In this document: piece by piece, positions 1-64,000 of the stretch
Layout: the number at the start of each line of letters is the position of its first letter
Numbering within the stretch: the first letter of the stretch is position 1
Assembly: GCA_905236875.1 (NCBI GenBank)
Contig: CAJOQT010000108.1
Coordinates: forward strand, 17,828 to 81,827
DNA length: 64,000 bases
Direction of reading: 5' to 3'
DNA from: an uncultured Prevotella sp.
GTDB taxonomy: Bacteria; Bacteroidota; Bacteroidia; Bacteroidales; Bacteroidaceae
Program-made: the position numbers and the translations under genes
Notes under the pieces: generated by a model
Database searches by the model: none
Told to the model about the DNA's origin: nothing
The model's input: only the letters and a program-made list of their open reading frames with translations

Positions 1-477
1 TCGATGCCGTAGGCCAGTCCGCTGACAATAAGTACCTGCGGACAAAGCGTACGAAGCCCACTGACAAAGCGACGTATCAGGTCTGTTCCGTACTGTGTAC
101 ACCGACGTGTACCAATAATGTTGATGACATGAGCCTGATTGAGGTCGGCCGAACCCCTGTAATAGAGCACGACCGGGGCATCCTGACATTCGTTGAGGCG
201 CTGTGGATAATCCTCTTCTGCAGGTGTGAGCACCCGTATGTGATGCCGGTTGGCAAAGTCCAGCTCTACTTCTGCCCGTTTCAGCGCGTCACCCCAGTTC
301 TTTAACGCAGCCATCAGACGTGGCGAGCAGTCCTCTATCACATCGCCGATGTCGTTACGGTGCTCATAGACCGCCGTGGCAGAACCCAGCTGCTGATACA
401 GCTGCAGGGCCTGCTGACTGTTGAATCCGCCTAACCGAGTCAGTGCAATAGCATATAGATGTTCCTGTGTGTTCATT
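1..477 (-). CDS. dprA: DNA processing protein DprA (Smf), N-terminal part; runs off the left edge
   Basis: Open reverse frame from ATG at 477 to the window edge; translation MNTQEHLYAIALTRLGGFNSQQALQLYQQLG...VINIIGTRRCTQYGTDLIRRFVSGL...VSGLAYGID matches the DprA Rossmann-like core (IIGTRR, SGLAYGID). Confidence 0.85.
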
Positions 478-886
478 CTTCTTCTATGAATTTTGCAAAT
501 ACACGGTCATAGTCCTCGCTTCGTCCCAGGCGTCCATTCACCAGACATACCAGCTCTATCTGTGCGCGGAAGCAAAGCTGGTTGTCGCTCGTACGATAAA
601 TGTCCTGATAGAAAACATACTTGATACCCTCTTTCTTGAGGTTCAGGCATGAAGTGAAATGGTCGTCTGGTCGTAGCGGAACCTTATACTGCAGGTTCAT
701 GCGAGCCACTACGGCATCAACTCCCTTGGCGTGCATGTCGGCAAAGCTCAGCCCGCACTGCTGCAGGAACAGATGACGCGTATGCTCACAGTAGTGAACG
801 TAGTTGGCATTATTGACGATGCCCTCGATGTCACATTCGTAATCGCGGACCTCCATCTCGGTCTGAAAGATATACTTTTTTGTCAT
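473..886 (-). CDS. Acyl-CoA thioesterase, YbgC/FadM hotdog family
   Basis: 137 aa; VRDYECDIEGIVNNANYVHYCEHTRHLFL is a 4-hydroxybenzoyl-CoA thioesterase-like motif. Confidence 0.8.
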   Translation of the reverse strand: MTKKYIFQTEMEVRDYECDIEGIVNNANYVHYCEHTRHLFLQQCGLSFADMHAKGVDAVVARMNLQYKVPLRPDDHFTSCLNLKKEGIKYVFYQDIYRTSDNQLCFRAQIELVCLVNGRLGRSEDYDRVFAKFIEEE

Positions 887-2187
887 ATTCTTTTCTTTAG
901 GTATTCATAGCCAATGCGACAGCGCAGACAATCCTTGCGGTCACAATACTGGTTCTTGAGTTGTATGAGGGCCTGCGAATCGCCTGCACTTTTCACTTCC
1001 AGCCCACATTCCTTCCACATGCGGATGATATAGTTGTTTTCTGCCTTCAGTTGTTCCAGGAAATCGAAGGCTCGGTCGCACAACACCTCTTTCGACGTAT
1101 GGCGTCCATAGGCAAAAAGCATAGGAATGGCCGTATTGATCATCAGCAGGTTGAGGGAGAAGGGCGACAGATGCTTGCCGTTCTCCGCACTCTCCGAGCC
1201 AAAGGTATAATGTGTCTCCCAATAGGGGGTGACATGGGTACGCATCATCTCCTGCATCTCATTGACAGTCTGACACTCTATGAGTCTTGAGAGACTGGCT
1301 TTCTGCTCGTAATAGAGATTGGCCAGCTGGGAGATACGGATATGTGGAAAGTTCTGCGGACGAAGACGCAGGAAGCGCCACTGCCGACTGTCCATAGGTT
1401 GAAGGGAGAACTTATGGGCCAGATACTGATACTCGTTACGCAGCTTGGCGAAATAACCCTCATTCAGTGCTGCCTGCTGATGAAATTCGGGCACTGTGTC
1501 GAGTTCAAGCAGTCCGGCCTGTCCCATGAAGACTGCTTCTATCTGAAACAGGTCGTCACGGTGCTTGCCCACTGCCGAGAGGGGAACATGGTAGGCCCAG
1601 TCCTCGAATGCCTCACCATTGATGCCAAAACCGTAGTTACGCGCCAGTGTCACAAAATAGGCATCCTCCCATGAGCCGTTACAACGGTTGGCACGGCGGC
1701 GTATGTCTTCTGTCTTACGTTCCAACCGTTCCGTCTGCAGGGCAGACATCCATGAGTGAATCATCAGTTTTGACAGGTCAGGAATAATGCGATAGCATGG
1801 GGGATACTGGTCCGTTTTCAGCAATTCCTCATAGTGCTGCTGTACGAAAGACGGCACATCAAGCTGAAACTGCGGAATGCTCCGTCCAGTGGTCGTCTGA
1901 ACCTCCGAGTCAATGGCACTTGCTACATGCAGCACCGTGTTGTCATAGGCAGAGTCATGGTCGTGGCCATGGGCATACCAGTCGCTCGACTTGTCGTGTA
2001 TCTCCACGTTTCCTACCCATAGTGTACCGTCAATCTTGACCTTGGCATTAAAGAAGTCTGGTCCGGCGTTATTGTTGTGCAATCCGGAATCGACAATCTC
2101 TAAACTCCGCCCATCCGTCGTTGTCAACTCCTGGAGCGGGAACATCTTGTGTTTCCAAACGTAATGCAACAGTTGTTCCATAGTCAT
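883..2187 (-). CDS. DUF2851 family protein
   Basis: 434 aa; MEQLLHYVWKHKMFPLQ...LHNNNAGPDFFNAKVKIDGTLWVGNVEIH is typical of Bacteroidetes DUF2851 proteins. Confidence 0.8.
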   Translation of the reverse strand: MTMEQLLHYVWKHKMFPLQELTTTDGRSLEIVDSGLHNNNAGPDFFNAKVKIDGTLWVGNVEIHDKSSDWYAHGHDHDSAYDNTVLHVASAIDSEVQTTTGRSIPQFQLDVPSFVQQHYEELLKTDQYPPCYRIIPDLSKLMIHSWMSALQTERLERKTEDIRRRANRCNGSWEDAYFVTLARNYGFGINGEAFEDWAYHVPLSAVGKHRDDLFQIEAVFMGQAGLLELDTVPEFHQQAALNEGYFAKLRNEYQYLAHKFSLQPMDSRQWRFLRLRPQNFPHIRISQLANLYYEQKASLSRLIECQTVNEMQEMMRTHVTPYWETHYTFGSESAENGKHLSPFSLNLLMINTAIPMLFAYGRHTSKEVLCDRAFDFLEQLKAENNYIIRMWKECGLEVKSAGDSQALIQLKNQYCDRKDCLRCRIGYEYLKKRI

Positions 2188-2197
2188 GAATTATTGG

Positions 2198-2206
2198 GCA
2201 AAGGTA
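2198..2206 (-). promoter_or_regulatory. Bacteroidetes -7 box (TACCTTTGC on minus strand) for the DUF2851 gene
   Basis: GCAAAGGTA on + strand, 11 bp upstream of the start codon. Confidence 0.5.
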
Positions 2207-2226
2207 GTGGAAAAAATCGAAAAAAC

Positions 2227-2259
2227 CTTGGCTTTCCGATAAATTCTATATAACTTTGC
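2227..2259 (+). promoter_or_regulatory. Bacteroidetes-type promoter for ruvB (CTTG-N20-TAACTTTGC)
   Basis: TAACTTTGC at 2251-2259 with a TTG-containing -33 element 20 bp upstream. Confidence 0.6.
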
Positions 2260-2283
2260 CGTCGAATAGCGAAAAAACAAGAA

Positions 2284-3318
2284 ATGAACGAAGATTTTGA
2301 CATCAGACAAGAACAGGTTTCAGCCTCGGAACGAGACTTCGAGAACGCTTTGCGACCGTTGAGCTTCCGTGATTTCAGCGGACAGCAGAAGGTGGTGGAG
2401 AACCTCGAGGTGTTTGTCGAAGCTGCTAAATACCGTGGCGAGCCGCTTGACCACACCTTGCTGCATGGACCTCCAGGACTGGGAAAGACCACGCTGTCGA
2501 ACATCATTGCCAACGAGTTGGGCGTAGGTTTCAAGATAACCAGCGGCCCTGTGCTTGACAAGCCTGGCGATCTGGCGGGCATCCTGACCTCACTGGAGAA
2601 GAACGACGTGCTGTTCATTGACGAGATACACCGTCTGTCTCCTGTGGTAGAGGAATACCTGTACTCCGCGATGGAGGACTACCGCATTGACATCATGATA
2701 GATAAAGGACCTTCGGCACGTAGCATACAGATAGACCTGAATCCGTTTACACTTGTGGGAGCCACCACACGAAGTGGTCTGTTGACGGCTCCACTTCGTG
2801 CCCGTTTCGGCATCAACATGCACCTGCAGTATTATGAGCCGGAAACCCTGAAAAAGATCATCCGTCGCTCGGCTTCGATTCTTGGTGTTCCCATCAGTGA
2901 GGAGGCCGCCATGGAGATTGCCCGCCGGTCGCGTGGAACGCCCCGTATTGCCAATGCCCTGCTCAGACGCGTTCGTGATTTTGCACAGGTCAAGGGTAAC
3001 GGCAGTATCAATATTGACATCACCAAGCTATCGCTGACGGCACTGAACATCGACCAATACGGGCTGGATGAGATTGACAACAAGATCCTGCTCACCATCA
3101 TCGACAAGTTCAAGGGCGGTCCTGTGGGCCTGACCACCATTGCTACTGCCATTGGTGAGGATGCTGGTACGGTGGAGGAGGTTTATGAGCCGTTTCTCAT
3201 CATGGAAGGTTTTATCAAGCGTACGCCTCGTGGACGAATGGTCACCGAACTGGCCTACAGGCATTTCGGACGAAACCCATACAGTGGAACCATCATGGAG
3301 CCCAACCTCTTTGATTAA
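2284..3318 (+). CDS. ruvB: Holliday junction branch migration DNA helicase RuvB
   Basis: [83 protein letters not shown]. Confidence 0.97.
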
Positions 3319-3349
3319 TTGAAAATTGGAAATTGAAAATTGATAATTG

Positions 3350-3835
3350 ATGAAGACTGGAGTATTCGTAGGAAGTTTCAACCCCTTTACGGTAGGTCAC
3401 GACTCCATCGTGACCAGAACGTTGCCACTGTTTGACCGTCTGGTCATAGGCGTGGTAGGTGATCAGGTACATAAGCCGGACATGCCCTCTGCCGAAGAAC
3501 GCATGAAAGCTATCCGTGAGTTGTATGAACAGGAACCCAAGATAGAAGTGAAGCCCTATTTTGGGTTGGCCGTTGACTTTGCCAAGAAAGAGAATGCACA
3601 TTATATTATAAAAGGTGTGCGTTCCGTGAAGGACTTTGAATATGAACGCGAACAGGCAGACATCAACCGTCAGATAGGCGGAATAGAGACTCTGCTGCTT
3701 TTTGCAGAACCAGAATACTCAAGCATCTCATCCACGATGGTACGGGAGCTGAAACACTTTGGTGTCGATGTGGAGCCATTTCTTCCGAAGCGCCCCAGTC
3801 ATATCACAGATACAATCAAACCTACTGCCTTATGA
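3350..3835 (+). CDS. coaD: Phosphopantetheine adenylyltransferase CoaD
   Basis: GVFVGSFNPFTVGHDSIV and ISSTMVREL. The ORF track start at 3347 is TTG; ATG is at 3350. Confidence 0.95.
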   Translation: MKTGVFVGSFNPFTVGHDSIVTRTLPLFDRLVIGVVGDQVHKPDMPSAEERMKAIRELYEQEPKIEVKPYFGLAVDFAKKENAHYIIKGVRSVKDFEYEREQADINRQIGGIETLLLFAEPEYSSISSTMVRELKHFGVDVEPFLPKRPSHITDTIKPTAL

Positions 3836-4242
3836 TTACTTACAGTTCAGAGAATGTCAAGTTTCCCAACATCAAACGCCGCGAGACAACGGCATGGATT
3901 CGACGTGTAGCTGCCACCTATGGTAAGCATATCGGTGAGGTGGGCTATCTGTTTTGTGACGACGAGAAGATACTCGAGGTGAATCGTGAGTTCCTACAGC
4001 ACGATTATTATACGGATATCATCACCTTCGACTATAATGAAGGACATCAGATCAATGGTGACCTGGTCATATCGCTTGACACCGTCCGTAGCAATGCCGA
4101 GCTGTTTGGCAAGGACTATGAAGAGGAACTTCATCGTGTCATCATTCACGGCATCCTGCACCTCTGCGGACTCAACGACAAAGGGCCAGGGGAACGTGAA
4201 CAGATGGAAGAAGCAGAAAACAGGGCATTAGCAATCCGCTAA
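3832..4242 (+). CDS. ybeY: Endoribonuclease YbeY (rRNA maturation)
   Basis: HRVIIHGILHLCGLNDKGPGEREQMEEAE (HGxLHLxGyDH-like motif). Confidence 0.93.
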   Translation: MITYSSENVKFPNIKRRETTAWIRRVAATYGKHIGEVGYLFCDDEKILEVNREFLQHDYYTDIITFDYNEGHQINGDLVISLDTVRSNAELFGKDYEEELHRVIIHGILHLCGLNDKGPGEREQMEEAENRALAIR

Positions 4243-4254
4243 TGCCCTGTTTTT
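4217..4254. terminator. Bidirectional hairpin terminator between convergent ybeY and S41 protease genes
   Basis: aaaaCAGGGCATTAGC-aatcc-GCTAATGCCCTGtttt perfect stem flanked by A and T tracts; overlaps the ybeY stop codon. Confidence 0.8.
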
Positions 4255-4268
4255 CTTACCTTTTCCAA

Positions 4269-5858
4269 TCATTCCAACAGCCTGACGGCTTCCTGGACAA
4301 TAGGACTACTCTCGTTCATGATGGCGAAGTATTCGTCCATACCCCACAGGTCACGCGCCACAAGCGCCTTCAGCTGCAGCTTCAGATAAGTCAGCGTCTG
4401 CTGCAATTCTTCATCGTTGCTGGGCCTGATGTCCAGCTTCTCTCCTTCCTCCATCACGATGTCAATCACTGACTGTGGAATTTCAAACGTTCTCTGGAAT
4501 ACTGCAAAGTTCTTGTATCGTCCAGTCAACTCACGACGATGGTCATCGACATAGCGCAGGTTTGCATTAAGCACGATGTTTCGGGCCTGCAGGGCACGAT
4601 GATAACGGGTATAGATGGTTGTGTCAAGCGGCACGAAATAGTCGGGCATGATACCTCCGCCGCCATATACCGTACGATGCTTGCGCAGGGTATAGTAACG
4701 CAGGGAGTCGGCAAAGTGGATGCTGTCGGCATTGGTCAGCTCTCCATGGAGCAGACGGTTCTGGATATCCATAGCATAGTCTTCACCGTGACCTTTCACG
4801 TATGATTTCTGAATGCAGCGTCCTGCTGGTGTATAGTAGTGGGCAATGGTCAGTCGGATCATCGAGGTGTCGGGCAAGGAAATCTGACGTTGTACCAAAC
4901 CCTTGCCAAATGTACGTCGTCCTACAACCAGTCCACGGTCCTGGTCTTGTATGGCACCCGTGACAATCTCTGCTGCCGAAGCAGTATATTCATCGACCAG
5001 CACGATGAGCTGTCCCTTGAGGAAACGGCCGTTGCCCTTGGCGCGGAACTCAGAACGCTCACGACCATCAGTATATACAATTAGGTCGCGGCTCTGCAGG
5101 AACTCATTTGAGACATCGACGGCAGCCTTCATATACCCACCACCATTTTCTTGAAGGTCGAGCACCAGGCTCTGCATGCCTTCCTTGCGCAGCTTCTCCA
5201 GACTCGTCACGAACTCCTCATGGGTCGTTGCACCAAAGTTGCCGATACGTATATAGCCGACACCAGGACGAAGCATATAGGTAGCTGTGATGGACTTCAC
5301 TGGAATCTTGTCACGTGTTACGGTAAAGAACAGCTCCTCCTGAAAACCCTGACGGATGACGCCAATCTTCACCTTCGTACCCTTGGGGCCGCGCAGACGA
5401 CGCATGATTTCCTCCTTCGACATCTTGACACCGGCAATTGGAGTCCCGTCAACACTGACGATACGGTCACCAGCCAGGATTCCGGCCTTTTCTGAGGGAC
5501 CGCCCAGAACAGGCTGTATCACCATGAGTGTGTCCTCAATCATGTTAAACTCTACGCCAATGCCTTCAAAATTACCGTTCAACGGCTCCTGAAGGGCTTT
5601 CACTTCTTCTTTGGTGGAATAGGAAGAGTGGGGGTCAAGGCTTTTCAACATACCGCGAATGGCCTCCTCAACAAGTTTCCCTTCATCAACGCTGTCAACA
5701 TACAGGCTCTGAATGGCCATTTCAGCATTGATCAGTTTCTGCATCGGCGTGTTCTTGCCAAAATTCAGTTTAATCTGTGCTACGCCGTTCAGTGAAATCA
5801 GCAACAGCATAGCCACCAACAGTTTGGTCTTCATATCTGGAAAGTTTATTCTATTCAT
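4269..5858 (-). CDS. S41 family C-terminal processing peptidase with PDZ domain
   Basis: [55 protein letters not shown]. The track ORF start (6050) runs into parE; the likely start is [14 protein letters not shown] at 5858. Confidence 0.9.
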
Positions 5859-7836
5859 AGATGTCTTCTTCTGGACGATCCTCTTCAATGACGAGGTTGT
5901 TGATAATAAAGTTCTGGCGCTCCATCGTATTGTCACCCATATAGTATTCCAGAAGCTGCTGTACCTGGTCTTCCTTATGCAGGGTGACCTGTTCCATACG
6001 GATGTCCGGTCCGATGAAACCGGCAAATTCTTCAGGAGAAATCTCACCAAGACCTTTGAATCGCGTAATCTCCGGATCGGGTCCCAACTCCTGGATGGCT
6101 TTTAGGCGTTCTTCTTCGCTATAGCAGTAACGGGTGATGAAGTCGGACTTCTTTTCAGACTTCGCATCGGCATCGGCTATCACCTTCTTGTTGCGTATCT
6201 TGCTACGACGGTTACGGACACGGAAGAGTGGAGTCTGTAGTACATAGACGTGTCCTTTCTTCACCAGCTCTGGGAAGAACTTCAGGAAGAATGTAATCAG
6301 GAGCAGACGGATATGCATGCCATCGACATCGGCATCAGTGGCCACAATCACCTTGTTGTATCGCAGGGAGTCCAAGCCGTCTTCAATGTCAAGCGCTGCC
6401 TGCAGGAGATTGAATTCTTCGTTATCATAGACCACCTTCTTAGTCAGCTTAAAGGTGTTTAGGGGCTTACCCCTCAAAGAGAACACCGCCTGTGTGTTGA
6501 CATCGCGGCTCTTGGTGATGCTGCCGCTGGCCGAATCACCCTCAGTGATGAAAATACACGACTCCTCCTTACGGTCATTCTTGACATCGGAGAAATGGAT
6601 GCGGCAGTCGCGCAGCTTACGATTGTGCAGGTTGGCCTTCTTGGCTCGCTCACGAGCCAGTTTGGTAACACCGGCCATCTCCTTTCTTTCGCGTTCGCTC
6701 TCCTTGATCTTGTTCTCGATCACCTCAGACACATCCTGATGGATATGGAGATAGTTATCTACCTGCTGCTTGACGAAGTCACCCACGTATTTGTTGATGG
6801 AATCACCTTCAGGAGCCATCTGTGTAGAACCGAGCTTGATCTTGGTCTGGCTTTCGAATATCGGCTCTTCGACGTTGATGGATATGGCTGCCACTATTCC
6901 TGTACGGATGTCGGCATATTCATACTTGCCGAAGAAATCACGGATGGTACGTGCTATGTGCTCCTTGAAGGCAGACTGATGGGTGCCGCCCTGAATGGTA
7001 TGCTGACCGTTGACAAACGAGTAATACTCCTCGCCGTATTGGTTGGCATGGGTAAAGGCTATCTCAATGTCGTCACCCTTCAGGTGTATAATAGGATAAA
7101 GCGCATCATTGGTCATGCGGTCTTTCAGCAAGTCTTCCAGTCCGTTGCGCGAGAAGATGCGCCGACCGTTGTACATGATGATGAGGCCAGAGTTCAGGTA
7201 GGTGTAGTTACGGAGCATGTTTTCCACGATGTCGTCGTGAAAGGAATAATGCTTGAAGAGTGTGTCGTCGGGTTCAAAATAGATATAGGTGCCCGTCTCA
7301 TCCTTCGTGGGTTCCGTGACATCGCTCTTGAGGATGCCCCGTTCGAAGACCACCTTGCGCACCTGCCCGTCCCTATAGCTGTGGGCCTCGAAGTGGGAGC
7401 TCAGGAAGTTCACGGCCTTGATGCCGACGCCATTCATGCCCACAGACTTCTTGAATGCCTTGGAGTCGTACTTGCCGCCTGTGTTCAGCTGACTCACAGC
7501 CTCCACGATCTTTCCCTGTGGAATGCCTCGGCCATAGTCGCGAACCCTTACTCGCAAGTGGTCGTCAATGTCAATCTCAATGCGGTTGCCGGCATTCATG
7601 CGGAACTCGTCGATGGAGTTGTCGATGGTTTCCTTCAGTAACACATATATGCCGTCTTCCGGCTTAGAGCCGTCGTCAAGACGACCGATATACATGCCAG
7701 GACGGGTACGTATATGATCCACATCTGACAAGTGACGGATGTTCTCGTCGGTATATTCAACGGAAGACCCGCCCCCTTGCTCCTCCTTTGAAGGGAGTGG
7801 GGTAGCTATTCCTTGTGTTTCGATTGTCTTATCCAT
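5851..7836 (-). CDS. parE: DNA topoisomerase IV subunit B (GyrB/ParE family)
   Basis: [56 protein letters not shown]. Confidence 0.92.
7764..7815 (-). repeat. GC-rich palindromic element (family A) in frame in the parE 5' coding region
   Basis: gacccgcccccttgctcctcctttgaagggagtggggtagc encodes [14 protein letters not shown]; same layout as the AMP-ligase N-terminus at 57949-58019. Confidence 0.65.
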
Positions 7837-7856
7837 TTGTTATTGGTATGTCAACT

Positions 7857-7943
7857 CTGTTGTCTGTTGTCTGTTCTTGCGTCCCTTCGGTAGCAAGCGG
7901 CAAAGCCGAGCGGTCTGTTGTCCGTTGTCTGTTGTCCGTTGTC
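7857..7943. repeat. Family B spacer repeat (TTGCGTCCCTTCGGTAGCAAGCGGCAAAGCCGAGCGGTC + TGTTGTCCGTTGTC array)
   Basis: Near-identical to the tandem copies at 59486-59631; abuts the stop codon of the downstream GNAT gene. Confidence 0.85.
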
Positions 7944-9096
7944 AAATTATTTTCTTGTAACAGCGGCGGCGTTTGTGCTGTTCATAGTCAAAATACTGCC
8001 ACTGACTCTGTACTTTCTCGTTCGTCTCCATCTCGACGTTGGTCTCTCCCCACTTGAAACCATATTTCTGGTACCAGGGGATGAGGTCATAGAAAAACAG
8101 TGCATTGGCTCCCTTCGACCTGTATTCTGGCAGGACGCCGATCAGCATCAGATCGACAATGTCACTCTTGTGGAACTTCAGGGCGCGCACACAGTGCCAC
8201 CAGCCGAAAGGCCAGAGACGTCCGTTATGGCATTTCTGCAGGGCACGTGTCATAGACGAGATGGAGATGCCCACGCCAATCACCTTATGGTCGGGTGTGT
8301 TCCAGTCCTCAATGAGTGTCAGCAGGTTCATGTCCAGCATAGGGAAATACATCTTCAGGTACTCGTCAATCTGTGCCTCTGTCATCTGTGAATAGCCGTA
8401 CAGGTGACCAAAGGTCTGGTTGACCACATCCAGCACCTTACGTCCCATCTGCTCCTTGCCCAGCACCTCCTTGCGCTTTACTTTACGGATGTGCAGGTTG
8501 TAGCGTTTCATGACCAGTTCCGATATCTTCTTCAGTTTTTCAGGTATCCCTTCTTTGGGGACAAATACCTTGAACTCCACATAGTCATTATCCTTGTTCC
8601 AGCCGCCAAGCTCCTCCATGTGGCGTGGGTAATAGTCGTAGTTATAGATAGTGGCCATGGTGCCCAGCTGGTCAAAGCCTTCAATCAGCATACCCTCCTG
8701 ATCCATATCCGTGAACCCCAGAGGCCCGACAATCTCTGTCATGCCTTTGCTGCGTCCCCATTCGATAACAGCATCCAGAAGGGCCTTTGAGACTTCAATG
8801 TCGTCAATGAAGTCAATCCATCCGAACCGTACGCTCTTCCTTTCCCAACGCTCGTTGGCACGCTTGTTGATGATACCGGCTATACGCCCTACCAGTTTGT
8901 TGTCCTTATATGCCAGAAAATACTCTGCCTCGCAAAACTCAAAGGCAGCATTCTTGTCCTTGCTCAAGGTGTGTAGCTCGTCACTATACAAGTTGGGGGC
9001 GTCGTATTGATTCCCTTTGTACAGGTCATAATGAAACTGGATGAAAGCATCAAGTTCTTTCTTGCTGGTGACTTTCCTGATTTCTACTGATGACAT
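7942..9096 (-). CDS. GNAT-like N-acetyltransferase family protein
   Basis: 384 aa; VEIRKVTSKKELDAFIQFHYDLYKGNQYDAPNLYSDELHTL; YLAYKDNKLVGRIAGIINKRANERW. Confidence 0.7.
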   Translation of the reverse strand: MSSVEIRKVTSKKELDAFIQFHYDLYKGNQYDAPNLYSDELHTLSKDKNAAFEFCEAEYFLAYKDNKLVGRIAGIINKRANERWERKSVRFGWIDFIDDIEVSKALLDAVIEWGRSKGMTEIVGPLGFTDMDQEGMLIEGFDQLGTMATIYNYDYYPRHMEELGGWNKDNDYVEFKVFVPKEGIPEKLKKISELVMKRYNLHIRKVKRKEVLGKEQMGRKVLDVVNQTFGHLYGYSQMTEAQIDEYLKMYFPMLDMNLLTLIEDWNTPDHKVIGVGISISSMTRALQKCHNGRLWPFGWWHCVRALKFHKSDIVDLMLIGVLPEYRSKGANALFFYDLIPWYQKYGFKWGETNVEMETNEKVQSQWQYFDYEQHKRRRCYKKII

Positions 9097-9126
9097 CTTA
9101 AAATGATATTAAAGACTTAAAACGTT

Positions 9127-9135
9127 GCAAAAATA
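9127..9135 (-). promoter_or_regulatory. -7 box TATTTTTGC for the GNAT-like gene
   Basis: GCAAAAATA on + strand, about 30 bp upstream of the start. Confidence 0.45.
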
Positions 9136-9173
9136 ATAAAAAATAGGATGAAACACAAATAATACGCCAAATT

Positions 9174-10514
9174 TTAAGCTATTTTGCGACAAATGAAAAG
9201 CTGATGCGTTGCATCCGACATCGTTGTGGCAAAGATAAAGACATCTCCACCATCTTTCAGATTCAGCCGTTTACGCAAGGATTCGGCACTCATGGGGAAG
9301 TTGCGTACGGCAATATTGGCATGTGTCACCCCCTTTAGGCTGTCCTTCAGTTCGCGCTTGTTCATTGAACAGGTTGCCTCAACACGGAACCTGCGGCCCG
9401 GGAAGTCGGTAACTTCATGGTCGGCAATAAACAGATGGGAGTTTGCAGAAAGTTCCTGAATGTGATAAAAAAGCGCGATTTCATCGAAACATCCTGCCTT
9501 CATGATGCTGGCATTAGGCTCATAGAGAAAGAGGGTTGCAGATGACGGACAACGGACTGTCTGGCTTGCTGCCTGCCACCGAAGAGACACATCCTTTCTC
9601 ATTCCTTCATTCCCATCTCGCATTTTTAATTGCTCATTTTTCATTTTAATGAACACCTGTTTCTCGCCATTGTGTAGCAGATTGACGCAAACCACTCGCA
9701 AACCCTCATTGGGAGCCTCATTCCTCATTCCTCCTTTCTCATTCCTCATTTCTATGAGCAGTTCCTTACATTCATTCTGCACACTGACAATATATACGGC
9801 AAAGTAATGATACATGATACCTTGTGTATTAGCCTCCAGGTCTTCCACCGCCTTGTGCCAGTCGAGCATGGGTGAGAGCTTTAGGATGATGCTGTCGGCC
9901 TTCTCGCACAGCAGGGGCAACAGCTCCAGCACGTTGGGGGTGCAGTCGGCTATAGAGTAGGTACGCTTGCCCTGAATGTCACGACGGGCCGGGTCAAGAT
10001 AGATGACACTGGCATGGTCAATGCGTCGCAGATAGTCTGCTGCGTTGTCGCAGACCACAGAACACTCCAGTCCAAGCAGGGCAAAGTTATGACGGGCTAT
10101 GTCGCATAGCGTCGGCTGCTGTTCTACATAGATACGACGCTCAAAGCCCTGAGACATGAAGTAGAAGTCAATGCCCAACCCACCCGTCAGGTCAATGAAT
10201 GTACCGTCCTTTGTGCATTCTTGTGTCCCGTCGGTAGCAGGCGAGCAGAGCTCGAGTGGTGTATGATGAATGATACATTGCTTATACTTTGCCGTTTGTT
10301 CACTCGAACATTGCTCCATGTTCAGGTGCGGAGGATAGAAGATTCCTTCTACAGCCGCCCAAGTCGGTAGCTTATGGCGTGCCATCTGCCATCCGGCTAT
10401 CTGCTGTAATGCCAGAGGCAGGTCAATGTCGCTCTTTCCGACTCCCTTCAGGGCTAGCCGGCGCACATCGTCTTCGCGATGCTCATGAATGAAATCTATT
10501 GTTGCCTGGTTCAC
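9174..10514 (-). CDS. Class I SAM-dependent methyltransferase (THUMP-like domain protein)
   Basis: FIDLTGGLGIDFYFMSQGF..RRIYVEQQPTLCDIARHNFALLG; VIYLDPARRD. Carries repeat-derived insertions. Confidence 0.75.
   Translation of the reverse strand: MNQATIDFIHEHREDDVRRLALKGVGKSDIDLPLALQQIAGWQMARHKLPTWAAVEGIFYPPHLNMEQCSSEQTAKYKQCIIHHTPLELCSPATDGTQECTKDGTFIDLTGGLGIDFYFMSQGFERRIYVEQQPTLCDIARHNFALLGLECSVVCDNAADYLRRIDHASVIYLDPARRDIQGKRTYSIADCTPNVLELLPLLCEKADSIILKLSPMLDWHKAVEDLEANTQGIMYHYFAVYIVSVQNECKELLIEMRNEKGGMRNEAPNEGLRVVCVNLLHNGEKQVFIKMKNEQLKMRDGNEGMRKDVSLRWQAASQTVRCPSSATLFLYEPNASIMKAGCFDEIALFYHIQELSANSHLFIADHEVTDFPGRRFRVEATCSMNKRELKDSLKGVTHANIAVRNFPMSAESLRKRLNLKDGGDVFIFATTMSDATHQLFICRKIA
9541..9592. 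repeat. Diverged family B repeat embedded in the methyltransferase CDS
   Basis: Reverse complement TGTCTCTTCGGTGGCAGGCAGCAAGCCAGACAGTCCGTTGTCCGTCATC aligns to the spacer element TGCGTCCCTTCGGTAGCAAGCGGCAAGCCGAGCGGTCCGTTGTCCGTTGTC. Confidence 0.7.
10218..10260. repeat. Second diverged family B repeat in the same CDS, opposite orientation
   Basis: TTCTTGTGTCCCGTCGGTAGCAGGCGAGCAGAGCTCGAGTGGT versus TTCTTGCGTCCCTTCGGTAGCAAGCGGCAAAGCCGAGCGGT. Confidence 0.65.
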
Positions 10515-10615
10515 TTTGGGGGATAAGTAATATGTCCAGAACCCAGAAAAGGCAAGGTTGAACCTTCAACCAAAGTGCCACTCTTGTTTACAGGCACCTG
10601 TTCGGAAGACATCTA

Positions 10616-10654
10616 ACGTGCCTCAAATCCCGATGTGAAGAGTTTGAGGCACGT
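10616..10654. other. Perfect 12-bp stem hairpin downstream of the ACT-domain gene
   Basis: ACGTGCCTCAAA / TTTGAGGCACGT with 15-nt loop; no obvious T tract. Confidence 0.6.
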
Positions 10655-10671
10655 GACGTCAGGTGCTGCAA

Positions 10672-11100
10672 CTATACCAGTTTGCTGAGGTCTTTCTCTG
10701 CAATGAATTTCAGCTTGTTGAGAATGATGACCTCGCGTGCCTTCTCGCGGTTGTCGGTACGGAACACCATGATTCCCTTGCCGCGCAGCAGGAAGGTGTA
10801 CATGTAGGCAATGTTGATGCCGGCATCGCTAAAGGTCTTAACGGCATCGGCTGCGCGTCCAGGCTCGTCGTCGAGCTCGAGGGCGAGCACATCGCTCAAA
10901 TTGACGGCCACGCCTGCCTTCTTCAGTTCCTCATAGGCGCGGAGGGGTTCGGAGCAGATGAGCCGATAGATGCCAAACTCTGCCGTGTCGGCGATGGTGG
11001 AGGCCACAATCTGTATCTTGGCCTCTTTCAATACTTCAAGAACCTTGACAAGGGTGCCTGAACGGTTCTCGATGAAAATGGATAACTGATGGATAGTCAT
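10672..11100 (-). CDS. ACT domain-containing protein
   Basis: 142 aa; two ACT-like halves, MTIHQLSIFIENRSGTLVKVLEVLKEAKIQIVAST. Confidence 0.85.
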   Translation of the reverse strand: MTIHQLSIFIENRSGTLVKVLEVLKEAKIQIVASTIADTAEFGIYRLICSEPLRAYEELKKAGVAVNLSDVLALELDDEPGRAADAVKTFSDAGINIAYMYTFLLRGKGIMVFRTDNREKAREVIILNKLKFIAEKDLSKLV

Positions 11101-11147
11101 AATGTTTACATTTTTAACATCCCTCCCTAGGGAGGGATTGGGTGGGG

Positions 11148-12467
11148 TTACTGATAGACTTTGCGCTTGTCAACGACACGGACGGCCTTGCCTTCGCTGA
11201 CAGGCAGTGTGCCGCGAGGCACGAGCTTGACGCGTGGGGTGAGCAGGATCTCGTCCTTCAGGGAACGGGTAATGTCCTTGCTGAGTTGCTGCAAGCGGCT
11301 ATAGTCGTCGGTGAACATGTCGGCGAGTTCTACCTCGACGGTCATGTTGTCGTTGTTGTCATCGGTGGTCAGGGTGATGAGGTAGTTGTTGCCTAACTCC
11401 TTGAAGTTCATCAGAATCTTCTCAATCTGGATGGGGAAGATGTTGACGCCACGAAGCACCATCATGTCGTCGGAACGGCCACGCATGCGGTCCAGACGGA
11501 TATGGTTGCGGCCACAGGGACAACTGCGTCCGAGGACTCGGGTAAGGTCGCGGGTACGGTAGCGCAGCAACGGCATGGCCTCGCGGCAGAGGGTGGTGAG
11601 TACCAGCTCGCCAATCTCACCGTCGGGCACGGGTTCTAATGTCTCGGGATTGACAATCTCGACGATGTAATAGTCTTCCCAGAAGTGCAGTCCGTTCTGC
11701 TCCTTACACTCGAAACCTACGCCAGGACCGCACATCTCGCTCATCCCAAACGAGTTGTAGGCCTTGACGCCCATCATGTCCTCGATGCGCTTGCGCTGCT
11801 CCTCGCTATGAGGCTCGGCTCCGATGGCAAGCACCTTCAGCTTGGTATCACGGCGCGGGTCAACGCCCTGCTCCTGCATCACCTCGAAGAGGCGGGTGAC
11901 GTATGAGGGCACGGCATGGATAGCCGTAGTGCCGAAGTCAGTGATGAACTTGATCTGTCTTAATGAGTTGCCGGCAGCGGCGGGTACAGTGAGCATGCCC
12001 AGCTTTTCGGCACCATACTGGAAGCCGAGTCCACCGGTGAACATGCCGTAGCCACTGGAGTTCTGGAACACATCGTCGGGCCGGAGGCCTACCATCCACA
12101 GGTTACGTGCCACCTGGTTGGCCCATTCGTCGAGGTCTTTCTTTGTGTGCAGGATGACAGTCGGATTACCCGTCGTACCGCTCGAGGAGTGCAGACGTAC
12201 GCAGTCGCGGAGGGGTACGCAGGCCATACCGAAGGGGTAATTGTCGCGCAGGTCGCTCTTCGTAGTGAAGGGCAGCTTCCGAACATCGTCCAGTGTCTTG
12301 ATGTCATCGGGGGTGATGCCTGCCTCCTTGAATTTCTTCTGATAAATGGCATTGTTCATGCAGTGATGCACGGTCTCCTTGAGGCGTTCCAGCTGGAATG
12401 CCTCAATCTGTTCACGCGTCATGGTTTCGCGTTCTGGATTGAAGTAGGGTGAATTTAAATCTTTCAT
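11148..12467 (-). CDS. Phenylacetate-CoA ligase family protein (PaaK-like)
   Basis: LHSSSGTTGNPTVILHTKKDLDEWANQVARNLWMVG; YNSFGMSEMCGPGVGFEC; RYRTRDLTRVL. Confidence 0.9.
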   Translation of the reverse strand: MKDLNSPYFNPERETMTREQIEAFQLERLKETVHHCMNNAIYQKKFKEAGITPDDIKTLDDVRKLPFTTKSDLRDNYPFGMACVPLRDCVRLHSSSGTTGNPTVILHTKKDLDEWANQVARNLWMVGLRPDDVFQNSSGYGMFTGGLGFQYGAEKLGMLTVPAAAGNSLRQIKFITDFGTTAIHAVPSYVTRLFEVMQEQGVDPRRDTKLKVLAIGAEPHSEEQRKRIEDMMGVKAYNSFGMSEMCGPGVGFECKEQNGLHFWEDYYIVEIVNPETLEPVPDGEIGELVLTTLCREAMPLLRYRTRDLTRVLGRSCPCGRNHIRLDRMRGRSDDMMVLRGVNIFPIQIEKILMNFKELGNNYLITLTTDDNNDNMTVEVELADMFTDDYSRLQQLSKDITRSLKDEILLTPRVKLVPRGTLPVSEGKAVRVVDKRKVYQ

Positions 12468-12521
12468 TCTTTCTTTATGTTGTTTTTAATGTCATATTCG
12501 CTGTGCGATAGGTTGGTGGCG

Positions 12522-13136
12522 TTAGAAGAACTTCACAATGTCGTCCAATGGTCTTCTTTCCGGACGGTTCGGCTCTTCGGCTCTGTAGCCAAGGGCAATG
12601 ACTGCCATGATGGTCTCGCTCTCCGGGATATTGAAGAGTGTGCGAAGGGCATCGGCATCACGCATTCCCATAATGAGTGTGTCGAAGCCCATGGCTCTGG
12701 CCTTCATAATGAGGTAGCAGTTGCTCAGGCCATTGTCGTAGGCTCCCCATCCGTCGCCCACCTCATTGGTCTGATTGCCCTGGAAGAAGCCGGACTTGCC
12801 TCTCTCGAATGTTGAGACAATCAGGACGGGGGCATTCTTGATCCGGTCCTTGTTGCCTCCTACCAGATCCTGGACTGCCGCCAGTTTCTCGTCGCTGATA
12901 GCCACATAATATTTCGTCGGCTGCTGATTGGCCCACGAGGGAGCCTCCTGTGTTGCCGTGAGAAGCTCACGGACCTCTGCCTCAGAGATGGTCTTTGAGG
13001 CATCATAGCTACGGACACTTCTTCTTGATGTCAGTACTTCATCGAAAGACACGCCTTTCGTTTCCTTGTTCTCGTTACAGCCAGTCAAGGCTATCAGTGC
13101 TGCTATGGCACTCAAAATCAATAATTTCCGTCTCAT
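12522..13136 (-). CDS. Nitroreductase family lipoprotein
   Basis: MRRKLLILSAIAALIALTGCNENKE lipobox; SRRSVRSYDASKTISEAEVRELLTATQEAPSWANQQPTKYYV. The track start at 13445 overlaps the divergent argE-like gene; 13136 is more likely. Confidence 0.85.
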   Translation of the reverse strand: MRRKLLILSAIAALIALTGCNENKETKGVSFDEVLTSRRSVRSYDASKTISEAEVRELLTATQEAPSWANQQPTKYYVAISDEKLAAVQDLVGGNKDRIKNAPVLIVSTFERGKSGFFQGNQTNEVGDGWGAYDNGLSNCYLIMKARAMGFDTLIMGMRDADALRTLFNIPESETIMAVIALGYRAEEPNRPERRPLDDIVKFF

Positions 13137-13175
13137 AAGTTTGTTTTTTGCTGGGTTTTTGTCAAAATTTGGGTA

Positions 13176-13214
13176 CAAATATAACGATAATTCTGCAATT
13201 TCCATTATCTTTGC
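13176..13214. promoter_or_regulatory. Divergent promoter region: TATATTTG (minus, 13176-13183) and TATCTTTGC (plus, 13206-13214)
   Basis: Two opposed TAnnTTTG boxes between the divergent nitroreductase and M20 genes. Confidence 0.5.
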
Positions 13215-13232
13215 AAATAAATTTATGAAAAC

Positions 13233-14294
13233 ATGAAAGAGAAGAGTCAATATGTACAGGACGCGGTGGAACTGCTGGAGTGTCTGATAGCCAAACCCAG
13301 CATCAGCCGCGAGGAGACGCTGGCAGCCGAGGTGTTGCAGGTGCAGATGGAAGCATGGGGACTGAACCCCAGACGCATTGGCAATAATGTTGTAGCATAC
13401 GATACCCTGGACGACAGTAAGCCTACCTTGCTGCTGAATGCACATATCGACACGGTGAAGCCTGTCAGTACCTGGACACGTGACCCCTACAAGCCTACGC
13501 TGGAGGGTGACCGGATCTACGGACTGGGGGCTAACGACTGCGGCGGTGGGCTGGTGAGTCTGCTACAGGCCTATCGGCTATTGCGTCAGAAGTCCGTTCC
13601 TTATAATATAATATATGTGGCGTCTGCCGAAGAAGAGGTAAGCGGACAGAACGGTATCGCCAAGGTGCTGCCACTGCTGCCGAAGGTTGACGTCGCCATC
13701 GTAGGTGAGCCGACCGGTATGCAGCCCGCCATAGCCGAGAAGGGACTGATGGTTATCGATGGTGTGGCACGTGGCAAGAGCGGACATGCGGCACGCGACG
13801 AGGGCGCGAATGCCATTTATGAGGCGCTGGACGATCTGGTGTGGCTGCGTGACTACAGGTTCAAGAAGGAGAGTGAACTGCTGGGACCGACAAAGATGAC
13901 GGTTACCATCATCAATAGCGGCACGCAGCATAATGTCGTGCCTGACGAGTGCCACTTCGTCATCGACGTGCGAACCAATGAATATTACCAGAATGAGTTC
14001 TTGTTTGCCTTCCTTCAGAAGCACATGAAGAAGTGTGAGCTGAAGGCCCGCTCGTTCAGACTTTCTTCGTCACATATCCCCTTGGACCATCCGCTGGTGC
14101 AGCGTTGCATACAGTTGGGTATGACACCTTATGGGTCGCCAACGTTGAGCGACCAGGCGTTGATGACCTTTCCGTCGCTGAAGTTGGGGCCTGGAGAGTC
14201 GTCCCGCTCACATACCGCAGACGAGTATGTCTGCATCAGCGAGATAGAACATGCCATTAAAACGTATGTTCAATTAATAGTTAGTAATGGATAG
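13233..14294 (+). CDS. argE: M20 family deacylase, N-acetyl/N-succinyl-ornithine deacylase-like
   Basis: LLLNAHIDTVKPVSTWTRDPYKP, GLGANDCGGGLVSLL, VASAEEEVSGQNGI, GEPTGMQPAIAEKGLMVID. Confidence 0.75.
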   Translation: MKEKSQYVQDAVELLECLIAKPSISREETLAAEVLQVQMEAWGLNPRRIGNNVVAYDTLDDSKPTLLLNAHIDTVKPVSTWTRDPYKPTLEGDRIYGLGANDCGGGLVSLLQAYRLLRQKSVPYNIIYVASAEEEVSGQNGIAKVLPLLPKVDVAIVGEPTGMQPAIAEKGLMVIDGVARGKSGHAARDEGANAIYEALDDLVWLRDYRFKKESELLGPTKMTVTIINSGTQHNVVPDECHFVIDVRTNEYYQNEFLFAFLQKHMKKCELKARSFRLSSSHIPLDHPLVQRCIQLGMTPYGSPTLSDQALMTFPSLKLGPGESSRSHTADEYVCISEIEHAIKTYVQLIVSNG

Positions 14295-14316
14295 TTACTG
14301 ATTATAAACCCATCAA

Positions 14317-15921
14317 CTAACGTCTGAGCCACTGCATGGGGTTGAGGGCTGCCTTGCCCTTACGCAGCTGGAATTGCAGGACACCATCGGAACCCACGGT
14401 GCCGAGCTTTTGTCCTGTGCTGACCGTCTGGCCGCGATTGACACTGACAGAACCAAGATTGCCATAAACGGAGAAGTAGGTACCGTGACGCACGATGATG
14501 GCAGTGATGCCGGAATAGTTGAAGATCATGCTCACCTCGCCATTGAAGATGCAACGGACGGCAGCTCCCGGCTGTCCCTTCAGATTGACTCCCTTGTTGT
14601 CGAGTCGTACGTTGCGCAATCCCTCCACGTTATACTGTCCAAAGCTGTTAACCACCTGGTAGGATCCGCTGATGGGCATGGGGAAACGGCCTCGGTTGCT
14701 TTCAAAGTTACTGCTCAGCTTGCGGTCTTCTGTGTTATAGCTGGTCACGGCCTCTGTCTCACGTCTGACCTCGGCCAGCTCCCGGTCGCGGGCCTTACGC
14801 TCCTCGGCAGCTTTACGTTCGGCTGCCAGACGTTCACGCTCTGCCTCACGGGCCAGTCGTTCTGCCTCGCGCTTCTGGCGCTTTTCAGCAGCACGGGCCT
14901 GTGCCTTCAGCCGTTCCTCTTTAGCCTTGGCCTCGGCAATGCGACGGGCGTTCTCACGTTCCTGACGTTCTGCTTCTGCCTTCTTACGTGCCAGCTCCTC
15001 CCTGCGTTTTTTGGCAGCAGCAGCTTCTGCCTTTCGCTTGGCCTCTGCCTCGGCACGGGCCTTGGCGCGTGCCACCTCTTCGGCAATCAGCTTGTCAATC
15101 TGGGCATTGAGGGTTGCATCCTTCTTCCGCTGTTGTTCGATGAGTGCCAGGATGGTCTTATGTTCTTTCTGGAGCGTGGTGACCACCTTCTGCTGTTCGG
15201 CTTGCGACGTTTCCAGCTCGCGATGTGTCGTCAGGTCACGGCGTAACAGCTTGTCCTTTTGGTCCTTGGCCTCCAGCAAAACGGCCTGCACACGCATCAG
15301 TTCGTTCTTCTTCTGCATGATAGCCTCACCCTGCGAACGCTGATAGGATGCATAGTGACGCATGAAGATCATGCGACGGTACATCTGTGAAAAGTTCTTG
15401 GCACTGAAGATGAACATCAGTTTGCTTTGCATGGAGCGGTTACGATGCATGTAACGCAATGAGCGCACGTACTCCTTCTTATGCTGGTCTAACTGTTCCT
15501 GAAGCTTGAGCAGTTCACGGTTGAGCTGTTCGATAGTGTCATTCAGGTGTGTCAGATCTACGCGCATGGCCTCAATACTCCTTTTCTTGTCTTCTATCTC
15601 TGTATTGAGTACCATCAGGTTCTGCAGCCTGTTCTTTACGTCCTTTTCATTATCGCGAAGGCGCCGCTCCTGTACCTTGATCTGCTCCTGTAGCTTCTGC
15701 CGTTCGTTCTGCAACCCCTGGATGGTTGAGTTGGTGGGCGTTGCCGGCTTTTTCTTTTGGGTAGCTTTCTTCTTGCCGGCCGGTTTCTTCTTGGCTGCCG
15801 GTTTCTTTTTCTGTTGCACAGCAGTAGCTGTCGGTTTCTTCTGAGTTTTCTTACGCTGTTGGGCGTAGGGTGTCAGGCAGAAACCGAGCAGGAGTATCAG
15901 GACGACCAGCAGTCTCTTCAT
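14317..15921 (-). CDS. Murein hydrolase activator EnvC-like protein (coiled coil + LytM/M23)
   Basis: Long coiled coil, then C-terminal NKGVNLKGQPGAAVRCIFNGEVSMIFNYSGITAIIVRHGTYFSVYGNLGSVSVNRGQTVSTGQKLGTVGSDG. Confidence 0.88.
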   Translation of the reverse strand: MKRLLVVLILLLGFCLTPYAQQRKKTQKKPTATAVQQKKKPAAKKKPAGKKKATQKKKPATPTNSTIQGLQNERQKLQEQIKVQERRLRDNEKDVKNRLQNLMVLNTEIEDKKRSIEAMRVDLTHLNDTIEQLNRELLKLQEQLDQHKKEYVRSLRYMHRNRSMQSKLMFIFSAKNFSQMYRRMIFMRHYASYQRSQGEAIMQKKNELMRVQAVLLEAKDQKDKLLRRDLTTHRELETSQAEQQKVVTTLQKEHKTILALIEQQRKKDATLNAQIDKLIAEEVARAKARAEAEAKRKAEAAAAKKRREELARKKAEAERQERENARRIAEAKAKEERLKAQARAAEKRQKREAERLAREAERERLAAERKAAEERKARDRELAEVRRETEAVTSYNTEDRKLSSNFESNRGRFPMPISGSYQVVNSFGQYNVEGLRNVRLDNKGVNLKGQPGAAVRCIFNGEVSMIFNYSGITAIIVRHGTYFSVYGNLGSVSVNRGQTVSTGQKLGTVGSDGVLQFQLRKGKAALNPMQWLRR

Positions 15922-15930
15922 AGGGAACTT

Positions 15931-16779
15931 TTACAGGGCCATGAAACGACGGAGAATTTCATCGACAGTCACCTCGCGATAGCTCGATGAGACTTCTGTA
16001 CGTGTGTTCCAGTTGTCTTCGTGTTTAATATAGTTGAGTATCATGTTAAGCTTCACTTCCTTCTCGGGGGTGGTGAAGGTGATGTTGTTCTCGCAGGGGA
16101 AGAACTTCCTGTTCATGGCACGGAAATCCTCATAGTCCCAGTTGAGTTGGGTATTTCCACGGAACGGGTCGGCATAGATGACATTGGCCATACGGATGCG
16201 TGCCCTGTCCTTCGTTGCCAGCCAGCGATACTGCATCTTGCCGTCATCCAATCCGATGACGGCATCCTCGCCCGTCAAATCGGCATTCAGCTTATTCAGC
16301 AGGTCATCGGTCACCTTTGACTGTCCCGGTACGAAAAGCTCGTTCCAGAACAGTGCCTGGAGTGTATAGTAGTTCAGACCGCTGTTACGCAGGAAATCTA
16401 TAGAGCTATAGGTTGCCTTGATATATTGCTTGTTGATGCGGTCCATGATGAGCACGTACTCGGGGGTCAGCTCGATACGGCCGGCCTCGACGAACCCGAA
16501 TGCCATTAGTTGGAGACGTATGCAATCGTCACGTTTCATCTTGAGGTTTCCTGTCAGGGTGAGCTTCTGAACGCCCACCTCAATGGAAAACTTCACCTTA
16601 GAGGTAATGAACTTCTCGTAATGGGCATTGTCATTTACCTGCTGTAAGAACTGCTGCTGTTGCTGTACTGTGACCGTTGCCGGCTTGACAGGTTCTACAA
16701 CGGCCTTCTTCGATTTACATCCCCCGAAGAGGAAAGGTAGTGCCAACAGACTTACCTTCAAAAAATTTGCTGCTTTCAT
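15931..16779 (-). CDS. DUF4292 domain-containing lipoprotein
   Basis: Lipobox LALPFLFGGCKSKK; Bacteroidetes DUF4292-like body next to an EnvC-like and a TPR gene. Confidence 0.75.
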   Translation of the reverse strand: MKAANFLKVSLLALPFLFGGCKSKKAVVEPVKPATVTVQQQQQFLQQVNDNAHYEKFITSKVKFSIEVGVQKLTLTGNLKMKRDDCIRLQLMAFGFVEAGRIELTPEYVLIMDRINKQYIKATYSSIDFLRNSGLNYYTLQALFWNELFVPGQSKVTDDLLNKLNADLTGEDAVIGLDDGKMQYRWLATKDRARIRMANVIYADPFRGNTQLNWDYEDFRAMNRKFFPCENNITFTTPEKEVKLNMILNYIKHEDNWNTRTEVSSSYREVTVDEILRRFMAL

Positions 16780-18536
16780 TATCTTATGTATTTTTTAAGT
16801 TTGATCTTTTTCATCAGTAGCTGCTTCCTCTCGCCCTTGATCTCGGACTCGTCGGAAGCCTTTGACAGTGCTTGCTGCCAATAGTCCAGTGCCTGTCCCA
16901 TCTCACCGCATTTCGCATAGATGTCGCCAGCATGTTCGAGTACCACGGCACTGGCCTCCGGGTCATTCTGGAGGGTCTGGTCCATGTATATCTTGGCTTC
17001 GGCATAGCGCCCCTGCTTGAAGAGAATCCATGCGAAGGTATCCAGATAGGTGGCATTTTGCGGTTCGGCCTTGATGGTGCGGAATGACATCTGCTCGGCA
17101 CGTTCCAGCTGTTCGTCAAGCTCGCTCAGATAATAGGCATAGTTGTTCAGGCAACTGATCTTGTCCTCCTTCCAAACCAGACAGGAGTCGTAGGCGGCAA
17201 ATGCCTCACGTACCTGACCTTTCCTATAGAGTAGTTCGCCCATCATCTCATAAAAGTCGCTCGCCAGATCGGGATTGCTCTCCGTCGTAATGACGCTGAC
17301 ACCATTCTGGAAAGCATCCAGTGCATTGTCCATGTCATCCTGACGATAATAGGCAAAACCCTGATAATAGTAGAAGGCCATATCGTCGGGATTGTACTGT
17401 CGGGCAGCCTTGCATAACTCCACTACATCGTTGAGACGGTCGTCCTCCCATGCCGCTGCCACCAGCTGCAAACGGGCATAGGCATTGTCGGGTGCAATCT
17501 GTAAGGCACGGGCAAACATACTGTTGACACTGTCTTTCGGCATCTCCCGCAACTTCATGTAGGTGGCACACATCAGTGCCATGTCAACGTCGGGTTCCGG
17601 CATAGAGAGTATTTTGTGGAATAAAGCCAGTGTACGGGTGCTGTCGCCACCGTTCTGCAGGTCGTTCATTACCTCACGGCGCATAATCTCCGTACGGGTA
17701 TCGGGGGGCACGTCTTCGTTCAACAGCAACCGCTCGGTCATCTCGTCGGCTTTCTGTGTGTCACCCTCGGCAGCATAGTAGCTTACCAATGATAACTGTG
17801 CCTGGACATTGTCAGGCTCTTCTGCCAATACATGCTGATAGACAGCCAGTGCCTGCCGCTTCTGGTCGTTACGCAACAGAGCATCGCCATACATCACCTG
17901 GTAGTTCAGGTCGTTGGGATATTCGTCTGCCAACGATTTGATCTCGGCAATGGCAGCCTTGCTGTTGCCCAGCTCCATGTATAGCTCACTCTTGGCAACT
18001 GTCAGTCGCTCGGTCTTGCCGTCAAGGGCCTCCAGACGTTCCAAGGCGTTCACGGCCTTGTCTGGCATCTCGCTACGCATGTACAGCTCGTACAGCATGG
18101 CAAGTACATCGTCACGGTCTCCCTCCCGTTCGAATAAGCTCTCAAAGACGCTGATAGCCTTGTCGTATTGGCGTACATTGGTATAGGCTTGGGCCAGCGT
18201 TTCCGTATAGGTGGAGTTGTCGGGATTCAGCCGATAAGCACGTTCCAGATAATCCAACATCCGGTCTTCCTGACGCAGCGAACCATAATACTGTGCAATG
18301 AAGAAATAGGCTTCGGCAGCCGTAGAGTCTATTTCGATGCAGTGCTTCAGCAGGTCGAATGCTGCATCATGATTGCCTTTCTCCCGTTGACAAATGGCTT
18401 CAAGGAAGAAGTGATTGTAGGTCTGAAGTTTGAGGTCTGAGGTTTGAGGTTTAAGATATGACTCCTGGGCTGATGCCGTCAGGCTCCAACCAATCATCAA
18501 TAATCCAATCAGTACATGTAACTTCATAAACCTCAA
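16779..18536 (-). CDS. Tetratricopeptide repeat protein
   Basis: Multiple TPR motifs (AAEAYFFIAQYYGSLRQEDRMLDYLERAYRLNPDN; YLDTFAWILFKQGRYAEAKIYMDQTLQNDP); signal peptide. Confidence 0.88.
   Translation of the reverse strand: MRFMKLHVLIGLLMIGWSLTASAQESYLKPQTSDLKLQTYNHFFLEAICQREKGNHDAAFDLLKHCIEIDSTAAEAYFFIAQYYGSLRQEDRMLDYLERAYRLNPDNSTYTETLAQAYTNVRQYDKAISVFESLFEREGDRDDVLAMLYELYMRSEMPDKAVNALERLEALDGKTERLTVAKSELYMELGNSKAAIAEIKSLADEYPNDLNYQVMYGDALLRNDQKRQALAVYQHVLAEEPDNVQAQLSLVSYYAAEGDTQKADEMTERLLLNEDVPPDTRTEIMRREVMNDLQNGGDSTRTLALFHKILSMPEPDVDMALMCATYMKLREMPKDSVNSMFARALQIAPDNAYARLQLVAAAWEDDRLNDVVELCKAARQYNPDDMAFYYYQGFAYYRQDDMDNALDAFQNGVSVITTESNPDLASDFYEMMGELLYRKGQVREAFAAYDSCLVWKEDKISCLNNYAYYLSELDEQLERAEQMSFRTIKAEPQNATYLDTFAWILFKQGRYAEAKIYMDQTLQNDPEASAVVLEHAGDIYAKCGEMGQALDYWQQALSKASDESEIKGERKQLLMKKIKLKKYIR
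18419..18456. repeat. Word array (tgaggt/cctcaaa type) inside the TPR CDS just after the signal peptide
   Basis: ctgaagtttgaggtctgaggtttgaggtttaag encodes LKPQTSDLKLQT. Confidence 0.7.
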
Positions 18537-18560
18537 ACCTCAAACCTCAAATCTCAAACC
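18528..18560. repeat. Word array (cctcaaa)n between dut and the TPR gene
   Basis: aaacctcaaacctcaaacctcaaatctcaaacc; abuts the dut stop codon. Confidence 0.85.
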
Positions 18561-18994
18561 TATTTCACTCCCGTGTGTCCATAGCCGCCGGCACCACGTT
18601 CTGTTTCGTCTAACTCTTCCACCAGTTGGAGCTGTACCTGTTCGTAACGTGCAATGACCAGTTGGGCAATACGTTCTCCGTCATTGATGACGAAGTCTTC
18701 CTGGGACAGATTGATGAGCACTACACCAACCTCGCCGCGATAGTCGGCATCGATAGTGCCTGGGGCATTGAGAACGGTAAGCCCATGCTTCAGGGCAAGT
18801 CCACTACGCGGCCGTACCTGTGCCTCGAAGCCTTCTGGCAACGCGATATACAGCCCCGTCGGTATTAGTCGGCGCTCCATGGGATGCAACACGATAGGCT
18901 CCTCAATATTGGCGCGAAGATCCATACCTGCACTCTGCGCTGTAGCATATTGCGGTAGCGGCTGGTGACCACGATTCAATACCTTTATTTTCAT
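18560..18994 (-). CDS. dut: dUTP diphosphatase
   Basis: [52 protein letters not shown]; start MKIKVLNRG. Confidence 0.96.
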
Positions 18995-19026
18995 TGTCTC
19001 AACAGTTCCTCTTAAATAAATAATGT

Positions 19027-19035
19027 GCAAAAGTA
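19027..19035 (-). promoter_or_regulatory. -7 box TACTTTTGC for dut
   Basis: GCAAAAGTA on + strand upstream of dut. Confidence 0.5.
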
Positions 19036-19322
19036 GTGATTTATCTTTAAATTACCATCACATTTCACCTTATTTTATATGTTTTTTGCAGATTGGAAGC
19101 AAGTTCTTTTGTTTTTTCTTTTATTTTGCTCCCAATTTTCAATAATAATGAACACAAAGACACGAAGACGCAATTTAGTGTCAGCAGAGCTATTACCATA
19201 GTGCCTTCGTATCTTTGTATTCAGTTTACACGACAATAATATACAAATTCGCGAATTTTACTGCAAATCTATCACTGTCATTGTAACATTCTGATACAAT
19301 ACACGTTAGAATAGAGCAGATG

Positions 19323-19676
19323 TAGTGATAGAATGATAGATTTTTCGCAAAAGTCCAAAAATTAAGCGCTCGTTCGCCGACATTTGTCACGTTCATTGAC
19401 ATTTGCCGCTTATATGAGCGTAGCGAGTCTTGAAAATGCCGGCCAATTTGTCTTACTTAACATTGTCAGATGTATGCGGTTTGTTCGTAACAAACCGATG
19501 GTTTGTCCCTTACAAACCAAAAATGAAATGTAGTTGATCAATCTCGTTCGTGTAGTTTAACGATTGTAGTTGACTATTTCGTCGCATAGCCATACAGCAA
19601 ATGCAGCTGAACTGAAAATGGAGAATTTGCCCGCAAAATTCGTTGTTTTGCAAAAAAATCTATCATTCTATCACTA
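19323..19676. repeat. Inverted-repeat bounded noncoding element (about 354 bp)
   Basis: TAGTGATAGAATGATAGATTTTTCGCAAAA (19323-19352) is near-perfectly inverted as TTTTGCAAAAAAATCTATCATTCTATCACTA (19646-19676); 23 nt are perfect. Confidence 0.75.
19478..19518. other. Two tandem hairpins GGTTTGTT-cgt-AACAAACC and GGTTTGT-ccctt-ACAAACC
   Basis: 19478-19496 and 19500-19518, both perfect stems, inside the inverted-repeat element. Confidence 0.75.
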
Positions 19677-19861
19677 TATCTGTCACCTACCAAACCGTTT
19701 GACACCAAGCAGTTTACACGGTTAGTGACAGATTGGTGGATTTTTTCATAAATTTCTTTATTTGTCAACTATCACAAGTTTCGCTTGCCCCTACCTGTCG
19801 AAGAGATCATGTTTTCTGAAAGATTTTTGTGGAAAACGAGTTGTGTTTTTCAAAAAAAGTG

Positions 19862-19870
19862 TAACTTTGC
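19862..19870 (+). promoter_or_regulatory. -7 box TAACTTTGC for dgt
   Basis: TAACTTTGC 22 bp upstream of the start, with TTG about 18-19 bp upstream of the box. Confidence 0.55.
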
Positions 19871-19891
19871 GTCGGCATAATAAGAAACGAC

Positions 19892-21235
19892 ATGATGAAC
19901 TGGGAACAACTGATATCGAACAAACGTTTGGGGCAGGAATATCGCCACGTCAAACGGCATGATGACCGTACGGAATTCAAGCGTGACTATGACCGGCTGA
20001 TTTTCTCGGCACCTTTCCGTCGCCTGCAGAATAAGACGCAGGTATTTCCCCTGCCGGGCAGTATTTTCGTACATAACCGGCTGACCCACTCCTTGGAGGT
20101 GGCCAGTGTGGGTATGTCATTAGGCAATGATGTGGCAGCACAGCTCGTCAGCAGCAAGTATCCGGAACTGCATGGTACCATGTTTGAGCAGATTGGACAG
20201 ATTGTTGCTACAGCTTGTCTGGCTCATGACCTGGGAAATCCTCCTTTTGGGCATAGTGGTGAGAAAGCCATCCAGACGTTCTTTACCGAAGGACCTGGCA
20301 AAGAGTTGCAGCCGGAGCTGTCACAGGTGTTTTGGGATGATATTACCCATTTTGAGGGTAACGCCAATGCTTTCCGATTGCTGACGCATCAGTTCTGCGG
20401 TCGTCGTCCCGGTGGGTTTGTCATGACCTATTCCACATTGGGCAGTATCGTGAAGTACCCCTTCTCCTCGTCAGCTGCCAGTAAGAAAGGAAAGTTCGGA
20501 TTCTTCTGCAGTGAACGGGAAGCATACCAGCGAATTGCCGATGAAATGGGCATTATTTGTCTGTCGAAGCCTGGTGAACCATTACGATATGTACGTCATC
20601 CACTGGTGTATCTGGTGGAGGCTGCTGATGATATCTGTTATGAGATTATGGACTTGGAAGATGCACATAAGCTGAAAATCCTGTCGTTTGAGGAGACGGA
20701 ACGGCTGATGCTCGGCTTCTTTGATGAAATGGGAAAAAAGCGCATTCTGCAGCGTATCAAGGAAGAACAGGTGACCGACCCGAACGAGAAAGTTGTCTAT
20801 ATGCGGGCCTGTGTCATCAGTCTGCTTGAAAACGAATGTGTCAACACCTTCATTGAGAACGAAGAGCGGATTCTCGCCGGCACTTTCACGGGCAGCCTCA
20901 TAGACAACATCAGCCCCCTGCCCTGCGAAGCCTACAAGCAATGTGCAAACTTGTCAGTGGAGCGCATCTATAAAAGTAAACCCGTGCTTGATGTGGAACT
21001 CTCCGGTTATAAAATCATGGAAACGCTGATGCAGCAGATGGTACGTGCGGTCTTGAATCCTGACCGTTACTATTCGCAGCAGCTTATAGGACGTGTCAGC
21101 AGTCAATATGACATCCATGCTGACAGCCTTGAGACACGTCTTATGGCTGTCATCGACTACATTAGCGGTATGACGGATGTCTATGCGTTGGATGTCTATC
21201 AGAAGATCAACGGTATCTCGCTGCCAATCGTTTGA
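19892..21235 (+). CDS. dgt: Deoxyguanosinetriphosphate triphosphohydrolase-like HD protein
   Basis: RLQNKTQVFPLPGSIFVHNRLTHSLEVASVG; CLAHDLGNPPFGHSGE; EAADDICYEIMDLED. Confidence 0.92.
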   Translation: MMNWEQLISNKRLGQEYRHVKRHDDRTEFKRDYDRLIFSAPFRRLQNKTQVFPLPGSIFVHNRLTHSLEVASVGMSLGNDVAAQLVSSKYPELHGTMFEQIGQIVATACLAHDLGNPPFGHSGEKAIQTFFTEGPGKELQPELSQVFWDDITHFEGNANAFRLLTHQFCGRRPGGFVMTYSTLGSIVKYPFSSSAASKKGKFGFFCSEREAYQRIADEMGIICLSKPGEPLRYVRHPLVYLVEAADDICYEIMDLEDAHKLKILSFEETERLMLGFFDEMGKKRILQRIKEEQVTDPNEKVVYMRACVISLLENECVNTFIENEERILAGTFTGSLIDNISPLPCEAYKQCANLSVERIYKSKPVLDVELSGYKIMETLMQQMVRAVLNPDRYYSQQLIGRVSSQYDIHADSLETRLMAVIDYISGMTDVYALDVYQKINGISLPIV

Positions 21236-21256
21236 TTGGGGGATTGAACGTGAGGT

Positions 21257-22252
21257 TTAGGCTTTTTCTTTGTAGATGACCTTGTTCGCTCCGCTTGTGA
21301 TCTTCAATGCCTCGGGGTGCTGTCTGACGAACGACTCGATATGACGGACGCGCTTTTGTTCCAGGATCTCATCGACAGCGATAAGTATGCCAGTCTCCTC
21401 CACGTCGCCAAAGCCATCGTTAATGGCTGTACCAAAGAGCTTCATGGTAGGTGAAAGGTTCATGTAGGCGTTGACTAATGGAGGGATGTTGTAGCCCAGT
21501 TTGCGAATTTCACGGTTCAGTATGCGGTAGTCGTCACGGAAATCTTTCTCACAGAAGAGAACTGCCAGCTCTTGTTCGTTTGTCTCAATTTTCAGCGGTT
21601 TCATCGGAATAATCAGATTCTCCTTGTCGTCAAAATGTTTTTTGAGGAAGTAGAGAATCATGTCTCTTCCCTTTCGGATGTAGGAAGGGTACATGGTCAT
21701 CTTTCCGAAGAAATACTTTACATTAGGCTTGATGACCGTTAATGCGCCGAGTCCATCCCACAGATTGTCAAGGGCAAAGAGACTCTTGGAACCATTGGTG
21801 CTGGTATTCTGGTAAGGAAGTGAGACGAAAGAACGACCCAGCTCGATGGTTTGTGGCAGGTATTCGCGGATGAACTTCTCGCTGAAATGAAACATGTGAC
21901 TGGTGGCAAGGATGGGTTGTCCGTCCGGGTCGAAGTCAATGTCTGTGCCAAGGAAATAGCGATAGCCACCAATAATTTCTTCTGCCTCTGGATTCCATAC
22001 AATCAGTTGCTTGTAGCAATTGTCGCAAACATCAAACCCATCAAGGTCCAGTTCCTTGCCGGTGCCGCCTCCTGCCTCGCGAAAGACGATCTCACGCAGG
22101 CGACCAATCTCGCGAAGGGTATTCGGTGCATTGTGTGCATCCACGACATAGATTTCGTTATGACTCTTGTTGGTCATACGCAGCTGCCGCTCTGGAGTCA
22201 GTTCGCTCTTCAGCACCGCCTTGTCAATAGGTTGGATAATCGTCTGTTCCAT
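21257..22252 (-). CDS. Acyl-transferring GNAT (OlsB / glycine lipid GlsB-like N-acyltransferase)
   Basis: 331 aa; LREIGRLREIVFREAGGGTGKELDLDGFD; IGGYRYFLGTDIDFD; ELGRSFVSLPYQ. Adjacent to a PlsC-like acyltransferase. Confidence 0.75.
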   Translation of the reverse strand: MEQTIIQPIDKAVLKSELTPERQLRMTNKSHNEIYVVDAHNAPNTLREIGRLREIVFREAGGGTGKELDLDGFDVCDNCYKQLIVWNPEAEEIIGGYRYFLGTDIDFDPDGQPILATSHMFHFSEKFIREYLPQTIELGRSFVSLPYQNTSTNGSKSLFALDNLWDGLGALTVIKPNVKYFFGKMTMYPSYIRKGRDMILYFLKKHFDDKENLIIPMKPLKIETNEQELAVLFCEKDFRDDYRILNREIRKLGYNIPPLVNAYMNLSPTMKLFGTAINDGFGDVEETGILIAVDEILEQKRVRHIESFVRQHPEALKITSGANKVIYKEKA

Positions 22253-22272
22253 GAAACACTAAACATTATACA

Positions 22273-23109
22273 TTAAACATTCTCGTTCAATTCATATACT
22301 CGGTTCTGTATAAATTTCGCCCATTCTATCGGTGTTTTCGACTTATCAAAGGTCTGCCAGGGTATTGGCTCCCCAATGGTGACAGTGAACGACTTGTGTA
22401 CATTCTTATACATCTCGTCAACCAGAAAAAGCATGGCCAGGTTGAAGGGCAGGAATCGGTCGCTGAAATTGGCCAGCCGGTAGAAGAAGCTGCTGTTATG
22501 ACCGCTGAAGTGGATGGGTACTACGTCGCGATGATACTGCACGCTTTTTGTGATAAAGGTTTTCTTCCAAGGCAGGTCCCGGATAACACCGTGCTTGCGA
22601 CGAGAACATAACCCTGCAGGAAACATCAGCATGTGGTTGTTGCTCTGAAATCCTGCCTCTACCATCGCAGGGAAGTTACGTGCCTGGCTTCCTGTCTTGT
22701 TGATTGGAATACAAAGCGGAGCCAGTCCTGGCAGGTTCATGAGCAGGTCGTTGACCAGATAGCGAAAGCGCGAATTGTAATGGCGGCCAATAATAGCGCC
22801 AAGCGCTACGCCGTCCTCACCTCCCAGCGGGTGGTTGCTCACAAAGGTATATAGTCGTCCGTCGTCAGGGTCGGGCAGGTGTTCCTTTCCCTTGACGTGG
22901 AGTGTCATATCCAGATAGCGGACACACTCTTCAAGCCATTCGGTACCTGTCTTGTCGCGGCTTTCCCAAAGAAAGGCGTTCACTTGGTCTTGATGAGCGA
23001 TTCGCTTGAGCCAGCCAATCAAGAAGGAAGGGACGTATTTTGCCTTACTTCCCATCTTCGCATGTAATATCTTGTCGATATCTATGGTCTTCTCTGTAAC
23101 TTCACTCAT
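22273..23109 (-). CDS. PlsC-like 1-acyl acyltransferase (OlsA / GlsA-like)
   Basis: SNHPLGGEDGVALGAIIGRHYNSRFRYLVNDLLMNLPGLAPLCIPINK; MFPAGLCSRRKHG. Start MSEVTEK at 23109, consistent with the -7 box. Confidence 0.8.
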   Translation of the reverse strand: MSEVTEKTIDIDKILHAKMGSKAKYVPSFLIGWLKRIAHQDQVNAFLWESRDKTGTEWLEECVRYLDMTLHVKGKEHLPDPDDGRLYTFVSNHPLGGEDGVALGAIIGRHYNSRFRYLVNDLLMNLPGLAPLCIPINKTGSQARNFPAMVEAGFQSNNHMLMFPAGLCSRRKHGVIRDLPWKKTFITKSVQYHRDVVPIHFSGHNSSFFYRLANFSDRFLPFNLAMLFLVDEMYKNVHKSFTVTIGEPIPWQTFDKSKTPIEWAKFIQNRVYELNENV

Positions 23110-23135
23110 TTTTTTCTTGCATACCAAATGAAGTT

Positions 23136-23144
23136 GCAAATATA
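23136..23144 (-). promoter_or_regulatory. -7 box TATATTTGC for the acyltransferase pair
   Basis: GCAAATATA on + strand, 27 bp upstream of ATG 23109. Confidence 0.5.
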
Positions 23145-23392
23145 GCGATAATCTTTGAATTGTTCAACATTTTTTCAGTTAAAATGTTCAAAAAGTAAAA
23201 AATTGTTGCAGAACCATTGTATGATACCTCTACTTTTTGATTCCATAATTACTGGAAAACAGATCAAAATATATTGTGGAGAGAGGAAAGTCGCCCCACT
23301 TTTTGTGATTTCTGTATTTGTTTGATTTACAGCAGAATAGGATGGTGGCAAAAATTATTTAAAAATATTTTCAAAAAAAAGTTCTTTTTATG

Positions 23393-23425
23393 TGGGGAAT
23401 TGTGGGGAAAAATTACTAACTTTGC
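23393..23425 (+). promoter_or_regulatory. MraZ-type operator (TGGGG-N5-TGGGG) plus -7 box TAACTTTGC upstream of mraZ
   Basis: TGGGG at 23393-23397 and 23403-23407 (10-bp period, as in TGGGN repeats bound by MraZ), then TAACTTTGC at 23417-23425. Confidence 0.75.
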
Positions 23426-23453
23426 ACCCAAAGACTTTTTTAAAGAGGAATAC

Positions 23454-23900
23454 ATGCGATTTTTAGGTAATATAGAAGCTAAGACAGATGCGAAAGGACG
23501 GGCATTTTTGCCTGCAATCTTCCGCAAGGTCTTGCAGGGGGCGAGTGAGGAGCGGTTGGTGATGCGTAAGGACATCCATCAGCAGTGCCTCGTGCTTTAT
23601 CCGGAGTCGGTATGGAACGAACAGATGGATACGCTTCGTCAGCGCCTGAACAGATGGAACAAAGACCATCAGCGGGTTTTCCGTCAGTTTGTATCAGAAG
23701 TGGAGATTCTGGTGCTTGACGGCAATGGGCGCTTCCTGATTCCCAAACGTTACCAGAAACTGGCTGCCATTGATCAGGACATCAAGTTCATCGGAATGGG
23801 TGATACTATCGAGATTTGGAGTTGCAGGGTAGCTGACGAGTCGCAGATGAAGCCGGAAGAGTTCAGTTCTGCGATTGAGGAGTTGATGACGCTTGGTTGA
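23454..23900 (+). CDS. mraZ: Division/cell wall cluster transcriptional repressor MraZ
   Basis: MRFLGNIEAKTDAKGRAFLPAIFRKVLQ; DGNGRFLIPKRYQKLAAIDQDIKFIGMGDTIEIWS. The track start at 23274 includes promoter sequence. Confidence 0.93.
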   Translation: MRFLGNIEAKTDAKGRAFLPAIFRKVLQGASEERLVMRKDIHQQCLVLYPESVWNEQMDTLRQRLNRWNKDHQRVFRQFVSEVEILVLDGNGRFLIPKRYQKLAAIDQDIKFIGMGDTIEIWSCRVADESQMKPEEFSSAIEELMTLG

Positions 23901-24825
23901 AGATGGTGTGATGACGATATTCGCAGACACATATCATATACCCGTTTTACTCCGTGAGAGCATAGAGGGACTTGCCGTCAAGCCGGACGGTATTTATGTT
24001 GATGTCACCTTTGGAGGAGGTAGTCACAGTCGTGAAATACTGAACCTTCTGGGAAAGAACGGTCGATTGTTCAGTTTTGATCAGGATGCCGATGCAGAAA
24101 AAAACATTGTCGATGACGATAGATTTACCTTCGTCAGAAGCAACTTTAGATATATCAGCAACTGGATGCGCTATTACGGTGTGGGACACATAGACGGACT
24201 GCTTGCCGATTTGGGTGTTTCAAGTCACCATTTGGATGATGCAGAACGTGGGTTCTCATTTCGTTTCGATGCACCGCTGGACATGCGTATGAACAAGCGT
24301 GCCGGACAAACTGCTGCCGACATCGTCAATACCTATGACGAGGGGAGGTTGGCAGATGTTCTATATTTGTATGGCGAACTGAGACAGTCGCGGAGGATTG
24401 CTGCAGCAATCGTCGCAGCACGCAATAAATGTCCGATAACAACGACGGCAGAACTACTGGCTGCTACAGACAAACTGTTTCTCCGTGAGCGTGAGAAGAA
24501 AGAGCAGACGAAGTTGTTTCAGGCCCTGCGTATTGAGGTGAACCATGAGATGGATGCCTTGCGTGAGATGCTGAAGGGTGCAACCAGCTTGCTTGGTACG
24601 GGAGGGCGATTGAGTGTTATCACCTACCACTCGCTTGAAGACCGTATCGTCAAGAATGTCATGCGGGCAGGTAATGCTGAAGGACATGTCACCCAAGACT
24701 TCTTCGGACGGATAGATAGTCCGTTCCGACCGCTGAACAACAAGGTAATAACTCCGTCGGAAAAGGAGCTGAAGCAAAATCCGCGTAGCCGAAGTGCCAA
24801 GCTGAGAATTGCGGAAAAGGTTTAA
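23893..24825 (+). CDS. rsmH: 16S rRNA (cytosine1402-N4)-methyltransferase RsmH
   Basis: YHIPVLLRESIEGLAVKPDGIYVDVTFGGGSHSREIL; DLGVSSHHLDDAERGFSF; ITYHSLEDRIVK. Confidence 0.96.
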   Translation: MVEDGVMTIFADTYHIPVLLRESIEGLAVKPDGIYVDVTFGGGSHSREILNLLGKNGRLFSFDQDADAEKNIVDDDRFTFVRSNFRYISNWMRYYGVGHIDGLLADLGVSSHHLDDAERGFSFRFDAPLDMRMNKRAGQTAADIVNTYDEGRLADVLYLYGELRQSRRIAAAIVAARNKCPITTTAELLAATDKLFLREREKKEQTKLFQALRIEVNHEMDALREMLKGATSLLGTGGRLSVITYHSLEDRIVKNVMRAGNAEGHVTQDFFGRIDSPFRPLNNKVITPSEKELKQNPRSRSAKLRIAEKV

Positions 24826-24852
24826 GGTAAGGAAAAGAGCATAAAAAATAAT

Positions 24853-25383
24853 ATGGCAAAAAACGACGATATCAAGTTGACCATCGAGACAGGCTCGCCG
24901 GAAGATGGTGGCAATGCCGGGCAGTTGCAGGCCAGTGATGTTCTGCAGGAAGAGGCGTCGTCATCTGTTTCCGAAGAAAAAGGCGAAAAGCCGGAGCACA
25001 AACTGAAGGAGACATTGAAGAAGATCAAGGAGAATGTGCATGAAGATGACCCTCGGCCTTCACAAAGTCTTACGCTCCGCTCCATTCTGGGTGGTGATAT
25101 CCTGACAGCAGAGATGGTGCGCAACCATATCTGGCTTTTTGTCTTCATCGTTGCCTTGACGACGGCATACGTGGCCATTAGGTATCAATGCCAGCAGGAC
25201 ATGATTACCATTGACCGCATGAATGCCGAGCTGACCGATGCCAAATACAAGGCATTGTCGAGCTCGAGCACTCTGACGGAGAAATGCCGTGAGAGCCATG
25301 TGCTGGAAATACTGAAACAAAACAGGGACTCGTTGCTCCATATAGCAGACCAGCCGCCTTATATAATTAATGTACCGGAATGA
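24853..25383 (+). CDS. FtsL-like cell division protein
   Basis: One TM segment after an acidic N-terminus, in the conserved slot between rsmH and ftsI. Confidence 0.75.
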   Translation: MAKNDDIKLTIETGSPEDGGNAGQLQASDVLQEEASSSVSEEKGEKPEHKLKETLKKIKENVHEDDPRPSQSLTLRSILGGDILTAEMVRNHIWLFVFIVALTTAYVAIRYQCQQDMITIDRMNAELTDAKYKALSSSSTLTEKCRESHVLEILKQNRDSLLHIADQPPYIINVPE

Positions 25384-27554
25384 GTAAGTTTGACAGTGAG
25401 AAAGTGATGCCGCGCTACTTCATTATTGCTGTAGTGCTGACGGTGATAGGTTTTGCCATCCTGGGCAAGGCCCTCTACATCATGACTGCCAAAAAAGAAT
25501 ATTGGACGGAGGTGGCTGACCGGCTGAAGCGCGACAGCGTCAGTGTGAAACCAGCACGCGGTAACATTTTGAGTTGTGATGGTCAGTTGATGGCCACATC
25601 AATACCGGAATATAAGATCTACATGGACTTTCAGGCTTCAGCCTTTGAGAAAGACTCTCTCTGGTTGGCTAAACTCGATTCTGTTTGTGAAGGACTGAGC
25701 AGGATTTTCCCAAGTAGGACAGCCGCGGAATTCAGGCAGAGTCTGGAAGAGGGCCGACACAAAGTCAACAAGAACGGTTCTGTGGGTGCCCGTCATTGGG
25801 CCATCTGGCCACGACGCATTGACTATAATACCTACATAGAGGTAGGGAAGTTGCCTTTCTTGAATATGTCAAAGTATAAGAGTGGCTTCCATGAAGAGAT
25901 GTTCAACGCCCGGCGTCGTCCGTTCACTTCGTTGGCCTTACGTACCATCGGTGGAATGTATGGTGCCAAAGACTCTGCCTATTATGGACTGGAATTGTCT
26001 TACGACTCTATTCTTCGTGGCACACCAGGTATTACCGGTCGTCGTAAGATTTTGAATAAATACATGAACATTCCTGTGAAGATGCCCATTGACGGCGGTG
26101 ATATCGTAACAACCATTGATGTGAACATGCAGGACCTGGCAGAGCGTGCGCTGCTTGACATGCTGAAAAGTCCGCAGGTGAACGGTGATATGGGCGTGGC
26201 GATTCTCATGGAAGTGAAGACTGGTGATGTAAAGGCTATTGTCAATATGATCAAGAATGAGAATGGACAATACATAGAAGCCGTTAACTCGGCCATCAGC
26301 TACCGTTGTGAACCTGGTTCTGTCTTCAAAACAGCCAGTTTCCTTGTTGCTCTCGACGACGGTGTCGTAGATACTACCTATCGTATAGAGACAGGCTCTG
26401 GAGTCTATCACATGCATGGCCGCGACATGAAAGACCATAACTGGCGTAATGGAGGATATCATAACATTTCACTGCCGCGTGCCCTTGAAGTGAGTTCGAA
26501 CATTGGTGTCAGCCGTGTTATCGACGAACACTATGGTACGAATCCCGAAAAGTTCGTAGAAGGTCTCCGGCGGATTGGTATTGCCGAGAACCTGAACATC
26601 CCCCTTGTGGGTTATCTGCCACCAGTCATCCGCATGCCGAGAAAAAATAAACGTGGTCAGTATGAGAACTGGAGCAAGACAGCTCTTCCTTGGATGTCAA
26701 TAGGTTATGAGACGCAGATTGCTCCTATCAACACGGTAACCTTCTACAATGCCATTGCCAATAATGGCAAGATGATGCGCCCGCGTTTTGTCAAAAAGGT
26801 TATTAAGAATGGCGAGACGATAGCCGAATTCCCGCCAGAGGTAATCAAAGAGCACATTGCCAAGCCACAGACCATTAAGACTATGCAGACCATTCTGGAA
26901 CACGTCGTCAGTCAGGGCCTTGGAAAGAAAGCGGGTTCTCGTTCCTTCAAGGTCGCTGGAAAGACAGGCACGGCACAGGTGGCCGACCAGTATGGCGGCT
27001 ACCATTCTGGTATTACGCGATACTGGCTGTCGTTTGCCGGTTATTTCCCAGCCGACGATCCACGTTATACCTGTATCGTTTGTATCAAGAAGTCTGGTCT
27101 GCCCGCTTCGGGTGGTGGCATGAGCGGTGTGGTATTCCACCATATTGCCGAGGGCGTGATGGCCCGTTACCTCAAGTTAAGCGTAGAGGATGCCCATGAT
27201 ACAACGTCCGTCGTCATACCTGACGTCAAGAACGGTGACTTGGTTGCCGCCGACTTCGTACTTGAACAACTGGGTGTCAAAACCAACAGGGGATGGAACG
27301 GTGAAGTAGCTACAGGTAATCCCATTTGGGGAAATGCCGTACGTAACAGGAATGGAGTAAGTATGAGTCCTACGAAAATAGCCGCCAACATCATGCCAGA
27401 CGTTATCGGCATGGGGGCACGTGATGCTGTCTATCTACTGGAAAGCAAAGGTCTGAAGGTGAAACTCAACGGACGAGGAAAGGTCCAGACACAAAGCGTG
27501 GCATACGGCAAAGTGATTGACAAGGGAGGCACCTGTATTTTGACATTAAACTAA
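25380..27554 (+). CDS. ftsI: Penicillin-binding protein / FtsI with C-terminal PASTA
   Basis: PARGNILSCDGQLMATSIPEYKIYMD; CEPGSVFKTASFL; AGKTGTAQVADQ; PDVIGMGARDAVYLLESKGLKVKLNGRGKV. Confidence 0.94.
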   Translation: MSKFDSEKVMPRYFIIAVVLTVIGFAILGKALYIMTAKKEYWTEVADRLKRDSVSVKPARGNILSCDGQLMATSIPEYKIYMDFQASAFEKDSLWLAKLDSVCEGLSRIFPSRTAAEFRQSLEEGRHKVNKNGSVGARHWAIWPRRIDYNTYIEVGKLPFLNMSKYKSGFHEEMFNARRRPFTSLALRTIGGMYGAKDSAYYGLELSYDSILRGTPGITGRRKILNKYMNIPVKMPIDGGDIVTTIDVNMQDLAERALLDMLKSPQVNGDMGVAILMEVKTGDVKAIVNMIKNENGQYIEAVNSAISYRCEPGSVFKTASFLVALDDGVVDTTYRIETGSGVYHMHGRDMKDHNWRNGGYHNISLPRALEVSSNIGVSRVIDEHYGTNPEKFVEGLRRIGIAENLNIPLVGYLPPVIRMPRKNKRGQYENWSKTALPWMSIGYETQIAPINTVTFYNAIANNGKMMRPRFVKKVIKNGETIAEFPPEVIKEHIAKPQTIKTMQTILEHVVSQGLGKKAGSRSFKVAGKTGTAQVADQYGGYHSGITRYWLSFAGYFPADDPRYTCIVCIKKSGLPASGGGMSGVVFHHIAEGVMARYLKLSVEDAHDTTSVVIPDVKNGDLVAADFVLEQLGVKTNRGWNGEVATGNPIWGNAVRNRNGVSMSPTKIAANIMPDVIGMGARDAVYLLESKGLKVKLNGRGKVQTQSVAYGKVIDKGGTCILTLN

Positions 27555-27581
27555 GTATATAATATATAATAAGGTATAGGT

Positions 27582-29054
27582 ATGAAACTTCGCGAACTGC
27601 TCAAGAACATCAAGCCCGTTAGCATACAGGGCGATACCGACATCGATATTACAGGCATCAATATCGACTCGCGACGTATAGAGAAAGGACATCTGTTTGT
27701 AGCTATCAAGGGTACACAGACAGACGGTCATCAGTATATTCCCAAGGCCTTGGAGCAGGGAGCTGCCGCCATTCTCTGTGAAAATCTGTTGTGGCAGGAA
27801 AAATATTCGGTTTCTCCTTCCGTGTCTATTATACAGGTAGTGTCAACAGAGAGCGCAGTCGGACCTGTCGCGACGCAGTTTTATGGTGATCCCTCAAGAA
27901 AGCTGAAGTTGGTGGGCGTGACGGGAACGAATGGCAAGACAACCATCGCTACCTTATTGTTTCACATGTTCCGTAAGTTTGGTTACAAATGTGGTTTATT
28001 GTCAACTGTATGCAACTACATCGAAGATGAGGCGTTGCCAACAACTCACACCACTCCTGATCCCATTGAATTGAACAACCTGTTGGCACGTATGGTTAAT
28101 GCCGGCTGTGAATATGCTTTCATGGAATGTTCGAGTCATGCCATTCAGCAACAGCGTATCGGTGGGCTCAAGTTTGTTGGCGGGCTGTTTACTAATTTGA
28201 CACGAGACCATCTGGACTACCATAAGACCTTTGAAAACTACCGCGATGCAAAAAAAATGTTCTTCGACGGTCTCGGCAAGGATGCTTTTGCCATTATTAA
28301 TGCCGATGACAAGAACGGGCTGTTTATGGTACAGAACTGCAAGGCGCAGGTGAAAACTTATTCTACTCGTACCCTCGCAGACTTCAAGGCACGTATCATA
28401 GAGTGTCACTTCGAGGGTATGTATCTGGATATTAACGGTCGTGAGGTCGGTGTGCAGTTCATCGGTAAGTTTAATGTCAGCAACCTGCTGGCTGTGTATG
28501 GTGCGGCAGTCATGCTGGGTAAGCAGCCAGAGGATATTCTTGTGATCCTCAGTACACTGAAAAGCGTCAGTGGGAGACTGGAGCCGGTTCACTCACCAGA
28601 CGGTGTGACCGCCATTGTAGATTATGCCCACACGCCCGATGCCTTGGAAAATGTGCTCAATGCCATTCATGAAGTTCTTGACGGTAAGGGTGGACAAGTC
28701 ATCACTGTCTGTGGTGCAGGCGGTAACCGCGACAAGGGCAAACGTCCTCTGATGGCACAGGAAGCTGTCAAACAAAGTGACAAGGTCATCATCACCAGCG
28801 ACAATCCTCGTTTCGAAGAACCACAGGACATTATCAACGACATGCTGGCAGGTCTCAATGCCCAGCAGATGAAGAAGGTATTGAGCATCACAGATCGTCG
28901 TGAGGCCATACGAACGGCAGTCATGCTGGCAAAGAAGGGTGATGTTATCCTCATCGCTGGAAAGGGGCATGAGGATTATCAGGAGATAAAAGGTGTAAAA
29001 CACCACTTTGACGATAAGGAGGTGGTACGTGAATGCTTCTCATTGGACAATTGA
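27582..29054 (+). CDS. murE: UDP-N-acetylmuramoyl-L-alanyl-D-glutamate ligase MurE
   Basis: [59 protein letters not shown] (DNPR, as in meso-DAP-adding MurE). Confidence 0.95.
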
Positions 29055-29101
29055 ACTATTTCACTATTGGACAATTAAATCGGGAAATCTAACTTGTAAA
29101 T

Positions 29102-30376
29102 ATGTTATACTATTTTTTCAGATACTTAGAAGAATTTGATATTCCAGGTGCCCATATCTGGAGTTATATATCGTTTCGCTCACTGCTTGCCCTTATTCTG
29201 TCTTTGATGATTTCGGCATGGTTTGGTGAGAAGTTCATCAAGTGGATGAAACGCAGGAATATTTCCGAGACAGCACGTGATACAAACATCGATCCTTTTG
29301 GTGTGGAGAAGAAGGGCGTGCCGACGATGGGTGGTATCATCATCATGGTTTCCATCCTCATCCCGGTTCTTCTGCTGGGCCGTATGCGTAATATCTACCT
29401 CCTGCTCATGATTGGAACGACGATATGGCTGGGCTTCCTGGGCTTTCTGGATGACTATATCAAGATTTTCCGGCTGAAGAAAGACGGATTGAAAGGTAAG
29501 TATAAGATAGTAGGACAGGTGAGCATTGGTTTTATAGTAGGATTAGTGCTATGGTTGAGTCCCGATGTGGTGGTTCGTGAAAATGTTTCACTCCCTCAAC
29601 AAGATAATCAGGAGATAGTAGTCAAGCATAAGTCGGAAGCAGTAAAGTCGTTACAAACCACTATTCCGTTTATCAAGAACCACAACCTGAACTACTCAAG
29701 CCTCATGTCGTTCTGCGGCAAATACAAGGTGGCTGCCGGCTGGGTGCTTTTTGTCATCATGACGATTCTGGTGGTTACTGCAGTGTCGAATGGTGCGAAC
29801 CTCAACGACGGTATGGACGGCATGTGTGCAGGCAATTCGGCGATAATCGGCGTGGCACTCGTTATTTTGGCATACGTATCGGCTCACATCGGCTATGCTG
29901 CCTATTTTGACATCATGTATATACCAGGCTCGCAGGAATTGGTGGTATTCCTCAGTGCCTTTATTGGTGCCATGATCGGCTTCTTATGGTACAATGCCTA
30001 CCCGGCACAGGTTTTCATGGGCGATACCGGCTCTCTAATGATAGGCGGCATTATCGGTGTCTGTGCCATCATCATCCACAAGGAGTTGCTGTTGCCGTTG
30101 CTTTGTGGTATATTCTTTTTGGAGAGTCTTAGTGTCATCATACAAACCCAGTGGTTTAAACTGATGAAAAAGAAAGGCAAACGTGTGCGTGTGTTCAGAT
30201 CGACACCCATCCACGATAATTTCCGAAGACTCGATTCGCAGCTGGATCAGACATCAACCTACGTGTTAAAGGGCTGGCCCCACCGTCCGTTCCATGAGTC
30301 AAAGATTACCATTCGTTTCTGGATTGTAACCATTATATTAGCAGCATTGACCATTATCACACTCAAGATAAGATGA
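29102..30376 (+). CDS. mraY: Phospho-N-acetylmuramoyl-pentapeptide transferase MraY
   Basis: KKGVPTMGGIIIM; FLDDYIKIF; NGANLNDGMDGMCAG; MGDTGSLMIGG. Confidence 0.96.
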   Translation: MLYYFFRYLEEFDIPGAHIWSYISFRSLLALILSLMISAWFGEKFIKWMKRRNISETARDTNIDPFGVEKKGVPTMGGIIIMVSILIPVLLLGRMRNIYLLLMIGTTIWLGFLGFLDDYIKIFRLKKDGLKGKYKIVGQVSIGFIVGLVLWLSPDVVVRENVSLPQQDNQEIVVKHKSEAVKSLQTTIPFIKNHNLNYSSLMSFCGKYKVAAGWVLFVIMTILVVTAVSNGANLNDGMDGMCAGNSAIIGVALVILAYVSAHIGYAAYFDIMYIPGSQELVVFLSAFIGAMIGFLWYNAYPAQVFMGDTGSLMIGGIIGVCAIIIHKELLLPLLCGIFFLESLSVIIQTQWFKLMKKKGKRVRVFRSTPIHDNFRRLDSQLDQTSTYVLKGWPHRPFHESKITIRFWIVTIILAALTIITLKIR

Positions 30377-31707
30377 ACAAGAGAATCGTTATATTAGGAG
30401 CTGGCGAAAGTGGCGCAGGAGCGGCCGTCTTAGCTCAAAAAGAAGGTTTCGACGTGTTTGTTTCAGACATGTCAAAGATTCATGACCGCTATAAACAACA
30501 ACTCGATAGCCATCATATCGCCTGGGAAGAAGAACAGCATACCGAGGAATTCATTCTCAATGCTGATGAGATTATTAAGAGTCCGGGTATTCCTGATACG
30601 GCTCCTGTTGTGGTTAAGGCCAAGGCACGTGGTATCAACATCATTAGCGAGATTGAGTTTGCTGGTCGTTATACCACGTCGAAGATGATTTGTATCACGG
30701 GTTCCAATGGTAAAACGACTACAACCAGTCTTATCTACCATATTTTCAAGGCAGCTGGCTACGATGCCGGTTTGGCGGGTAACATCGGAAACTCTTTGGC
30801 ACTACAGGTGGCTGAGGAACCCCACGAGTACTATATCATTGAATTGAGTTCATTCCAGCTCGACAATATGTATGACTTCCGGGCCAATATAGCCATATTG
30901 CTCAACATTACTCCAGACCATTTGGACCGTTATGACAACTGCATGCAGAACTATGTTGATTCCAAGATGCGTATCATCCAGAACCAGACGCCACAGGATG
31001 CCTTTATCTATTGGAATGACGACCCTGTCATAAAACGGGAACTGGAGAAATATGACATCAAAGCCATCAGGTATCCGTTTTCTGAACTGAAGGAAAAAGG
31101 ATCGATTGGCTACATTGAGGAGGGACAATATGTCATCGAAAAGCCGGAGCCGTTCAACATGGAACAGGAGCAGCTCAGCCTGACAGGCAAACATAATATC
31201 TACAACTCATTGGCGGCCGGTATTGCTACCAATATTGCCGGTATCAAGAAAGAAGTGATACGCAAGAGTCTTAGTGACTTCCCCGGAGTGGAACATCGGT
31301 TGGAGAAAGTATGTGTTGTACGTGGCGTACAGTATGTCAACGACTCGAAAGCCACCAATGTTGATGCCTGTTGGTATGCTTTGGAGTCAATGAGGACGAA
31401 AGTGGTGCTTATTATCGGCGGCAAGGACAAAGGAAATGATTATGGCCCCATCAAGCCGTTGATACAGGAGAAGTGTTCGGCCCTCGTCTATTTGGGTGCA
31501 GACAACCGGAAACTGCACGATAACTTCGATCAAATGGGCATCCCTGTCAGAGACACCCACTCCATGCGTGAGTGTATAGAAGCCTGCTATGAGCTGGCTA
31601 AGCCAGGTGAAACCGTACTGCTGTCTCCCTGCTGTGCGTCGTTCGACCTCTTTAAGAATATGGAGGACCGTGGCGAACAGTTCAAGGAACTGGTAAGAAA
31701 TCTTTAA
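30373..31707 (+). CDS. murD: UDP-N-acetylmuramoylalanine-D-glutamate ligase MurD
   Basis: KRIVILGAGESGAGAAVLAQKEG; ITGSNGKTTTTSLIYHI; VNDSKATNVDACWYAL; LLSPCCASFDLFKNMEDRGEQF. Confidence 0.96.
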   Translation: MNKRIVILGAGESGAGAAVLAQKEGFDVFVSDMSKIHDRYKQQLDSHHIAWEEEQHTEEFILNADEIIKSPGIPDTAPVVVKAKARGINIISEIEFAGRYTTSKMICITGSNGKTTTTSLIYHIFKAAGYDAGLAGNIGNSLALQVAEEPHEYYIIELSSFQLDNMYDFRANIAILLNITPDHLDRYDNCMQNYVDSKMRIIQNQTPQDAFIYWNDDPVIKRELEKYDIKAIRYPFSELKEKGSIGYIEEGQYVIEKPEPFNMEQEQLSLTGKHNIYNSLAAGIATNIAGIKKEVIRKSLSDFPGVEHRLEKVCVVRGVQYVNDSKATNVDACWYALESMRTKVVLIIGGKDKGNDYGPIKPLIQEKCSALVYLGADNRKLHDNFDQMGIPVRDTHSMRECIEACYELAKPGETVLLSPCCASFDLFKNMEDRGEQFKELVRNL

Positions 31708-31755
31708 TTTACCCCATAAGGCCCATTAGTCCCATGTGCCACACAAGAAAGAATA

Positions 31756-33018
31756 ATGAATAAAAGAATAGGAAATATCTTCAAAGGAGACAAGGTCATC
31801 TGGATGGTGTTCTTCTTCCTCTGCATGATCAGTATCGTTGAGGTGTTCTCTGCCTCTTCCGGTCTGACATACAAAAGCCATGATTTCATCTCTCCGATAT
31901 TGAAGCATACGGGAACCATTGCGATGGGACTCTTCATTGCCGTGGTCACCCTGAATATTCCCTGCAAATACTTCAAACTGATGACACCCTTCCTGTTGCT
32001 GATTTCAATTATCACGCTGTTGTGGGTACTGATGGGAGGAGAGACCATCAATGGGGCTAACCGAGTGATTGAGATACCAGGCTTTACTTTCCAGCCTTCC
32101 GAGATTGCCAAAGGCACGCTGATTCTGGCTGAAGCCCAGATACTCAGTGCTATGCAACGGGAGAATGGTGCCGACAAGGATGCTTTCAAATATATACTCT
32201 GGATTGCATTACCAATCACATTCCTCATCGGACTGGAGAACCTCTCGACAGCAGCCATGCTATTTGGTGTCGTTATCTTGATGATGTTTGTCGGACGTGT
32301 GCCCTACAAACAGATAGGCAAGCTGGTAGGAGTTATTGCTGCATGTGCGGCAACAGGTTTGTTGCTCATTATGTTGGTCGGTCATGCCGAGACACCAGAA
32401 GAGGCGAAACTGTCCAAGACCGAAACTGTTGACAAGCAGAAGCAAAAGAGCAAGATAGAGAAGCTGTTTCACCGTGCTGACACTTGGAAGGGGCGCATCC
32501 TGAACTTCGGAAAAGGCGAGGTTTCACCTCGTGACTATGATCTTGACAAGGATGCCCAGGTGGCTCATGCTAACATTGCCATTGTGTCGAGTGGTATTAT
32601 CGGAAAGGGTCCGGGTAAGTCGGTAGAACGTGACTTCCTGTCACAGGCCTTTTCTGACTTCATCTACGCTATCATTGTCGAGGAGTTGGGTATTATAGGT
32701 GCAGCCTTTGTTGTGTTGCTTTATATCATCCTGCTTTATAGGGCTGCGCGTATTGCCAGCCGGTGCGAGAACAACTTTCCTGCATTACTGGCTATGGGGC
32801 TGGGCCTGCTTCTGGTCGTGCAGGCCGTGTTCAATATGATGGTCGCCGTCGGACTTGCTCCTGTAACTGGACAGCCCCTGCCACTTATTTCGAAAGGTGG
32901 TACTTCTACCATCATCAACTGTGCCTATATAGGCGCGATTTTGAGTGTCAGTCGTTCTGCAAAGGTGCGTAGTGATAAAAAAGAACAGGTAAAATTGGCA
33001 GAATCGACAGAAATTTAG
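31756..33018 (+). CDS. ftsW: FtsW/RodA/SpoVE peptidoglycan glycosyltransferase (FtsW)
   Basis: IPGFTFQPSEIAKGTLILAEAQ; PLPLISKGGTSTIINCAYIGAIL. Confidence 0.92.
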   Translation: MNKRIGNIFKGDKVIWMVFFFLCMISIVEVFSASSGLTYKSHDFISPILKHTGTIAMGLFIAVVTLNIPCKYFKLMTPFLLLISIITLLWVLMGGETINGANRVIEIPGFTFQPSEIAKGTLILAEAQILSAMQRENGADKDAFKYILWIALPITFLIGLENLSTAAMLFGVVILMMFVGRVPYKQIGKLVGVIAACAATGLLLIMLVGHAETPEEAKLSKTETVDKQKQKSKIEKLFHRADTWKGRILNFGKGEVSPRDYDLDKDAQVAHANIAIVSSGIIGKGPGKSVERDFLSQAFSDFIYAIIVEELGIIGAAFVVLLYIILLYRAARIASRCENNFPALLAMGLGLLLVVQAVFNMMVAVGLAPVTGQPLPLISKGGTSTIINCAYIGAILSVSRSAKVRSDKKEQVKLAESTEI

Positions 33019-33027
33019 TAATTTTGC
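33019..33027 (+). promoter_or_regulatory. Internal dcw -7 box TAATTTTGC upstream of murG
   Basis: Immediately follows the ftsW stop; 21 bp upstream of murG. Confidence 0.45.
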
Positions 33028-33047
33028 ACTCCATATATAATTAAGGT

Positions 33048-34175
33048 ATGAGCGAGAGATTAAGAGTCATTATCAGCGGTGGCGGTACGGGAGGCCATAT
33101 TTTTCCGGCCGTATCCATAGCCAATGCCATCCGTGCCAAGTATCCTGACGCAGAGATTTTGTTTGTTGGGGCTTTGGGACGTATGGAGATGCAGCGTGTG
33201 CCTGCTGCTGGCTATGAAATAAAAGGCCTGCCGATTTGTGGCTTTGACCGTAAGAATCCGTTAAAAAACATCAAGGTTCTCTACAAGATATGGAAGAGCC
33301 AGCATATGGCCAAACAGATTATCAGACAATTCCGTCCTATGGTGGCTGTGGGCGTCGGCGGATATGCTAGTGGGCCGACATTGAATAAAGCTGCTGCTAT
33401 GGGTGTTCCCTGTCTCATTCAGGAGCAGAACAGCTATGCTGGCGTCACCAACAAGCTGTTGGCAAAGAAAGCAGAGAAAATCTGTGTGGCCTACGATGGT
33501 ATGGAACGTTTCTTCCCTGCAGAGAAGATTATCAAGACAGGCAATCCGGTACGTCAGGCATTATTGGAGACTACCATCTCACGTGAGGATGCCATCCGTT
33601 CGTTCGGCCTTGATCCACAGCGCAAGACTATCTTGCTGGTCGGCGGAAGCCTTGGGGCCCGTACCGTCAATGAGAGCATACTACAGCATCTTGATATGGT
33701 GCGTCAGAGCGAAGATCTTCAGTTCATCTGGCAGACCGGTAAGTATTATTATGCCGACATCAAAGCTCAATTATCATGTCTCGAAACTCCCATCACAAAT
33801 TTGGTGGTCACAGATTTTATCAGTGACATGGGAGCTGCCTATAAGGCTGCTGACCTTGTTATCAGTCGGGCAGGTGCCAGTAGCATCTCGGAATTCTGTC
33901 TCATCGGCAAGCCTGTCGTCCTCGTGCCCAGTCCAAATGTAGCTGAAGACCATCAGACAAAGAATGCACTGGCACTGGTCAACGTCGATGCTGCCTTGTA
34001 TGTTAAGGATGCTGACGCTCCGGCTCAGCTTCTTGAACTGGCCATCCGGACTGTACATGACGAGCAGAAACTCGCCTCTTTACATACAAACATCCTCAAG
34101 TTGGCATTGCCAGACTCTGCTGACATCATTGCAGATGAGGTCATCAAATTAGCTCACTCCCATACATCCCATTAG
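33048..34175 (+). CDS. murG: UDP-GlcNAc transferase MurG
   Basis: ISGGGTGGHIFPAVSIANAI; QEQNSYAGVTNKLLAKKAEKICVAYDGM; SRAGASSISEFCLIGKPVVLVPSPNVAEDHQTKNAL. Confidence 0.96.
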   Translation: MSERLRVIISGGGTGGHIFPAVSIANAIRAKYPDAEILFVGALGRMEMQRVPAAGYEIKGLPICGFDRKNPLKNIKVLYKIWKSQHMAKQIIRQFRPMVAVGVGGYASGPTLNKAAAMGVPCLIQEQNSYAGVTNKLLAKKAEKICVAYDGMERFFPAEKIIKTGNPVRQALLETTISREDAIRSFGLDPQRKTILLVGGSLGARTVNESILQHLDMVRQSEDLQFIWQTGKYYYADIKAQLSCLETPITNLVVTDFISDMGAAYKAADLVISRAGASSISEFCLIGKPVVLVPSPNVAEDHQTKNALALVNVDAALYVKDADAPAQLLELAIRTVHDEQKLASLHTNILKLALPDSADIIADEVIKLAHSHTSH

Positions 34176-34188
34176 ACTCATCAGACAC

Positions 34189-35565
34189 ATGGAAATAAAA
34201 GATATTCAAGCCGTATATTTTGTAGGTGCAGGTGGCATCGGCATGAGTGCTATCGCACGCTATTTCATCAGTCGTGGCATGGTGGTGGCAGGCTATGACA
34301 AGACCCCCAGCGACCTTACCCGTCAGCTGGAGAAGGAAGGCATGCTCATTCATTATCAGGAAGATGTCAATGAGATTCCTCACGTATGTCGTCAGCCACA
34401 GTCGTGTCTCGTTATCTATACGCCCGCCATTCCCGAAGAACACAAGGAACTGCAATATTTTCGCCAGAATGGTTTTGTGGTACAGAAACGTGCCCAGGTG
34501 TTGGGAACGTTGACTTGTCAGCATAAGGGACTTTGCGTGGCAGGCACTCATGGAAAGACCACTACTTCGACGATGTGTGCCCATATCATGCATCAAAGTC
34601 ATCTGGACTGCAACGCATTCCTGGGCGGCATTTCCAAGAACTACGGTACAAATTATATTCTTTCCGAGTCAGACTATGTGGTCATTGAGGCCGATGAGTT
34701 CGACCGTTCGTTCCACTGGCTCCATCCCTATATGACGGTTATCACTTCTACAGATCCTGACCATCTCGACATCTACGGCACCAAAGAGGCTTATCTGGAA
34801 AGCTTCCGTCACTATACGGAGCTTATCTGCCCGGGTGGAAACCTCATCATCCATCGTGGGCTGGAAATGAAAGAGCACCTGAAGAATGATGTGCGCCGCT
34901 ATGACTATGCGCTTGACGAGGGTGATTTCCATGCCGAGAACATCTGTATAGAGAATGGCGAGATAACGTTTGACTTCATCTCACCTATTGAGTCAGTCCA
35001 AAATATAGAGCTTGGTCAGCCTGTGCCTATCAATATTGAGAACGCCATCGCTGCCATGGCTATGGCTCAACTGGCAGGCTGCACAGCTGAAGAACTACGG
35101 TATGGTATGCGGACCTATGCCGGTGTTGAGCGTCGCTTCGACTTTAAGATCAAGAATGATAAGTTGGTCTTTTTGAGCGACTATGCCCACCATCCCAAGG
35201 AAATCTATCAGAGTGCCCGCAGCATCAGGGAACTTTATAAAGACCGTAGGATTACCGCTATCTTCCAGCCTCACCTCTATACCCGTACTCGTGACTTCTA
35301 CAAGGAGTTTGCCGAGGCGTTGAGCCTGCTGGACGAGGTGATATTAACTGAGATATACCCTGCCCGCGAGAAACCTATTGAAGGTGTCACGTCGCAGCTC
35401 ATCTATGACAATCTTGCATGTGGCGTTACCAAACAGATAATTCGTAAGGATGATGTGTTTGACTTTGTTAAAGGCCACAGTTTCGATGTATTAATCGTCC
35501 TTGGAGCCGGTGACCTTGACAACTATGTGCCGCAAATGGAAAAATTGTTGAATAATCAGATTTAA
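34189..35565 (+). CDS. murC: UDP-N-acetylmuramate-L-alanine ligase MurC
   Basis: VYFVGAGGIGMSAIARYFISRG; AGTHGKTTTSTMCAHI; DYAHHPKEI; FQPHLYTRTRDF. Confidence 0.96.
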   Translation: MEIKDIQAVYFVGAGGIGMSAIARYFISRGMVVAGYDKTPSDLTRQLEKEGMLIHYQEDVNEIPHVCRQPQSCLVIYTPAIPEEHKELQYFRQNGFVVQKRAQVLGTLTCQHKGLCVAGTHGKTTTSTMCAHIMHQSHLDCNAFLGGISKNYGTNYILSESDYVVIEADEFDRSFHWLHPYMTVITSTDPDHLDIYGTKEAYLESFRHYTELICPGGNLIIHRGLEMKEHLKNDVRRYDYALDEGDFHAENICIENGEITFDFISPIESVQNIELGQPVPINIENAIAAMAMAQLAGCTAEELRYGMRTYAGVERRFDFKIKNDKLVFLSDYAHHPKEIYQSARSIRELYKDRRITAIFQPHLYTRTRDFYKEFAEALSLLDEVILTEIYPAREKPIEGVTSQLIYDNLACGVTKQIIRKDDVFDFVKGHSFDVLIVLGAGDLDNYVPQMEKLLNNQI

Positions 35566-35592
35566 ATAGATAATTTGTAAATTGTAAACCCC

Positions 35593-36345
35593 ATGGTGTC
35601 CGTCAACTGGAGGAAAACAGCCGTTATCATACTGGATCTGGCTATTGTGGTCTATCTGGTATTTGCCATCACCGCTTTTAATAAGCCCGATGATGTGGCA
35701 AAGGTATGCTCAGAGGTGAAGATAGACATCAGTCATGATGTGACGGAGGGATTTCTGAATGCCGATGAAGTGAAGAAATATCTGGAACGTAACAAGGTAT
35801 ATCCACTGGCAAAGCCGCTTAATCAGATTGATGTACGAAGCATAGAGGAGGTCCTGCTGCAAAGCCCGTTCGTTGAAAGTGCTGAATGCTATCGGACACA
35901 GGATGGTAAGATTTGTGTTACGCTGAAACAACGGACACCGATACTGCGTGTCAAGGCCGACAATGGTGACGACTATTATATTGACTATCATGGCTCATTG
36001 ATGGCAAACACCCGTTATCCCAGCAACCTTATTATTGCGACGGGTCATATTAGCCGACAATATGCGCAGAAGGTGCTCACTTCCGTTGGTAATATACTGG
36101 TAGGCAATAAGTTTTGGCAGAGCCAGATAGAACAGATTAACGTGCTGGCCGATGGTTCCATAGAGATTGTGCCTCGCGTGGGCGAACATATTATATATTT
36201 AGGTAGTCCGACAAACATTGAGAAGAAACTGCAGAGACTGGAGAAATTCTACCGTTACGGACTCAGTCAGGCTGGATGGAACAAGTACTCCTACATCAGT
36301 GTGGAGTTCGATAACCAGATCATCTGCAAAAGAATGAAAAAGTGA
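35593..36345 (+). CDS. ftsQ: Cell division protein FtsQ
   Basis: One TM, POTRA/FtsQ-like body (LLQSPFVESAECYRTQDGKICVTLKQRTPILRV), between murC and ftsA. Confidence 0.85.
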   Translation: MVSVNWRKTAVIILDLAIVVYLVFAITAFNKPDDVAKVCSEVKIDISHDVTEGFLNADEVKKYLERNKVYPLAKPLNQIDVRSIEEVLLQSPFVESAECYRTQDGKICVTLKQRTPILRVKADNGDDYYIDYHGSLMANTRYPSNLIIATGHISRQYAQKVLTSVGNILVGNKFWQSQIEQINVLADGSIEIVPRVGEHIIYLGSPTNIEKKLQRLEKFYRYGLSQAGWNKYSYISVEFDNQIICKRMKK

Positions 36346-36392
36346 TATAGTGAAGAAATCGTAAATCGTAAATAATAAAATCGTAAATAAAT
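36346..36392. repeat. Word array (aaatcgtaa)n filling the ftsQ-ftsA spacer
   Basis: gaagaaatcgtaaatcgtaaataataaaatcgtaaataaat. Confidence 0.75.
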
Positions 36393-37847
36393 ATGGTGTC
36401 AGCAAAGGACTTTATCGTAGCTATTGAACTCGGCTCATCCAAGATGACCGGTATTGCGGGAAAAAAGAATCTCGATGGCAGCATCCAGGTGCTTGCCGTG
36501 GTCAAAGAAGACTCGTCTTCATTCATCAGGAAAGGTGTGGTTTATAACATTGAAAAGACTGCACAATGTCTTACCAACATCGTAAAAAAACTGACGACTC
36601 AACTGAAAAGGGAAATTACACAAGTCTATGTGGGTATTGGCGGACAGTCCATACGTAGTGTACGTAATGTCGTCACCAAGGACTTGCCTGCTGACACACT
36701 GGTTACGCAGGACATGGTTATCGAACTCATGGATGCTAACCGTAACATGCAGTATCCTGACCAGGAAATCCTTGATGTTGCCGTACAGGAGTATAAGGTT
36801 GACTCACAATACCAGAGCGACCCAGTGGGCATCCAGTGTGCCCATTTGGAAGGTAACTTTCTCAATATCCTTCAGCGTAAGGCCTTCTATAAGAGCCTGA
36901 ACAACTGTTTCGAGATGGCTAATATCGGTATTGCTGAGCTTTATCTGGCTCCTTTGGCACTGGCCGATAGTGTTCTCACAGAATCGGAGAAGCGTTCTGG
37001 TTGTGCATTGGTTGACATTGGTGCCGATACAACCACCGTTTCTGTCTATAACAAGAACATCATGCGCCACTTGGCTGTTATTCCTCTTGGCTCTAACAAT
37101 ATCACCAAGGATATCGCCTCTTTGCAGATGGAAGAGCAGGACGCAGAAAAGATGAAACTTAAGTATGGTTGTGCCTTTACCGACAATAACGACATCGACA
37201 ACAACATGAAATACTCTATCGATCCAGAACGACAGGTGGAGAGCCGTAAATTCATCGAGATTGTCGAAGGCCGTCTTGAAGAGATCGTCGAGAATGTCTG
37301 GTATCAGATTCCCAACGACTATTACGATAAGTTGCTGGGCGGCATTATCCTGACAGGTGGCGGTTCAAACATGAAGGACATCGAGAAGGCCTTCCGTAAT
37401 CACACCCATATCGACAAGATACGTATTGCGAAGTTCGTTACACAGACAATTACGTCGAACATTGCCGAAATCAATGCCAAGGATGGTACCATGAATACTG
37501 TACTCGGCCTGCTTGCCAAAGGTGACATCAATTGTGCCGGCAACGACATTGATCCGAATGGTGACCTGTTCTCAATCCGTCAGGCGGGAACCATCAGTAC
37601 CAATGAGCCTCGCAAGGTACGTCAGGCTTCTGAGACCGAAGCCGGAGTCATTCGTACTGAACGTGAGAAGCAGGCTGCTGAGGAGGAAGCTCGAAGAAAG
37701 AAGGAAATGGAGGAGCGTGCCGAACGTGAGAAGGCTGAGGCCGAAGCCCGCGAACAAGCCCGTATCAAGAAGGAAAACAGTTTCTGGAACAAGGCTTTCA
37801 AAGGTATTAAGAAGTTCGGCTCGAAGATGATTGAGGAGGACGAATAA
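36393..37847 (+). CDS. ftsA: Cell division protein FtsA
   Basis: FIVAIELGSSKMTGIAGKK; ALVDIGADTTTVSVYNKNIMRHLAVIPLGSNNITKDIA; amphipathic C-terminus FWNKAFKGIKKFGSKMI. Confidence 0.94.
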   Translation: MVSAKDFIVAIELGSSKMTGIAGKKNLDGSIQVLAVVKEDSSSFIRKGVVYNIEKTAQCLTNIVKKLTTQLKREITQVYVGIGGQSIRSVRNVVTKDLPADTLVTQDMVIELMDANRNMQYPDQEILDVAVQEYKVDSQYQSDPVGIQCAHLEGNFLNILQRKAFYKSLNNCFEMANIGIAELYLAPLALADSVLTESEKRSGCALVDIGADTTTVSVYNKNIMRHLAVIPLGSNNITKDIASLQMEEQDAEKMKLKYGCAFTDNNDIDNNMKYSIDPERQVESRKFIEIVEGRLEEIVENVWYQIPNDYYDKLLGGIILTGGGSNMKDIEKAFRNHTHIDKIRIAKFVTQTITSNIAEINAKDGTMNTVLGLLAKGDINCAGNDIDPNGDLFSIRQAGTISTNEPRKVRQASETEAGVIRTEREKQAAEEEARRKKEMEERAEREKAEAEAREQARIKKENSFWNKAFKGIKKFGSKMIEEDE

Positions 37848-37899
37848 GCTAAATGAGTGAAGTAAATCGGAAATATTAATCGTAAAATCGTAAATAATC
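37848..37899. repeat. Word array (aatcgtaaa)n filling the ftsA-ftsZ spacer
   Basis: gtaaatcggaaatattaatcgtaaaatcgtaaataatc, same word as the ftsQ-ftsA spacer. Confidence 0.7.
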
Positions 37900-39219
37900 A
37901 TGGCAGATTATCCCAATATAGACCTCCTGAACTTCGGAGCACCCGAAAAGGAGAACAGCATCATCAAAGTGATTGGTGTTGGCGGTGGCGGCGGCAATGC
38001 CGTCAACCACATGTATCGTGAAGGCATTCATGACGTTACCTTTGTGCTTTGTAATACTGACAACCAGGCACTCAACGATTCTCCCGTACCCGTTCACCTG
38101 CAGCTGGGTAAGGAAGGACTGGGTGCCGGAAACAAGCCTGAACGGGCACGTGCCGCCGCTGAGGAAAGCCTTGAAGACATCAAGCGCATGCTCAATGACG
38201 GTACACGCATGGCTTTCATTACCGCTGGTATGGGCGGTGGTACAGGAACTGGTGCCGCACCTGTCATTGCCCGCGTGTCGAAAGAGATGGGCATCCTGAC
38301 TGTCGGTATCGTTACCATTCCCTTCCGTTTCGAGGGTGACCGTAAGATAGACCAGGCTCTCGATGGTGTCGAGGAGATGGCAAAGCATGTCGATGCTCTA
38401 TTAGTTATTAATAATGAACGCCTGCGCGAGATTTATCCGGAGCTCACTGTACTCGATGCATTCGGCCGTGCAGACGATACGCTCTCGGTGGCTGCCAAGT
38501 CTATTGCTGAGATTATTACCGTACATGGACTCATCAACTTGGACTTCAACGATGTGAAGACCGTGCTCAAGGATGGTGGCGTCGCCATCATGTCCACTGG
38601 ATATGGTGAAGGTGAGGGACGCGTCAAGAAAGCTATTGACGACGCTCTCAATTCCCCGTTGCTTAACGATAACGATGTATTCAACTCGAAGAAGATCCTC
38701 CTTAGTATCTCTTTCGCAGGAAACAAGGACGGCTCCGGTTCGCTGATGATGGAAGAGATGAACGATGTCAACGACTTCATGGCAAAGTTTGGTGACTTCG
38801 AAATCAAGTGGGGTCTGGCTACTGACCCCGAACTTGGTAAGAAAGTTAAGGTTACGATTCTTGCCACAGGCTTCGGCATCAATAACGTGGATGGCATGAA
38901 CAACCATCTGAAGAAACACTCTCAAGAAGAAGCCAACCGACTGGCCGAAGAGCAGGAGCGTGCTGCCAAGCGTGAAGACCGTCGTCAGCAGTACTATGGC
39001 GATCCGGGCAACAACAGACGTTACAAGCGCCGTCCGCATATTTACCTGTTCCGTCCCGAAGACCTCGACAATGATGATGTCATCTCCGCAGTGGAGTCAA
39101 CGCCAACCTATAAGCGAACCCGCGAGATACTGGAAAGCATCAGCAAGTCAATAGTCGAAGAGGAGGCACCGGTCAAATATGACAGTGACCCTGTTCAGGG
39201 TACCATCAAGTTCTCTTAA
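37900..39219 (+). CDS. ftsZ: Cell division protein FtsZ
   Basis: IKVIGVGGGGGNAVNHMYREGI; TAGMGGGTGTGAAPVIARVSKEMG; DLDNDDVISAVESTPTYKR tail. Confidence 0.97.
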   Translation: MADYPNIDLLNFGAPEKENSIIKVIGVGGGGGNAVNHMYREGIHDVTFVLCNTDNQALNDSPVPVHLQLGKEGLGAGNKPERARAAAEESLEDIKRMLNDGTRMAFITAGMGGGTGTGAAPVIARVSKEMGILTVGIVTIPFRFEGDRKIDQALDGVEEMAKHVDALLVINNERLREIYPELTVLDAFGRADDTLSVAAKSIAEIITVHGLINLDFNDVKTVLKDGGVAIMSTGYGEGEGRVKKAIDDALNSPLLNDNDVFNSKKILLSISFAGNKDGSGSLMMEEMNDVNDFMAKFGDFEIKWGLATDPELGKKVKVTILATGFGINNVDGMNNHLKKHSQEEANRLAEEQERAAKREDRRQQYYGDPGNNRRYKRRPHIYLFRPEDLDNDDVISAVESTPTYKRTREILESISKSIVEEEAPVKYDSDPVQGTIKFS

Positions 39220-39231
39220 GAACGAAAAAAT

Positions 39232-39267
39232 ATGAGCAGTCATTTCGGTGATTGCTCATGTTTTTTT
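39232..39267 (+). terminator. Rho-independent terminator after ftsZ
   Basis: ATGAGCAGTCA-tttcgg-TGATTGCTCAT followed by gTTTTTTT. Confidence 0.85.
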
Positions 39268-39405
39268 GCGAAAATGGTGTGTATTTCGAACACTTATTAG
39301 CAAAAAAACAGGGTTTTTTGTTAAAATTATGCATGGAAAAGGGGGTTTATACAAAAAAGTATAGATTTTTTTGGTGTAAAATTACGTTATTTCATAAAAA
39401 TATAT

Positions 39406-39414
39406 TATTTTTGC
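39406..39414 (+). promoter_or_regulatory. -7 box TATTTTTGC for the SusC operon
   Basis: TAnnTTTGC 46 bp before ATG 39460; this disfavours the earlier in-frame ATG at 39418. Confidence 0.5.
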
Positions 39415-39459
39415 ACGGTGAAAAAATCATTTTCAATCAATCTAAGTAAATACCTAAGT

Positions 39460-42400
39460 ATGAATCAAAGAATCAGAAAGACGGCGCTGTTGATGAGTGC
39501 ACTGGCCCTGATGGGTCTTTGTTACTCGCCAAACGCCAACGCTGCTGTGAACGCCATAGATGGTGTCCAGCAGTCAACGAAGAAGGTTACGGGTACTGTA
39601 TCTGATGCTGAAGGTCCGGTGATTGGAGCTACGGTGGCAGAGAAGGGTAATACCAGTAACGCAGTGATTACCGATTTCGAGGGTAACTTCTCGATTAACG
39701 TGAAGCCGGGTGCTACACTCGTCATCTCGTACATCGGTTACATTACTCAGGAGATTGCTGTAGGCAACCAGTCTGTGATCAATGTCACTCTGGCTGAAGA
39801 CAGTGAGTCTCTGGAGGAAGTTGTTGTCATCGGTTACGGTACGATGAAGAAGAAACTGGTGACTGGTGCAACTGTTCAGGTAAAGGGTGAGGAAATTGCC
39901 AAGCTGAACACCACCAACGCACTCGAGGCTATGCAGAGCCAGACGCCTGGTGTGCAGATTACCCAGTCTTCTACACAGCCGGGTAAGGGCTACAAGGTTT
40001 ACATCCGTGGTATCGGTACCACTGGTAACTCTACACCTCTTTACGTTATCGACGGTGTTGCTGGCGGTAACCTTGACGGCATTAACCCTGCTGATATCGA
40101 GAGCATCGACGTGCTGAAGGATGCTGCATCAGCTGCCATCTATGGTGCCCGTGCTGCCAACGGTGTTATTCTGGTGACCACCAAGCAGGGTAAGGCTGGT
40201 AAGATAGAGCTCAGCTACAACGGTGCTTTTGGTTGGTCAAACGCCTACAAGCGCCCACAGCTGCTCAATGCTCAGCAGTACATGACCATCATTGATGAGT
40301 ACACCTTCAACACTTCTGGTCAGAAGTTGGATTGGGCCGGTTTCGTTCCCGAGGACATTCTCACCAAGGTTAAGAATGGTTGGGAAGGCACTGACTGGTG
40401 GGGTGCATTCGAAAACAAGAATGCCTTGCAGCAGAATCATTCTGTAACTCTGACTGGTGGTACAGACCGTTCTAAGTTCGCTATGTCTTACACCTACACA
40501 GGTAACGAAGGTATCATGGGTGCAGACAGAGCATCTTACTACAAGCGTCACACCATCCGCATCAACAGCGATCACGTGCTTTTGAAAGCTAAGGACTTCG
40601 ATGCTATCACCATCGGTGAGAACATCTCTATCGGCTATAACAAGAGTCACGACCTGGCTGAGGATGGTATGTATTGGAGCTATATCCACAGCCTGCTCCA
40701 GACTTGTCCGCTCATGCCGCAGTATGCTGACAATGGTGACATCTATTATTATCAGGATTTCGACGGTACTGTTAAGTATGGTCAGGGCTGGAACTCTTCT
40801 TTGTTCAGCAACCCATGGGAGAACCTCGAAAAGGGTGGCTTCAACTCTATGGCAGAAAGCCGCAACATCAATGCCAGCGCTACTGCTTTTATGACCATCC
40901 AGCCCATCAAGGGTTTGAGATTCCGTTCTCAGTTCAACTACAACTGGGGTGCTGGTGCATATCGTAACTATAACGAGCCTCGCTCTTCTGGTTATGGTAA
41001 TGCCACATCACCTGTTTATAGCGTTAGCCAGAGCACTTGGCTGAATTCTTCATGGTCTATTGAAAACACCCTTACTTACGATCTTCCTATCTTGAATGGT
41101 CATAAGATCAGTGCCATGGTAGGTCAGAGCTTCCAGAGCAGTGCTTGGGGTACAAACCTAGGTGGATCTAACAAGGTTAATTATGGCGAACAGCTCGCAA
41201 CATTGAAGGGCTGGGATTCTGCATGGCTTACAAACATCAAGCTGGTGAATGTTGCTGATGCTACGCTGACTGGATCTCCGAATGATGAAGAGTATCTCGC
41301 TTCTTGGTTCGGCCGTTTGACATGGGACTACAATGAGAAGTATATGGCTACCGTAACCCTGCGTTATGATGGTTCAAGTATCTTCACTGATGGAAAGCGT
41401 TGGGGTTGGTTCCCATCGGTATCTGCAGGTTGGGTTATCACCAATGAGAACTTCATGGAGAGCACCAGAAGTTGGATGGACTTCTTGAAGTTGCGCGCAT
41501 CTTGGGGTCAGAACGGTAACTGCTCTATCTCTAAGTATCAGTATCTTGCTACTATCGCTCTGTCTGGCGAGGCTTACGACAGTGGTTACAAGTTCTCTTC
41601 TGATATGGCTACTTCTGTTGCTGGTACACCTAATGTTGGTGCTTACGCCAACATCGTTCCTAATCCCGACCTGACTTGGGAGACTTCTGAGCAGCTTGAC
41701 TTCGGTCTCGATGCACGTTTCCTCAACAACCGTCTGGGTTTGAACTTCGACTGGTATAAGAAGACAACTAAGGACTGGCTTATCGGTGGTAACCTGCTTG
41801 CTATCTATGGTACCAATCCTGCTGCCATCAATGGTGGTGACGTAGAGAACACTGGTATTGAGATCGCTCTTACCTGGAACGACAGAATTGGCAATGACTT
41901 CGGCTATAACGTTGGTGTTAACTTCGCTACCAACAAGAACAAGGTAACCCGTATTGCTAATGACAACCATTATATCAATGGTCCTTCTGGCGTACTCTCA
42001 CAGGGTACAGAGTACATCTATCGTGCTGAGGAAGGCAAGCCTATCGGTTACTTCTATGGCATGTCATACAGCGGTATCTGGCAGAACCAGGCAGAGATTG
42101 ATGCTGCACGCGCAGCTGGCAAGGCCGTTCTGGACAACGCACAGCCTGGTGACTGCATCTGGGATGACTGGAATGGTGATGGTGTGATTACCTATGCAGA
42201 AGGTGATGATTGCGACCGCCATGAGATTGGTAATCCTAATCCTGACGTGATGCTTGGTATCAACCTCGGTCTGACTTGGAAGGGCCTTGACTTCTCTGTA
42301 AACGGTGCTGGTGCATTTGGTATGCAGATTATGCGTTCTTATCGTTCATTCAGTGATGCTCCTTATCAGAACTATGACACCTCTATCCTGAATCGTTGGG

Positions 42401-42735
42401 TTGGTGAGGGCTCTTCTAACACCCAGCCACGTATTTCTGGTACTGGTCATCAGAACACAAACTGGGTATCTACTCGTTATATGGAGGATGCTGATTACTT
42501 CAAGATCAAGACCGTAACGCTTGGTTACGACTTCAAGAATATCTGGAAGGCTTGCCCGTTCCAGCAGCTCCGTCTCTATGTTCAGGCTCAGAACCTGGTT
42601 ACCTTCACTGGTTACACCGGTCTCGATCCAGAGGTTGGTAACTCAGCAGGTGGTAATGGTTGGGCTTCTGGTGTTGACCTGGGTCTTTACCCGCCATCTC
42701 GTACATATTTGGTAGGTGCAAGCATTAAATTCTAA
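39460..42735 (+). CDS. SusC/RagA family TonB-linked outer membrane protein
   Basis: Carboxypeptidase-regulatory-like N-terminal domain (VTGTVSDAEGPVIGATV), EEVVVIGYGTMKKKLVTGA, TonB plug (VIDGVAGGNLDGINPADIESIDVLKDAASAAIYGARAANGVILVTTK). Confidence 0.95.
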   Translation: MNQRIRKTALLMSALALMGLCYSPNANAAVNAIDGVQQSTKKVTGTVSDAEGPVIGATVAEKGNTSNAVITDFEGNFSINVKPGATLVISYIGYITQEIAVGNQSVINVTLAEDSESLEEVVVIGYGTMKKKLVTGATVQVKGEEIAKLNTTNALEAMQSQTPGVQITQSSTQPGKGYKVYIRGIGTTGNSTPLYVIDGVAGGNLDGINPADIESIDVLKDAASAAIYGARAANGVILVTTKQGKAGKIELSYNGAFGWSNAYKRPQLLNAQQYMTIIDEYTFNTSGQKLDWAGFVPEDILTKVKNGWEGTDWWGAFENKNALQQNHSVTLTGGTDRSKFAMSYTYTGNEGIMGADRASYYKRHTIRINSDHVLLKAKDFDAITIGENISIGYNKSHDLAEDGMYWSYIHSLLQTCPLMPQYADNGDIYYYQDFDGTVKYGQGWNSSLFSNPWENLEKGGFNSMAESRNINASATAFMTIQPIKGLRFRSQFNYNWGAGAYRNYNEPRSSGYGNATSPVYSVSQSTWLNSSWSIENTLTYDLPILNGHKISAMVGQSFQSSAWGTNLGGSNKVNYGEQLATLKGWDSAWLTNIKLVNVADATLTGSPNDEEYLASWFGRLTWDYNEKYMATVTLRYDGSSIFTDGKRWGWFPSVSAGWVITNENFMESTRSWMDFLKLRASWGQNGNCSISKYQYLATIALSGEAYDSGYKFSSDMATSVAGTPNVGAYANIVPNPDLTWETSEQLDFGLDARFLNNRLGLNFDWYKKTTKDWLIGGNLLAIYGTNPAAINGGDVENTGIEIALTWNDRIGNDFGYNVGVNFATNKNKVTRIANDNHYINGPSGVLSQGTEYIYRAEEGKPIGYFYGMSYSGIWQNQAEIDAARAAGKAVLDNAQPGDCIWDDWNGDGVITYAEGDDCDRHEIGNPNPDVMLGINLGLTWKGLDFSVNGAGAFGMQIMRSYRSFSDAPYQNYDTSILNRWVGEGSSNTQPRISGTGHQNTNWVSTRYMEDADYFKIKTVTLGYDFKNIWKACPFQQLRLYVQAQNLVTFTGYTGLDPEVGNSAGGNGWASGVDLGLYPPSRTYLVGASIKF

Positions 42736-42750
42736 ATCGACAAACTCATT

Positions 42751-44658
42751 ATGAAAAAGTATATTTTATCATCGTTAGCTGTTTTGTCAGCAGCAGCTTT
42801 GTTCACCTCTTGTAACGACATGCTGGACACTGATCCTCGTGTTACAGAGTTAACTGCGGCTACTTTCCCTGGTAAGCCTGCAGATGTGGAGGCATTGAAT
42901 GCAGCTACCTATAGTATCATGAATACGTTGGGTGGCGGAGATCAAAGTGGTGTATGTAATAATCCTTTCTACTGGTGGTGTATGATGTCTGACGACTGCT
43001 ACGGAAGTGGTGGTTTGCAAGACAATGTGAATAAGTCACTGCATCATTTCACAACAGGTAGTGCTAACCAGTATGAAGCAGATTTCATCCTTCTCTATGG
43101 TGGTATTTCTCGTGCCAACAACCAGATTGAGACCATCGATAACGTGATTTGGAAGGATTCTGAGAAGGCTCAGCGCGATCAGTTGCTCGGAGAGGGTTAC
43201 TTTATGCGTGGTTTCTACACGCTGCTTCTCACCCAGTTATATGGTGATGTACCTCTGATCACCTCGACTACCATTACAGAAGAGATGCAGCAGCAGGTAA
43301 GTGCTGAAGAGGTTATCTACCCGCAGATTCTGTCAGACTTTGTTTCTGCCAAGAACCTCATGAAGCCTGAAAGAGCCAATGGTTCCGGTCATGCAGATAA
43401 GTATGCTGCTGAGGCTTTCATTGCTCGTGCATATATGTTCTGGGCAGGCTTCTATAAGAAAGTTGGTGAGCTTGCAACCGGTTCTGCTCCTGCCATTGAT
43501 CTTGTAGAACAGGAGGGTTGCCCTGGCGGTTCTCTTTCTCAGGCTGATGTGGTAGCAGGTTTGAAGGACATTGTTTCCAATGGTGGTTACAAGCTTTGCA
43601 AGGACTTCCGTTCACTTTGGCAGTATTCTAACAGTCTGCTGTGGGATGAGGCTCACGATGGTGTAGGCCATGCATACGCCTTCATCGCAGACATGGATCG
43701 TAACGACTGCTTTGACATGCCTGGTATGGGTAATGGCAATACTGAGGAAATCTTCCAGATTCAGTTCTTGAATGCCTCAAAGTGGGCCATCGGTGGTACC
43801 TATAACAACCCCCGTATGTATTCTAACTACCTGTCTTGCTTCTGGGGTCTTCGTAACGGTGCTACCAATGACAATGGTAAGCGTGACAAGACTTATCCGT
43901 TCAACCAGGGTTGGGGCCAGGGTACTCCTTCATGCAACATCTGGGACGACTGGACAGATGCCGAGAGACAAGGTGGCTATACCGATATCCGCAAGCTCGG
44001 AACTCTGATTGACCTCGATAATGAGCTCGAAGCTTATGTTTACGAGAAGGACGACAACGAGGAGTCTGGTTATGCATGTAAGAAGTATGCTGATGTAAAC
44101 CTCGACGCTTGCGCTGCCGACAACGATTCTTGGTGGTCTCAGTGCCCGGGTTATAGCTCAAGCTCACTTGACAACAAGCAGCAGGGTGACCACTTCGAGG
44201 ACTTCTACCTGATGCGTTATGCAGATGTTCTGCTGATGCTGACTGAGCTTACTGGTGATGCTCAGTACATGAATCAGGTTCAGCGTCGTGCTGGTGTTCC
44301 TGAAACTCCTTACTCTTTGAAGGCTGTTCAGAACGAGCGCCGTTGGGAGTTTGCAATGGAGGGTCTTCGTTTCAACGATATGCGTCGTTGGTCTGGTATT
44401 GATAGTGGCGAGAATAGCTACGCTGCAAAGGCCCTTGAGGCTCAAAGTGGTAAGCAGATTGTCTGCCTTGGTGACAAAGCCAACAAGCGTTCTTTGCAAC
44501 ACATGACATGTTCTTGGAAGAAGCGTTACGCTGATACCAATGGTTTCTTGCCGAAGCCTCAGGCTCAGATCGTTCTGATGAATTTCTCAATGAAACAGAA
44601 CCCAGGATGGGATGAAAACACTCCTGCATCTGAATGGACATATAAGGTAATCTATTAA
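42751..44658 (+). CDS. SusD/RagB family nutrient-binding outer membrane lipoprotein
   Basis: Lipobox ALFTSCNDMLD; RGFYTLLLTQLYGDVPLI; ERRWEFAMEGLRFNDMRRW. Confidence 0.95.
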   Translation: MKKYILSSLAVLSAAALFTSCNDMLDTDPRVTELTAATFPGKPADVEALNAATYSIMNTLGGGDQSGVCNNPFYWWCMMSDDCYGSGGLQDNVNKSLHHFTTGSANQYEADFILLYGGISRANNQIETIDNVIWKDSEKAQRDQLLGEGYFMRGFYTLLLTQLYGDVPLITSTTITEEMQQQVSAEEVIYPQILSDFVSAKNLMKPERANGSGHADKYAAEAFIARAYMFWAGFYKKVGELATGSAPAIDLVEQEGCPGGSLSQADVVAGLKDIVSNGGYKLCKDFRSLWQYSNSLLWDEAHDGVGHAYAFIADMDRNDCFDMPGMGNGNTEEIFQIQFLNASKWAIGGTYNNPRMYSNYLSCFWGLRNGATNDNGKRDKTYPFNQGWGQGTPSCNIWDDWTDAERQGGYTDIRKLGTLIDLDNELEAYVYEKDDNEESGYACKKYADVNLDACAADNDSWWSQCPGYSSSSLDNKQQGDHFEDFYLMRYADVLLMLTELTGDAQYMNQVQRRAGVPETPYSLKAVQNERRWEFAMEGLRFNDMRRWSGIDSGENSYAAKALEAQSGKQIVCLGDKANKRSLQHMTCSWKKRYADTNGFLPKPQAQIVLMNFSMKQNPGWDENTPASEWTYKVIY

Positions 44659-44677
44659 TTTATAATATGTGAACAAT

Positions 44678-45409
44678 ATGAAAAAGATAATATTTTTGCT
44701 TGTAGCAGCAGTATGTGGTTTCGCTGCCTGCGATCCTATTCATGAGGATATCAGCAATAGCGGTCACATCACTGCAGACGAACTGAGGGCTAAGACTTCT
44801 GTCACTGTTGACAAGGCAGGAGATGGTCAGAATGGTAATGTTATTACCTGTTCTACCTCAGCACCCGTCAATGCAATGTGGAATATCGGTGGAAAGGATT
44901 TCATCGGTAACTATGCATGGAAGAAGATGAAGCTCGGTGAGCATAAGGTTATTCTGTCAGCTCTTTGTCCTGACGGTACCATGCTTAAGGATAGTTTCAT
45001 GATTAACTGTCAGACAATCACCGATCCTCTCCAGAAGTTCTATATCTATGGTGATCCTGCAAAGCCAGAGGAGGCTCCATTCGTACCAGGTGCATGGGAT
45101 GCAGCAGCTATGCGTTTCAGCTCTACTGAAGGTGCACACCTGCCCACTATTCCCGATGACGTTTACTTCGGTCTGAAGACTCTGATCTTCGATGTATCAG
45201 ATGTTACTCCTGACTTTGATTTGAAGGTCATGAACGGTTGGTGGAGTAATACTTATTACGATCATGTAAAGTGGACTTCAGGTTTGAATGAACTTCAGAT
45301 TACCGAGACATTGGCTAAAGAGTGCGCTAAGGGTGGTGAAGGCCGTGACCTCGACCTCATGCTCTACAGCGGCAGCATGACTCTCAACGCTGTTTACTAT
45401 GAGGAATAA
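44678..45409 (+). CDS. SusE/F-like surface lipoprotein of unknown ligand
   Basis: Lipobox LVAAVCGFAACDPIHED; directly downstream of SusD in the same operon. Confidence 0.65.
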   Translation: MKKIIFLLVAAVCGFAACDPIHEDISNSGHITADELRAKTSVTVDKAGDGQNGNVITCSTSAPVNAMWNIGGKDFIGNYAWKKMKLGEHKVILSALCPDGTMLKDSFMINCQTITDPLQKFYIYGDPAKPEEAPFVPGAWDAAAMRFSSTEGAHLPTIPDDVYFGLKTLIFDVSDVTPDFDLKVMNGWWSNTYYDHVKWTSGLNELQITETLAKECAKGGEGRDLDLMLYSGSMTLNAVYYEE

Positions 45410-45437
45410 TCATTCCTTGACAGTATAATTAATAATA

Positions 45438-45467
45438 GGCTGACTCATTTGATTGAGTCAGCCTTTT
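45438..45467 (+). terminator. Terminator after the SusCD-lipoprotein genes
   Basis: GGCTGACTCA-tttgat-TGAGTCAGCC-tttta, perfect 10-bp stem. Confidence 0.85.
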
Positions 45468-45480
45468 ATAGCATAATAAA

Positions 45481-47304
45481 ATGATCAAGAAAAGCAAAGT
45501 ATCTGGTGCCATCCTCTATGGAAGCCTGTTGGTTTTCATATCGTTTGTAGTATATATATTATACATCAATTTAGAGGTTTTCTATACGGCACACGACCGT
45601 TCCGAATTCATCTTCGGAGCGCCTTTCTTCCATTCACTCATGTCGAAGCCCTTTGGCCTGATGCAGTATGTGGGAGCCTGGCTCACGCAGCTATGCTATA
45701 GGCCGTCTTTAGGTGCGAGTGTGATGATGGTTATATGGATTCTCATATTCTATGTGGGCGCCAAGGCTTTCCGTTTAGAGGGAAATGCTTCCGCATTGAT
45801 GCTCTTGCCTATTGCCTGTCTGCTCACATCGGTTGTCGATCTGGGCTATTGGATTTATATCTCCACCATCAGAGGCTACTGGTTCTCGCAGTCGGTAGGC
45901 TATCTCGTCATGCTGCTGCTCTTGTGGGTAGCACGTTGCACCCCGCGTAAGTGGCATCTTGCATGGTATTTATTGGGTGTTTGTGTTTATCCGGTGCTTG
46001 GATGGTTTGCTTTGCTTTTCGTTTTATGTCTTGCGCTAATCGAGAAACCTACTTGGCGCGAGTTATTGGGCATATTCCTGCTTTTCTTTACTGCCAGCAT
46101 CTGGCATAGTCAGCTCTATTCAAATCTGAAGGCCGACGATGTCCTGATGGCGGGTTTTCCTCGTTTCGAGACTCCAATGGACTCAAGCAAGCATCTCTCC
46201 ATCCCGTTCTGGGTGCTTGGTGCAGTCTCTGTACTTATTCCACTTATTGAGAGGTTAGTGGTTAGAGGTAAGTTGTTAAAGAATAGTACTGCCGCAGTGT
46301 CTTCTCTCACCTCTCACCTCTTACCTCTTACCACTTGCATTGCAGGCATAGCCTTTACCTCGTCACTCATGTACTATGACAGGAACTATATTAATGAGAT
46401 GCGTATGGTACGCTATGCTTCCGACGACAACTGGCAGGCAGTTCTTCGCATAGCAGAAGCAGATAAAGAGCCGACCGGTACGATGGTTTTTCTCAAGAAT
46501 GTAGCGCTGATGAATGAAGGCGGCTTGCTCGACCGTTCGTTCAAATTAGGCAACGATGCAGTCGATATTAACAACCCCGATTCGCTCCATGTCACCCTTT
46601 TGGACATAGCATCGCCTCTGGTTTATTATAACTATGGCATGATGAATGAGGCCATTCGCCTGAATTTCGAGAATGCCATACAAGCAGGATTCTCGCCCTT
46701 CTACTTGAAGATGCTTGCCCGCTGTGCCCTGGCTGTAGGAGATAAGAAACTGGTGGAGCGCTATACCACCATATTGCACCATAGTCCATTTTACAAAAAC
46801 TGGCAACCGGCTCCGGTCACAGAAAAGATAAAGGAACTGCAGAAATGCTATCCTGATGAGCTCACTGGTGTTGAGAACAGTGAGAGTTATCTTGTCAATG
46901 GCATCAGTCTCTGGTACGAGTCCGATAGTAAAGTGGCTTCGGAACAGGCGTTGTTCTATTCCTTGATACGTTGCGACTCACGTCGCTTCTGGCCCTCGTT
47001 GCGCAACTATGTGAAGTTGCATCTCAACGAGGAATTTCCCTTGCACGCCATGGAGGCTTACATTCTGTTTATGGATAAAGCCCCGGAAGAAAAACGCATG
47101 ATGCTCCCTGTCGAGCAGTCTGTTTACGAACGCTACAAACGGTTCTGGGTGGTTTTGGAAGAAAAGGCGAAGCCTGGGATGACAGTTCAAAAAGTTGGTG
47201 AAGAAATGCGTCAGGAATTTGGAGATACCTACTGGTGGTACAACATCTTCGGAAGGAAACCTCTTAATTTATCCGGCAATATTGGTCACGAAGTTCAATC
47301 GTAA
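45481..47304 (+). CDS. DUF6057 family membrane protein (multi-TM N-terminus, helical soluble C-terminus), copy 1
   Basis: 607 aa; many TM helices then TPR-like region; paralogous in layout to 48877-50451. Confidence 0.65.
   Translation: MIKKSKVSGAILYGSLLVFISFVVYILYINLEVFYTAHDRSEFIFGAPFFHSLMSKPFGLMQYVGAWLTQLCYRPSLGASVMMVIWILIFYVGAKAFRLEGNASALMLLPIACLLTSVVDLGYWIYISTIRGYWFSQSVGYLVMLLLLWVARCTPRKWHLAWYLLGVCVYPVLGWFALLFVLCLALIEKPTWRELLGIFLLFFTASIWHSQLYSNLKADDVLMAGFPRFETPMDSSKHLSIPFWVLGAVSVLIPLIERLVVRGKLLKNSTAAVSSLTSHLLPLTTCIAGIAFTSSLMYYDRNYINEMRMVRYASDDNWQAVLRIAEADKEPTGTMVFLKNVALMNEGGLLDRSFKLGNDAVDINNPDSLHVTLLDIASPLVYYNYGMMNEAIRLNFENAIQAGFSPFYLKMLARCALAVGDKKLVERYTTILHHSPFYKNWQPAPVTEKIKELQKCYPDELTGVENSESYLVNGISLWYESDSKVASEQALFYSLIRCDSRRFWPSLRNYVKLHLNEEFPLHAMEAYILFMDKAPEEKRMMLPVEQSVYERYKRFWVVLEEKAKPGMTVQKVGEEMRQEFGDTYWWYNIFGRKPLNLSGNIGHEVQS
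46248..46336. repeat. Inverted word-array element in frame inside DUF6057 copy 1
   Basis: gagaggttagtggttagaggtaag ... ctctcacctctcacctcttacctcttaccac; encodes RLVVRGKLLKNSTAAVSSLTSHLLPLTT. Confidence 0.7.
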
Positions 47305-47310
47305 GAAATT

Positions 47311-48876
47311 ATGAAAAGATATATTCATTCCTACATCATGTTGTTGGCTGCGGTCGTGTTGCTCATGCCATCATGTGCGAAGCATCCCTCTGTGCCCTCT
47401 TCATCCTCAGTGTGCTCTGTGCTCCCACCTATCTTCCCCGATTATTGCAATGTCACCGTGCCTTGCAACATTGCGCCGCTCAACTTCATGCTTCCGGCTG
47501 ACCAGTATAAAGAATGTGTGGCACGTCTCACCACGCCCGATGGCCAGCAGCAGACCTACGGCAGTGGTGTGAAGGTGCAGATACCCGAATCGGAATGGCA
47601 TGCCATGCTTGATGCCTCGAAGGGCAAGAGCATCAAGGTAGAGGTCTGGGGACAGAAAGAAGACCAGTGGCTGTCGTTCCGTCCGTTTGAGATACATGTT
47701 GCCGAACAGCCTATCGACGAATATCTGTCGTATCGCCTTATCGAACCGTCGTATGTCGCATGGACCTACATGGAAATCGCCCAGCGCAATATTACCACGT
47801 TCGAGGAGACACAGATTTTCAACAATGAGATAACCATGAACAACAATAGGATAGGCCAGTGCATCAACTGCCACAGCTATCAGAACTACAAGACCGACAA
47901 CATGCTCTTCCATGTGCGTCTTGCTAATGCCGGTACCGTTATTGTGAACGATGGTAAGGTCTCGAGAGTCAATATGAAGCGCGACTATACCATCTCTGGA
48001 GGTGTCTATCCGGCATGGCATCCAACAGCCAAGCTGATAGCCTTCTCGACCAATAAGACACGGCAGGGATTCCATACGTTAAATCCCAACAAGATTGAGG
48101 TATATGACATGGCCAGCGATATGATCCTCTACGATGTGGAGACCGACTCGGTGAGCATCGTCAGCAATGATTCAACGCTTCTGGAAGTGTATCCTACCTG
48201 GTCGCCCGACGGCAACTACCTCTATTACTGTAAGTCTGTTCCGCTTCCTGAAGAAATGCGCGACAAGGATATCCGCACCACCTACCCGAAAATACAGTAT
48301 AACCTCTATCGCCGTTCGTTTGATTTGGCATCGCACGGCTTTGGTGATGAGGAACTCGTCTATGATGCAGCATCGTCCGACAAGAGCGTCTCGTTGCCCC
48401 GCATCAGTCCCGACGGCCGCTATCTGCTGTTTGCCTTGGGACAGTATGGCTGTTTCCATAGCCGTCACCATGATGCAGACATTGTCTGTATCCCGTTGGA
48501 ATCCAAAACCTCCCCCAACCCCTCCCAAGGAGGAGAGCAGAGTTCCTCCCCTTCGGGAAGGTTAGGAGAGGCTCTTCTTGATCCTGCTACAGCTCTCGAT
48601 CTCACCCTCCTCAATAGCGATGGCTATTCAGACAGCTATCCCTCATGGTCGAGCAACGGACATTGGATTATGCTTGCCAGCCGTCGTGACGATGACAACT
48701 ACAGTCGTGTCTATTTTGCCTATTTCAACAATGGAAAAGTTGAGAAGGCCTTCCTGTTGCCGCAGGAAGACCCCGAACTGCATATCAGCCTTCTGAAGAG
48801 CTATAACCGTCCGGAGTTCATGGTAGAGCCTGTCAAGATCAGCGTCGAGGAATTTAGCCGAGTGTTTGATAAGTAG
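47311..48876 (+). CDS. Lipoprotein with CxxCH motif and TolB/WD40-like beta-propeller repeats, copy 1
   Basis: Lipobox VVLLMPSCAKHPS; GQCINCHSYQNYKTDN (CxxCH); PAWHPTAKLIAFSTN, PTWSPDGNYLYYCKS, PRISPDGRYLLFALG, PSWSSNGHWIMLASRRDD. Confidence 0.75.
   Translation: MKRYIHSYIMLLAAVVLLMPSCAKHPSVPSSSSVCSVLPPIFPDYCNVTVPCNIAPLNFMLPADQYKECVARLTTPDGQQQTYGSGVKVQIPESEWHAMLDASKGKSIKVEVWGQKEDQWLSFRPFEIHVAEQPIDEYLSYRLIEPSYVAWTYMEIAQRNITTFEETQIFNNEITMNNNRIGQCINCHSYQNYKTDNMLFHVRLANAGTVIVNDGKVSRVNMKRDYTISGGVYPAWHPTAKLIAFSTNKTRQGFHTLNPNKIEVYDMASDMILYDVETDSVSIVSNDSTLLEVYPTWSPDGNYLYYCKSVPLPEEMRDKDIRTTYPKIQYNLYRRSFDLASHGFGDEELVYDAASSDKSVSLPRISPDGRYLLFALGQYGCFHSRHHDADIVCIPLESKTSPNPSQGGEQSSSPSGRLGEALLDPATALDLTLLNSDGYSDSYPSWSSNGHWIMLASRRDDDNYSRVYFAYFNNGKVEKAFLLPQEDPELHISLLKSYNRPEFMVEPVKISVEEFSRVFDK
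48506..48575. repeat. Family A GC-rich palindromic element in frame inside CxxCH/TolB copy 1
   Basis: cctcccccaacccctcccaaggaggagagcagagttcctccccttcgggaaggttaggagaggctc encodes TSPNPSQGGEQSSSPSGRLGEA. Confidence 0.85.
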
Positions 48877-50451
48877 TTGGGAATGAAGCATCTGCGTGGT
48901 TTATATACGTTCATGTTCGGTGTGGCGGTCCTGCTCTTTTTTGGACTGGCCTATCCGCACCACCTGCACTATCAGGAACAGTTTCAGCTATTTCTCTTCG
49001 ACAGCACCTATGTGTGGGAGATTGTGCGTCTGCCAGGCGGCATCGCTGACCTGTTGGGACGCTTCTGCACACAATTTTTCCTTTTTGCCTGGTTCGGTGC
49101 TATAATTATTGCGCTGCTGCTCTCGTTGGTACAGTTGCTGACGCTTCGCCTGATCAGTTCTTCATTCTCCATTCTCCATTCTCAATTATTCTACGGACTG
49201 AGCTTTGTGCCTTCCTTCCTGCTCTGGCTCTTCCTGCTCGACGAGAATGCACTTCTGGGTGGTGTCTGGGCAGTACTGCTCACGCTCCTTGCTGCTTGGG
49301 GCTTCGACCAGACGGCTATGCGACAAACCCGTTGGACGCGGCGTATGCTACTCATTGCCGCCGTTCCCATTCTCTATTGGATGGTGGGGCCAGTCTGCAT
49401 CGTGTTCTTCCTCCTGCAGGTTTTGAGGGCTCATGGGACTCGTGGGGAAAATGAGACCACCGGGACTGTTGCATGGTATTATGGCGCGTTTGTGCTTTTG
49501 GCTATCATGCTTGTCATACTGTCATCTTATGTCCCCGTACCAGCCGACAAGCTTTGGACTGGCATACATTACTATCGCTATCCGACAATAGTTCCTGTCC
49601 TGTTATGGTCTGCGGCTCTGTCTGTCTTTGTTGTTGCACTCATTGTTCGTGTTTTTCATAAGTCGAAAGATGCCTCGGCTCGTCCTGTTGTGACGCTTGC
49701 CTCCTTTGTGTTAGTGTCCGTAGTTATGGGGTTTTTCGTATGGAAGAACAGCAACTTCAGGGCAGAAAAGGTGATGCAATATGACTTCATGGCCTGTCAC
49801 CAGCAATGGAACCGTATCCTTCAAACCGTCAGTGCTGAAAAGCCTAACAATCAAATTGGGGTTACGGTACAGAATCTGGCCTTAGCCATGCACGGAATGC
49901 TCGCTGAACACCTGTTCGAATATAACCAGAACGGTATTCTGGGTCTTTTGCCCGATGTCCAGAGCGATGCGACGAGTCCTATGCCTACAGCCGAGGCCTT
50001 CTATCAGTTGGGTATGATAAATGTTGCTCAGCGAACGGTCTTCGAAGCACAGGAAGCGATTCTTGATTTCCAGAAAAGTGGCCGCTGCTACAAGCGGCTG
50101 GCGCAGACCAACTTGATTAATGGCAAATACGAAGTGGCCTGTAAATATCTCATGGCGTTACAAAAGACCCTCTTCTATCGTGATTGGGCCAATGAAACAC
50201 TACAGTTGTTGGGAAATGAAGAGGCGATAGCCAAGCATCCCGAATACGGACCTCTGCGCCAGTATGCCTATCATAATGACTTTTACTTCAGTGACCATGT
50301 GACGCCTGAGATGCTGGAATGTCTCTATTACGGTAACCAGGACAATCACCTGGCCTTCCAGTATCTGATGGCCTACTACATGCTGACGGGCGATCGTGAA
50401 GGCTACACCAAACTGATGGAAGAGGTGAGAAGTAAGAGGGAAGATGTATGA
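48877..50451 (+). CDS. DUF6057 family membrane protein, copy 2
   Basis: 524 aa; same architecture as 45481-47304; likely ATG at 48883 (MKHLRGLYTFMFG). Confidence 0.65.
   Translation: MGMKHLRGLYTFMFGVAVLLFFGLAYPHHLHYQEQFQLFLFDSTYVWEIVRLPGGIADLLGRFCTQFFLFAWFGAIIIALLLSLVQLLTLRLISSSFSILHSQLFYGLSFVPSFLLWLFLLDENALLGGVWAVLLTLLAAWGFDQTAMRQTRWTRRMLLIAAVPILYWMVGPVCIVFFLLQVLRAHGTRGENETTGTVAWYYGAFVLLAIMLVILSSYVPVPADKLWTGIHYYRYPTIVPVLLWSAALSVFVVALIVRVFHKSKDASARPVVTLASFVLVSVVMGFFVWKNSNFRAEKVMQYDFMACHQQWNRILQTVSAEKPNNQIGVTVQNLALAMHGMLAEHLFEYNQNGILGLLPDVQSDATSPMPTAEAFYQLGMINVAQRTVFEAQEAILDFQKSGRCYKRLAQTNLINGKYEVACKYLMALQKTLFYRDWANETLQLLGNEEAIAKHPEYGPLRQYAYHNDFYFSDHVTPEMLECLYYGNQDNHLAFQYLMAYYMLTGDREGYTKLMEEVRSKREDV
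49160..49190. repeat. (attctcc)n word array in frame inside DUF6057 copy 2
   Basis: cttcattctccattctccattctcaattattc encodes SSFSILHSQLF. Confidence 0.7.
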
Positions 50452-50497
50452 TGTAAGATGGATGAAGTAAGATGGAAGAAGTAAAGATGAAAGAGAT
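50419..50497. repeat. Word array (gatgaagtaagatgg) spanning the junction between DUF6057 copy 2 and CxxCH/TolB copy 2
   Basis: gtgagaagtaagagggaagatgtatgatgtaagatggatgaagtaagatggaagaagtaaagatgaaagag. Confidence 0.65.
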
Positions 50498-52133
50498 AAT
50501 ATATATAATAAGGTGTTTGGTGTTGGCTGTTGGCTGTTGGCTGTTGGCAGCTTGCACGGAGACAGTCAGTGATGCACGGCAGGAGGCCACTCAGCCTCAG
50601 ATCTATCCCGACTACCTCGGTGTCACCATACCCGTGAATATTGCTCCTCTCAACTTTTGCATGGCAGATGAGTCGGCTTTGCGTATTGATGCCGTCATTA
50701 CCGACAGCCACGGACATAGCCTGCACAGCCAAGGCGAAGAATCTGTTGACTTCGACCTTGACGACTGGCACGACCTGCTCCATCTACTCTCCTCGGGGAG
50801 GTCGGGAGGGGGTCTTGACTCGCTCACCGTTACTGTCTCTGCCAAGTACGACGATGGTTGGCACACCTATCGTCCGTTCACCATCTACGTCAGTCCTGAC
50901 AGCATTGACTATGGTATCTGCTACCGTCTGATTGAGCCAGGCTATGAGGTGTGGAGCAAGATGGGCATTTATGAGCGCGATCTGTCTTCGTTCGATGAGC
51001 GACCGTTGATTGAGAATACACAGTTCGAAGGTTGTGTAAACTGTCATAGTTTCAACCGAGGCAACCCTGCCGATATGAGCCTTCATATCCGTGGCCCGCA
51101 TGGTGCCACGCTGCTGCGTCACTCCCTCTCCTTCGGGGAGGGGCAGGGGAGGGGCTCCCTGACAGCTTACAACACCAAGACCGACCAGACGCTCGGCTTC
51201 TGTGTCTATCCCTACTGGCATCCCTCGGGTCGCTATATTGCCTATTCCACCAATACCACGAGACAGTTGTTTCACAGTGCCGACCCCAACCGTATTGAGG
51301 TCTTCGATGAAGCCTCCGATATCTTGGTCTATGATGTTGAGAAAAACGAGCTCCTGCTGTCGCCCCTCCTCAAGCAAGATTCTATCTACGAGACCTATCC
51401 CGTATTCTCGGCTGACGGCCGTTCCCTCTATTTCTGTGCAGCAGGAAAGAGTGTAGAGAGTAGAGTTGATAGTTTAGAGTTTCCTTCCGGAGTCCCTGAA
51501 GGTGAGGGAAAGGCGGAAGCAAACTCTACACTCTACACTCTCAACTCTCAACTTAATGAGATCCGTTATAATCTCTACCGCATTGATTTTGATCCTGCAA
51601 CGGGTACCTTCGGCAACCGTATAGACACTATTGTCGATGCCGCACATGGTGCCCCCCTCTCCTCCCCACGGGGAGGTCGGGAGGGGGTCTCCGTCTCCTT
51701 CCCCCGTCCTTCCTACGACGGTCGCTTCCTTTGCTATACACTCTCCGACTACGGACAGTTCAGCATCTGGCATCATGAGGCTGACCTCTGGTTGCTCGAC
51801 CTCGCTACAGGCGAGAGTCGTCCCATGGATGGGGCAAACTCTGACGATACGGAGTCGTTCCACAACTGGAGCACCAACTCCCGCTGGCTCGTGCTCAGCT
51901 CCCGTCGCGACGATGGCCTCTTTACGCGGCCCTATTTCTGTCACGTTGATGCCAAGGGTGTTGTCAGCAAGGCCTTTATGCTGCCGCAGCGGAATCCGCG
52001 TCGTTTCTATCGTGAGCGTTTCCTGTCCTTCAATGTGCCCGAATTCATCATTGGCCCGACCCGCTTCGATGGTCATGAGGCCAGTCAGCTTATCAACGCT
52101 GAATATCGCAAGAACTTTGGCGTGCGTAAGTAA
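50487..52133 (+). CDS. Lipoprotein with CxxCH motif and TolB-like beta-propeller repeats, copy 2
   Basis: MKEIIYIIRCLVLAVGCWLLAACTET lipobox; EGCVNCHSFNRGNPADM; PYWHPSGRYIAYSTNTTRQLFHSADPNRIEVFDEASDILVYDV parallels copy 1. The track start 50472 lies inside the repeat array. Confidence 0.75.
   Translation: MKEIIYIIRCLVLAVGCWLLAACTETVSDARQEATQPQIYPDYLGVTIPVNIAPLNFCMADESALRIDAVITDSHGHSLHSQGEESVDFDLDDWHDLLHLLSSGRSGGGLDSLTVTVSAKYDDGWHTYRPFTIYVSPDSIDYGICYRLIEPGYEVWSKMGIYERDLSSFDERPLIENTQFEGCVNCHSFNRGNPADMSLHIRGPHGATLLRHSLSFGEGQGRGSLTAYNTKTDQTLGFCVYPYWHPSGRYIAYSTNTTRQLFHSADPNRIEVFDEASDILVYDVEKNELLLSPLLKQDSIYETYPVFSADGRSLYFCAAGKSVESRVDSLEFPSGVPEGEGKAEANSTLYTLNSQLNEIRYNLYRIDFDPATGTFGNRIDTIVDAAHGAPLSSPRGGREGVSVSFPRPSYDGRFLCYTLSDYGQFSIWHHEADLWLLDLATGESRPMDGANSDDTESFHNWSTNSRWLVLSSRRDDGLFTRPYFCHVDAKGVVSKAFMLPQRNPRRFYRERFLSFNVPEFIIGPTRFDGHEASQLINAEYRKNFGVRK
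50521..50548 (+). repeat. Four perfect tandem TGTTGGC heptamers encoding the lipoprotein signal h-region/lipobox
   Basis: tgttggc x4, preceded by near-copy tgtttgg; encodes LAVGCWLLA. Confidence 0.9.
50784..50818. repeat. Family A element in frame in CxxCH/TolB copy 2
   Basis: ctactctcctcggggaggtcgggagggggtcttgac encodes LLSSGRSGGGLD. Confidence 0.75.
51120..51161. repeat. Family A element in frame in CxxCH/TolB copy 2
   Basis: cactccctctccttcggggaggggcaggggaggggctccct encodes HSLSFGEGQGRGSL. Confidence 0.85.
51449..51555. repeat. Composite inverted word-array element in frame in CxxCH/TolB copy 2
   Basis: gtgtagagagtagagttgatagtttagagttt ... aaactctacactctacactctcaactctcaac around a ccttccggagtccctgaaggtgaggg core. 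Confidence 0.8.
51652..51692. repeat. Family A element in frame in CxxCH/TolB copy 2
   Basis: cccccctctcctccccacggggaggtcgggagggggtctcc encodes APLSSPRGGREGVS. Confidence 0.8.
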
Positions 52134-52210
52134 AGTGACATGCAGCAAGTGAGTCTGCACCGTTTCCGAAAGGTAAAGGTAGATACTAAAAGATAAAAAG
52201 CAATTATAAG

Positions 52211-52867
52211 ATGAAAAAGTTAGTTTTGTTTATGATGTCTTTGGCAGTTGTCACGATGTTCTACGGCTGTCAGCAGAAGGATCCCAATGAGTGTCGTATT
52301 CACGGTACAGTAGTTGGTGAACAGTATGAAGGTAAGCTGGTTTTCTTGGTGCCGCTAAAGGGTTCTGCCACGTTAGAAACCGTTGACAGTGTGGTTATCA
52401 GGGATGGTAGGTTTGAGTTCAGGGCTGATTCGATGAAGTTGTATAAGATTCTTCTTGACTATCATTTCCGTTATGGTACGCAGTCGTTGTTGGTAGTTGG
52501 TGAACCTGGTGACATCGAAGTCATCATCGACAGTATCAGTCATGGTAAGGGAACGCCTCTGAACGACTCCTTGGAGAAATGGAGGCTTGTGACGGAGCAG
52601 CATAACCAGGTATTTGGCCCGCTGAACCAACGTATTTATCAGGAAAATCTGGCAGGTCATCATGAGGTGGCAGACAGCCTGAGAGCTATCTCTGACAGTA
52701 TCCACCTTGAATATAAGAACTTTACGCGGCAAATGTCAGAGAATCTGCAGCCGGGTGCGTTACACGACTTCCTGAAGAGCTTGTTTCCACTGACTTATCA
52801 GAAGAAGATGCCTGACGGTTCCGTCGTAACGATGGATGCCGATACGAATGAACCAATTAGTGAGTAA
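52211..52867 (+). CDS. DUF4369 domain-containing lipoprotein
   Basis: Lipobox VTMFYGCQQKD; RIHGTVVGEQYEGKLVFLVPLKGSATLETVDSVVIRDGRFEFRAD is typical of the N-terminal DUF4369 domain. Confidence 0.8.
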   Translation: MKKLVLFMMSLAVVTMFYGCQQKDPNECRIHGTVVGEQYEGKLVFLVPLKGSATLETVDSVVIRDGRFEFRADSMKLYKILLDYHFRYGTQSLLVVGEPGDIEVIIDSISHGKGTPLNDSLEKWRLVTEQHNQVFGPLNQRIYQENLAGHHEVADSLRAISDSIHLEYKNFTRQMSENLQPGALHDFLKSLFPLTYQKKMPDGSVVTMDADTNEPISE

Positions 52868-52891
52868 ATGCGGCTGCATTTACTCACTAAT
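52856..52891 (+). terminator. Perfect 16-bp stem hairpin overlapping the stop codon of the DUF4369 gene
   Basis: ATTAGTGAGTAAATGC-ggct-GCATTTACTCACTAAT; no strong T tract. Confidence 0.65.
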
Positions 52892-52937
52892 CATCAATCA
52901 CTAATCTCTCAACTATAAACTCTCAACCCTCAACACA
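52892..52937. repeat. Word array (tctcaac/caatcac) abutting the argF' stop codon
   Basis: catcaatcactaatctctcaactataaactctcaaccctcaacac. Confidence 0.65.
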
Positions 52938-53975
52938 TTAAAGTGCCTCCAGCATCCGTTTGATAACTACCGAACAGCTGATTTCGCGGTTGGCGGCCTC
53001 TGGTATGACAAGACTGTTGGGACTCTCGATAACATCATCGGTGACGATGAGGTTGCGGCGTACGGGCAGACAGTGCATGAACTTGCCGTTGTTCGTCCAT
53101 GACATGTGCTCGGTATCTACTGTCCATGAGCGGTCCTCGCAGGTTATCTTGCCGTAGTCGGCAGGGTTGGTCACGCCGGGGTTGCTCCAGTTCTTGGCGT
53201 AGATGAAGTCTGCACCCTCAAAGGCTTTCTTCTGGTCGTACTCCACACGGGCATTGCCTACAAACTTGGGATCAAGCTCGTAACCCTTGGGGTGGGTGAT
53301 AACGAGATCCACATCAGGGTCAGCATTCATCCACTGTGCAAAACTGTTAGGTACGGCCTGCGGCAATGCACGGCAATGGGGTGCCCAAGTCAGTACGACC
53401 TTGGGAAGAGAACTTCGACCCCCCTCAAGCTCCCCCGAGGGGGAGTGACTGCCACATAGAGAGCCTCCCCTCGGGGAGGTCTGGAGGGGGTTGTACTCCT
53501 TGATCGTTATCAGGTCTGCAAATGCCTGCAAGGGGTGTACGGTAGCTGTCTCCATAGCAAATACTGGACGGCCGGAATATTTGATAAACTGCTGTAGGAC
53601 GGTCTCGGCATAGTCGTATTCGCGGTCAGTAAGCCCGGCGAAGCTTCTTACACCGATAAGGTCGCAGTAGCAGCCCATTACGGGAATCGCCTCCAAGAGA
53701 TGCTCGCTCTTGTCGCCGTCCATGATGACGCCACGTTCTGTCTCGAGCTTCCAGGCACCGGCATTTACGTCCAGCACGATGACGTTCATGCCGAGGTTCA
53801 TGGCAGCCTTCTGTGTCGAGAGGCGGGTGCGCAGACTATTATTGAAGAATATCATCATGAGCGTCTTGTTCTTGCCCAGATGCTGATATTTGAAACGGTC
53901 GTTCTTAATCTCAAAAGCTTCGGCCATCGCCTTGTCCAATGGGCCGATGTCCTGTACGTTGATAAATGATCTCAT
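52938..53975 (-). CDS. argF': N-succinyl/N-acetylornithine carbamoyltransferase (ArgF')
   Basis: MRSFINVQDIGPLDKAMAEAFEIK; FFNNSLRTRLSTQKAAMNLG; TVHPLQAFADLITI; LTWAPHCRALPQAVPNSFAQWM; MHCLPVRRNLIVTDDVIES. Confidence 0.9.
   Translation of the reverse strand: MRSFINVQDIGPLDKAMAEAFEIKNDRFKYQHLGKNKTLMMIFFNNSLRTRLSTQKAAMNLGMNVIVLDVNAGAWKLETERGVIMDGDKSEHLLEAIPVMGCYCDLIGVRSFAGLTDREYDYAETVLQQFIKYSGRPVFAMETATVHPLQAFADLITIKEYNPLQTSPRGGSLCGSHSPSGELEGGRSSLPKVVLTWAPHCRALPQAVPNSFAQWMNADPDVDLVITHPKGYELDPKFVGNARVEYDQKKAFEGADFIYAKNWSNPGVTNPADYGKITCEDRSWTVDTEHMSWTNNGKFMHCLPVRRNLIVTDDVIESPNSLVIPEAANREISCSVVIKRMLEAL
53416..53494. repeat. Double family A element in frame inside argF'
   Basis: On gene strand: CCCCCTCCAGACCTCCCCGAGGGGAGGCTCTCTATGTGGCAGTCACTCCCCCTCGGGGGAGCTTGAGGGGGGTC. 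Confidence 0.9.
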
Positions 53976-53982
53976 AATTTTA

Positions 53983-54108
53983 AAGCCCACCCCAGCCCTC
54001 CCGAAGGGAGGGAGAATGGGTACGATTAATTGTTATTATTATTATCTCAATTCTCTGTTTTCTGCAGGAATCCCTTCCCCCTCCCTTCGGGAGGGCTGGG
54101 GTGGGCTT
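53983..54108. repeat. 126-bp intergenic element bounded by perfect 30-bp inverted repeats (family A)
   Basis: AAGCCCACCCCAGCCCTCCCGAAGGGAGGG (53983-54012) / CCCTCCCTTCGGGAGGGCTGGGGTGGGCTT (54079-54108); fills the proA-argF' spacer. Confidence 0.95.
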
Positions 54109-55348
54109 ATGCCCTTGTTTGTCCTTCGCCCTCGATGAGCCATTTGTAGGTGCAGATCTCTTCAAGTGCCATCGGACCACGGGGACCCAGTTTCTGTGTG
54201 GAGATGCCTATCTCAGCGCCAAGACCGAACTGGGCACCGTCGGTAAAGCTGGTGGGTGCGTTCCAATAGACGCAGGCAGCATCGACATGAGCCTGGAACT
54301 GACGGGCTACCTGTTCGTTCATCGTCACGATGGCCTCACTGTGTCCGGAGCCATTCTCGTCAATATGGGCGAGGGCTTCTTCAAGCGAGGCAACAGTCTT
54401 AATGGCGAGCTTGTAGTCCATGAACTCGGTGCCAAAGCTATCGTCTGTCGCATGCTCCAGCAGGGGATATTTGCCATCGAGAGCGGCAAAAGCCATGTCA
54501 TCAGCATAGATGATGACATTCTTCTCGGCCATAGGCTTGACTAATTCGACCAGATCTGCGAGTCTGTCTATATGAACGAGCAGACAGTCGAGTGCATTGC
54601 AGACGCTGACACGACGGGTCTTGGCATTGTTGATGATGGCCTTGCCCATCTCCAGGTCACCGTCCTTGTCGAAGTAGGTGTTTACCACGCCGGCACCAGT
54701 CTCGATGACGGGGATGCGGGCGGTGTCACGGACAAAGTCAATGAGCTTGCGACCGCCACGGGGAATACACAGATCGACATAGCCTACGGCATTCAACATC
54801 TCACCCGTTGCCTCGTGGGTAGCCGGCAGCAGGGCCACGACATCTGGACTGATACCAAATTTCTCCAGTATCTCATGGATGAGTGCCACCTCTTCACGGT
54901 TCGAGCAGTCAGCATCCTTGCCGCCCTTTAGCACACAGGCGTTTCCGCTCTTGAAGCAGAGCGAGAAGACATCGAAGGTGACGTTGGGACGGGCCTCATA
55001 GATCATGCCGATGACACCGAACGGTACACTGACGCGACAGAGACGCAAGCCATTGGGCAGTGTCTTCTGCTTCGTGACATGTCCGAGGGGCGAGGGCAGG
55101 ATAGCGACGTTACGCATGTCGGCAGCAATGTCGTCGAGCCGTTTCTCCGTCAGTTGCAGACGGTCGTAGAGCGGATTCTCCCTCGACATCTTAGCCAAGT
55201 CCTGTGCGTTAGCCTTGAGTATCCTCTCCTTGTTATTGACAATGGCATCGGCGACAGCATTCAGTATCTCATTCCGCTGCTCGTCGCTCAACAGTGCCAG
55301 CGACTTACTGGCTCGCTTCACCCGTTCAAATGTCTCTTTCAATTGCAT
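54107..55348 (-). CDS. proA: Glutamate-5-semialdehyde dehydrogenase
   Basis: [74 protein letters not shown]. Confidence 0.96.
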
Positions 55349-55368
55349 TTCTTCAATATGTTAGTCTG

Positions 55369-56151
55369 TTATTCTGTCTTTGGAACGAATTCTGTATGTG
55401 GTGTCTCGTCCTTCCGCTCAATGAGGTCGATAAGGATGTTCTCGCGCTCACCGTTGGCGATGATGACGCGGATGCCCTGTGACTGTACTTTAGAGGCTGT
55501 GGTGTATTTCGAGTGCATGCCGCCACGTCCAAAGGCGCTCTTCTCCTCTTTGATGTATTGCGAGAGGTCGGTGCCGGGAGCCACGCTGGGAATAATTTGC
55601 GACGTAGGATTGTCGGGGTGCCCGTCATAGATGCCGTCGATGTTGCTCAACAGTATCAGCGTGTCAGCCTGCATCATCTGTGCGATGAGTCCCGATAGCT
55701 CGTCGTTGTCGGTGAACATCAGCTCAGTGACACTCACCGTGTCGTTCTCGTTGACGATGGGCAGCACGTCGTTCTCGAGCATCACCGTCATGCAGGCACG
55801 CTGGTTGCGGTACTGCTCACCGGGCTGGAAGTTCTCCTTCATCGTCAGTACCTGCCCGACATGGATGCCGAACTCGCGGAACAGGTCGTAGTACAGTCCT
55901 ACGAGCTTTACCTGTCCGACGGCACTATACAGCTGGCGTTGCTCTACCGAGTCGAGCGAGTGATCGACTCTCAACTCCCCTCGTCCGCTGGCCATAGCAC
56001 CCGATGACACAAGGATAACCTCAATGTCCTGCCTGCGTAGCCAGGCTATCTGATCGACCAGTGCCGACATGCGTGTCACGTCAAGCTTTCCGTCCGGTCG
56101 CGTCAACACGTTCGAGCCAACTTTTACAACGATACGTTTCTTATCGTTCAT
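55369..56151 (-). CDS. proB: Glutamate 5-kinase
   Basis: KRIVVKVGSNVLTRPDGKLD; VSSGAMASGRGEL; PIVNENDTVSVTELMFTDNDELSGLIAQMMQADTLILLSNIDGIYDGHP. Confidence 0.96.
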   Translation of the reverse strand: MNDKKRIVVKVGSNVLTRPDGKLDVTRMSALVDQIAWLRRQDIEVILVSSGAMASGRGELRVDHSLDSVEQRQLYSAVGQVKLVGLYYDLFREFGIHVGQVLTMKENFQPGEQYRNQRACMTVMLENDVLPIVNENDTVSVTELMFTDNDELSGLIAQMMQADTLILLSNIDGIYDGHPDNPTSQIIPSVAPGTDLSQYIKEEKSAFGRGGMHSKYTTASKVQSQGIRVIIANGERENILIDLIERKDETPHTEFVPKTE

Positions 56152-56165
56152 ATCTTGATTGTTTT

Positions 56166-56192
56166 TATGACTAATCCCTCAACACTCAACTC
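56166..56192. repeat. Word array (ctcaaca) between proB and the AMP-ligase gene, abutting a stop codon
   Basis: gactaatccctcaacactcaactctcaacac. Confidence 0.65.
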
Positions 56193-58019
56193 TCAACACT
56201 TACTCTTGTCAGCGTTGCGGATCTCCACGCGGCGGATTTTGCCGCTGATGGTCTTTGGCAACTCATCGACAAACTCCACGATGCGGGGATACTTATAGGG
56301 TGCCGTCACCTTCTTTACATGCTGCTGTAGCTCTTTCACGAGGTCTTCGCCGGCCTTCGCCTTCCACTCCTTGCCGAGTACGACGGTAGCTTTCACCACC
56401 ATGCCGCGAATGTCGTCAGGCACACCGGTGATGGCACATTCTACGACGGCAGGATGGGTCATCAGCGCACTCTCCACCTCAAACGGACCGATGCGGTAGC
56501 CGGAACTCTTGATGACGTCGTCGATACGACCCTCGAACCAGTAGTAGCCGTCTTCGTCGCGCCACGCCATGTCGCCGGTGTGATACACTCCGTCGTGCCA
56601 TGCCTCGCGGGTCAGCTCCTCGTCGCGGTAGTAGTATTTGAATAGGCCAAGGGGAAGGCTCCCTTGGGGGGCTTTTATCACTATTTCCCCTTTCTCACCA
56701 TCCTCGCAGGGCGTGCCGTCGGCACGCAACAGGTCGATGTTGTATTGTGCATTGGGCATACCCATCGAACCGGGCTTTGGAGTCATCCAGGGGAAGGTGC
56801 CGAGAGTCATCGTCGTCTCCGTCTGGCCGAAGCCCTCCATGATGGTGAGGCCCGTCTTCTCCTTGAGCTTTTCGAACACGGCGGGGTTCAAGGCTTCGCC
56901 AGCCGTGCAGCAGTATTCGAGCGAAGACAGGTCGTACTTCGACAAGTCCTCACGAATCATGAAACGGTAGATGGTGGGTGGTGCACAGAAGCTGGTCACC
57001 TTGTATTTCTCTATCTGACGCAGCAGCGTGTCGGCATTGAACTTCTCGTGGTCAAACACAAAGACCGTTGCACCGGCAAACCACTGTCCGTAGAACTTGC
57101 CCCATACGGCTTTGCCCCATCCTGTGTCGGCTACGGTGAGGTGCAGGCTTCCCTGATGCAGGTTGTGCCAGAAGACACCCGTCGTCAGGTGTCCCATGGC
57201 GTAGAGGTAGTTGTGAGCCACCATCTTCGGCTCACCGCTGGTGCCACTGGTAAAGTACATCAGCATCGTGTCTTCGTTGTTGTTGACGAAGGCAGGTCTT
57301 GCAAAAGGAGGAGCCTTTCGCCACTCTGACTGCCAGTCGTGGAAGAGACTCTCCTCTTGCCCCTCCCTGTGAGGGAGGGGAGTAGATAGATCTGCCACCT
57401 CTTTGTCTTGAGAGTAATTGCTCCCCTCCCTCACTGGGAGGGGCAGGGGGGTGGGTCTGACTATGATATACTGCTTCACGGTCGGACTCTCGGGCATAGC
57501 CAGCTGTATCTGACTGGTGACGTAGGGGTCATCGACGCAGATGATGGCCTTGACACTTGCACGCGTGTTCCTATAGATAATATCCTTCTTCGTCAGCATG
57601 TGGGTAGCGGGAATCACTACGGCACCGATCTTATGCAGGGCCAGCATGATCACCCACCACTCGTAGCGGCGCTTCAGGATGAGCATCACGGGGTCGTTCT
57701 TGCCGATGCCTAATGACATCAGGTAGCTGGCAGCCTGATCGGTCTGCTCCTTCAGTTCGGCGAATGTGGTACGTATCTCTTCTCCCTGGTCGTTGGTCCA
57801 TAGTAGGGCCAGACCGTCGGGCCACTCTTCTGCCCAGACGTCCATCACGTCGTACGCAAAGTTAAAGTTCTCCGGGATGATGAACTCCAGGTGTTGGTTA
57901 TAGTCTTCTACAGACTCGAAGTGTGTCTGCTTTAAAAATCTATTCAAGAGACCTACCCCCTGCCCCTCCCTGTGAGGGAGGGGGGTAGATACTTCTTGTG
58001 TTTCCGTTTTCTTTTCCAT
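56193..58019 (-). CDS. AMP-binding acyl-CoA synthetase (medium-chain ACSM-like)
   Basis: YFTSGTSGEPKMVAHNYLY; GFGQTETTMTLG; YHTGDMAWRDEDGYYWFEGRIDDVIKSSGYRIGPFEVESALMTHPAVVECAI; PKTISGKIRRVEIR. Confidence 0.92.
   Translation of the reverse strand: MEKKTETQEVSTPLPHREGQGVGLLNRFLKQTHFESVEDYNQHLEFIIPENFNFAYDVMDVWAEEWPDGLALLWTNDQGEEIRTTFAELKEQTDQAASYLMSLGIGKNDPVMLILKRRYEWWVIMLALHKIGAVVIPATHMLTKKDIIYRNTRASVKAIICVDDPYVTSQIQLAMPESPTVKQYIIVRPTPLPLPVREGSNYSQDKEVADLSTPLPHREGQEESLFHDWQSEWRKAPPFARPAFVNNNEDTMLMYFTSGTSGEPKMVAHNYLYAMGHLTTGVFWHNLHQGSLHLTVADTGWGKAVWGKFYGQWFAGATVFVFDHEKFNADTLLRQIEKYKVTSFCAPPTIYRFMIREDLSKYDLSSLEYCCTAGEALNPAVFEKLKEKTGLTIMEGFGQTETTMTLGTFPWMTPKPGSMGMPNAQYNIDLLRADGTPCEDGEKGEIVIKAPQGSLPLGLFKYYYRDEELTREAWHDGVYHTGDMAWRDEDGYYWFEGRIDDVIKSSGYRIGPFEVESALMTHPAVVECAITGVPDDIRGMVVKATVVLGKEWKAKAGEDLVKELQQHVKKVTAPYKYPRIVEFVDELPKTISGKIRRVEIRNADKSKC
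57349..57458. repeat. Two family A elements in frame inside the AMP-ligase
   Basis: cccctccctgtgagggaggggagtagatag ... gctcccctccctcactgggaggggcaggggggtgggtc; encodes RPTPLPLPVREGSNYSQDKEVADLSTPLPHREGQ. Confidence 0.92.
57949..58019. repeat. Family A element plus homologous 5' coding leader in the AMP-ligase
   Basis: Encodes MEKKTETQEVSTPLPHREGQGVGL; homologous to [24 protein letters not shown] of parE. Confidence 0.85.
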
Positions 58020-58021
58020 AT

Positions 58022-58086
58022 TGTTTCTGTGTTTCTTTTGTAATTACTCCCCTCCCTGCTGCAGGGAGGGGTAGGGGGTGGGTCTC
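58022..58086. repeat. Family A element in the spacer, abutting the stop codon of the XRE-cupin gene
   Basis: tgtttctgtgtttcttttgtaattactcccctccctgctgcagggaggggtagggggtgggtctc. Confidence 0.88.
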
Positions 58087-58644
58087 TTATTCCACCGTAA
58101 ACGCGAGGAACTTGACTGCTTTGTCACCGACGGCGAGCATGCCGTGAGGCTTCGTGGAGTCGAAGTAGATAGAGTCGCCCTCTTCAAGTATCATCGTCTT
58201 GCCGCCGATGAAGAGTTCCATCTTGCCCTCCAGCACGAGGTTGAACTCCTGTCCTGGGTGTGTGTTCTTATAGATGGTGCGGGCACCGGGCTTCGGCTCG
58301 ACGGTAACGATGAAAACGTCGGCCTTGTGGTTCACGAATCCGCTTACCAGACTCTGGTACTTATAGGCCTTGGTACGTTCTACCGACATGCCCTGCCCTT
58401 TGCGTACCACGAAGTACGACTTCATGCGGGGGGCCTCTGCAAACATCAGCTCCTCGGCACTCACGCCGTACTTATGGGCTATCTTCATCAGGTTCGAGAT
58501 GGTGATATCCAACTCGCCAGCCTCTATCTTCTCATACTTCTCCTTGTCAATGCCGATGACCTCGGCCACTTCTTCGGATGAAATGTCGAGCACGTCGCGC
58601 AGTCCGCGCAGCCGCTCGCCAATCTGTTTCAGTTGTTCGTCCAT
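58087..58644 (-). CDS. XRE-family HTH regulator with C-terminal cupin domain
   Basis: RLRGLRDVLDISSEEVAEVIGIDKEKYEKIEAGELDITISNLMKIAHKYGVSAEEL; HPGQEFNLVLEGKMELFIGGKTMILEEGDSIYFDSTKPHGMLAVGDKAVKFLAFTV. Confidence 0.92.
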   Translation of the reverse strand: MDEQLKQIGERLRGLRDVLDISSEEVAEVIGIDKEKYEKIEAGELDITISNLMKIAHKYGVSAEELMFAEAPRMKSYFVVRKGQGMSVERTKAYKYQSLVSGFVNHKADVFIVTVEPKPGARTIYKNTHPGQEFNLVLEGKMELFIGGKTMILEEGDSIYFDSTKPHGMLAVGDKAVKFLAFTVE

Positions 58645-58655
58645 GTTTCTTATGT

Positions 58656-59441
58656 TTATTCTTCTATGATATATTCTGTTGTGTCTTGAGGCTCCTCAGC
58701 TTCTTCCACCCTTTCCTCTTCAGGAACCCAAGGCTTGCCATTGCGGTATTTCCTGTTCTTGTCGTGTGCATCGGGCATGTCAAACTCATCGTGCTTCTCT
58801 ATCTCGAAAGTCGATGGGTCGGCATCCTTGACGATTTCACCGCAATGCCACACGTGGGTACGGTCCTTCGTATAGCAGGAGTATTTGCCGACGGGGGTAT
58901 AGGTGGCGGGATCGGCACCTTCCAGAATCTTGCCGAAGTAATAGACGTGACGCTTGTCTTTCGCCTCAAACGTAGAGATCAGCTCCAGCGTTGCAGGGTC
59001 GGAGTTCTCTATGCGCAGGCTGTCGAAATAGACGTAGCGGCTATCCACTCCCCACATCTCGTCTTCGTCGCACTTCAGCGTACGGAATGTCTTGAGGTCG
59101 GCAACACCTACTGCTGCACCTCTGTAGTAATAGTCATGCTTGTCGTGGAAAAGGGGGAACCGGTCCACTTCTACTGAAGCGGGGTCGGCACCTTTCACCA
59201 GTCGGCTCTTGAACCACACATGCTCCTGATCGCGCCCCAGCCAGTCCTTCACGCTCTGGAATGTTTCCGCGTCGCAATCTTCAAGCGGTTCTTTGATGGT
59301 CCCGAAACTGAACGTCCAATAGGTGAAATAGACCGAGTCGCCTTCCACCTTATACTTGCCGTCGCTGTTGCATCCTGTCATCAGGACCGTCATTGCCATC
59401 AGCACACATGCCGTTATTCCAATCTTTATCAGTACTTTCAT
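58656..59441 (-). CDS. DKNYY domain-containing lipoprotein
   Basis: Lipobox TVLMTGCNSDGK; repeated DKRHVYYFGKILEGADPATY / DRTHVWHCGEIVKDADPSTFEI modules. Confidence 0.85.
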   Translation of the reverse strand: MKVLIKIGITACVLMAMTVLMTGCNSDGKYKVEGDSVYFTYWTFSFGTIKEPLEDCDAETFQSVKDWLGRDQEHVWFKSRLVKGADPASVEVDRFPLFHDKHDYYYRGAAVGVADLKTFRTLKCDEDEMWGVDSRYVYFDSLRIENSDPATLELISTFEAKDKRHVYYFGKILEGADPATYTPVGKYSCYTKDRTHVWHCGEIVKDADPSTFEIEKHDEFDMPDAHDKNRKYRNGKPWVPEEERVEEAEEPQDTTEYIIEE

Positions 59442-59485
59442 CTGCAATTAGTGAAATTCGTTAAATTCGGTCGTTAAATACATAC

Positions 59486-59631
59486 GTCCGTTCTTGCGTC
59501 CCTTCGGTAGCAAGCGGCAAGCCGAGCGGTCCGTTGTCCGTTGTCTGTTGTCCGTTCTTGCGTCCCTTCGGTAGCAAGCGGCAAGCCGAGCGGTCTGTTG
59601 TCCGTTGTCTGTTGTCCGTTGTCCGTTGTCA
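59486..59631. repeat. Family B element: tandem 64-bp near-perfect duplication (63/64) plus TCCGTTGTC array
   Basis: gtccgttcttgcgtcccttcggtagcaagcggcaagccgagcggt[c/t]cgttgtccgttgtctgtt at 59486-59549 and 59550-59613; abuts the proC stop codon. Confidence 0.93.
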
Positions 59632-60414
59632 CTACTTCGCTCCTGCTTTCAGCCCTCGGATGACGGCCGATGTGAAGCCGGCATGCTCCATCTCGTTCAG
59701 TCCCTTGATCGTTACTCCACCAGGAGTCGTCACCAGGTCGATGGCTGCTTCCGGGTGCAGGCCCGAAGCCTCGAGCAGTTCTACGGCTCCCTTCATGGTC
59801 TGCATGACGATGCGTTTGGCATCGTCGGCCTTGAAGCCCAGCTCTACGCCGCCCTCCGATGCTGCCCGCACATAGCGCATGGCGTAGGCGATACCACAGG
59901 AGGCCAGCGTTGTGCCTGCTGCCAGATGCTGCTCGTCGGTGAGAATGGTGCTGCCCATCTCGTCGAAGATGGCCTTCACCTGTTCTGTCTGGTGCTGTAC
60001 TACAGCACCGCACGGTACGAGGAACGTCATTGACGCCATCTCGGCAATGGCGATGTTGGGGATGCAGAGGAAGAGGGGAGGGCATTGCTCGCCCAGCCAC
60101 TCCCTGATGTCGGCCGACTTGACACCGGCGGCAATCACAACGAGCAGCTGCTCCTGTGGGTTCAGCATGTCCTTGATGCCTTTGAGCACGCCTTCCACCA
60201 GCCAGGGCTTGACGACGACACATACGATGCCGGCTCCCTCGACGGCGAGCCGGTTGTCGGTGGTCACGCAGACCCCCTTCGGTGTGAACTTCTCCGCTAC
60301 GGCCGGTGACGGGTCGCTTACGGTAATGTCTTCGTTACGGAAGGTCCTGCCTTTGATGAGTCCCTCAACAATGGCGCCTCCCATAGCTCCCGCTCCAATA
60401 ATCGTTATCTTCAT
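59632..60414 (-). CDS. proC: Pyrroline-5-carboxylate reductase
   Basis: MKITIIGAGAMGGAIVEGLIKG; VKPWLVEGVL; DLVTTPGGVTIKGLNEMEHAGFTSAVIRGL. Confidence 0.96.
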   Translation of the reverse strand: MKITIIGAGAMGGAIVEGLIKGRTFRNEDITVSDPSPAVAEKFTPKGVCVTTDNRLAVEGAGIVCVVVKPWLVEGVLKGIKDMLNPQEQLLVVIAAGVKSADIREWLGEQCPPLFLCIPNIAIAEMASMTFLVPCGAVVQHQTEQVKAIFDEMGSTILTDEQHLAAGTTLASCGIAYAMRYVRAASEGGVELGFKADDAKRIVMQTMKGAVELLEASGLHPEAAIDLVTTPGGVTIKGLNEMEHAGFTSAVIRGLKAGAK

Positions 60415-60453
60415 AAATTCGTTCGATTCGTGTGATTCGTTGTCGTTAAAACT

Positions 60454-61599
60454 TCAAAAGTCTTCCTCCGGTTGCACCCTGATGAGCCTCTCGATGAAGT
60501 CGTCGGCTTCTGCCTTCGTCAGACAGAGCGGCGGCAGCAGGCGCAGGATGTTCTGTCCGGCACACCCCGTGAAGCAGTGCTCGTGGCGGATGAGCGGCTT
60601 GCGAACCATCTGGTGAGGCATGTCGAGTTCGATGCCGATCATCAGTCCACGGCCTCGCACATCCGTGATGTGTGAGCTGCCGATGCCCTTGATGCCTTCC
60701 ATCAGGTAGTCACCCACGATGCGGGCGTTCTCCACCAGGTTCTCCTCTTCGAAGACGTCCAGCACGGCAAGTGCTGCCGCACAAGCCAGGTGGTTGCCGC
60801 CAAACGTAGTCCCCAACTGTCCATAGACAGGCTCGAAGTCGGGAGAGATGAGTACGGCACCCATCGGGAAACCATTGGCTATGCCCTTGGCTACGGTGAT
60901 GATGTCGGGCTTGATGCCTAACCACTGGTGGGCAAAGAACTTGCCGCTGCGGCCGTAGCCGCATTGTATCTCGTCGCAAATCAGCGTAGCACCGTAGCGC
61001 TTGCAGGCGTAGGCCAGTTTCTGGGCGAAGTCGGGCGTAGCCATCTGGATGCCGCCGATGCCTTGGATGGGTTCCAGGATGACGGCAACCACACCGCCAC
61101 GTGACAGCTCACGAATCCACGGCTCAATGTCGTTGAGCGGCAGGAAGCGTGCATGATGGTTGTCGTTGACCGGTGCCACGATCTTCGGGTTGTGGGTCAC
61201 CTCGACAGCCAGCGAGGTACGACCGTGGAAGGAGTGCTCGCATGCCAGGATGCGTGTTGCTCCGGGGTTCTTGAACGATGCCAGCTTCAGCGCGTTCTCG
61301 TTGGCTTCCGCACCGCTGTTGATCAGGAACAGCTGGTAGTCGTCATAGCCGCAGACCTTACCCAGGCGTTCTGCCAGCTCCGACTGAAGCTTGTTGACCA
61401 CTGAGTTCGAATAAAACCCAATCTTGTTGAGTTGCTCCGACACCTTATTAATATAATGGGGATGCGAGTGGCCGATGCTGATGACAGCATGACCGCCATA
61501 CAGGTCAAGGTACTCCTGACCCTTGTCGTCCCAAACCTTACAGCCTTTGCCTTTGACGATGTTCACGTCATAAAGGGGATAAACGTCGAAAAGTTTCAT
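60454..61599 (-). CDS. argD: Acetyl/succinyl-ornithine aminotransferase
   Basis: MKLFDVYPLYDVNIVKGKGCKVWDDKGQEYLDLYGGHAVISIGHSHPHY; INSGAEANENALKLAS; LICDEIQCGYGRSGKFFAHQ; TTFGGNHLACAAALAVLDV. The track start 61737 is upstream of the conserved start. Confidence 0.94.
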   Translation of the reverse strand: MKLFDVYPLYDVNIVKGKGCKVWDDKGQEYLDLYGGHAVISIGHSHPHYINKVSEQLNKIGFYSNSVVNKLQSELAERLGKVCGYDDYQLFLINSGAEANENALKLASFKNPGATRILACEHSFHGRTSLAVEVTHNPKIVAPVNDNHHARFLPLNDIEPWIRELSRGGVVAVILEPIQGIGGIQMATPDFAQKLAYACKRYGATLICDEIQCGYGRSGKFFAHQWLGIKPDIITVAKGIANGFPMGAVLISPDFEPVYGQLGTTFGGNHLACAAALAVLDVFEEENLVENARIVGDYLMEGIKGIGSSHITDVRGRGLMIGIELDMPHQMVRKPLIRHEHCFTGCAGQNILRLLPPLCLTKAEADDFIERLIRVQPEEDF

Positions 61600-61625
61600 A
61601 TCTTTCGTCTTTGTGATAATCGCGA

Positions 61626-61633
61626 CAAAGGTA
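61626..61633 (-). promoter_or_regulatory. -7 box TACCTTTG for argD
   Basis: CAAAGGTA on + strand, 27 bp upstream of ATG 61599. Confidence 0.5.
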
Positions 61634-61737
61634 CGAATAAGTGAGCACAATACAAAACAAAATATTAATTTTTTGTTTTTATTGTCGAACGATAGTAACT
61701 TCGGCAAGGCCAAAGCTGCGGTAAAAAGGCGCTTCAC

Positions 61738-61781
61738 GATTTATCATTTTCTAACAAAAAGGTGTAAGAAAATGATAAATC
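61738..61781. other. Perfect 15-bp stem hairpin in the argD / secreted-protein intergenic region
   Basis: GATTTATCATTTTCT-aacaaaaaggtgta-AGAAAATGATAAATC. Confidence 0.8.
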
Positions 61782-61823
61782 CGCGAAAAATGACGCATTG
61801 TCGAAAAGAAAATGCATGGAATA

Positions 61824-61856
61824 TTTGTCCGTTTGAAGATTATTGCTTATCTTTGC
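61824..61856 (+). promoter_or_regulatory. Full Bacteroidetes promoter TTTG-N20-TATCTTTGC
   Basis: TTTG at 61824-61827, 20-bp spacer, TATCTTTGC at 61848-61856. Confidence 0.75.
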
Positions 61857-61930
61857 CCTGTCATTTTAAGGCACCCCAGACAAGATTATCAACTTCAATA
61901 CATAATATTAACATTAAAATCAAAACAATT

Positions 61931-64000
61931 ATGAGAAAATTATTTACTTCGTTAATCCTCCTTACGATGGGAGTGATGATGTCACAGGCTCAAGTCTATG
62001 TGGCAGGTTATCAAAGTAACAGCTCTGGTAAGTTTACCACTGGTGTTACAAGTGGAAGTGCCACTTTGTCGTCAGATGGTAAGACGCTGACCCTTACCAA
62101 TGCCGTTATTGAGCCAAGCGGCACCTATAACGGTATCAACAACAATGGCGTGGCCGGTCTCAAGATTGTTATCAAAGGTACTTGCTCGATTAAAGGCAAA
62201 GGCCGTGGTATCATAACAAATGCCAACACAACCATTAGTGGCGAAGGCGGCTCACTGACCGTTGACGTTTCAGAAAACACTGACAACTATGGCTGTATCA
62301 AGGTTGAAAACGGTGCAACCTTAACTGTGGAATGGATCAATCTGACCTGTAAAGGTAAGAGCTTTGGTATTGACGGCACAGGTACGGAGACCTTAAAACT
62401 GTTGTGCTGTGAAGTTAATGTATCCACTACAGGAAGCGGCTCGTGCATTCAGCAGTTTGCCTCGCTTTCCAAGAACGCTAACTATTGGTTTTATGGTGAG
62501 ACATGGAATTCTACCGATAAGAAACTCTACAAGTCTAATGGTTCATCGAACGCCACAAGCTGCTATCTGGCAGCAAATTTGAAAGTCGGCATGTTCAATG
62601 TCAATTCAAACTCTACTTGGAATTTCTTAGGCGGCAGCGACGGTGGTCTGACGGCAGGCTCTATTAATTACGAATCTTCTACCAAGACACTGACGTTCGA
62701 CGGTGCAACGTTCAAGGCTCCCACCAATGTTTGTGTTGTTCAGAACAATAACGTGGATGGACTGATCATCAAGCTGGCAGGAAAGAACACCCTTAGCCTT
62801 TCTTATGCGTCTAGCGGTTCTGCTTTTCGTTTCAGCAAGAGCACGACTATTGAAGGTGCAGGTTACACATCGAGCTATAAGAACACCATTACGGCATATC
62901 TTCCAATCTATCAGTATAGCTCAGGAACGCTTACCATCAACAATGCCTACCTGGAATTAAACGGTAAGAACTATGGTATGACTGGCGGTTCTTCTGCTTC
63001 TGGTAAGTCTTTGATAATTAAAAAATCTTATGTTTCTGTGTCTAACACTTCTGATTTTGAGACAGCTTCCATTGCTGCTTTCGAGAAATGTGAGCTCACA
63101 GACTGTAACGTCGATGCTTCTGTTGCTTCTGGCATCTGCTATCGCTCTTCGCTGAAGGGCTTCGGCGACAATAGCGGTAATCTTTACAAGAAGAAAATCC
63201 TTATCAATGTTCCCTCAACTACATATAATATTTATGTTGCCGGAACACAGGTGAGCAACCTTAACGCCTCTAATGTTGTTGTTGATGGCCTGACTGCTGG
63301 TAAAATTTCTTATGACAACAGTAACAAAAAGCTGACGCTGACCGGTGCGCAGTTGACACTTCCTTCTGGCAACGATGAAGCTGCCCTTGATCTTAGAGTA
63401 GCTGGCCTGACTGTTAACTTTGTTGACAATAGTAGTGGCGCAGAAAATGACATAAAAGCTAAAAATACTGTCTTGAGTGTTCGTGAAAACACCACCTTTA
63501 CTGGAAGCGGCTGCGTGACCTTTACATCAACAGAAGGTTCAGGCTGTAATATGTTTGGAACCTCAACAACACTAACCCTGGATATGGATGGTCGTGCAAG
63601 TTTCATTGGTGCAAATTATGGTATGGCGGCCTATAATTTAGTTATGAAGAAGACCTCTAATTCTTACCACTATCGATTTAAGGGTGGCAGCAATGCTTCC
63701 TTGTATGTGATTACCAAGCTCACTCATGATGGTTTGGACTTATATAGTGGTACGAGTAAGGGTGAAGAGAGTACCTATGGCTGCTATTTTGACAACCAGT
63801 ATGTCAGACAGAATGGCGGTGCTGTTGCCAAGGGACTTGTTGTTTACCGTTATATCACAAACAAGTACGATCTCTATGTTGGCGATACGCGGGTGACGGA
63901 TTGTAACGCCAAGGGTATAGGCAGTAAGTACATCACCGCTGGCGGTGCTACGGCCGCAGTCTATGATGCAACCAACAAGAAACTGACGCTGAACGGTGCG
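61931..64000 (+). CDS. Secreted protein with degenerate repeat modules (carbohydrate-binding/adhesin-like); runs off the right edge
   Basis: Open frame from ATG 61931 with no stop by 64000, so absent from the ORF track. MRKLFTSLILLTMGVMMSQAQVYVAGYQ signal peptide; recurring (Y)xVGxxxV...LTAGxxSYDxxxKxLTLxGA motifs. Confidence 0.75.
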   Translation, partial: MRKLFTSLILLTMGVMMSQAQVYVAGYQSNSSGKFTTGVTSGSATLSSDGKTLTLTNAVIEPSGTYNGINNNGVAGLKIVIKGTCSIKGKGRGIITNANTTISGEGGSLTVDVSENTDNYGCIKVENGATLTVEWINLTCKGKSFGIDGTGTETLKLLCCEVNVSTTGSGSCIQQFASLSKNANYWFYGETWNSTDKKLYKSNGSSNATSCYLAANLKVGMFNVNSNSTWNFLGGSDGGLTAGSINYESSTKTLTFDGATFKAPTNVCVVQNNNVDGLIIKLAGKNTLSLSYASSGSAFRFSKSTTIEGAGYTSSYKNTITAYLPIYQYSSGTLTINNAYLELNGKNYGMTGGSSASGKSLIIKKSYVSVSNTSDFETASIAAFEKCELTDCNVDASVASGICYRSSLKGFGDNSGNLYKKKILINVPSTTYNIYVAGTQVSNLNASNVVVDGLTAGKISYDNSNKKLTLTGAQLTLPSGNDEAALDLRVAGLTVNFVDNSSGAENDIKAKNTVLSVRENTTFTGSGCVTFTSTEGSGCNMFGTSTTLTLDMDGRASFIGANYGMAAYNLVMKKTSNSYHYRFKGGSNASLYVITKLTHDGLDLYSGTSKGEESTYGCYFDNQYVRQNGGAVAKGLVVYRYITNKYDLYVGDTRVTDCNAKGIGSKYITAGGATAAVYDATNKKLTLNGA

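Follow-up and report, generated by a model that had tools for sequence, protein, structure and literature searches.

Intragenic REPs are palindromes tagged with GTAG or CGTC that occur in frame within unrelated housekeeping genes, where a loop or linker location has been suggested; a double insertion in one ORF and the occupation of the same recB site in two Xanthomonas species have also been described (Di Nocera et al., 2013, PMC3733652). Rickettsia palindromic elements are selfish palindromic DNA of about 150 nt, translated in frame in many unrelated proteins and apparently tolerated by their fold (Ogata et al., 2000, summarized in PMC10969869). REPINs consist of two REP-like palindromes in opposite orientation, separated by a short spacer (PMC3116915). 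Heptanucleotide tandem repeats are known from Calothrix, Nostoc, Xanthomonas and Beggiatoaceae, and TAACTGA repeats also from five Bacteroidetes; the published repeats are mainly intergenic, with one word per genome (PMC4692102, PMC4679880). A limited literature search found no report of such repeats for Prevotella.

While these four systems are already known, the Prevotella locus presented here, a 64-kb stretch of DNA (the window), adds two interchangeable repeat classes, essential enzymes in which particular loops are hit again and again, and signal-peptide cores built from heptamer arrays. Its REP-like family resembles intragenic REPs (PMC3733652) in consisting of 20–40 nt palindromes that lie in frame, singly or as inverted pairs. 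It differs from them in its intragenic share, roughly one in two of the copies detected by pattern, in codon-level replacement and in the reuse of loops by an unrelated repeat class. A clear GTAG or CGTC tag is also lacking: neither tetranucleotide is conserved among the copies inspected or in the family alignment, and the nearest constant feature to an end tag is GGAGG(N3)GGAGGGGG. Rickettsia palindromic elements are similar in being in frame in unrelated conserved proteins, purifying selection having been tested here for the host gene only, and the Prevotella repeats (30–40 nt, G/C-rich, accompanied by heptamer composites) are set apart from them by length, composition and host lineage. The inverted pairs in a paralog of the host gene and in a neighboring carbamoyltransferase gene (Table 1) are like REPINs, whereas a tie to RAYT is not supported here. 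The heptamer arrays share with published heptanucleotide repeats a period of almost exclusively 7 and dispersal over many loci. In contrast to these, they use many words, 21 of the 49 arrays sampled lie within ORFs, and they form loops, signal-peptide cores and the arms of an inverted composite. The distribution of both classes is probably the outcome of a general repeat invasion filtered by loop tolerance and purifying selection.

Repeat elements in the host gene

The host gene lies in the draft genome of a Prevotella-type bacterium from the rumen (2.65 Mb, 128 contigs, 81% complete). Its reading frame is open along the whole length, and its protein carries a lipoprotein-type signal at the N-terminus and a PF07676 (PD40) match (E=5e-6). 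Because dN/dS is 0.09–0.14 against four orthologs, the gene is functional and under purifying selection, which rules out pseudogene status. An AlphaFold model of moderate confidence was obtained (pLDDT 75.6, pTM 0.75). The protein is only tentatively described as a propeller, since this assignment is carried by PD40 matches and a Foldseek search of the model against the PDB gave weak matches, some of them to propeller proteins with TM below 0.4.

Table 1. Repeat elements and genes discussed in the text; positions refer to the window unless a locus or genome handle precedes them.
Feature	Position	Strand	Context	Net change	Basis
Host gene	50472–52133	+	lipoprotein-like protein, 553 aa		ORF, CVNCH motif, PD40 (WD40-like propeller repeat)
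Period-7/14 array (GATGGAAGAAGTAA)	50414–50495	+	across upstream DUF6057 gene end and host start codon		TRF
TTGGCTG heptamer array	50512–50548	+	signal-peptide hydrophobic core (VLAVGCWLL)		
REP-like element 1 (HLLSSGRSGGGL)	50783–50818	+	replaces GQNRG-type loop codons	+7 aa	
REP-like element 2 (HSLSFGEGQGRGS)	51120–51161	+	replaces QNDG-type loop	+8 aa	
Composite: heptamer arm, palindromic core (TTTCCTTCCG...CGGAAGCAAA), inverted heptamer arm	51449–51555	+	replaces RALPEGSHQ-type loop codons	+27 aa	codon alignment with orthologs
REP-like element 3 (APLSSPRGGREGV)	51652–51692	+	replaces AQHK-type loop	+11 aa	
Inverted REP pair (REPIN-like)	48506–48575; 48506–48538(-)/48543–48575(+)	+	in frame in paralog (47311–48876)		
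Inverted REP pair	53416–53493; 53416–53448(-)/53461–53493(+)	-	in frame in cytosolic carbamoyltransferase gene (52938–53990, minus strand)		
Inverted REP pair	53983–54015(-)/54076–54108(+)				
In-frame heptamer arrays	46304–46336, 49158–49187		neighboring DUF6057 genes (SSLTSHLLPL; FSILHSQLF)		
Larger heptamer arrays	59486–59638, 7855–7944		core with CGGTAGCAAGCGGCAAGCCGAGCGG		
Near-perfect 64-nt tandem pair	59486–59620				
Heptamer arrays	L097:2567–2598, L114:1076–1107		signal-peptide cores		
GTTGTCC arrays	L095:3234–3264, L095:8712–8742, L115:3123–3149		TTDNGQRTTDN-type linkers		
Three REP copies in one reading frame	G000:C35:8313–8656 (L079)		predicted secreted GH3-type glycosidase gene		
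GuaA in several pieces	G059:C3:190293–192203		656-aa open frame		

A sequence-only reading of the locus had proposed that this gene carries four in-frame repeat insertions at linker positions. All four elements were recovered within a few bases of where it had placed them, with the ORF open. They are real additions, since ten orthologs of the same genus (78–85% protein identity) lack these stretches or have different ones. As insertions, however, they need rewording: each stands in place of a short ancestral loop whose flanking codons still align, so that replacement of a few codons seems a better description than clean insertion. At element 3, for instance, codon alignment with orthologs shows AQHK-type codons exchanged for HGAPLSSPRGGREGV. 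No target duplication is visible in the codon alignments of the host-gene elements and the other compared loops. The ancestral codons were presumably lost at insertion and not eroded later, although all comparisons are between species, a kind of data that fits equally with codon loss at the event and with insertion followed by rapid drift of the flanks and the loop. The linker placement was borne out by the AlphaFold model, in which all four inserts fall between predicted secondary-structure elements, element 1 occupying the loop between helix 96–108 and strand 116–126. The other three coincide with stretches of pLDDT below 50 (residues 220–225 at the second insert, 327–351 at the composite, which is the third, and 395–402 at the fourth), values which partly reflect the lack of aligned homologs within the inserts. 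Misassembly is disfavored because other assemblies have related inserts at the same loops.

The three REP-like elements are single copies and do not form inverted pairs; two of them are stop-free in all six frames. A covariance model matches them at 50783–50815 (37.3 bits), 51123–51156 (28.6 bits) and 51658–51690 (43.1 bits), scores which are not independent evidence since the model was trained with these copies, and the independent pattern scan described below is for this reason important. The composite shows lag-7 periodicity and folds far better than shuffled sequences (z −4.3). Only the coding frame is open through it, as stop triplets are moved out of that frame by an irregular word in the left arm.

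Replacement instead of clean insertion and the lack of target duplication would also be expected if the repeats were filler DNA from break repair or template switching, whereby a few codons are deleted and a repeat is pasted in with no dedicated mobile element involved. The presence of two unrelated repeat classes at the same sites is in line with such an origin. Against it stand the conserved consensus of the REP family and the recurrence of the composite, whose core TTTGCTACCG is found again in the orthologs L011, L155 and L165; in L155, the far end carries CGGCAGCAAA. Because architecture and core recur, the composite looks like a defined element, and filler DNA is regarded as a possible but not a probable source. 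The core of two larger heptamer arrays in the window resembles the intragenic composite core, and one of these arrays contains a near-perfect tandem pair (Table 1).

Two further arrays at the 5′ end of the gene had been overlooked by the sequence-only reading, namely the TTGGCTG array of the signal peptide and the period-7/14 array at the start codon. At the place of the latter, the ortholog L007 has a different array of TTAGGAA words, and most other orthologs have none. The signal-peptide cores of the orthologs L013 and L016 are formed by other heptamer arrays at the same place. The words of signal-peptide-core arrays vary between orthologs (TTGGCTG, ATTCACT, TTGGCCT), and arrays of this kind were also seen at two further loci (Table 1). 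The neighboring DUF6057 genes both contain in-frame heptamer arrays.

Both repeat classes across the genome

The REP-like family consists of a palindrome, CCTCCCC-NN-GGGGAGG, followed by YNNGGAGGGGG. A genome-wide pattern scan allowing up to three mismatches yielded 73 copies compared with eight for a reversed control, while the covariance model found at least 132 copies at E<=0.1. The family consensus forms a hairpin, and the family thus has the form of a REP, a short palindrome in many dispersed copies. Inverted pairs with a short spacer, as in REPINs, occur in the family and not among the copies of the host gene. All nine strong REP-model matches in the window lie inside 5.6 kb (48506–54108), a cluster which covers the paralog, the host gene, the carbamoyltransferase gene and the gap beside the latter. 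About 38 of the 73 pattern copies are in frame within ORFs (29 strong and nine weaker cases), and at most one candidate frameshifted copy was found among the remainder. The gene-level census used sampled stretches around REP matches, with gene and signal-peptide calling based on home-made scores.

The elements presumably are, or once were, mobile. Classic REPs are thought to be mobilized by a RAYT/TnpA-REP transposase, and mobilization in trans by such a Y1 HUH enzyme would suit the REP- and REPIN-like appearance of the single palindromes and inverted pairs as well as the presence of one Y1_Tnp protein in genome G000. No REP-model match was found near this Y1 gene, however, in the little flank that was searched. 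Moreover, no Y1_Tnp match was obtained in three REP-rich genomes, G026 (99% complete, 66 strict-pattern copies), G003 (12 copies) and G030 (22 copies), and conversely G002, G010 and G025 have Y1_Tnp and zero copies. Copy number does not track the presence of Y1_Tnp, and mobilization by RAYT is considered unlikely.

Heptamer arrays were searched for in 362 kb of sampled sequence, which is enriched around REPs; 49 arrays were found at lag 7, ten at lag 8 and none at lags 4–6 and 11–13. Markov controls gave zero lag-7 arrays, and the window alone holds ten. A 7-nt tandem unit is therefore over-represented relative to other unit lengths. In three large proteins, arrays of the GTTGTCC word encode linkers before apparent C-terminal sorting domains (Table 1).

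Loop reuse in orthologs and essential enzymes

The sequence-only reading had further suggested that inserts accumulate in this protein, and a set of 84 orthologs agrees with it on this point. The named records belong to Prevotella, Prevotellaceae or other Bacteroidales and are mostly ruminant-derived, and the ORF is intact in all 84. Internal insertions, counted when at least 5 aa long, are present in 25 orthologs; the 46 observations fall at just seven alignment positions, whereas the 44 distinct insert peptides, if placed at random, would fill about 33 of 70 bins. The 46 observations are not all independent, because shared ancestry links some rows, as with L159, L161 and L219, whose GGTCAAT arrays are identical.

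The same loop is taken by unrelated repeat classes. Site 3 holds heptamer composites in the host gene (L001), L155 and L165, a long heptamer array in L197, and REPs in L157, L170 and L187. Site 2 holds REPs in the host gene and L154 and GGTCAAT heptamers in L159, L161 and L219. The loop near residue 445 contains heptamer arrays in L011 and L219, and the paralog within the window has a REP pair there. This pair lies in the loop which carries a heptamer composite in L011. In L154, REP-like inserts are found at the same four sites as in the host gene, and two of the three model matches have the opposite orientation, which points to separate events in the two genes.

Repeated use of the same loops, together with the heptamer arrays that form signal-peptide cores in several orthologs, could mean that inserts are selected for a function, for example altering how loops interact, how fast translation proceeds or how strong the signal peptide is. 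This seems quite improbable considering that 59 of the 84 orthologs have no internal insert, that insert sequences vary widely and that the host proteins are functionally unrelated. The inserts have probably conferred no specific function.

Loop reuse extends to cytosolic enzymes. One loop of the carbamoyltransferase (OTC) has inserts in six of 12 compared genomes: REP pairs in G000 and G067, REPs in G059 and G044, and other sequence in G022 and G028. The site corresponds to the position after residue 162 in the solved transcarbamylase 1JS1. One loop of GuaA has inserts in three of 11 genomes, consisting of a REP in G000, a REP-like sequence in G028 and a TTGTCAA heptamer array in G044, and one TyrS loop has inserts in two of 13. 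In G059, GuaA lies within a long open frame and matches in several pieces (Table 1), which suggests multiple inserts.

Exported proteins and tolerance of inserts

The same reading had viewed exported proteins as a special accumulation hotspot, with loops that tolerate inserts, or benefit from them, more than cytosolic ones. In its favor, the host gene and its paralog encode lipoproteins and several other hosts are secreted glycosidases. The enrichment test did not sustain this proposal: 13 of the 33 hosts are predicted to be exported, compared with 62 of the 180 background proteins (p=0.69), and a length-weighted expectation of exported hosts is 44%. In-frame REPs are in fact mostly hosted by cytosolic housekeeping enzymes. 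GuaA, TyrS, MurA, Mfd, PrmC, SufB, MurF-Alr, RNase R and the neighboring OTC all count against a preference for export, and the hosts also include the CCA-adding enzyme, NuoN, MiaA, LpxB and RecO. An exported-protein hotspot is thus very improbable. A predicted secreted GH3-type glycosidase gene has three REP copies in one reading frame (Table 1).

General repeat invasion, filtered by loop tolerance and purifying selection, would instead proceed from the two dispersed repeat classes in this genome and its relatives, the 30–40 nt REP-like palindromes, single or as inverted pairs, and the heptamer arrays, sometimes arranged as arm, palindromic core and inverted arm. Such repeats would land inside genes and between genes alike. 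For an intragenic copy to persist, its net length would have to be divisible by three, its frame free of stops and its location a signal peptide or a tolerant surface loop; purifying selection would remove the remainder. The REP sequence itself may favor persistence, given the stop-free frames of two host-gene copies. The host gene family would offer about six tolerant loops, and the host gene may in this manner have collected its four inserts. A broader proposal, which we put forward as speculative and rather doubtful, traces both the REP-like palindromes and the heptamer arrays of rumen Prevotella to a single unrecognized DNA process that swaps out a few codons at every event. Throughout the genus, this process would be a leading cause of changes in loop length and of newly formed signal-peptide cores in essential proteins.

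These comparisons provide a view at DNA resolution of how short dispersed repeats alter conserved proteins, and they map which loops are naturally tolerant in GuaA, TyrS, OTC and the lipoprotein family. They point to an unexplained generator of period-7 repeats, and they make it possible to test whether repeat insertion is what drives the evolution of loops and the turnover of signal peptides in gut Bacteroidota.
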